In this document: positions 1 to 25,719 of the stretch, in pieces
Layout of the letters: each line of letters starts with the position of its first letter
Numbering within the stretch: position 1 is the first letter of the stretch
Source of the DNA: a virus
Virus record (IMG/VR): IMGVR_UViG_3300042445_000811
Coordinates: 1 to 25,719 of that record
Strand: one strand, 5' to 3'
DNA length: 25,719 bases
Translations under genes and position numbers: made by a program
The notes under the pieces: generated by a model
Databases searched by the model: none
Told to the model about the DNA's origin: nothing
The model's input: the letters and a program-made list of their open reading frames with translations, nothing else

Positions 1-319
1 TCGTTCGGTCAAGGCTCGCCATAAACCGCGGTTCGCTCTTGAGCCGAACAACGCCGTTGCTCTTGCGGAGCTTCAGTCCAGTCTCCTGCTCGTAATATTT
101 CGCGACCGCATCCTCGAGCAGCACGCCCCGATTGGCTGCAGCTCCGACCTTCTGTTCCGGAAGCGTTCCAGTTTTCTCGCCCCATAGCTGATAGGCGGTT
201 TTGTATGGGCTGACTCCCATCACCGCAGCCATATCGGATGCGCCGATTCCGCGCTTCCGCAGCTGCAACCATTCGGCTGATCGCTGCGGAGCTTTCACGA
301 ACTCGTATCGTTTCGCCAT
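1..319 (-). CDS. YqaJ/lambda-exonuclease-type recombination nuclease (partial, 3' end outside window)
   Basis: The first 106 codons of a minus-strand gene that runs off the window start. The protein begins MAKRYEFVKAPQRSAEWLQL and continues with RKRGIGASDMAAVMG and SPYKTAYQLWGEKTG. The order 'R(S/T)xEWLxLR..GIGASD.A.ilG.SPY.s...LW..KTG' is the N-terminal signature of the YqaJ viral recombinase/lambda exonuclease family. These are 5'-3' exonucleases that work with a single-strand annealing protein in phage recombination. The ATG (319-317) overlaps the stop of the methyltransferase by one base (TAATG) and follows GGAGGGAAGTA, an excellent ribosome binding site. It is the last visible gene of the operon that starts near 4000. 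The catalytic Asp/Glu/Lys core lies further downstream, outside the window, so activity cannot be judged. Family assignment is from recognised motifs; no search was run. Confidence 0.85.
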   Translation of the reverse strand, partial: MAKRYEFVKAPQRSAEWLQLRKRGIGASDMAAVMGVSPYKTAYQLWGEKTGTLPEQKVGAAANRGVLLEDAVAKYYEQETGLKLRKSNGVVRLKSEPRFMASLDRT

Positions 320-1392
320 TACTTCCCTCCTTCTGCGTATTGATTCTCGATCAGGCGGATTCTCCGCCCGATCCATTCTGCAACTGGAGCGACCACCCCG
401 TTCCCGCAACAGCGGTAGCGGTGCGAATCAATCCCCTGCGGCAATAATGCGTCGTCGTCTACCGCTGGCTGTGCCGATTCCGATTTCCGGAATACGGCGG
501 GAGCTCCTGCGGATAGCGTCAGTGGATCAGCGACATCGTTGAACTTAGTTGGCTGCCGACTATATGCACTGGGGAAACAGACGATCGATTCAGAACCGCC
601 GCCGCTATCCCCGCCCTTCGCTCGGAGCGTACCCGCGAGCTTCGTTATTTCGTACTGCCCGAATGCCGTCGCCGTTGCCACGAGTGGCTGATCGTCCAGC
701 CGTCCGGATATCCCATCAGTCGCTCCGTTTCGGTCGGAGTGAGCCGACGGATTGTGTTCTGGCTCTGCATTGATTCGCTCGCGAGCGATTCGAGTGCCTG
801 ATGCAGCTCCGCTGGTAGCACCTTCTCCCTGCGCGCTGCTCGCCGCAGGATGCCGCTCGCAGCTCTTGCACTCAAATAGAACCTCTGCGGCACGCTCGGT
901 TCCAAGATGCCCGACAATGAACACGCGTCGCCTTCGCTGGGCGACTCCGAAGTTTTGAGCATCGAGAACCCGCCACGCCACGCCGTACCCGAGTTCAACC
1001 ATCTCGTGGAGAAGTCGGGCGAAGTCAGCTCCGCGATTGGACGTGAATAGCCCAGGCACGTTCTCCAGCACGAGCCAGTCTGGTCGTCGCTGCTCCACGA
1101 GATCAAGGAACCTGAATGCGAGACTGGATCGAGTTCCTGCAGCGAATCCGCGTCGTCGCCCCGCTGCGCTGAGGTCTTGGCACGGGAATCCCCCGCTCCA
1201 GATGTCTGCGTCCGGAATGTCATCAGCTGATACCTCCAGAATATTTCCCAGATTCGGAGCGTCTGGGAATCGCTCGGCTAGCACTGAGCTCGCGTACGGA
1301 TCAATCTCGGACACGCTCACGGTTGAGATTCCAGCGCGTTCGAACCCAAGATCTAGACCGCCTACGCCGCTGAAAAACGATGCGTGATTCAT
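319..1392 (-). CDS. DNA cytosine-C5 methyltransferase, large (alpha) subunit lacking motif IX
   Basis: 357 aa. C5-methyltransferase motifs are clear: motif I FFSGVGGLDLGFERAG (about 6-21, SAM binding), motif IV GGFPCQDLSAAG with catalytic Cys71, motif VI LENVPG (109-114), motif VIII AQRRRRVFIVG (151-161) and motif X CGNGVVAPVAEWIGRR near the C-terminus. The enzyme would methylate cytosine in DNA using SAM. Motif IX (RRLTP-E-ERL-G-PD), which normally sits between the target recognition region and motif X, is absent from this frame. It is found instead in the overlapping gene 645-1223. This split is known for M.EcoHK31I, where alpha carries all motifs except IX and beta supplies it. The start ATG overlaps the stop of the upstream 59-aa gene (ATGA). 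The region around 170-310 is the variable recognition part and I cannot read a target site from it. Confidence 0.93.
   Translation of the reverse strand: MNHASFFSGVGGLDLGFERAGISTVSVSEIDPYASSVLAERFPDAPNLGNILEVSADDIPDADIWSGGFPCQDLSAAGRRRGFAAGTRSSLAFRFLDLVEQRRPDWLVLENVPGLFTSNRGADFARLLHEMVELGYGVAWRVLDAQNFGVAQRRRRVFIVGHLGTERAAEVLFECKSCERHPAASSAQGEGATSGAASGTRIARERINAEPEHNPSAHSDRNGATDGISGRLDDQPLVATATAFGQYEITKLAGTLRAKGGDSGGGSESIVCFPSAYSRQPTKFNDVADPLTLSAGAPAVFRKSESAQPAVDDDALLPQGIDSHRYRCCGNGVVAPVAEWIGRRIRLIENQYAEGGK
645..1223 (-). CDS. Overprinted beta subunit of the C5 methyltransferase (carries motif IX)
   Basis: 192 aa, encoded wholly inside the methyltransferase gene on the same strand in a different frame. 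Its C-terminus contains RRLTPTETERLMGYPDGWT (residues 159-177), a textbook C5-methyltransferase motif IX, which the alpha frame lacks. Other recognisable segments are SGAGDSRAKTSA near the N-terminus, CSLSGILEPSVPQRFYLSAR and GILRRAARREKVLP. I have seen this type of segment in phage proteins linked to cytosine methyltransferases, but I recall no described biochemical role. The ATG at 1223 is preceded by GGAGGT with an 8-nt spacer, as good as any ribosome binding site in the window, although that DNA is also coding in the alpha frame. In M.EcoHK31I the small beta polypeptide, also encoded within alpha in another frame, holds motif IX and is required for activity. The inference is that alpha and beta form a heterodimer. 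The alternative is a chance open frame, but the intact motif IX argues strongly against that. Confidence 0.85.
   Translation of the reverse strand: MTFRTQTSGAGDSRAKTSAQRGDDADSLQELDPVSHSGSLISWSSDDQTGSCWRTCLGYSRPIAELTSPDFSTRWLNSGTAWRGGFSMLKTSESPSEGDACSLSGILEPSVPQRFYLSARAASGILRRAARREKVLPAELHQALESLASESMQSQNTIRRLTPTETERLMGYPDGWTISHSWQRRRHSGSTK
1232..1237 (-). promoter_or_regulatory. Internal ribosome binding site for the overprinted beta gene
   Basis: On the minus strand GGAGGT lies 8 nt before the ATG at 1223. It sits inside the alpha coding sequence (codons for LEVSA), so its presence is not required by intergenic signals. It supports independent translation of the inner frame. Confidence 0.7.
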
Positions 1393-1568
1393 TGAGCCAG
1401 AGCCTGATCAGCTTTGGGATCAGTGATCGGCGCATCGTCTGGGAGCAGAGCAGTCCTGTCCATAAACGCGTGGCACGGAACGCAAACGAGATTGAGCGGT
1501 CGCGTGATCGCAGCATCCCGATACTTCCGAGCGCGGCACAGAAGGCAGGTGAACTCTTGAATCGGCAT
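1389..1568 (-). CDS. Small CxxC/CxxC zinc-binding protein
   Basis: 59 aa, beginning MPIQEFTCLLCRARKYRDAA and containing LNLVCVPCHAFMDRTALLP. Two CxxC knuckles (C8-C11 and C29-C32, the second followed by His) form a plausible treble-clef or zinc-ribbon site of the kind seen in mini HNH-like or DNA-binding phage proteins; there is no catalytic HNH core. The ATG overlaps the upstream TGA (TGATG) and its own TGA overlaps the methyltransferase ATG by 4 nt (ATGA), so it is locked between its neighbours and very likely translated. Function unknown. Its immediate coupling to the methyltransferase might mean a regulatory or accessory role, but that is only inference. Confidence 0.7.
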   Translation of the reverse strand: MPIQEFTCLLCRARKYRDAAITRPLNLVCVPCHAFMDRTALLPDDAPITDPKADQALAQ

Positions 1569-1717
1569 CAGCGCACCGCCTGAATGATCAGCACGGCTGC
1601 AATCACGAGCACGGCTACCGCCGTATTCCGGAATGATCGCGACCGAGCTTGCGTGCGCTGCGCTGCCGTATAGAAGTTTCGGTACGTGCGCGGCTGATCA
1701 CTTCGATTCAGCTGCAT
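1568..1717 (-). CDS. 49-aa membrane protein
   Basis: Begins MQLNRSDQPRTYRNFY, has a basic stretch (AQRTQARSRSFRN) and ends in a single hydrophobic helix, TAVAVLVIAAVLIIQAVR. The pattern is a small bitopic protein with a basic cytosolic N-terminal part and a C-terminal membrane anchor. The ATG at 1717 lies inside the preceding 34-aa gene, overlapping it by 10 nt. An in-frame earlier start at 1837 is possible but would overlap the upstream gene heavily and lacks support. No homologue recognised. It could be a membrane-acting early protein (superinfection exclusion, inhibition of a host process) or an antiholin-like protein; the location in an early-type operon far from the lysis genes makes a holin role less likely. 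Confidence 0.6.
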   Translation of the reverse strand: MQLNRSDQPRTYRNFYTAAQRTQARSRSFRNTAVAVLVIAAVLIIQAVR

Positions 1718-1812
1718 ACGATCACCCACGCAATCAAGTAGCCGAGCACGGCGTAGGTTCCGAGAATCAGACCGTGCGCGAGCCCGCGCCGAATAGCTGC
1801 CTTGATAGTCAT
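1708..1812 (-). CDS. 34-aa membrane micro-protein
   Basis: Begins MTIKAAIRRGLAHGLILGTY and ends YAVLGYLIAWVIVCS. It is essentially one transmembrane helix with a short basic N-terminus, predicted N-in. The ATG overlaps the stop of the preceding gene (ATGA) and is preceded by GGAGGGTGA, a strong ribosome binding site, which is the main reason to believe it. Its 3' end overlaps the 49-aa membrane protein by 10 nt, so the two are probably translationally coupled. No homologue recognised and no function assigned. Its size would make automated callers miss it. Confidence 0.6.
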   Translation of the reverse strand: MTIKAAIRRGLAHGLILGTYAVLGYLIAWVIVCS

Positions 1813-2168
1813 TCACCCTCCGCGATGCACTCTTCAACGTATGCCCTAGCGATCTCGTGCCAGTTCACCCGACCCAGTGAGCGACCGAGAAGGTCAGCCC
1901 AGAGCCCCATCGTTAGAGCTTCGTCGTCGGCATTGTCAATGTCCTGATCAATCGCGTCCTCAATCCACTGCGCGAGCTGATTCGTCGCAGTATCCGCGTC
2001 AAGCGGATTGGCGCGAACGCAGAACTTCGCCTCAGCGGAGACCGTATCGGCACCTCCTGCATACCCGTCGTTGTCGATCCAGAGCTTCACAGCCCACGTT
2101 TCATAGTTCTCCCAGCCGTTATAGGTCGTATCTCGCTCTGGAGCCTTGATCGTTGTCGTGTCGCTCAC
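1809..2168 (-). CDS. Phage protein with GW-NYETW motif (DUF7249-like)
   Basis: 119 aa, acidic. Contains YNGWENYETWAVKLWIDND near residues 16-34. The pattern 'GW.NYETW.v.LW..N' is a recurrent motif of short phage and plasmid proteins grouped under a domain of unknown function. The C-terminal part (GRVNWHEIARAYVEE) also resembles the family. Starts with GTG overlapping the upstream stop (GTGA) behind GGAGGTGAGCAA. Sits among tiny early-type genes. Biochemical role unknown; the aromatic, acidic character is compatible with a protein- or DNA-mimic binding role, but nothing proves it. Confidence 0.8.
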   Translation of the reverse strand: MSDTTTIKAPERDTTYNGWENYETWAVKLWIDNDGYAGGADTVSAEAKFCVRANPLDADTATNQLAQWIEDAIDQDIDNADDEALTMGLWADLLGRSLGRVNWHEIARAYVEECIAEGE

Positions 2169-2380
2169 TTGCTCACCTCCCGCCCTGAATGGGCTGCAAT
2201 CTCCCGCGCTGAAGCTTCAGCGCAGTGCTTGTTGATAGCGCGAACGACCGAAGGTCGCTCATCACTTGAAACGTGATAGCCGCAGGTACAATCGAACCTG
2301 TAATAGGTGCGCGGCTCGTTGCCGTCCACGGCATTCCGGACTTGCACCTCAGTGATCTCCCGACTGCGATGTGCGTGCAT
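2165..2380 (-). CDS. Small CxCG/HxC putative zinc-finger protein
   Basis: 71 aa. FDCTCGYHVSSDERPSVVRA then INKHCAEA gives C-x-C-G...H-C spacing that could bind one zinc ion. The ATG overlaps the upstream stop (TGATG), preceded by GGAGGTAAC. The same CxCG start of a zinc site occurs in the 57-aa (3351-3524) and 127-aa (3557-3940) proteins of the same operon, suggesting related or duplicated mini-fingers. Function unknown. Confidence 0.7.
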   Translation of the reverse strand: MHAHRSREITEVQVRNAVDGNEPRTYYRFDCTCGYHVSSDERPSVVRAINKHCAEASAREIAAHSGREVSK

Positions 2381-2631
2381 CAGTTACCTCCCGCTGCGAT
2401 AGCAGCATCTGTCGTCGTATACATTCGCTCCGTGAGCTGCATCACTTCGAGCCGATCAGCATCGGCGCGATCAGCGATCACGATTCGGTTGCAGAGCGTG
2501 GCGACATCTCGCCAGAGCTGCACCTCATCGTCAGTCATATAGACTGCGAAGTCGCGCCAGCCATCAAGCTTTGTGAGAGCCAGAGCTAGTCGCCCATTCA
2601 CCATCCCGATGAAGTTCTGATCCGTGCTCAT
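2380..2631 (-). CDS. Hypothetical small acidic protein
   Basis: 83 aa, begins MSTDQNFIGMVNGRLALALT. No cysteine motif (one Cys), mostly predicted helical (TDDEVQLWRDVATLCNRIVI). Start ATG overlaps the upstream TGA (ATGA) and follows GGAGGGAATCA. I do not recognise the family. Its place in the tightly overlapping early-type operon supports it as a real gene. Confidence 0.65.
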   Translation of the reverse strand: MSTDQNFIGMVNGRLALALTKLDGWRDFAVYMTDDEVQLWRDVATLCNRIVIADRADADRLEVMQLTERMYTTTDAAIAAGGN

Positions 2632-2828
2632 TGATTCCCTCCATTCTTCTCGTCGTATTCGCGGCGCAGTTTCCGGATTCTGCTATCTAGCTCAGGCGCA
2701 TCCTTCTGGCAATACCACCGCTTGTTCATTCGGATAGCTTCGTCGCTCGCCATAATCTTGTGGCAGCGCGTGCAGCGCACGACGAAGAACCCATCGCTCG
2801 TGATGCCCCAGAGCGCACGCGGGGTCAC
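2628..2828 (-). CDS. Small zinc-ribbon-like protein
   Basis: 66 aa, GTG start overlapping the previous stop (GTGA). VVRCTRCHKIMASDEAIRMN then RWYCQKDAPE gives C-x2-C-x18-C, with a His directly after the first CxxC and an Asp near the last Cys, consistent with a half LIM or zinc-ribbon fold. A charged C-terminal tail (SRIRKLRREYDEKNGG) looks like a short helix that might contact nucleic acid. No named family recognised. Confidence 0.68.
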   Translation of the reverse strand: MTPRALWGITSDGFFVVRCTRCHKIMASDEAIRMNKRWYCQKDAPELDSRIRKLRREYDEKNGGNQ

Positions 2829-3166
2829 GCGATCACCTTCTTGTAGCTCTCAGCGATAAACGCGCGAGCCGTTGAGGTGATGCCCAGCATCCCGAACACT
2901 TCGCTCAAGCTTGCCCACGAGAACGAATATCCTTCGAGCTTCTGGAGATCGCGAGTCAGGGTGCCGTGTGTCTCACAGAATCCCTGAATGATCCAGCGGC
3001 GGCGACCATCCTGCTGCAGCATCGTGATCGGCTGCTGGCAATCGGTAGCGCGCACTGCTCGCGTGCCCCATTTAGCTCCGCAGGTTGCTACCCCTGCGAG
3101 AATCTCCTGCTGGCTCTGGGTTCGACCAGTCAGGTAGGTCGCATTGAACTTGATTTCGCGGCTCAT
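2825..3166 (-). CDS. Hypothetical protein with CxnC/CxxH metal-binding pattern
   Basis: 113 aa. ATCGAKWGTRAVRATDCQQP and IIQGFCETHG supply C29, C43, C69 and H72, a possible four-ligand zinc site with a beta strand between (RRRWIIQGF). The ATG at 3166 follows AAGGAGGTGCGCTA, an ideal ribosome binding site, and overlaps the upstream stop region. C-terminal half is helical. The neighbouring 61-aa protein has a similar arrangement ending in CTKH, so the two may be relatives. No function assigned. Confidence 0.7.
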   Translation of the reverse strand: MSREIKFNATYLTGRTQSQQEILAGVATCGAKWGTRAVRATDCQQPITMLQQDGRRRWIIQGFCETHGTLTRDLQKLEGYSFSWASLSEVFGMLGITSTARAFIAESYKKVIA

Positions 3167-3351
3167 TAGCGCACCTCCTTAGGTGCTGCCTGATCAGGGA
3201 AGCTATCAACCCGATCGGCAGCGTGCTTTGTGCATAGAGCGACATCATTCCCGAAGAGGAATGCAGCGCGCTCGTTGCAGTGAATCGTGCGGCGACTGCG
3301 CTCCGCAGCCCACACAGTCCGGAATTTGTGGGCGCAGCGGCGGCGGCTCAT
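3166..3351 (-). CDS. Small Cys/His protein
   Basis: 61 aa, begins MSRRRCAHKFRTVWAAERSR. C6/H8, then IHCNERAAFLFGNDVALCTKHAA contributes two more Cys and a His; 'C-x12-C-x2-H' resembles the pattern of the adjacent 113-aa protein. ATG overlaps the upstream TGA (TGATGA), with AAGGCGG upstream. Function unknown. Confidence 0.65.
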   Translation of the reverse strand: MSRRRCAHKFRTVWAAERSRRTIHCNERAAFLFGNDVALCTKHAADRVDSFPDQAAPKEVR

Positions 3352-3524
3352 CAGCGCACCGCCTTAGCTGCAACGTGAGCCATCACCATCTCGAAGGCGA
3401 TTCCAGAGAACTCGTGCGTGAAGCTCTCACCACAAATGCAGCTCATTACAACTGCACCTTGAGCACTGAGCTTGCTGTTCTTCAGCAGGAACTTATGCTC
3501 TGGAGCTACGCGATAGCGCGCCAT
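3351..3524 (-). CDS. Small CxCG...H putative zinc-finger protein
   Basis: 57 aa, begins MARYRVAPEHKFLLKNSKLS and contains VVMSCICGESFTHEFSGIAF then MVMAHVAA. The CxCG plus two downstream His residues suggests a mini zinc finger, like the 71-aa protein at 2165. I chose the ATG at 3524 because GGAG stands 5 nt upstream. An in-frame GTG at 3560 overlaps the previous stop by 4 nt (GTGA) and would add 12 residues, so that start remains possible. Confidence 0.65.
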   Translation of the reverse strand: MARYRVAPEHKFLLKNSKLSAQGAVVMSCICGESFTHEFSGIAFEMVMAHVAAKAVR

Positions 3525-3556
3525 CGTTGCTCCAGTATTTCCGCGCGGTCGGCGGT

Positions 3557-3940
3557 TCACGATCGCACCCCGACGATGATGGCGCGAACCATCGAAGTCT
3601 GGAATGCGGTGATCGCTGCGCTCTTCGTGGAGCTCTCGTAAAGCTCTGAGAGCGTCGCGCCCTCAATGCGAGCCATGCAGCGGTAGCCCTTGCCGACTCG
3701 CTGCATCGTGACTGGGGGAAGGGTGACTACTTCCCAGTAGCCGCCTTCGAAGTTTGAGACGTATCGTGCAATCGCGAAGCACTTCAGGCAGCGATTGGCG
3801 GAAACGCCTAGGAAATAATCAACCCAGTAGAGCTCTGGATTCTGCTCACCACAAATGCAGGTGAGCGTTTCGTTGTCCTCACCGCTCCAGTAGAACTGAG
3901 CTGCGGTTTCCGGATTCTGGTTCGAGCTCTGATCACTCAT
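3557..3940 (-). CDS. First gene of the early-type operon: Cys-rich hypothetical protein
   Basis: 127 aa, begins MSDQSSNQNPETAAQFYWSG. LTCICGEQNPELYW and NRCLKCFAIARYV provide two pairs of cysteines (CxC and CxxC) that could hold one zinc. The rest is mixed alpha/beta. The ATG at 3940 is chosen because GGAGG stands 5 nt before it, and because the earlier in-frame ATG at 3994 lies within or upstream of the predicted transcription start given the -10 hexamer at 3996-4001. No known family recognised. Confidence 0.7.
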   Translation of the reverse strand: MSDQSSNQNPETAAQFYWSGEDNETLTCICGEQNPELYWVDYFLGVSANRCLKCFAIARYVSNFEGGYWEVVTLPPVTMQRVGKGYRCMARIEGATLSELYESSTKSAAITAFQTSMVRAIIVGVRS

Positions 3941-3995
3941 GTGATCCTCCATCAGCGGTTGCCTCACATTGAAGCTTTCTGCCCCGCTGCTCATT

Positions 3996-4026
3996 ACTAT
4001 AGAGCGTGCCTATGGGAATGCAACAA
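3996..4026 (-). promoter_or_regulatory. Probable sigma-70-type promoter for the leftward early-type operon
   Basis: On the minus strand TATAGT (3996-4001) matches the -10 consensus at 5 of 6 positions. Upstream TTGCAT (16-nt spacer) or TTGTTG (19-nt spacer) gives only a weak -35. It lies in one of the few intergenic gaps (3995-4058), after the phosphoesterase stop and about 55 nt before the 127-aa gene start. Transcription would begin near 3989 and read through at least to the methyltransferase and exonuclease. Confidence 0.5.
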
Positions 4027-4058
4027 GCAGTTGCGGGTCAGTTTTTAGAGCGTAACAA

Positions 4059-5075
4059 TCAGGTCAGGCGAACCAGATATTCAGCCGTAGGACCTTCCTT
4101 CCCGAAGAATAGAACCCACTGGGCGGGGGTGCCCGAAGCTGCCAGCCATTCTTGGGCATAGCGATTCCCCGACTCGATGCTCGCATTCCCCCAAACCGTA
4201 TGGGCTCCGTCGCTCAGGACGAGCCGAGCTGGGGTGTGCCAGTGCCCATAGAACAGGAAATCAAACGGCTGCACCGATAGGTTCCACCCCTGCGCCCTCT
4301 TAGCGATCGCGTAATAGGGGAGCCCGAATGCTCCGCCCTTGAACTGGTCGCCGTGCACGAGCATCGCTCGTTTGGAGCCTGGTAGCTCGAGTGTGTCGTA
4401 CCAGTGCCGACCTCCGAGCGTCAGGCTCTCGCGCCAGTCCACTCGTTTCTCATTCCGGAGATGTTCGGCGGCGACCCGATACAAGATCGCGTCGGCGTTG
4501 CTCTCGTTGCTGTGATCGCCGAAACGACCGAGCCGCCCGTGGTTGCCGATCGCGCCGCGCACCGTAACTTTCGGCGCGAGCGCAGCCATCGCACGCACGA
4601 ACTGCGCGAGCATCCCCGCGCCTTCGAAGATCTGGACATACAAACCGCCGCGCTCAACCTCAAAGGCTTGGCTGGGGAAGATGTTGCCGTCGGATTCTAC
4701 GAAATCTCCGAGCAGCACGACGCTGATCTCGCGCACTGGAACGCCGTGCAGCTCAATGAGTCGCGCGACCTTCTTGGCGAGCAGACCGATACGCGCCTTC
4801 GCGGTATCAATGTTGTAGGTCTCCGAATGTTTGCCGAGCTGCCAGTCGCCTAGTAGCACGACCAGCGTTTCCGGATCGCCCTTCTTCGTTGATGCCTTCG
4901 GTTCTGGCACTGCAGGGATCGTGATGCTGATGGCTGCATCCTTCGCCGCCTGATAAACCGCAGCGACTAGTTCTTCTCTGGCTGCATTCCGCTTGGCTAG
5001 CTGACGCAGCGCACGCGTGTGAGCTGCCGTAATCTCCTGCAGTCGCTGTTCGAGCTGCATCTCGTCGCCGCTCAC
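4059..5075 (-). CDS. Calcineurin-like metallophosphoesterase (MRE11/SbcD-like DNA nuclease or phosphatase)
   Basis: 338 aa from the GTG at 5075, which overlaps the upstream TGA (GTGA); ATG starts at 5090 and 5060 are alternatives. The N-terminal 60 residues look like a coiled coil (LEQRLQEITAAHTRALRQLA). The catalytic motifs then follow in order: VVLLGDWQLGKHSE (usual GDxHxG, here D-x-Q), VVLLGDFVESDG (GDxxxxDG), AIGNHGRLGR (GNHG in place of GNHD/E), AMLVHGDQ and FYGHWHTPARL (GHWH). These residues bind two metal ions in phosphodiesterases and nucleases. Such proteins are common in phage replication regions and are usually annotated as MRE11-like nucleases. The Gln for His change in motif I and Gly for Asp in motif III are departures from consensus. 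Paired with a small HTH-like gene upstream. Confidence 0.85.
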   Translation of the reverse strand: MSGDEMQLEQRLQEITAAHTRALRQLAKRNAAREELVAAVYQAAKDAAISITIPAVPEPKASTKKGDPETLVVLLGDWQLGKHSETYNIDTAKARIGLLAKKVARLIELHGVPVREISVVLLGDFVESDGNIFPSQAFEVERGGLYVQIFEGAGMLAQFVRAMAALAPKVTVRGAIGNHGRLGRFGDHSNESNADAILYRVAAEHLRNEKRVDWRESLTLGGRHWYDTLELPGSKRAMLVHGDQFKGGAFGLPYYAIAKRAQGWNLSVQPFDFLFYGHWHTPARLVLSDGAHTVWGNASIESGNRYAQEWLAASGTPAQWVLFFGKEGPTAEYLVRLT

Positions 5076-5302
5076 TTGCTGCACCCGCATTCGCCGCGAC
5101 GATGTCGCCCGATCGTCCAGAAGTTGATGTTGATCTCCCGCTTCTGCAGGAATGACGAGATCGCCTTGGACGTAATCGCAGGATCAACCAATCCGGACTG
5201 GAATGCGGCGAGATCTTCGCCGCTGAGATTGACGTGAGTCAATGCGCACGGCGGACCTTTACGGGGCGTGCTGAGATCGCGCAGCTCTTGCAGTGGGTCC
5301 AT
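5072..5302 (-). CDS. Small HTH-like hypothetical protein
   Basis: 76 aa, begins MDPLQELRDLSTPRKGPPCA. The second half (ITSKAISSFLQKREININFW then TIGRHRRGECGCSK) reads like a helix-turn-helix followed by a conserved basic and Cys-rich tail, RHRRGECGC. I associate this layout with small DNA-binding phage proteins preceding phosphoesterase genes. The ATG at 5302 has GGGAGG 4 nt upstream. It is the first gene after the 70-nt gap that follows the endolysin, so it may start its own transcript, though I see no convincing promoter there. It overlaps the phosphoesterase start. Confidence 0.7.
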   Translation of the reverse strand: MDPLQELRDLSTPRKGPPCALTHVNLSGEDLAAFQSGLVDPAITSKAISSFLQKREININFWTIGRHRRGECGCSK

Positions 5303-5372
5303 ATATCCTCCCGACTATTGCGGAGCCTGTGCCCCGTCCTAGTCGTACCCTACACGTAAACCTGTGCGGTGT

Positions 5373-6497
5373 CTAGTCCTTCGCCTTGATGCCGAACGCC
5401 GTGTGCTGAGGATCGAGAAACTTGACTAGCACCTGCAGTCCGGACGCGAGCCCTGCACTCAGGATCGTGCGGAAATCCCCGCCGTTGATGTCCAGCAGCG
5501 GGATTCCGAGTCCGAGCGCAACGCTGATACTGACTGTAACAAACGTCCGCACGAACTCAATCAGCGCGTCGTCGATTCCTGTGTTGTTCTTGATATATCG
5601 CAGGAAGGTCATCACTTTGGCACTCGTTCCTTTCGCCTTGCTCGCCACGGCTACTGCGTCGTTGGCTGCACTCAATGCCCTCCCACCGATTCCAGCCCAG
5701 TCCAGTCGCTGCAGAGCCTGAAGCTCGACATCAACTGCGCTCGGCTGCGCTGCGATCTTGGTGGACGCGGCGGGGAGTTGCACCCCGCGTTCCGGATTCA
5801 CCACCTCTGGTGGCTGCACCGCAGCTACGCGCGCCCTTGATTCGGCGATCGCCGCCTTCCGCGCTGGATGCGTAACGATCAACAGAGCCTTGTAGCTCTC
5901 GCGAAGTTTACCAGCCCTGACCTTACTGCTCGCAATCTGGGCGAGCTGCTCAACCGTGACTGGCACTGCATACTTTTCGGCTGCGCTGCGCTCGTCGCGA
6001 GTCGGGCACGCCCACTGCCAGCCGTCGATCTCATCCCATCCTGCGGAGGTCATATGTCCGTACCCAGCCTTGACGTGCGCTGGATTCGTTTTCGTCCAGT
6101 ACCTCAGCCAGCGATCGTGCCACGCGCTGATCCGGACTCCCGTCGGATACTGCACGGGCTGCTGCACCCAGACGAGCAGAGCTGCGCCTTTCTTGGCTGC
6201 ATCCAGTGCATCGGTGATCGACTTCGCGTATCGAGCCCTGCCGCCTAGTACGGCGACCGTCTGAATAGCTTCCTTGAGCGAGCCGCCAGCATCGCTCACG
6301 CCCTGCTTGTCCTTGCGCCCCGTTGCCTTCTCGAATGCAGCTACGCCCTGCGCTGCGGAATAATCCACTGCATATCCGGATGCCCACGAAACTGCAGCGG
6401 CGCACGATGCCCACGTGCAGTCATCCAGTACCTGCTTGGAGCCCTTGCGCTGCGCCTCAGCATCGGCGTAGAGCTGCGACTTGACAAGGAACTTCAC
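5373..6497 (-). CDS. Endolysin: N-terminal cysteine peptidase fused to C-terminal holin-like membrane domain
   Basis: 374 aa from GTG 6497 (GTGA overlap with the upstream stop); a GTG at 6518 would add 7 residues. Residues 1-160 look like a papain-type (C39-like) peptidase: LDDCTWASCAAAVSWASGY places Cys27 at a helix start, and AGYGHMTSAGWDEIDGW gives the His (148). Such domains cut peptidoglycan peptides in phage lysins. Residues about 170-290 are a linker rich in Ala, Lys and Pro. The C-terminus (about 305-365: EFVRTFVTVSISVALGLGI, then SAGLASGLQVLVKFLDP) resembles small phage holins of the r1t type, which begin with a RTFV-like segment followed by two hydrophobic stretches. The join of a lysin and a holin-like region in one frame is unusual. 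The preceding 62-aa membrane gene may be a second lysis factor. Confidence 0.78.
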   Translation of the reverse strand: MKFLVKSQLYADAEAQRKGSKQVLDDCTWASCAAAVSWASGYAVDYSAAQGVAAFEKATGRKDKQGVSDAGGSLKEAIQTVAVLGGRARYAKSITDALDAAKKGAALLVWVQQPVQYPTGVRISAWHDRWLRYWTKTNPAHVKAGYGHMTSAGWDEIDGWQWACPTRDERSAAEKYAVPVTVEQLAQIASSKVRAGKLRESYKALLIVTHPARKAAIAESRARVAAVQPPEVVNPERGVQLPAASTKIAAQPSAVDVELQALQRLDWAGIGGRALSAANDAVAVASKAKGTSAKVMTFLRYIKNNTGIDDALIEFVRTFVTVSISVALGLGIPLLDINGGDFRTILSAGLASGLQVLVKFLDPQHTAFGIKAKD

Positions 6498-6682
6498 TTG
6501 CCCTGCCCATTCAGCCACGCGAGCATCCCGCCCAGTCCGCTGATTCCTAGCAGCGCGATCACGAACTTCGCGAGCCGATAGGCTCCGCGCGTTTCTGCCA
6601 TCTCAACCTTGATGTCGGCTAGGTCGCTCTCGATGCGATCCAGCCGCTTGAGAATCTCGCTGTTCGTAGCTCGGTCAACCAT
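6494..6682 (-). CDS. XhlA-like small membrane protein (putative holin or lysis accessory)
   Basis: 62 aa. N-terminal coiled coil with heptads (SEILKRLDRIESDLADIKVE) followed by one transmembrane helix (AYRLAKFVIALLGISGLGGM) and a short polar tail. This is the layout of haemolysin XhlA-type phage proteins encoded next to endolysins. ATG 6682 overlaps the fibre stop by 8 nt and has GGAG 7 nt upstream. Placed directly before the endolysin, so a role in membrane permeabilisation is inferred. Confidence 0.75.
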   Translation of the reverse strand: MVDRATNSEILKRLDRIESDLADIKVEMAETRGAYRLAKFVIALLGISGLGGMLAWLNGQGK

Positions 6683-8360
6683 TCTCGTTCTCCAGTTTCT
6701 GCAGCCTTGACTCCAAGTCCGCGACGCGATGCCAGAGAGCGGCGATCAGCGCGGTTGAGTCTAGCGATTCCGGACGACCCTCCGCGTCGTATCCTACCGC
6801 ATGAGTAAGTCCTGCATCGTGCACTTCTTCGGCGATGAATCCCAGCCGCGTAGCTCCGCCTTCATCCGCGATCGTGCTCTCGTAATGTCGAGCGGTAATG
6901 CGGCGCGCAGCCTCAAGAACTGCATCGTCCGCGTCTACGATATTTGTCTTGTAGCGCGCCGAAGAAGAGTTACGACGCAACGAATATGTCGTGCCAGACG
7001 AGAGCACCCAAATAGCTGCGCTCGCGGTCTGCGTCGTCGTGCTGATCGCGTCGCTCACCATTGAGCCGCTGACATTCAGCGAGCCGTTGAAGTCGCCGCC
7101 TGAGCTGAATCCGATCACAGTGCCTGTGTCGTACATATATCGACTCGCCGTGCTGCCATTCATTGGGTAGATTCGTTCAGCCCATAGCTGCGCGTAGTCT
7201 GTTGCGCTCGCGCCGTTTAGAATCTGGATAACGTTTGCAGCACCTGACTTGACTGATGCGAATGTCGTGTTGTTTTTATCTCGGAACATAATGCGTGGAT
7301 TCGTGCCATTCGATGCGAGCGTGTCCTGCACGATTACGTCAGACGTTCCGGACTTCAAGTAGATATCATCGGCGCCGCTCTCAATATCCACTGAGTTATC
7401 AGACAGAATGTCTACGAACTCGCCCTCTACCGTAGTGATCCCACCGCTCAATGTTGCCCAGCCGTTGCCAGTAAGCTGCAGGGTGCCGTCGATATTATTT
7501 GCGGTGAGGTCGATGCTGTACGTTCCACCACCGCCGTTGCTCACCATTGTCAAACTCGGATCGAGCTCAGTTTGCGGGAAGATCTCAAACTGCAGATTTT
7601 CGTTCTGAATGATCCACTGGTCGCCGCTCGGATTCTGCAGCGCGGGGAATGAGATCGCCCCTTCTGATCGCGCGAGTCGCACTTCAGTAACGGGCATCGT
7701 CACGGCTGCAACTGGAGAAGTAGTTGGCACATCTACCTTCACGGATAGCAGGATGAAGGCAGCCTTTGCATCCGGAACGATCCAGTTCGTAAACAGCGAC
7801 TGGCTTGTGATTGTTGATGCAGTGCCGTTTGCCGTTGCCGTTACGGTCAGTGCATTTAGGTCAGCATCACACGCAGTAGCAGTGATCGTGATCCTGACGC
7901 GTGTCTTGTCTGTCGCGCCGCCAGTCGTTGTTCCGACATTTACTTCTGGGTGATACGCACTCGCTCGATTTGATCCGCCAGAAATAGGCACGTAGCGTTT
8001 GATCTCGTAAGCTGATCCGACCCCTGCATTGGCTGCAGCAGTGAACGTGAGCACATTCCCGCTTGCGGTCAATGCCGATGCAGTGATCGCAGCAGTGACG
8101 GTTGGTGCTGCTCCAGTTGCAACGCCCGTGAAATACGGCAGCGGATTTGTCGTGTCGTCTACGGTGTCAAGAGCTTCCAGCGGCGGGATTGCAAAGTCGC
8201 CGTTGGCAACGTTTGCCTGAATCTCGCGCAGCGCAGCCGGACCGAACAGCAGTGAGCTGCCGCCCGTGCTCTCGCCACTCAACAGAACGGCTCCCTCCTC
8301 TGAGATAACGCCGCCGCCAAAGCTCGCGAGCTGCGACTGATCCGAGCCTAGTCGTTCCAT
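6675..8360 (-). CDS. Tail fibre/spike with C-terminal S74 intramolecular chaperone
   Basis: 561 aa. The N-terminal half is Thr/Ala/Ser-rich beta-strand sequence, and the middle has repeated short strands (GTLQLTGNGWATLSG and DNSVDIESGADDIYLKSGT), typical of trimeric fibres with beta-helical or triple-beta segments. The last 110 residues match the peptidase S74 chaperone: SARYKTNIVDADDAVLEAAR, TRLGFIAEEVHDAG, STALIAALWHRVADLESRLQ and a terminal coiled coil. S74 domains assist trimer folding and then cleave themselves off just before the S-A-R segment (near residue 467). The protein probably contacts the host receptor. The ATG overlaps the stop of the preceding hub gene (TAATG). Confidence 0.88.
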   Translation of the reverse strand: MERLGSDQSQLASFGGGVISEEGAVLLSGESTGGSSLLFGPAALREIQANVANGDFAIPPLEALDTVDDTTNPLPYFTGVATGAAPTVTAAITASALTASGNVLTFTAAANAGVGSAYEIKRYVPISGGSNRASAYHPEVNVGTTTGGATDKTRVRITITATACDADLNALTVTATANGTASTITSQSLFTNWIVPDAKAAFILLSVKVDVPTTSPVAAVTMPVTEVRLARSEGAISFPALQNPSGDQWIIQNENLQFEIFPQTELDPSLTMVSNGGGGTYSIDLTANNIDGTLQLTGNGWATLSGGITTVEGEFVDILSDNSVDIESGADDIYLKSGTSDVIVQDTLASNGTNPRIMFRDKNNTTFASVKSGAANVIQILNGASATDYAQLWAERIYPMNGSTASRYMYDTGTVIGFSSGGDFNGSLNVSGSMVSDAISTTTQTASAAIWVLSSGTTYSLRRNSSSARYKTNIVDADDAVLEAARRITARHYESTIADEGGATRLGFIAEEVHDAGLTHAVGYDAEGRPESLDSTALIAALWHRVADLESRLQKLENENG

Positions 8361-9805
8361 TAGATCTTGTCCAGAAACTTCTTGAGCGGGTTACGCGGCA
8401 CGCGCTCGCAGGTGATGTCGTACTTGCGAATCATTGAGCCAGCCTCAAACGACATTGATAGCGATTCGATGCGATAGAGCCCACTGAGGTCAAGCGCATC
8501 CGCAACGATGCTCACATACTGACCAGCTTCCCAGCCGCTCTGCAGAACGAATGTGCTCGGAGCGGTCTGGCGGTAGCCGTTCGCGAATCCGTAGGGATTG
8601 TTGGTCGTGTCTGCACCGCGCACGCTGAATGTAATCGATCGCAGTGGCGCAGCGCGGTTCGGATATGCATTCGTGCCGAAGAACTTATTGGCGTAGTTAT
8701 TGAGCGTGTCCGTCCAGTAGGTTGGCGCAGCCTTTCGGTTCGGTACTGGATTCACTTGGATCAGCGTTTCCGGACGCGCGCCGCTGCGCGTTGTCATTCC
8801 AGCCCCATCAGGCGCAGCTTGGTCGTAGACGCGCCCGTAAGGATCGTCCACCGTATACGCACCTCCTGAGATCTTGCTGTCAAGTTTGCTCCACGCGGAG
8901 TTCATCACGAACCGCGCCTTCTTGATGATGCTGTCGTGATCGAGCGACACGCTGAGATTGCGAACCTGCAGAGTAGCTGCGGCTGCAGCTGATCCGTACG
9001 GAGAATAGGTTGCAGTCGTCACGATCTTGAATGGCGCGGTCGCGTAGGTCGGAATCGCCGAGCCGAGCCGAGCGTAGTTGATCGTTCCGTTCGGAGCGAC
9101 CCAGTACCTGCGCTGCTCGCCGTCTAACGATTCAGCTGATTCCTTGATCGTATCGAGACACGAGCGCAGCGTTCCCGGAACGAACTTCTGCAGTCCGATT
9201 TTGACGGCGGTACCTGTATAGGTCGGAGTCGTATTCGTATTCACGATCAGGCGATTAGCAGTTCGTCCGGACGTGCCGCCGCTGAATGCCTGAACTGCAT
9301 CAGCTTTCGCGACGAGCAGGGTAACGATTGCCTGATCAGTCGTGCTAGACGCGTCGCCAGCTTCGCCCACGCCGAGATTGAAGTTCGCCGTGTATTCGAG
9401 CGAATAGCCAGCAGCTGCCTTCTTGCCCTTGTAGACGATGATCTTGTCCAAGAAGTTTGATGCCGTCGCAACGTTCACGCTCGCGCGCGTGCCGAGTCCA
9501 TTCTCCGAGAGCTGCGCGTCAATGCTCGTGATGAATCCGAGAAACGTCGTCGTGCCACTTACTTGGAATCGCACGCGCGCGTTGTCATTGACTGCGCCTG
9601 ATTTCCACCACGGACCACCGACAGGGGTTTTCACCTGCAGAACGTCAAACGACATTGATCCGCTCGAGCCGTCTGCATCCTGCGTAAGGTTCACGGATTC
9701 CGGATCAACCCACGGAGTCGTTGGGCTAGCTGTTGAGTAATCCTCAAGAATATTCGCGCCGCTATTCACGCCGTCAATCAGAATGGAGAACGGATGCGTT
9801 GCCAT
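8360..9805 (-). CDS. Minor tail protein / tail hub (baseplate component)
   Basis: 481 aa, predicted mostly beta. Position immediately after the tape measure and before the fibre is that of Dit/Tal-type distal tail and hub proteins. The N-terminus (MATHPFSILIDGVNSGANIL) and the C-terminal part (DLSGLYRIESLSMSFEAGSM, then IRKYDITCERVPRNPLKKFL) look like the hub domains of siphophages in which this protein carries the tail-tip ring. ATG 9805 follows directly on the tape-measure stop (TAA ATG) behind GGGCGGTAA. No peptidase or glycosidase domain seen. The family name is from position and overall pattern only. Confidence 0.7.
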   Translation of the reverse strand: MATHPFSILIDGVNSGANILEDYSTASPTTPWVDPESVNLTQDADGSSGSMSFDVLQVKTPVGGPWWKSGAVNDNARVRFQVSGTTTFLGFITSIDAQLSENGLGTRASVNVATASNFLDKIIVYKGKKAAAGYSLEYTANFNLGVGEAGDASSTTDQAIVTLLVAKADAVQAFSGGTSGRTANRLIVNTNTTPTYTGTAVKIGLQKFVPGTLRSCLDTIKESAESLDGEQRRYWVAPNGTINYARLGSAIPTYATAPFKIVTTATYSPYGSAAAAATLQVRNLSVSLDHDSIIKKARFVMNSAWSKLDSKISGGAYTVDDPYGRVYDQAAPDGAGMTTRSGARPETLIQVNPVPNRKAAPTYWTDTLNNYANKFFGTNAYPNRAAPLRSITFSVRGADTTNNPYGFANGYRQTAPSTFVLQSGWEAGQYVSIVADALDLSGLYRIESLSMSFEAGSMIRKYDITCERVPRNPLKKFLDKI

Positions 9806-11194
9806 TTACCGCCCCGTATCTCGCAGCATTCCATTGACCGAGCTCTGCACCGTAGCGTCGAACTCCTTTTGACCAACGTAGACCTTGAACTCTGGCGCGC
9901 CGTAGGAAGTGCCAACGTTGCCCATTCCATATGACGGCGACGGCGAGCCGATCGGTGGGATGATGAATCCACCCGCGCCGTAGCCAGCGCCAGCCGCGAA
10001 GTTTGCTGCAGCGAAGAAGTCGCCTTCCTTGCCGCCGACTGGAGGCGCATTCGCGCCTAGACTTTTCTGATACGCGTCCGCTGCGTTGCTCGCATTCAGG
10101 AAGTCTGAGATCCCGCGCACGACTGCAGCTAGAACACCGACGATCCCAGTAATGATGTCGAACAAACCACCAATCGCTGCGCCGATTGCGCCCACTGCGA
10201 ATGCCAGAGGACCTTTACCGTCGCCCCATAGCGCGCCGACAACATCGCCGATTGCAGTCAGTAGCCCATCCGGACCAGTGAGCGCAGCGATAAATGTTCC
10301 GACCTTACCCGCGAGCTCTTCGAAGATAGGTCCGACAACCTTGCCGACCGAATCAAATACGCCGCCTGGTTTTGTGAAGTTCTCAATGTTGTCCTGAATC
10401 ATCGGACCGAACGTATCCGCTAGGTTCTTCCCGACATCTTGCACGATCGGAGCGACGGTGTCGAGCACTGATGAGAGCGCAGGGATTGCTGTCTTGTTGA
10501 GGAAATCAAGTCCGTCGGCAGCGATCGGCAGGAACTTCTCGCCGAAACTCTCAAACACGTTGTTGAGTCCGATCTGTGCGCGCGCAAACTTTCCACTGAC
10601 GGTATCCGCAGCGGCTGCAGCTGCGCCTTTATACTTCTTGGAGATAGCAGTCAGCACCTCCAAACCCTTCGCGCCCTTCTTCGTCTGGATTCCGAGTGCC
10701 TTCAGCCCCTTCGTATTCCCTTGATACGCCTTACCGACGAGCGCAGTAGCTTCCTCAAGGCTGATGCCTTTCGCGGCGGCAATATCCGCAGCCACGTTCT
10801 GAATCCGGATGGCATCGCTGAACTTCTTAGTGAATGATGTTGCCGTGATCAGACTCTCGCGCACCTGATCGTCGCTGAAGGCGAGATCCTGCAGCTTCGT
10901 GACTTGCTTCTCGATCGCCGCGCTGTTTTCATCCGTGAGCATTCCGCGAGTTTTTAGGACGCTATTGAGCCGAGCTACTTGTTTCTGTTCGTCAGCTGCA
11001 GCGGCAACGGCTGCACCAGTGAATGCAGCGACTGATGCGGCGATCCCAATGGCTCCGAGCGCGGCTGTTTTTAGTCCGGAGCCTACGGACGAGCCGATCT
11101 TCTTGAGTCCGCCGAGAGCCTTCCCGACCTTGCGAATACTAGGCGTAGCTGAGTCGGTAGCCTTGATGACTAGGTTCATAAGTTTGCTGTTCAT
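9806..11194 (-). CDS. Tape measure protein
   Basis: 462 aa from ATG 11194, which overlaps the previous stop (TAATG) behind AAAGGCGAAG; the frame stays open upstream but that would overlap the previous gene. N-terminus MNSKLMNLVIKATDSATPSI is the usual tape-measure opening, followed by amphipathic and hydrophobic segments (AALGAIGIAASVAAFTGAAV, then several membrane-like stretches such as LAFAVGAIGAAIGGLFDIIT at about 340-400). These segments form the scaffold that fixes tail length and may enter the host membrane. At roughly 0.15 nm per residue the length predicts a short tail of about 70 nm. No lytic domain is fused. Confidence 0.9.
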   Translation of the reverse strand: MNSKLMNLVIKATDSATPSIRKVGKALGGLKKIGSSVGSGLKTAALGAIGIAASVAAFTGAAVAAAADEQKQVARLNSVLKTRGMLTDENSAAIEKQVTKLQDLAFSDDQVRESLITATSFTKKFSDAIRIQNVAADIAAAKGISLEEATALVGKAYQGNTKGLKALGIQTKKGAKGLEVLTAISKKYKGAAAAAADTVSGKFARAQIGLNNVFESFGEKFLPIAADGLDFLNKTAIPALSSVLDTVAPIVQDVGKNLADTFGPMIQDNIENFTKPGGVFDSVGKVVGPIFEELAGKVGTFIAALTGPDGLLTAIGDVVGALWGDGKGPLAFAVGAIGAAIGGLFDIITGIVGVLAAVVRGISDFLNASNAADAYQKSLGANAPPVGGKEGDFFAAANFAAGAGYGAGGFIIPPIGSPSPSYGMGNVGTSYGAPEFKVYVGQKEFDATVQSSVNGMLRDTGR

Positions 11195-11742
11195 TACTTC
11201 GCCTTTCGTGCCTTGTATTTGATCGCGCCATCGAGCCACGCGCGCACCGTCTTGGCGAGTACCTCTTCGGCTCTAGCTCGCACGCCTGAGTCGCTCGTAG
11301 CATCGTAGACGAAGTTGCGCGCAGGAACGAATCCGCTGCGTCGCTGCGGTAGCGCAGCTCCTGCAGCTGCCTGAGCCCAAGTAATCCGCTCAGGTGCTCG
11401 CCCAGTTCCACGCGTTCGATGACCGCTCACGACGAACCAGCGATACCACGCGCCCTTGCTATCTCCACGCGTAGCTCCCGCCTTGATTCCGACGACAGCT
11501 GCTGGGTTATTGAACTTCGCCTTGCGAGCAGCGACCGCACCGCGCAGCCTTCCAGTCCGGACTGGAGCCTTCGCCTTGACTGGTTTTACCATCGTGCGCG
11601 CTGCATTGAGCGTCGCCATTTGCAGCATCGCGCGAAACTTGCGGGGATTCGATGACTCAAGGAATCCGAGCCTGAACTCGTCTACATCGCGCAGTGATCC
11701 CTCAGTCAAGTAGACCAGTCCGGAACGCTTAGGATCGACCAC
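11194..11742 (-). CDS. HK97 gp10-like tail-completion/neck protein (in unusual position)
   Basis: 182 aa. VKPVKAKAPVRTGRLRGAVA (about 54-73) and the Ala/Arg-rich surrounding match the 'ka.aPvrTG.Lr.si' signature of the HK97 gp10 family; the C-terminal part (NFVYDATSDSGVRARAEEVL) also fits. These proteins connect the head to the tail or terminate the tail. The gene normally lies between the connector and the tube, but here it sits after the tail-assembly chaperones and just before the tape measure. Starts at GTG 11742, overlapping the end of the frameshift product by 14 nt. Confidence 0.8.
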   Translation of the reverse strand: MVDPKRSGLVYLTEGSLRDVDEFRLGFLESSNPRKFRAMLQMATLNAARTMVKPVKAKAPVRTGRLRGAVAARKAKFNNPAAVVGIKAGATRGDSKGAWYRWFVVSGHRTRGTGRAPERITWAQAAAGAALPQRRSGFVPARNFVYDATSDSGVRARAEEVLAKTVRAWLDGAIKYKARKAK

Positions 11743-12210
11743 GCTTCACGTCCTTCGGCTGCATTTCGGCGTGCAGTGCCCACGCTCGGAGCACTAAGTG
11801 TAGCGGTGCATCTTCAACTTCCCACGGAAACTTGCCGAACTTCTCAGCTAATACGTGGAACACGATTTCGGCTGGAGGAGCGATCGGCTGCCCCAAACTT
11901 AGTTGACGAGCAGCCAGCCTCAGCCTTTTGGGAGAGTTGCAGCCCTCTCTAGGAATGCGCTCGCCGCAGCATCGAGAGCCTGAATCGGAGCCTCAAGTGG
12001 ATCACTCGTTGGATTGCCGTCAAGATCCTTCCAGCCCTCAACGCTCAGGATCATTCGCGTGTACGCCTGTAAACGCTTCGCGTTTGAGTCGCTCTCCAAA
12101 TCAATCAGCACGCGTGCCGAGATTCGCGTGAGCGGACGGAACGTCGCGTGCCATCCGGAGAACTCGCCCTCAAGGTGAACGATTACTGGATCGCTAGTTG
12201 TGTCTGTCAT
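11729..12210 (-). CDS. Tail assembly chaperone GT fusion made by -1 ribosomal frameshift
   Basis: Frame 0 reads 95 codons from ATG 12210 to AAA at 11926. At C CCA AAA the ribosome would slip back one base and continue for 65 codons (first residues RLRLAARQLSLGQPIAP) to TAA at 11729-11731, giving 160 aa. The downstream piece (IVFHVLAEKFGKFPWEVEDA and LHLVLRAWALHAEMQ) is the acidic helical C-terminal domain of tail assembly chaperones (lambda GT, HK97 gp14-type), found between tube and tape measure. No start codon or ribosome binding site is available for the downstream piece alone. It binds the tape measure and recruits tube subunits. Confidence 0.88.
11886..11932 (-). promoter_or_regulatory. 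-1 frameshift signal: CCCAAAA heptamer plus downstream hairpin
   Basis: The heptamer CCCAAAA occupies 11932-11926 in frame as C CCA AAA. Ten nucleotides downstream GGCTGC (11915-11910) can pair with GCAGCC (11891-11886) around an 18-nt loop, a plausible stimulator. The 0-frame stop TGA is at 11922-11920. Confidence 0.85.
11920..12210 (-). CDS. Tail assembly chaperone G (unshifted product)
   Basis: 96 aa, begins MTDTTSDPVIVHLEGEFSGW and ends LERAATLPKG just after the slippery site. It lies between tube and tape measure, the standard place for gpG-like chaperones. The ATG is preceded by AGGAGGAGGGGAT. The last codons CCA AAA GGC TGA place the stop two codons after the slip, as in other phage G/GT pairs. 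Cytoplasmic assembly factor, not expected in the virion. Confidence 0.85.
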   Translation of the reverse strand: MTDTTSDPVIVHLEGEFSGWHATFRPLTRISARVLIDLESDSNAKRLQAYTRMILSVEGWKDLDGNPTSDPLEAPIQALDAAASAFLERAATLPKG

Positions 12211-12233
12211 ATCCCCTCCTCCTAGTTTCTAAA

Positions 12234-13244
12234 CTACGGGCGAGTCGCCAACGGCGAATCAACCCAGCACAGAATGCTGTTCGTTCCATTGCTGGCGAGC
12301 TGCAGCGTAACTGTGTTGAGAATCAGCCCATCGGATTCGCTGCCGATCACGCTGACATTCTCAACTACGCCGCAGACGTTCGCGGTGAATCCGTATCCGT
12401 TTGCATCGATGCCCTGCACCTGCACGAACTTAGTCGTGCCGATATCGCCGACTGGGAATGTGGTGGTCGCGTTGCTATTCGATGCAATCGTGAGCTCCAA
12501 CGTTCCGTCTAGCGCGCCAGTGTAGGCAACGCCGCCAGCATTCACGTTAGTCGTTGAGCCATTGAGAACCTGCAGAGGCGCAGCCCCCGGAGTCAGGCTC
12601 AAGTTCCAGTTCGTGATGAAGCTCGAATACGCTGTGCCAGTTCCCGTCTTGGCAGTGATCATTGACGAGTGGGTTTTGAGACCGAACAGACGACCCGGAA
12701 TAAAGTACTGAGTCGCGAATGCTGCAGTGCTCGTATCGCTGGTCGTGCTGAGTGCGCGACCCGCCCACGTGCTGCCCATCTGGAGCAGTCCGGACTGGTC
12801 TGCGCTGAGGCTGATTTCAGTTGGAACGCAGCCATCGACAACGAACTTCTGCACGCCGTCCGTGAGATAGAGCGAGTAGGTTTTCAGCGTGTCTACGTCG
12901 GTCTGGCTCGGAGCATACGCCCAAGTGTATGGACCAGCTCCCGAAGCGGTAATCGTTGCGAGCGAATCGAACAAGATCGGAAGCGTGCGCAGCGATGCTG
13001 GAGCTTCGCCGATTGTGACGACTGGAGCCTTTGCTGTAACGGTTGCCGATGCAGCGACGCGACGTGGGCGAATGCCGACGCTCTTGTCCTCAGCTAGATC
13101 AACTACCACGCCAGCGTCGATGATGCCAACGATATCTGTATGCAGGAGCTCGCCGTTCGCATCCGCGAATGTTGCTGGCGTACCGTACGCCGCTTCGCTC
13201 TTGACGACGACCTTCGTGAATGACTTGGCTCCAAGCGTTGGCAT
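12234..13244 (-). CDS. Major tail tube protein
   Basis: 336 aa, beta-rich, begins MPTLGAKSFTKVVVKSEAAY. The opening 'vv.kSEaaYGTPaTf' and the later VGIRPRRVAASATVTAKAP match tail tube proteins of siphophages in which a long polypeptide forms the tube ring. A Ser/Thr/Gly-rich C-terminal part (about 200-336) with many short strands may be an added Ig-like surface domain, since tube cores are usually about 200 aa. Directly before the chaperones. A 14-nt inverted repeat (TAGTTT AG AAACTA, 12223-12236) overlaps its stop codon; significance unclear. Start ATG is preceded by AAGGAG at a rather long spacing. Confidence 0.85.
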   Translation of the reverse strand: MPTLGAKSFTKVVVKSEAAYGTPATFADANGELLHTDIVGIIDAGVVVDLAEDKSVGIRPRRVAASATVTAKAPVVTIGEAPASLRTLPILFDSLATITASGAGPYTWAYAPSQTDVDTLKTYSLYLTDGVQKFVVDGCVPTEISLSADQSGLLQMGSTWAGRALSTTSDTSTAAFATQYFIPGRLFGLKTHSSMITAKTGTGTAYSSFITNWNLSLTPGAAPLQVLNGSTTNVNAGGVAYTGALDGTLELTIASNSNATTTFPVGDIGTTKFVQVQGIDANGYGFTANVCGVVENVSVIGSESDGLILNTVTLQLASNGTNSILCWVDSPLATRP

Positions 13245-13246
13245 TG

Positions 13247-13432
13247 TTATTCGTTCTCCTTATCAATCTTGGTTGGCTTAGGCTGCACGATCTCAACGAG
13301 TCCGGATGCAGCCAGCGAAAGTGCGACTGCAGCGTCCAAGTCTACTACATCGTCCGATGCTGGGAGATACGGGTTGTTGTCTGGACGTGGCTGCACGACC
13401 TTGACTTTCAGAGTTCGCAACGTATCAGGCAC
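13247..13432 (-). CDS. Small hypothetical head-tail region protein
   Basis: 61 aa, GTG start overlapping the tail-terminator stop by 8 nt. DDVVDLDAAVALSLAASGLV is the central motif. A similar 'VxDLxxxxALxLxAxGxA' stretch occurs in the 75-aa protein at 14717-14944 (GGVMDLPKDEALALVAHGYA), so these two may share a small fold. The motif recurs in short proteins of phage structural operons. Function unknown. Confidence 0.68.
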   Translation of the reverse strand: MPDTLRTLKVKVVQPRPDNNPYLPASDDVVDLDAAVALSLAASGLVEIVQPKPTKIDKENE

Positions 13433-13862
13433 TTACATTCACCCCTTCGAGTACGCTCACTTGCAAGTCAGCCGTGATCGTAAGGAACACGGTGTCTGCC
13501 CAAGTATCAGTTCCGATTGTAGTAGAAACGACGATCGCCTGAGCTACGCCCGCTGTGTTCAGCTGCACCTGCCCATCGAATACCCCGCGCAGCCACGCGC
13601 GCCACGTTAGGAGATCGGCATACTTGCGCGCCATATCAGCTTGCTCGTTGAGATAGATCACAACGCTCACGGAGAGCACGGTCGAGCGTGCACCTCCCGC
13701 GCCGTAGGTGATCGTATCTCCGGAAGGGATGCAGACGGCTGCAGGAACGACCGCGAGATTGTCGGGCGGAGTCGCGTGCGCTGCTCGGAGCTGGTAGCCC
13801 GTAGGCTGCGTAGCAGCTAAGAGCCGAGCAGCTACCGCCTGATGAATCGTGAGATCGTCCAT
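13425..13862 (-). CDS. Tail terminator-like protein
   Basis: 145 aa. Contains a beta-rich core with VLSVSVVIYLNEQADMARKY and FLTITADLQVSVLEG; the alternating strands with one helix (LLTWRAWLRGVFDG) resemble tail terminator proteins (lambda gpU-like fold). It lies between connector and tube. The ATG overlaps the connector stop (TGATG). The assignment rests mainly on position, length and predicted fold. Confidence 0.65.
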   Translation of the reverse strand: MDDLTIHQAVAARLLAATQPTGYQLRAAHATPPDNLAVVPAAVCIPSGDTITYGAGGARSTVLSVSVVIYLNEQADMARKYADLLTWRAWLRGVFDGQVQLNTAGVAQAIVVSTTIGTDTWADTVFLTITADLQVSVLEGVNVSA

Positions 13863-14458
13863 CAGGCTGAGATACCGCCACGCAGTCGATATGGCTCGAG
13901 CAGAACCTGCGCCTCAGGATGCAGAGCTCGACTCATTCGCATCACGCCGCCGAGATCAGCCGAGCCGATCACGCCGAACGGCGCAGTCCGGCTGCTCCAG
14001 ACCGCGCCAGCCTGAATCAGTGCAGCTTGTTTCACGGCTGAAGGTACGGAAGGGAATCCGAAGGTGCCGACGACCTTCACGCCTAAGTAGCCGAGTGGGA
14101 ATAGGCGCGTGTCCTGAATGTTGGTATCGATCTCCGTATACGGACGACCGTCAAGTGCCGCATTCTTAGGAGCCAGAATATATTCAGTAGACGACCACGT
14201 CGTTTCGTAGGTTCCGTCCTCATCGTCGTCAGTCTGCAAGCTCGTGACGGTAACGATCGGATCGGTCAGGACATACTTTAGATCTTCAGTGGTGTAGTAA
14301 CGCGTCTGGCTAGCCGTGATCCCGAACCCGACCTTCGTATCAACATAGTTGTTGATCAGCTGGTCAGTCGCGTCGAGCACGGACTGCAGCGCGGCATCGT
14401 CGGTGCTGTCGGTGATTCCGATTGCGGACTTGAACTCAGCTAGTGTGGCGTACGACAT
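13862..14458 (-). CDS. Head-tail connector (gp6-like)
   Basis: 198 aa. The opening MSYATLAEFKSAIGITDSTD, followed by DDAALQSVLDATDQLINNYV, is the 'La.lK..LgI.d..dD..L...l..A...I..y' signature of HK97 gp6-like head-tail connectors. Later VTVTSLQTDDD and PSAVKQAALIQAGAVWSSR fit the family. It forms the ring below the portal. The TAATG junction overlaps the previous gene by 1 nt. Confidence 0.87.
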   Translation of the reverse strand: MSYATLAEFKSAIGITDSTDDAALQSVLDATDQLINNYVDTKVGFGITASQTRYYTTEDLKYVLTDPIVTVTSLQTDDDEDGTYETTWSSTEYILAPKNAALDGRPYTEIDTNIQDTRLFPLGYLGVKVVGTFGFPSVPSAVKQAALIQAGAVWSSRTAPFGVIGSADLGGVMRMSRALHPEAQVLLEPYRLRGGISA

Positions 14459-14724
14459 TAGTTATTTCCCACCTTCAAGATGTAGGCAACTTCGGTTCCG
14501 GAAGCGCAGCACGCGTACAGCTTTGCATTCGCAGGAAGGCTGATATCAATCGTGCCGTCGTGGTCAAATAGGAAACCGTTAGCAGTCGTGACATTTGCAT
14601 CGCCTAGATAGATCGTGTGCTGTTGCTGTTTATGCACGAGCACGCGGCATCCATCGGTGTCTGCAGTGATGAGCAGCGTCGCAGTCGTGCCAACAGTGAC
14701 CTGCGCACTTGAAATATCAGCCAC
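14458..14724 (-). CDS. Small beta-rich virion-associated protein (hypothetical)
   Basis: 88 aa from GTG 14724. Sequence such as VTVGTTATLLITADTDGCRV, HTIYLGDANVTTANGF and TIDISLPANAKLYACCASG is a regular strand pattern found in short proteins encoded close to major capsids of siphophages, probably a head decoration or accessory protein. Starts within the preceding gene (8-nt overlap). Function not proven. Confidence 0.7.
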   Translation of the reverse strand: MADISSAQVTVGTTATLLITADTDGCRVLVHKQQQHTIYLGDANVTTANGFLFDHDGTIDISLPANAKLYACCASGTEVAYILKVGNN

Positions 14725-14944
14725 GATGTACCGCCTTTCGCTTCGTTGTGATCGCTCGTTCTAGTTTCTGATCGAGCGAAGTTTCCTCTCGGATTGTATC
14801 CGTTGCTGGCGCGAGCGGCACAGCATAGCCGTGTGCAACTAGTGCGAGAGCTTCGTCCTTTGGGAGATCCATCACGCCGCCGCGTGGAGCCCACGGAATC
14901 CCGTCGCGCGATCCTGCGACTCGCTGCAGCATCCGGACAAGCAT
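14717..14944 (-). CDS. Small hypothetical protein after the capsid gene
   Basis: 75 aa from ATG 14944, chosen because AAGGAG stands 5 nt upstream; a TTG directly before it is too close to the ribosome binding site. Motif GGVMDLPKDEALALVAHGYA resembles one in the 61-aa protein at 13247. C-terminal part is basic (LERAITTKRKAVHRG). It is the first gene after a strong hairpin, so its expression may be set by read-through past the capsid gene. Confidence 0.7.
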   Translation of the reverse strand: MLVRMLQRVAGSRDGIPWAPRGGVMDLPKDEALALVAHGYAVPLAPATDTIREETSLDQKLERAITTKRKAVHRG

Positions 14945-14957
14945 CAACTCTCCTTGC

Positions 14958-14996
14958 AGTTGCGGGGGTGGAGCCGTAGCCCCACCCCCGACAACT
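14958..14996 (-). terminator. UACG-capped hairpin after the capsid gene (terminator-like or mRNA-stabilising)
   Basis: On the minus strand CGGGGGTGGGGC pairs with GCTCCACCCCCG (one G-U pair) across a TACG loop closed by C-G, the exceptionally stable cUACGg type. After a single bulged base the stem continues with AGTTG/CAACT. There is no U-run after it; the downstream gene's AAGGAG follows within 7 nt. This suggests partial termination or protection of the capsid mRNA 3' end rather than full intrinsic termination. Confidence 0.7.
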
Positions 14997-15016
14997 TACC
15001 GAACTTCTAGTTCAGA

Positions 15017-16156
15017 CTAGACGTTCGCGCCCTTGAAGGACTTCACTGCGCTCGCCTCAATGAGACCAGTCACGCCGCGCACCTGAATGCGATACGTGAT
15101 CAGCCCATTGGCGAATGCGAAGTCAGTGCTCGACGCGATGTCTACGCCACCAACGAGTACGGTTTTGATCGCACCGAGATCACCGAACACGATTGACAGA
15201 GCCTCATCACCCGTATCCGCCAGCGGCGCGCTGTAGACAGGGAATCCGAGAATCGTGTCAGGACGCGTGAGATCGCCCGGAACGAAGATTGGTCGGTTCT
15301 GTGAATCCAGAAGCTTCATCACGCCGCCCATCGTTGCGTCGTTCATAAGGAACCCACGCTTGACTGCGCGACGATACTGCTGCTTGACCGAATAGATCAA
15401 GTCCACAAGGTCGGCGTAGACTGGCGCAACTGCTGCGCCCTGCTTGCCGACGGTTGCAGCTGCAGCAACGGCAGGACCAGCAACTGCGCCGTGCGCGATT
15501 GCGACTTCCTGACCAGCCTTCTCAGCAACGAAACCCGTGATGTCGAACGCTGCGTCAGTCACCAACTCGTTAGTGATCTGGAGCAGGGTCGCGTACTTCG
15601 CAGGTGTCAGTGAGAGGTTCGACAACGTGCCGTCGCTCTCGCCGATTGCACCAGCCTCTGAAACAGCAGCTGCAGTTCCAAGCGCAGTGACGCGTGGGAG
15701 CAGAATGTTGTTGCCCGTGCTGGCGCGGATGATATCTACGACATCCGGATTGAGGAATGGGTTTACCTGACCAGCGACAACGTTGACGAGTGCAGCAACG
15801 GAGACTGGATTGCCCAGACCCGTGCTCTTCGTTACGTCGCGCACTTCAAAGTTGCGCTCTCCACCCTCACGGGCGAGTCGTCGCAGCTCTGCAGCGTCGT
15901 CGTTATCTTCAACCTTAGGAGCCATAGCGGTAGCAAACTCTGCACGAGCAGCGTCCGCAGCCGATCGAGCCTCAGACGCATCACGCTCGGACTTGATTGC
16001 CGACGCGATTGCCTGAGCCTCATTGGTAAGTGCGTCAAATCGTGCCTGAGCCTCTCCGGCAAGGGACTCGCCCTTGTCGGCGGTTTCAGCAACGAGTGCC
16101 GACGCTTCGGTGAGCAGCGATGCACGCTTCTCAGCCAACTTCTTGATGTCTGCCAT
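15017..16156 (-). CDS. HK97-type major capsid protein
   Basis: 379 aa. Residues 1 to about 95 are the helical, Ala/Glu/Lys-rich delta (scaffolding) domain (KKLAEKRASLLTEASALVAE and SEARSAADAARAEFATAM), expected to be removed by the prohead protease. The HK97 fold follows: NPFLNPDVVDIIRASTGNNI, LPRVTALGTAAAVSEAGAIG, LSLTPAKYATLLQITNELVT, FPVYSAPLADTGDEALSIVF and a C-terminal strand region. About 415 copies would form a T=7 shell if it resembles HK97. The 108-nt gap upstream (16157-16264) contains only a modest ribosome binding site (GTAGG) and no promoter I can support. Confidence 0.94.
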   Translation of the reverse strand: MADIKKLAEKRASLLTEASALVAETADKGESLAGEAQARFDALTNEAQAIASAIKSERDASEARSAADAARAEFATAMAPKVEDNDDAAELRRLAREGGERNFEVRDVTKSTGLGNPVSVAALVNVVAGQVNPFLNPDVVDIIRASTGNNILLPRVTALGTAAAVSEAGAIGESDGTLSNLSLTPAKYATLLQITNELVTDAAFDITGFVAEKAGQEVAIAHGAVAGPAVAAAATVGKQGAAVAPVYADLVDLIYSVKQQYRRAVKRGFLMNDATMGGVMKLLDSQNRPIFVPGDLTRPDTILGFPVYSAPLADTGDEALSIVFGDLGAIKTVLVGGVDIASSTDFAFANGLITYRIQVRGVTGLIEASAVKSFKGANV

Positions 16157-16264
16157 GTGATTACCTACTTTCTATATTGGTTTGGTTTTTTGATTCTCAA
16201 CCGTTCGGGGGGAGTGCATTCCACGGGCGCACCTGCAAAGGGTGGCGGGGCGGAGCTTCGTGCC

Positions 16265-17746
16265 CTAGAGGTTCTCGCCTTCCATCGCAGCGAGTAGCAG
16301 CCTTGCGGACGCGATGGTCGGATCGATCGCGGCTGGCTTCGGCGCGAGAGCCGAACGCACAGCATCGATCACTTCAACCTCATCGTCGTTCAGGCTCTTA
16401 CCAGCCTTGACGGTTTCGAGCGTATTCAGGAGCCGCTCGGCGTCGATGCCGATGCGCGACTCTGCAAGTTTCCGGACTGCAGACAATCCCAGCGTGGCTG
16501 GGTAGGCTGGCTGATGTCCTGACAAGATCGAGACTTCAAATAGATTGACTTCGTTCAGCGTGCGCTGTTCGTTGCTCCACGCATCGCCGCCCTTTGGCAC
16601 CGTGAACCCGAACGACATCCCCATCGCTGCAGCTTCGTGCGTGAGCTTACTGATTACAGCAGCTGCGTCCGGATCGGCAGGGTCAAGCTTCGCCTCAACG
16701 CGCAGTCCGATTTCGTCCTCAGTCAGCGTCAGGCGACCGCTCGCGGTCGATGCCAACATACGGCTCTCGTCGTGCCCGTGGAGAAACTTGACAACGCGCT
16801 CGGAGTTTGCAACACGCGACAGCGTGCGCTTGAACGCGCCTTTGCTGATTACTTCGGTGAACGGCAAACCAGCAGACGGCGCACCATAGAGTGCTGCATA
16901 TCCGCTGAATACCTTTTGTCCGTCCTGATCAGCAAGTCGGAACTCGCCGATCGGCACGGAACGCGACTCAGTTTCCTTCATGTCAAACCTCTCTGTCTGC
17001 TCGGATGCGATCAGTTTGTCTGCCCACGATAGTACGCGATCAGCTGCATCCTTGTTTGTTGTGTCCACACCCCAAAGGAATCCAGCGACGGCTCCAGCTT
17101 GCGGGAAATCCTTGTCGTCCGGATTGCTATTCTGCGGCACGCCTTCCCAGTCTTGTCGATGACGACGAATCCACGCAGCTAATCGAACGAGTTTGTCGGA
17201 CGTGATGCGATTCTCGGTGAGCTCGCGAGCTTCGCGCACCGTGCGCGGCTGCAGCCCATCGCCAGACAATCCCTGCTCGTGCCAGTCGAGCCCTTTGCGT
17301 GCTGCAGCCTGAACGTAGTCCGGAACTGCATAGGTCGCGCGCTGCTCATCTTCGTCGGAGATCGCCTCATCAGGAGCATACGCCTCGAGACCTAAGCTCT
17401 CCGCCATAGCGCGAACGTCTGCATCGTTATCGATAACCTCCTCAATCTCATCAAGTCCGTACTGCTCGATCAGGAGCCCATACTTGTAACGCTTGAACTC
17501 TAGTCCGACGTTCGGTCCGGACTTGTCGGTGAAGTCGTTCAGGTGCACTGCATCAACTCCCGCCACGCCGTGCTCTTGCAGCCACGCGCGAGTTTCCTCA
17601 AGGCGATCCTGCAGCCGTGCGGATACGATGATGATCTGTGCATCGTTATCCATTACCTCTGCGTTGAGATAATCAATCAGCGGTTGATTCGGGGTATCTC
17701 CGCTCGTCGTAAGCGTTCCATCAACATCGACAATGTAGTAGCTCAA
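16265..17746 (-). CDS. Fusion: HAD phosphatase-like + helical domain + S78 prohead protease
   Basis: 493 aa, starting at TTG 17746 (TTGA overlap with the portal stop; AGGAG 8 nt upstream). Three parts. (1) Residues 1-125, HAD fold like the phosphatase half of polynucleotide kinase: YYIVDVDGTLT with D7 and D9, IIIVSAR (S42), K85 or K88, and VIDNDADVRAMAESLGL. (2) About 140-250: VPDYVQAAARKGLDWHEQGL, LTENRITSDKLVRLAAWIRR, QAGAVAGFLWGVD, a helical module seen on its own or fused in phage structural operons; role unknown. (3) About 256-430, HK97-type S78 protease: FLHGHDESRM (H325), AAMGMSFGF (S378) and FEVSILSGHQPAYP (E404). The protease matures the head by cutting the capsid delta domain. The gene position between portal and capsid is normal; the HAD part is not. 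Confidence 0.88.
   Translation of the reverse strand: MSYYIVDVDGTLTTSGDTPNQPLIDYLNAEVMDNDAQIIIVSARLQDRLEETRAWLQEHGVAGVDAVHLNDFTDKSGPNVGLEFKRYKYGLLIEQYGLDEIEEVIDNDADVRAMAESLGLEAYAPDEAISDEDEQRATYAVPDYVQAAARKGLDWHEQGLSGDGLQPRTVREARELTENRITSDKLVRLAAWIRRHRQDWEGVPQNSNPDDKDFPQAGAVAGFLWGVDTTNKDAADRVLSWADKLIASEQTERFDMKETESRSVPIGEFRLADQDGQKVFSGYAALYGAPSAGLPFTEVISKGAFKRTLSRVANSERVVKFLHGHDESRMLASTASGRLTLTEDEIGLRVEAKLDPADPDAAAVISKLTHEAAAMGMSFGFTVPKGGDAWSNEQRTLNEVNLFEVSILSGHQPAYPATLGLSAVRKLAESRIGIDAERLLNTLETVKAGKSLNDDEVEVIDAVRSALAPKPAAIDPTIASARLLLAAMEGENL
16979..16994 (-). promoter_or_regulatory. Possible internal translation start for a stand-alone prohead protease
   Basis: Inside the fusion gene AGAGAGG (16994-16988) stands 6 nt before an in-frame ATG at 16981, exactly at the domain boundary (residue 256, MKETESRSVPIGEF). 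Use of this site would yield a 238-aa protease without the HAD and helical domains. Confidence 0.45.
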
Positions 17747-18936
17747 GGCTGCGGCTCCTGTCCGGCTGTTCCGATATTCAGTGGCTGACGGTAAACGTCG
17801 CCAGCATCACCGATCGGCGCACGATCTTCGAGCTGACGAATCTCATTGATTGAGAGCCATCCGTTGTTCACGGCTACAGCATACGAATCGTATCGCTCCT
17901 TGGTCATTGGGCGCAGCAGTGCATCGGCGTTGAACTTGACAAACGTAGTGTTGCCAACGATCAGTCGTTGCAGTCCAGCCTCAATGCGCGCGATCATTGG
18001 TCCGAGTCCTAGTCGCAGCCATTCAGCTGATACGACTTCGAGCGATGCGTAGGATGAGTTGCCTCCGGGGTACTGCAACAGATGCAGCGGCACGCCGTAG
18101 ATTCGCGCGACAGCTTCGGTTCCCCACGCCATCGTTTCGACCAGCTGCATATCGGAGATCTTCGCACTCATCGACGAGAAGTCAGCACCACCGCTGAGAA
18201 CAGCCACGCGGTGCATTCGATCGATACCTTCGTGGCTGCGTCCGAATGATGCGCGCAGCGACTGCGCCTGATCTTGAGTCAGCTCCCCCGGAACCCGAAT
18301 GATTCCGGACGGGGCTGCGCCCTGCTCGTAGAACTTTGCGGCGTAAAGCTGCGTGGCTGAAGCTAGTCCGAGCGTCGTTCGATGATGCTCGACGGGCGAG
18401 AGTCCGCGCAGCGATTCGCCGTAGGAGAACAGCGTGATGTGCACGATATCGTCTGCCCCGTGCGTGCTCGTTCCCTCACGCGTCGTGATCTTGTAGACTG
18501 GCGACCCGTCCGGAAGCTGCGTTACTTCTACTTTCCGTGGATCAAGCACGCGAATCTCGAGAACGTTCCCGACGTTATCTCGGATCGTAAATAGGAAGGC
18601 GTTTCCGTCGAGCAGCAAACTGGTAACGATGCGATGCCGCATATCGAATCCAGTGAAGTTGGGATTGTTCGGCATCGGCTGATCCATCCAGCGCGGTCGC
18701 GCTACTGGTCGTCGCGTTCCGGAATCGCGCACGTAAGCTCCCCACGGGAGCGACGCTACGGTGTCGGCGTAGAGCTTGATGGCTGCATATACCGAGCCGA
18801 TTGAAGTTGCGTTGTCCTGATTGATTGCAACACCAGCTGCCTTGTTCGTGCCGTCCTTGAACCAGTCGTATGCCCAGCCTCCGCCGATCACACGCTCCTC
18901 AGTATTGCGACCAAGAATACGATCAATGATTCCCAT
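17743..18936 (-). CDS. HK97-type portal protein
   Basis: 397 aa. Motifs of the HK97 portal family: GSVYAAIKLYADTVASLPWG near 47-66, PNPNFTGFDMRHRIVTSLLL-like region after QPMPN, GLSPVEHHRTTLGLA, YEQGAAPSGIIRVPGEL, LVETMAWGTEAVARIYGVPL and NNGWLSINEIRQLEDRAPI. Forms the dodecameric DNA entry ring. ATG 18936 follows TAGGAGATCGA. Sits between TerL and the protease, as usual. Confidence 0.94.
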   Translation of the reverse strand: MGIIDRILGRNTEERVIGGGWAYDWFKDGTNKAAGVAINQDNATSIGSVYAAIKLYADTVASLPWGAYVRDSGTRRPVARPRWMDQPMPNNPNFTGFDMRHRIVTSLLLDGNAFLFTIRDNVGNVLEIRVLDPRKVEVTQLPDGSPVYKITTREGTSTHGADDIVHITLFSYGESLRGLSPVEHHRTTLGLASATQLYAAKFYEQGAAPSGIIRVPGELTQDQAQSLRASFGRSHEGIDRMHRVAVLSGGADFSSMSAKISDMQLVETMAWGTEAVARIYGVPLHLLQYPGGNSSYASLEVVSAEWLRLGLGPMIARIEAGLQRLIVGNTTFVKFNADALLRPMTKERYDSYAVAVNNGWLSINEIRQLEDRAPIGDAGDVYRQPLNIGTAGQEPQP

Positions 18937-18944
18937 TCGATCTC

Positions 18945-20453
18945 CTATAACTCAATGTATTCGACCTTCGGTGCAGCCTTAGCCGCTGGCGCAGTTGCTA
19001 GTGTACACGCACGGCTGTGCGCCATAATCGTTGCAGCTAGCAAGTCGATCCGCTTGAGGCTGTTCTTCGTTTCCTTACGAACCATCAGACCCGCGCGCGA
19101 GTAGTATGGCGCAGCATTCGCCACGTGTCGCGCGAGCCGTGGATCACCAGTATGGCTGAGGTTCCCATTGACGACTGCATCGTACACGCCAGCCGTTGCC
19201 GGAACCATTCGTGAAGGCGTTTGTGGAAACTCAACGACTGGCAACCCCTGCTGCGCCCATACCTCCATCGATCGCTGCCAACGGAACGGGTCACAGACTA
19301 GTTCGCGCACGGCGTAGGTGCTGCAGAGCTCAACCATTCGAGCTTCCACCTCTTCGATCGGAACGCGCCACGAGAGGTCGCCGTCGATCGCACGCTCCCA
19401 ATGTCCGAGCACGAATACTGCTTTGTCGCTGATCCGGACTCCGACGATCGCGGTTGAGTCAGACGAGAACGATCCGTCGAATCCGAGCACGATCTCCTCA
19501 TCAATCGCTAGCGATAGCTCAGGGTTCGCGCACGCATCCCACGTCCCAGCTGGAACGAACGGGTCGGCACTATAAACCCATCGACAGAGCCGCTTCGTTT
19601 CGTATTCGTGGCGCGGGATCGATCGCGCTGCAGCTGCGAAATCCTCAGGGTCTAGGAAATCCCCATAGGCTGGGTTGGCTGCTCGCGCCGCCTCCGGAGA
19701 ATCCCACGCAAGATCCTCTGGCGCGCTGAAACAGCGGAAGTAGAACGCGTCGTCCTGCTGCTCGCCGCTCTCGAGCCGTTGCCCATATTGCCAAAGCTTG
19801 TAGCACAGGGAATCCTGACCGCTGCTATCCGTTTTCGTTCCAGCCGTACTGATGCCCAGCACGAGTGGATTCCTGCGCGCGCCGCTACCAAGATTGACCG
19901 TAGACCAGAGCCGATCGTTTGGCTGAACGTGGATCTCGTCAAACAAAACGGTGGAGAAGTTGAAACCTTCCGCGCGCGATGCATCCGATGAGAGCACGCG
20001 CAGCACGGAACCAGTTTCTGGATATTCGATCACGTCGCGCAGGACGTGCAACTTCCGACTGAGAATCGGATCAAGCTCAACCATTCGCGAGCATTCGCGA
20101 AAAATAATACGAGCCTGAGCACGATCGCCAGCGACGATCGCAACTTCTGCACCGATCTCCTGAAACAACGAGTAGAGCGCAATCCCTGCAGCCAGCAAGG
20201 ACTTTCCGTTCTTGCGTGGCATCAGTAGCAGCCCACGGCGGTACTTGCGCTTCCCGTCCGGACGATGCGCGAATAGGTCGTTTAGGATCTCGCGCTGCCA
20301 CGGACGCAACTTGATCAGCTGCCCCGCCTGATCTCCCTTCGAGAGCCGACAGAACGACTCAATGAAGGTCGCGACAATCTCGCCTTCAGGCGCGTCTGGC
20401 TGCGCGGATGATTGCGTCGAGCTTCGCCGTCGCCGAGTTTGCTTGTCCATCAA
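18945..20453 (-). CDS. terL: Terminase large subunit
   Basis: 502 aa. ATPase: RRGLLLMPRKNGKSLLAAGI holds the Walker A (about 79-85), NFSTVLFDEIHVQPND the Walker B with catalytic DE (172-173), and VLGISTAGTKTDSSG the coupling motif. Nuclease: EIVLGFDGSFSSDSTAIVGV places the first metal-binding Asp near 326, with further acidic residues (VCDPFRW). The enzyme cuts and translocates DNA into proheads through the portal. It overlaps the small subunit by about 68 nt, an overlap longer than any other between these structural genes; ATG at 20450 is an equal alternative. Most like the P27/HK97 group of cos-type terminases by partner and neighbours. Confidence 0.96.
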   Translation of the reverse strand: MMDKQTRRRRSSTQSSAQPDAPEGEIVATFIESFCRLSKGDQAGQLIKLRPWQREILNDLFAHRPDGKRKYRRGLLLMPRKNGKSLLAAGIALYSLFQEIGAEVAIVAGDRAQARIIFRECSRMVELDPILSRKLHVLRDVIEYPETGSVLRVLSSDASRAEGFNFSTVLFDEIHVQPNDRLWSTVNLGSGARRNPLVLGISTAGTKTDSSGQDSLCYKLWQYGQRLESGEQQDDAFYFRCFSAPEDLAWDSPEAARAANPAYGDFLDPEDFAAAARSIPRHEYETKRLCRWVYSADPFVPAGTWDACANPELSLAIDEEIVLGFDGSFSSDSTAIVGVRISDKAVFVLGHWERAIDGDLSWRVPIEEVEARMVELCSTYAVRELVCDPFRWQRSMEVWAQQGLPVVEFPQTPSRMVPATAGVYDAVVNGNLSHTGDPRLARHVANAAPYYSRAGLMVRKETKNSLKRIDLLAATIMAHSRACTLATAPAAKAAPKVEYIEL

Positions 20454-20871
20454 TATCCCCCCTCAAACTGACTCGCGCTGCTGGCGTGAGTCCTAGTTCC
20501 CGTGCGTACTTCTTGACTGACTCCGCATTATCGCGAACGATTTGGTGGAGTGGGTTCTTGACGAAGGTACCATCTCGACCCTTGAGCAGCGGACCAGTCT
20601 TGGCGAGCATCTGTTCCGCTTCAAGGTAGCGCGCCATCGCCTCAGAGTAAAGGCGCAGTAGATCCTTGTCAGCTGAGGTCAGTACCCCAGTAGCTCCGAG
20701 CGCATCCAGTACGCGATTCCAAACGGCGCGCGCATCGTCACGCATATCCGCAGGAGCCGTGAGATTCCCTGCAGCGGGAATCGGCTCCGCGTAGTTGATT
20801 ACGCTAGGGCGAGTTTCTCCGGATAGCACTCGCAGTCGCGTAGGTTTCGGTGCTGGTCCGCGTGCGCCCAT
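20386..20871 (-). CDS. terS: Terminase small subunit, P27 family
   Basis: 161 aa. The start MGARGPAPKPTRLRVLSGET is the typical 'GRp.kPt..k.l.G' opening of P27-type small subunits. PADMRDDARAVWNRVLDALG, LTSADKDLLRLYSEAMARYL and NPLHQIVRDNAESVKKYARE follow in family order. It recognises the packaging site and hands DNA to TerL. The TAATG junction with GP88 overlaps by 1 nt. The upstream HNH gene is a usual partner of this terminase type. Confidence 0.93.
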   Translation of the reverse strand: MGARGPAPKPTRLRVLSGETRPSVINYAEPIPAAGNLTAPADMRDDARAVWNRVLDALGATGVLTSADKDLLRLYSEAMARYLEAEQMLAKTGPLLKGRDGTFVKNPLHQIVRDNAESVKKYARELGLTPAARVSLRGDIDGQANSATAKLDAIIRAARRA

Positions 20872-21593
20872 TATTCCCTGTCCTTCTGCAGCCCTCCGAA
20901 CGTCGCTGCCCCCTGACGCTTTCGGAAATGTCGAATGTTATTGGCTACGATTCCGATTCTATTCGTTGGAGCTTCGATCGCCAACACGTCTGATTCTTCT
21001 TGGTTGAAGTATCCCGCAGCTGCTAACGATTCCGCGTCCGGAAATACTTCAGCGTGTCGGTCGTTCTCGGTATCGATGAGGTGATCTTCCTTACCGCCCA
21101 TCGAATACAACCACTTGAAGTTGCTCGGAGCTCTGTTCTCCACAAGTCGTTTGAACCGACTCACTTCCTTAGTGTAGGCGTAGAAGGTAGTCGTCGGAAC
21201 GGCTGCAGCGATATCCAGCCACGCCTCCAAATATTCGTCGGAGAAAAAGTCTCCTGCGTCGTGAATGCGAACGTACCCGCCGCGCGCACGCTTCGTCGCC
21301 TCAGCGATCATGTCGTCCTTCCAGTTGCTGAGATCATCCAGAACGCGTTTGAGATTGCGTGCGTGGGCAGACTTGACATTCCGGAATAGGAAGGTTCCGT
21401 TTCGTGCATAGCACAACGACGCGCAAGCTCCTGCTTGTGGGCAGGTCAGGATTGTTCGACCGTCATCGAGTCGCGCGCCGAGTGCAGGGATCGTCCAGTT
21501 CCAGACTCCGATTTCACGCAGCTCGCGATTCTGGCGCAGCAACGGAACGCGCTTGACCTTCTCAGTCTGCGTGCTCACTCTACGGTCGTCCAT
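20871..21593 (-). CDS. GP88-family phage protein with Cys cluster
   Basis: 240 aa. LTCPQAGACASLCYARNGTF (C51, C57, C61) and VRIHDAGDFFSDEYLEAWLD, then TTTFYAYTKEVSRFKRL, are the conserved blocks of the phage 'gene product 88' family, first named in mycobacteriophages. The family's biochemistry is not established to my knowledge. The three cysteines followed by YA, and the H-D-x-G-D strand end, recall the layout of iron-sulphur radical-SAM-like phage proteins, but the C-x5-C-x3-C spacing is not canonical. ATG 21593 is used here; a GTG at 21578 overlaps the upstream stop by 4 nt (GTGA) and is nearly as plausible. Encoded between the glycosyltransferase and TerS. Confidence 0.82.
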   Translation of the reverse strand: MDDRRVSTQTEKVKRVPLLRQNRELREIGVWNWTIPALGARLDDGRTILTCPQAGACASLCYARNGTFLFRNVKSAHARNLKRVLDDLSNWKDDMIAEATKRARGGYVRIHDAGDFFSDEYLEAWLDIAAAVPTTTFYAYTKEVSRFKRLVENRAPSNFKWLYSMGGKEDHLIDTENDRHAEVFPDAESLAAAGYFNQEESDVLAIEAPTNRIGIVANNIRHFRKRQGAATFGGLQKDRE

Positions 21594-22465
21594 TTTCCGT
21601 CAACAAGAATCTGTTCCTTCAGACCAAACGACGGATCGTCCGGCAACTTGAAGTCTGCGCGACGAATAAGTTTGTTGTTCTTGAACGGACCATAGTCCAC
21701 GTAATGATGCCAGCGACCGAAACGCCACGCGATCTCCGCAACATCTGGATGCTCATCGACGAGCATCTTGGACTTGCGCAGCGTGCCCTCCTTTGAATAG
21801 AACTCCTTTGTATATCCGCCAGGCTGCGATTGCGTCGCCATCTTGCCCTGCAGGAATGCGTTGAACTGGATCGTGACAAACCCAGCTTTCAGAACTCGCA
21901 ACGAGAGATCAGTATCCTCATTCATTCGCAGCCGCCAGCGGAATGGTAACGAGTTCATAATCAAGCTGCAGGAATAAATGCGCGTGTTCGGAATGAACGG
22001 CGGTTCTGGTTTTCTACGATAGACAAACATTGAGTAGTTCGGTCCAGCGATTCCGACATTCTCGTAGCGATCAGCGAAGTCCTCCATCGCAACGAAAAGT
22101 GCTGCATCGTTGCACGGCACTTTACGATTCCGATTCAGCCGATAGAACGTATCGATGTTGTCATCAATATCCCAGTGCCGCGCAGCTCCATCCTTGATTG
22201 ATAGTTCCCACGCCATATTTCGCGCCGGACCAGCTCCATACGAATCGGTATCTCCGAGATCGTCTAGCGTTTCGTGAATCTTGCGGAACCCAGTATCCAG
22301 AACGATCAGCGTAGCTGCGTCCGTTTTATGCTCGCGATACAGATCGTATTCCTGCTCCTCAACAATGATGTTGTGCGGAATATTTCCTCTGTCGAGAGCC
22401 TTTGACGTGAGCTGATTATTCCAACGCCCCTTGGATGGGATGTAGATCGGATAGCGCGTGTTCAT
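21575..22465 (-). CDS. TET-associated-type glycosyltransferase (TAGT), putative DNA-base glycosyltransferase
   Basis: 296 aa. YPIYIPSKGRWNNQLTSKAL at the N-terminus, GAGPARNMAWELSIKDGA and RHWDIDDNIDTFYRLNRN (acidic metal site near D99-D102), and the later RMNEDTDLSLRVLKAG (NED, 182-184) are the block pattern of the GT-A glycosyltransferases called TAGT. In phages these are encoded with TET/JBP dioxygenases and cytosine methyltransferases and are believed to add sugars to 5-hydroxymethylcytosine. It directly follows a nucleotide-sugar epimerase (TAATG junction), which may supply the donor. No TET-like dioxygenase is visible in this window. The gene lies in the longest stretch without TCCGGA and looks AT-richer than its surroundings. 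The alternative acceptor is a virion protein. Confidence 0.82.
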   Translation of the reverse strand: MNTRYPIYIPSKGRWNNQLTSKALDRGNIPHNIIVEEQEYDLYREHKTDAATLIVLDTGFRKIHETLDDLGDTDSYGAGPARNMAWELSIKDGAARHWDIDDNIDTFYRLNRNRKVPCNDAALFVAMEDFADRYENVGIAGPNYSMFVYRRKPEPPFIPNTRIYSCSLIMNSLPFRWRLRMNEDTDLSLRVLKAGFVTIQFNAFLQGKMATQSQPGGYTKEFYSKEGTLRKSKMLVDEHPDVAEIAWRFGRWHHYVDYGPFKNNKLIRRADFKLPDDPSFGLKEQILVDGKWTTVE

Positions 22466-23385
22466 TACTTCGCAGTTTCGTTCAGGAGATTCCTATACCA
22501 CTCAATCGTTTCGCGGACACCATCTTCTAGTGAAATCAGCTCAGGCGTTTTGTTTTCGTAAAGGTCTGCAAGCGTTGCCGGATCGCCGATGACCATTGAA
22601 CGATCAGGCTCTCCGCCGCGCATTGGAACGTGATTGATAACGCCGCCGCCAACCTGATCCAGCACGACCTTCGCAATATCATTGACCGTCGTGATGCGAC
22701 CAGTTCCCGCCTCAAACTTGATCTTGTTGTCGATATATCGCTCAGGCGTGTATGCATAGCGTCCGTGATCAACGAGCAGCGCGCGCACGAGAACCTCAGC
22801 TACGTCGCGAACGTGGATCATATCCATTACCTGCTCGCCGTCGCCGTAGATTGTGATCGGTCTACCCTGCAGTGCAGGAAGGATAAAGTTGGGCATAATC
22901 TTACGGACTGGCTCCGCCTTCTGACGCGGACCGTAGGCATTGAGAGCACGCACTACCGCGATCTCAGTTTTATGTTCCTTGTTGAACATCCAAGCTAGCT
23001 GCTCGGCTGCGGTTTTCGTAATCGAATAGGTGTTGTTGAACCAGTAGTTTCCGACCGTGATGTAAACGGCGCGCCGCTTGTATCTCCGGACAGCATCAAA
23101 TACGTTGAGCGATCCGATCGTGTTTGTCTCAATCGCTGGCATAGGATTATCGATCGTCTCAGCGGTGCCGAGCACGCCCGACAGATGGATCACGCCATCA
23201 GAAATCGCGACCGCTTCCTGCACGGCAGTAGCATCGCGCACGTCGCCGAGATACTGCTCAACTCCCGCAAGCTCTGCCTTGACCTGCTTGTGATCAAACG
23301 CGATGACATCGATTCCACGAGCCGCGAGATTCTCAACGACGTACTGACCGATGAATCCGGATGCACCTGTGACTAGTACCTTCAC
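22465..23385 (-). CDS. NAD-dependent epimerase/dehydratase (nucleotide-sugar modifying)
   Basis: 306 aa from GTG 23385 (GTGA overlap with the ParB-like gene, GGAAGGGG upstream); the frame is open further upstream but without a sensible start. Rossmann motif VLVTGASGFIGQYVVENLAA (GxSGFIG, 7-13), D50 after LGD, and the catalytic YSITK (Y120, K124) define the extended short-chain dehydrogenase family that includes UDP-glucose/galactose epimerases and related enzymes. RALNAYGPRQ and YGDGEQVMDMIHVRDVAEV are family landmarks. It probably prepares a UDP- or dTDP-sugar for the neighbouring glycosyltransferase. The exact reaction cannot be read from the sequence. The usual Ser/Thr of the catalytic triad falls in ITVGNYW, where the common SS is replaced. 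Confidence 0.9.
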   Translation of the reverse strand: MKVLVTGASGFIGQYVVENLAARGIDVIAFDHKQVKAELAGVEQYLGDVRDATAVQEAVAISDGVIHLSGVLGTAETIDNPMPAIETNTIGSLNVFDAVRRYKRRAVYITVGNYWFNNTYSITKTAAEQLAWMFNKEHKTEIAVVRALNAYGPRQKAEPVRKIMPNFILPALQGRPITIYGDGEQVMDMIHVRDVAEVLVRALLVDHGRYAYTPERYIDNKIKFEAGTGRITTVNDIAKVVLDQVGGGVINHVPMRGGEPDRSMVIGDPATLADLYENKTPELISLEDGVRETIEWYRNLLNETAK

Positions 23386-24026
23386 TTGATTTCCCCTTCC
23401 TCTGTTGCGTAGCGATGAACGCCACGTTCTGCTAATCGTTCCTCCGCTGGGAACCAAATACTGTTTGTCTTGGCAGTAATGCTCTGACCGACGAGTGCCG
23501 CGAACTGCTCGCGCTGCTGCTCGCCAGCAAAGTGTACGACCAACTCAAACTCTGATGTTTTGTCCTGCTGCTCGAACTCAGGCATCCCGACCCATTCAGC
23601 CATTCGCTGCTGACGATCCATCCCGTCTCCGGAATCAATGCGCGAAAGGAATACCTCTAGGTCCTTGGAGCGCACGGATACGTCCTGCAGTAGCTCTGCA
23701 AGTTTCTGTTTGTCCGTAACGGCTGCAGCTCCGAGCGGATCGAGCGTAGCTAGGACCGTAGCTTCCTCAGCCGGACTCAGCTCAACGTAGACGACTGGGA
23801 TTGTTGGAAGCTCTTCACGCAGCGCGAGCGAAACGCGCATGTGCCCATCGACTAGATTCCCCGTCGTTCGATTGACGATCACGGACTGAACCCACCCGAT
23901 CTCCTGCAGCACTCCGGACATTGCGTCCTGCTGATGCTTTGGATGGATGCGCCAGTTCAGTGGATTAGCGAGCAGCTGATCGGGAGACTCCTCCCCGTGC
24001 CCGACGATTCGCGATCGAATATCCAT
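23382..24026 (-). CDS. ParB/Srx-like N-terminal domain protein
   Basis: 214 aa. LLANPLNWRIHPKHQQDAMS, GWVQSVIVNRTTGNLVDGHM and RVSLALREELPTIPVVYVEL form a ParB-like nuclease/CTPase fold; the G-x-L-V-D-G-H-x-R box near 57-64 is diagnostic. Residues 165-214 (FELVVHFAGEQQREQFAALV, then ITAKTNSIWFP) form a second small domain that I associate with phage ParB-like proteins, not with chromosome partition proteins. Such proteins are frequent beside phage DNA-modification genes and terminases. ATG 24026 has AGGAGGGATTT upstream. It begins the overlapping run ParB-epimerase-TAGT-GP88-TerS, suggesting one transcript. Function in modification is inferred from context only. Confidence 0.83.
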   Translation of the reverse strand: MDIRSRIVGHGEESPDQLLANPLNWRIHPKHQQDAMSGVLQEIGWVQSVIVNRTTGNLVDGHMRVSLALREELPTIPVVYVELSPAEEATVLATLDPLGAAAVTDKQKLAELLQDVSVRSKDLEVFLSRIDSGDGMDRQQRMAEWVGMPEFEQQDKTSEFELVVHFAGEQQREQFAALVGQSITAKTNSIWFPAEERLAERGVHRYATEEGEIK

Positions 24027-24105
24027 AAATCCCTCCTGCTGCCAAGTTTTGTTTCCGCCAGAAATCGAATAACCCGCCCGCTGACGCGTATGTCTTGTCG
24101 CTGGA

Positions 24106-24129
24106 TAGCCTAGCGGTATCCTAGCCTAG
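24106..24129. repeat. Short direct repeat TAGCCTAG in the HNH-ParB gap
   Basis: TAGCCTAG occurs at 24106-24113 and again at 24122-24129, separated by 8 bp, spanning the HNH stop codon. The 94-nt gap 24027-24120 holds no gene and no promoter I can defend. The repeat could be an operator-like or packaging-related site given the terminase-side location, or chance. Confidence 0.3.
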
Positions 24130-24465
24130 ATTCTGACCCACCCTACCATCGTGGCGTGTCACGCGCCCGTGGCACGAGCGACAGAGCACTCTCAGCCCCG
24201 CCTTCGGCACTATAGGCGACTGACCAGCTTTGAGCGGTTCGATGTGATCCACAGTCAGGTCGGCAGTGCCACCGCAGCCTTCGCACCACGGTCGATCGGC
24301 TCGGACTTCTCGGCTCAACTTGCGCCATTCCGGACTTGCATAGGGCGACGGTCCACGGGTGCGCTCTCGTGCTGCCGCAGCTGCTCGATCGCAGCTCAGG
24401 CACAGGTTGCCGTTGCGCTGCAGGAGATTGCACCTCAGGCACGGGCGAGCAAACCTACTTGGCAT
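24121..24465 (-). CDS. HNH endonuclease
   Basis: 114 aa. An N-terminal zinc ribbon (PCLRCNLLQRNGNLCLSC; C9, C12, C22, C25) is followed by a compact HNH module: WCEGCGG (C61, C64), ADLTVDHIEPLKAG (DH 73-74) and LRVLCRSCHGRVTRHD (C95, C98, H99). Small HNH nucleases beside P27-type terminases are needed for cos cleavage in HK97-like phages, so this is probably the packaging partner and not a homing enzyme, although ParB, sugar and GP88 genes separate it from TerS. The ATG lies 11 nt inside the upstream gene. Confidence 0.9.
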   Translation of the reverse strand: MPSRFARPCLRCNLLQRNGNLCLSCDRAAAAARERTRGPSPYASPEWRKLSREVRADRPWCEGCGGTADLTVDHIEPLKAGQSPIVPKAGLRVLCRSCHGRVTRHDGRVGQNLG

Positions 24466-24850
24466 CGTTCCGGAACTTCGGTAGCGGGAGCCTCTCAGCT
24501 ACGACGAACGAGAGTGCCTCAGCGATGCGCTCACCTTCAGCATCCCAAAGGTGATCGAGCATCTCGTAGGCTTGGCTCCCTAGCACGCCGTCGAGCGATT
24601 CGATCAACCGCTCGAGCGGGGCGTTGTGGATATGCAGCAACTCGTGCGCGACGATCCTGCGCTGCAGCTCTGGTTCCTGCCTGAAGAAGTCGTCCGAGAT
24701 CCGGATGGTCGCGAGCCAAAGATTCGTACTGACCTCGATATCAGCCCACGAGTCGTCAGCTGGGATGTCGGAGGCGATCCGGACGCGCCAGTGTGGTAGG
24801 TGCATTAGCGGGAGCGCAGCGTTGCAGTATCGCTCAACTGATCGACGCAT
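24455..24850 (-). CDS. HExxH metallopeptidase-like protein
   Basis: 131 aa from ATG 24850, chosen because GGGGAG stands 7 nt upstream; the frame is open much further but would overlap the preceding gene's end. Helical, with QRRIVAHELLHIHNAPLERL providing the HExxH zinc motif (H69, E70, H73). Downstream acidic residues such as AYEMLDHLWDAEGERIAEAL could give the third ligand (gluzincin type). Short zincins of this type occur in phages with unknown substrates. It precedes the HNH gene. No signal peptide, so cytoplasmic. The ribosome binding site is inside a hairpin. Confidence 0.75.
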   Translation of the reverse strand: MRRSVERYCNAALPLMHLPHWRVRIASDIPADDSWADIEVSTNLWLATIRISDDFFRQEPELQRRIVAHELLHIHNAPLERLIESLDGVLGSQAYEMLDHLWDAEGERIAEALSFVVAERLPLPKFRNDAK

Positions 24851-24857
24851 AGCTAGT

Positions 24858-24891
24858 CTCCCCGCTGGCGGGAGGATGCACCAGCGGGGAG
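24858..24891 (-). promoter_or_regulatory. Perfect 11-bp inverted repeat enclosing the ribosome binding site of the HExxH gene
   Basis: CTCCCCGCTGG and CCAGCGGGGAG (arms 24891-24881 and 24868-24858 on the minus strand) flank a 12-nt loop. The 3' arm contains the GGGGAG ribosome binding site, 7 nt before the ATG at 24850. The folded mRNA would hide the site; the hairpin lies in the 82-nt gap after the upstream stop (24933). No U-run follows. Confidence 0.65.
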
Positions 24892-24932
24892 GTGCTGCAC
24901 CCGAAGGCACAGCATCGACGCAGGATAGCGCA

Positions 24933-25409
24933 TCAGTCCCATCGATCAGCTGATGCCACAGGATTCTGTCGAGCATTCGATGCGAGCGATAGCGGCGAAG
25001 CTGGGCGCAGGATGCACGTTGCGTCCGGACATCGCCCCTGTTTGCCCTCTGCATCATCCCCGCCAGCGCACCACCCACAGAATCGATTGACGAGCAGCTG
25101 CAGCCGTCGCGATTCCATCTCAATGGGCGAGATAGTCGACGCTCGGTCCGGCTGGTTCGCTCGAGCTAGATCCTTGCGGTCGATCCACTCATCGTTCTCG
25201 AATGGTCCGAATGCTGCGCTGAATGCCAAGCAGAACGCCTCAGTCGGTCGACGCTCCTGCTGCGTGTAGCTCCGGATCGTCCTGCCCGTCACGCTGATCC
25301 CTTCATCGATCAAACGATGCGCGACCTTCTCGGACGCGATCACGACCGTGCTGTCCGGAAACGCTTCCAGCATCCGTTTGTGAATCGCAGTAGCTCGCAG
25401 CACCTTCAC
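24933..25409 (-). CDS. Small protein with HTH-like N-terminus and four-cysteine C-terminal zinc motif
   Basis: 158 aa, GTG start overlapping the previous stop by 4 nt (GTGA). Residues 20-70 (VIASEKVAHRLIDEGISVTG then RTIRSYTQQERRPTEAFCLA) look like a helix-turn-helix of the XRE/Cro kind. The C-terminal part has CGWCAGGDDAEGKQGRCPDA followed by TCILRPASPL (C111, C114, C127, C132); 'C..C.gg......C....C.l.P.SPL' is a recurrent zinc motif in phage and prophage proteins of unknown function. It is probably a DNA-binding regulator or accessory factor. It precedes the hairpin-controlled metallopeptidase gene. Confidence 0.7.
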   Translation of the reverse strand: MKVLRATAIHKRMLEAFPDSTVVIASEKVAHRLIDEGISVTGRTIRSYTQQERRPTEAFCLAFSAAFGPFENDEWIDRKDLARANQPDRASTISPIEMESRRLQLLVNRFCGWCAGGDDAEGKQGRCPDATCILRPASPLSLASNARQNPVASADRWD

Positions 25410-25719
25410 GGCATCACCTCCAAAGTTATCGGCATCACTCCGCGCGATAAGGGAACGCCGAGAGCATCCCAGACGGCTGGAGATAAGTCAATCAATCGAT
25501 CGTCAGTCGGGTCTGCTCGAATGCCCCAGCACGTGCACTCATCGACGACGTGCACGATAACGCTCTTACCCGTTATCTGGCTCGTGATCAGCACATCCCA
25601 AGAGGTGCGCCAGTAGTGCGGTTTCAGGCTGCGAATGAGCGCACCGATCGCGCCGTAGTACTTGATTCCGGAACGCGTGTACCACGTTGATTGATTCCCG
25701 CGCTCGGCATCAAACCACG
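25406..25719 (-). CDS. RlpA-like double-psi beta-barrel protein (partial, 5' end outside window)
   Basis: The frame is open to the window edge; 103 residues are visible. WFDAERGNQSTWYTRSGIKY, then WRTSWDVLITSQITGKSVIV, VHVVDECTCWG, LIDLSPAVWDALGVPLSRGV and MPITLEV. The order 'V.V..G+sv.v.v.D.C......iDLS...a..LG.p..Gv..v..eV' is that of RlpA/expansin-type double-psi beta-barrels. In bacteria these act on peptidoglycan, and related barrels occur in lysins and secreted proteins. The catalytic Asp expected after V-x-V (here VVDEC) is present. A phage copy in this upstream position is uncommon; it might be a virion-associated cell-wall factor or a transferred host gene. A signal peptide, if any, lies outside the window. 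Confidence 0.75.
   Translation of the reverse strand, partial: WFDAERGNQSTWYTRSGIKYYGAIGALIRSLKPHYWRTSWDVLITSQITGKSVIVHVVDECTCWGIRADPTDDRLIDLSPAVWDALGVPLSRGVMPITLEVMP

Follow-up and report, generated by a model that had tools for sequence, protein, structure and literature searches.

The window, a 25,719-nucleotide stretch comprising positions 1 to 25,719 of IMG/VR virus record IMGVR_UViG_3300042445_000811, is a fragment of a tailed phage genome with genes for terminase, portal, prohead protease, capsid and YqaJ exonuclease. On its minus strand lies a 357-codon C5-cytosine methyltransferase gene (hereafter alpha), inside which a second gene of 192 codons (beta) is read in the +1 frame. The features of the locus are as follows.

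319..1392, minus strand: alpha, predicted catalytic subunit of a C5-cytosine methyltransferase, 357 aa, with motifs I, IV, VI, VIII and X but no motif IX.
1177..1194, minus strand: motif IV of alpha, GGFPCQ, with the catalytic cysteine.
1057..1065, minus strand: motif VI of alpha, ENV.
919..942, minus strand: motif VIII of alpha, AQRRRRVF.
358..429, minus strand: motif X region of alpha, DSHRYRCCGNGVVAPVAEWIGRRI.
645..1223, minus strand: beta, nested gene in the +1 frame of alpha, 192 aa.
1232..1237, minus strand: Shine-Dalgarno sequence GGAGGT of beta, 8 nt before its ATG (1221-1223).
774..893, minus strand: LSA domain of beta, around VPQRFYLSARAASGILRRAARREKVLPAELHQALESL.
696..752, minus strand: motif IX of beta, RRLTPTETERLMGYPDGWT.
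1389..1568, minus strand: small CxxC...CxxC protein just upstream of alpha, its stop and the alpha start overlapping as ATGA.

Profile searches identified alpha as a member of the C5-cytosine methyltransferase family (PF00145, E=1.1e-53; TIGR00675, E=7e-56), with its motifs in the right order. In 68 aligned alpha sequences, G68, P70, C71 and Q72 of motif IV, the ENV of motif VI, and Q152, R154, R156 and V157 of motif VIII are invariant. By contrast, the only part of beta that Pfam recognises is its motif IX: PF00145 matches residues 143-181 alone, over profile positions 269-298 (E=1.2e-4 in one search, E=1.3e-6 in another). The sequence-only reading had described exactly this arrangement, a methyltransferase lacking motif IX with a complete motif IX in a nested gene behind GGAGGT, and we confirmed that observation.

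Having located both reading frames, we next asked whether beta could have arisen by chance. Scans of viral contigs with alpha and beta yielded 89 loci, and in nearly all of the alpha-like ones motif IX lies in the +1 frame. For 58 non-duplicate genes, the window included, the +1 frame contains no stop codon between the beta start and the beta stop. When the alpha protein was kept and its codons were shuffled synonymously, a mean of 3.2 stops per gene was expected, the mean chance of the beta frame staying open was 6.5% (0.3% for the window), and motif IX was never recovered. Within the clade, stops in the +1 frame are absent from codon -110 to +30 around the LSA domain, where about 75 were expected in all, but are not depleted upstream of the beta start. 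A start codon with a Shine-Dalgarno sequence recurs at codon -115, with ACGGAGGTNNACGCNATG recurrent: 43 of 57 genes have a start with a Shine-Dalgarno sequence of 5 nt or more in the region, compared with 18.6 in the shuffles. This pattern fits independent initiation better than frameshifting. Two outcomes that the earlier reading had named as contradicting it, beta-frame stops in close relatives and motif IX in the alpha frame, were not found within the clade.

Analysis of codon phase further showed that beta is a real gene. Up to motif VIII the third alpha position is the most variable, indicating that alpha is the selected frame. From about 9 codons before to about 38 codons after the start of LSA, however, the most variable position is the first alpha position, which is the third beta position; because these loci were found with alpha-frame patterns, the flip is not produced by the search. 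The flip is also seen between the window and its relative L004: 19 differences in this stretch are 2 synonymous and 17 nonsynonymous in alpha, but 14 synonymous and 5 nonsynonymous in beta. Across motif IX (57 sequences), the beta frame is 97% conserved in protein and the alpha frame 68%, and the third beta position is the variable one. In LSA and motif IX, beta is thus the message and alpha largely the passenger, whereas the reverse holds in the N-terminal half of beta, which shows little codon-level constraint of its own beyond the absence of stops and may be only tolerated.

The sequence-only reading did not recognise that beta has a conserved domain of its own. Between the overprinted N-terminal half and motif IX lies a stretch with the consensus [RK][YF]xLSAKACxGILRRAxKRGKxLPxxLxxAL, which we call LSA. 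AlphaFold2, run on an alignment from which rows of named phage records were left out, predicts LSA as a confident helical hairpin (pLDDT 86-97 over residues 111-150) followed by a motif IX helix (pLDDT about 87), whereas residues 1-110 are of low confidence with no secondary structure to speak of; the model of beta as a whole is weak (mean pLDDT 65, pTM 0.34). In the alpha model, residues 1-176 are confident and superpose on M.HhaI at 1.5 A, residues 177-312 are not folded, and the motif X helix is confident. Searches of the PDB found no relative of LSA by sequence or by fold, and a profile of whole beta reached only motif IX of M.HhaI and other C5 methyltransferases, at E about 0.07-0.1. PHROG family phrog_16143 ('DNA methyltransferase', 139 positions) matches the window's beta at 7e-9 and the nested betas of four other elements at E=1.5e-7 to 3.6e-14, so some annotators seem to have called such ORFs; the family covers only the part up to LSA, lacks motif IX and is not recognised as nested. 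Weak hits to phrog_1008 had raised the possibility of a free-standing beta family, but that family was found neither in the window nor in the control genomes.

We then searched for the nested gene beyond the window's clade and found it where motif IX is retained in alpha: in Roseobacter phage CRP-821, phage P1, a Bifidobacterium plasmid, Virus Rctr41k, phage ct2os315, Vibrio phage 138, Caulobacter phage DMCA, Enterobacter phage CobraSix and Pseudomonas phage D14E, and in Mycobacterium phages Dove and Dallas, where IX and X form a separate downstream ORF. In the latter two the methyltransferase is annotated as two genes, motifs I-VIII and IX-X, in different relative frames in the two phages, with the nested LSA ORF inside the first. 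A scan of viral contigs with one LSA pattern gave at least 592 confirmed relatives; in all 92 loci classified, LSA lies in the +1 frame of alpha (75 with IX in alpha, 3 with IX in beta, the rest with IX elsewhere or not found by the pattern). In bacterial genomes, a scan with a six-row LSA alignment gave 108 confirmed stretches; 77 of the 80 kept are +1, in Proteobacteria, Clostridia, Planctomycetes, Bacteroidota, Acidobacteria, a methanogen bin and others (54 of them with IX in alpha), and in the other three alpha itself is frameshifted. In L105 (FP_Toutatis), L200, L242 and L253, alpha is frameshifted between motifs VI and VIII while the LSA ORF stays open, which may reflect decay, phase variation or programmed frameshifting. 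For the group with motif IX in alpha, 3 stops were seen where about 128 were expected over codons -90 to +30, and the phase flip is the same. Most of these loci were selected with an LSA pattern of ten residues, so that only positions outside the pattern count as independent evidence for them, but the flip and the lack of stops extend well beyond it. None of the nested ORFs was annotated as a gene in the named records viewed with a largely intact methyltransferase gene, and a literature search, confined to an open-access collection lacking most subscription papers, found no description of nested phage methyltransferase genes.

In phage P1 (AF234172), dmt contains at about 66710-67201 an unannotated +1 nested ORF of 163 codons with LSA at the same place after motif VIII; motif IX is in alpha, and P1 Dmt also has an adenine methyltransferase half. 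P1 dmt and three P1-like alleles keep the nested frame open (chance 0.0015 to 0.0135 each, although they are not independent of one another), and some of them diverge sharply just at LSA, as if the ends of alpha and beta are exchanged together.

To examine the order of events, we built a tree of alpha's motif I to VIII region. The window falls in a clade of enzymes with motif IX in beta (14 of 112 non-redundant rows, support 98), apart from two large groups with motif IX in alpha. Motif IX in the beta frame needs at least four changes on this tree, 3 of them forced by well-supported branches, including locus L107 and loci L230 and L233, in which alpha ends after motif VIII and the overlapping beta frame holds LSA, the middle region, IX and X (L233 contains a short run of N). 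The simplest reading is that the nested gene came first and that motif IX was moved to it later, more than once, the window's clade being a derived state. As this is a quick tree of 194 columns with a weak root, that direction is likely rather than proved.

The layout was compared with known two-polypeptide C5 methyltransferases. M.EcoHK31I (YGGCCR; Lee, Kam and Shaw 1995, as summarised in PMC3404938) consists of two polypeptides, a large subunit with motifs I-VIII, X and the predicted recognition region and a small one with only motif IX (PMC3404938); both are reported to be required in vitro. The gene of its small subunit lies inside that of the large one in another frame. The window shares this division of motifs, and its nested gene supplies motif IX and is under selection; it differs in being phage-borne and not part of a seen restriction-modification pair. 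That the window's enzyme works like M.EcoHK31I is well supported by layout; the comparison rests on layout alone, with no claim of shared descent. In a search for M.EcoHK31I-like loci in one enterobacterial family, that of the Xenorhabdus genome carrying locus L225, 19 of 295 genomes matched the beta profile, none with an evident LSA plus motif IX in one beta frame. M.AquI (CYCGRG) is also a two-polypeptide enzyme but is cut within the variable region, with IX and X both in the small subunit (PMC3404938); the window does not have this arrangement, as its motif X is in alpha, whereas L230 and L233 look AquI-like but with an LSA-bearing overlapping beta.

The interpretation offered in the sequence-only reading, an M.EcoHK31I-like enzyme split into two overprinted subunits and carried by a phage, was therefore supported in part. 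It had regarded such enzymes as few, but the nested gene is widespread; and it had treated beta as the source of motif IX, but the nested gene is probably older than the motif IX split and is separable from it, so that beta is more than a motif IX donor. The reading had also pointed to a small zinc protein and a possible hypermodification cassette. The CxxC protein upstream of alpha has the pattern of the Zn_ribbon_8 (FmdB-type) proteins (PF09723, E about 1e-9) found at the same place in many relatives, though the window's own copy gives no Pfam hit. The hypermodification hint is backed only by a TET-associated glycosyltransferase (TAGT) gene (PF20691, E=1.8e-41), which lies next to an NAD-dependent, sugar-nucleotide epimerase-like gene at 21575-23457 and could also point to surface glycosylation. 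A PF12851 search, which had no positive control and in the window covered only a fragmentary record, detected no TET/JBP gene in the window or 29 relatives, and of these 30 records of the clade only the window and L004's contig have TAGT. Hypermodification of the methylated cytosines thus remains a guess and is not general for the clade. A GP88-family protein of unknown function (PF17338, E=4.7e-50) is encoded at 20871-21593, next to the terminase genes.

Taken together, our findings make it likely that the locus encodes an alpha-beta two-subunit C5-cytosine methyltransferase. In this view, alpha supplies the SAM-binding and catalytic core (motifs I-VIII) and the motif X helix, separated by a long stretch that does not fold on its own in the prediction. 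Beta would be translated independently from its own Shine-Dalgarno sequence and ATG; its first ~100 residues overprint alpha's core and are predicted to be disordered, whereas its C-terminal half, LSA plus motif IX, is the functional part, where alpha is mainly a linker. Beta would dock on alpha by LSA and, by supplying motif IX, complete the small, target-recognising domain, to which motif IX belongs together with the recognition region in one-chain enzymes (PMC3404938), so that only alpha plus beta methylates. Our analyses demonstrate that beta is a real, selected gene, how the motifs are divided, that beta is widely distributed and that a form without motif IX exists; cytosine methylation itself, physical association of the chains, the need for both, the DNA target and a role in protecting phage DNA from host restriction, the last from phage biology in general, are inferences. 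In most relatives alpha already has motif IX, so beta's older function cannot be motif IX donation.

Among the alternatives, the one that survives best, although we consider it unlikely, is that beta is made and selected but acts as a separate protein, for example a regulator or anti-restriction factor. Most relatives have LSA-beta although alpha has all motifs, and a free-standing LSA protein exists in Mycobacterium phage Thibault (gp104; 2935-3180 of its locus), where an HNH endonuclease gene interrupts the methyltransferase gene and the LSA part survives as an 81-codon gene with a new start. In the window's clade, however, beta carries an almost invariant motif IX that alpha lacks, LSA is in one frame with IX and X in L230 and L233, and no LSA was found away from methyltransferase genes in the loci examined. 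Less likely still is a ribosomal shift from alpha into the +1 frame, producing a fused I-VIII/LSA/IX protein. Codon-level constraint in the beta frame does become clear only about 40 codons before LSA, but stop depletion reaches back to the beta start codon and ends there, the Shine-Dalgarno sequence and start are enriched at one position, and a fusion would lack motif X. Although part of the +1 similarity upstream of motif VIII may be a shadow of conserved alpha codons and G+C-rich DNA has fewer stops, a chance shadow as the source of the beta frame is contradicted by the synonymous shuffles and by the phase flip at LSA and motif IX, which cannot come from selection on alpha.

What is already known is the two-polypeptide methyltransferase with motif IX in its small subunit; what appears to be new, against the open-access literature, is a conserved, mostly unannotated nested gene with the LSA domain. 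A broader reading, which we consider probable, is that this gene lies inside C5 methyltransferases of many tailed phages and prophages across bacterial phyla, including P1 dmt, and encodes a general partner subunit, which in some lineages, the window's among them, has also taken over motif IX, turning a one-chain enzyme with an accessory into an obligate two-chain one. A trick known from one bacterial enzyme is thus probably widespread. Overprinted genes of this length with an independently conserved domain are, to our knowledge, rarely documented in tailed phages, and this one sits in a textbook enzyme family and apparently in P1, a model phage. It gives many natural cases of a gene's motif being passed to an overlapping frame, and it raises the question of whether the well-known reaction of phage C5 methyltransferases needs a second protein that annotation pipelines do not see. 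If so, phage methyltransferases expressed from recoded synthetic genes may be inactive or altered because recoding destroys beta.
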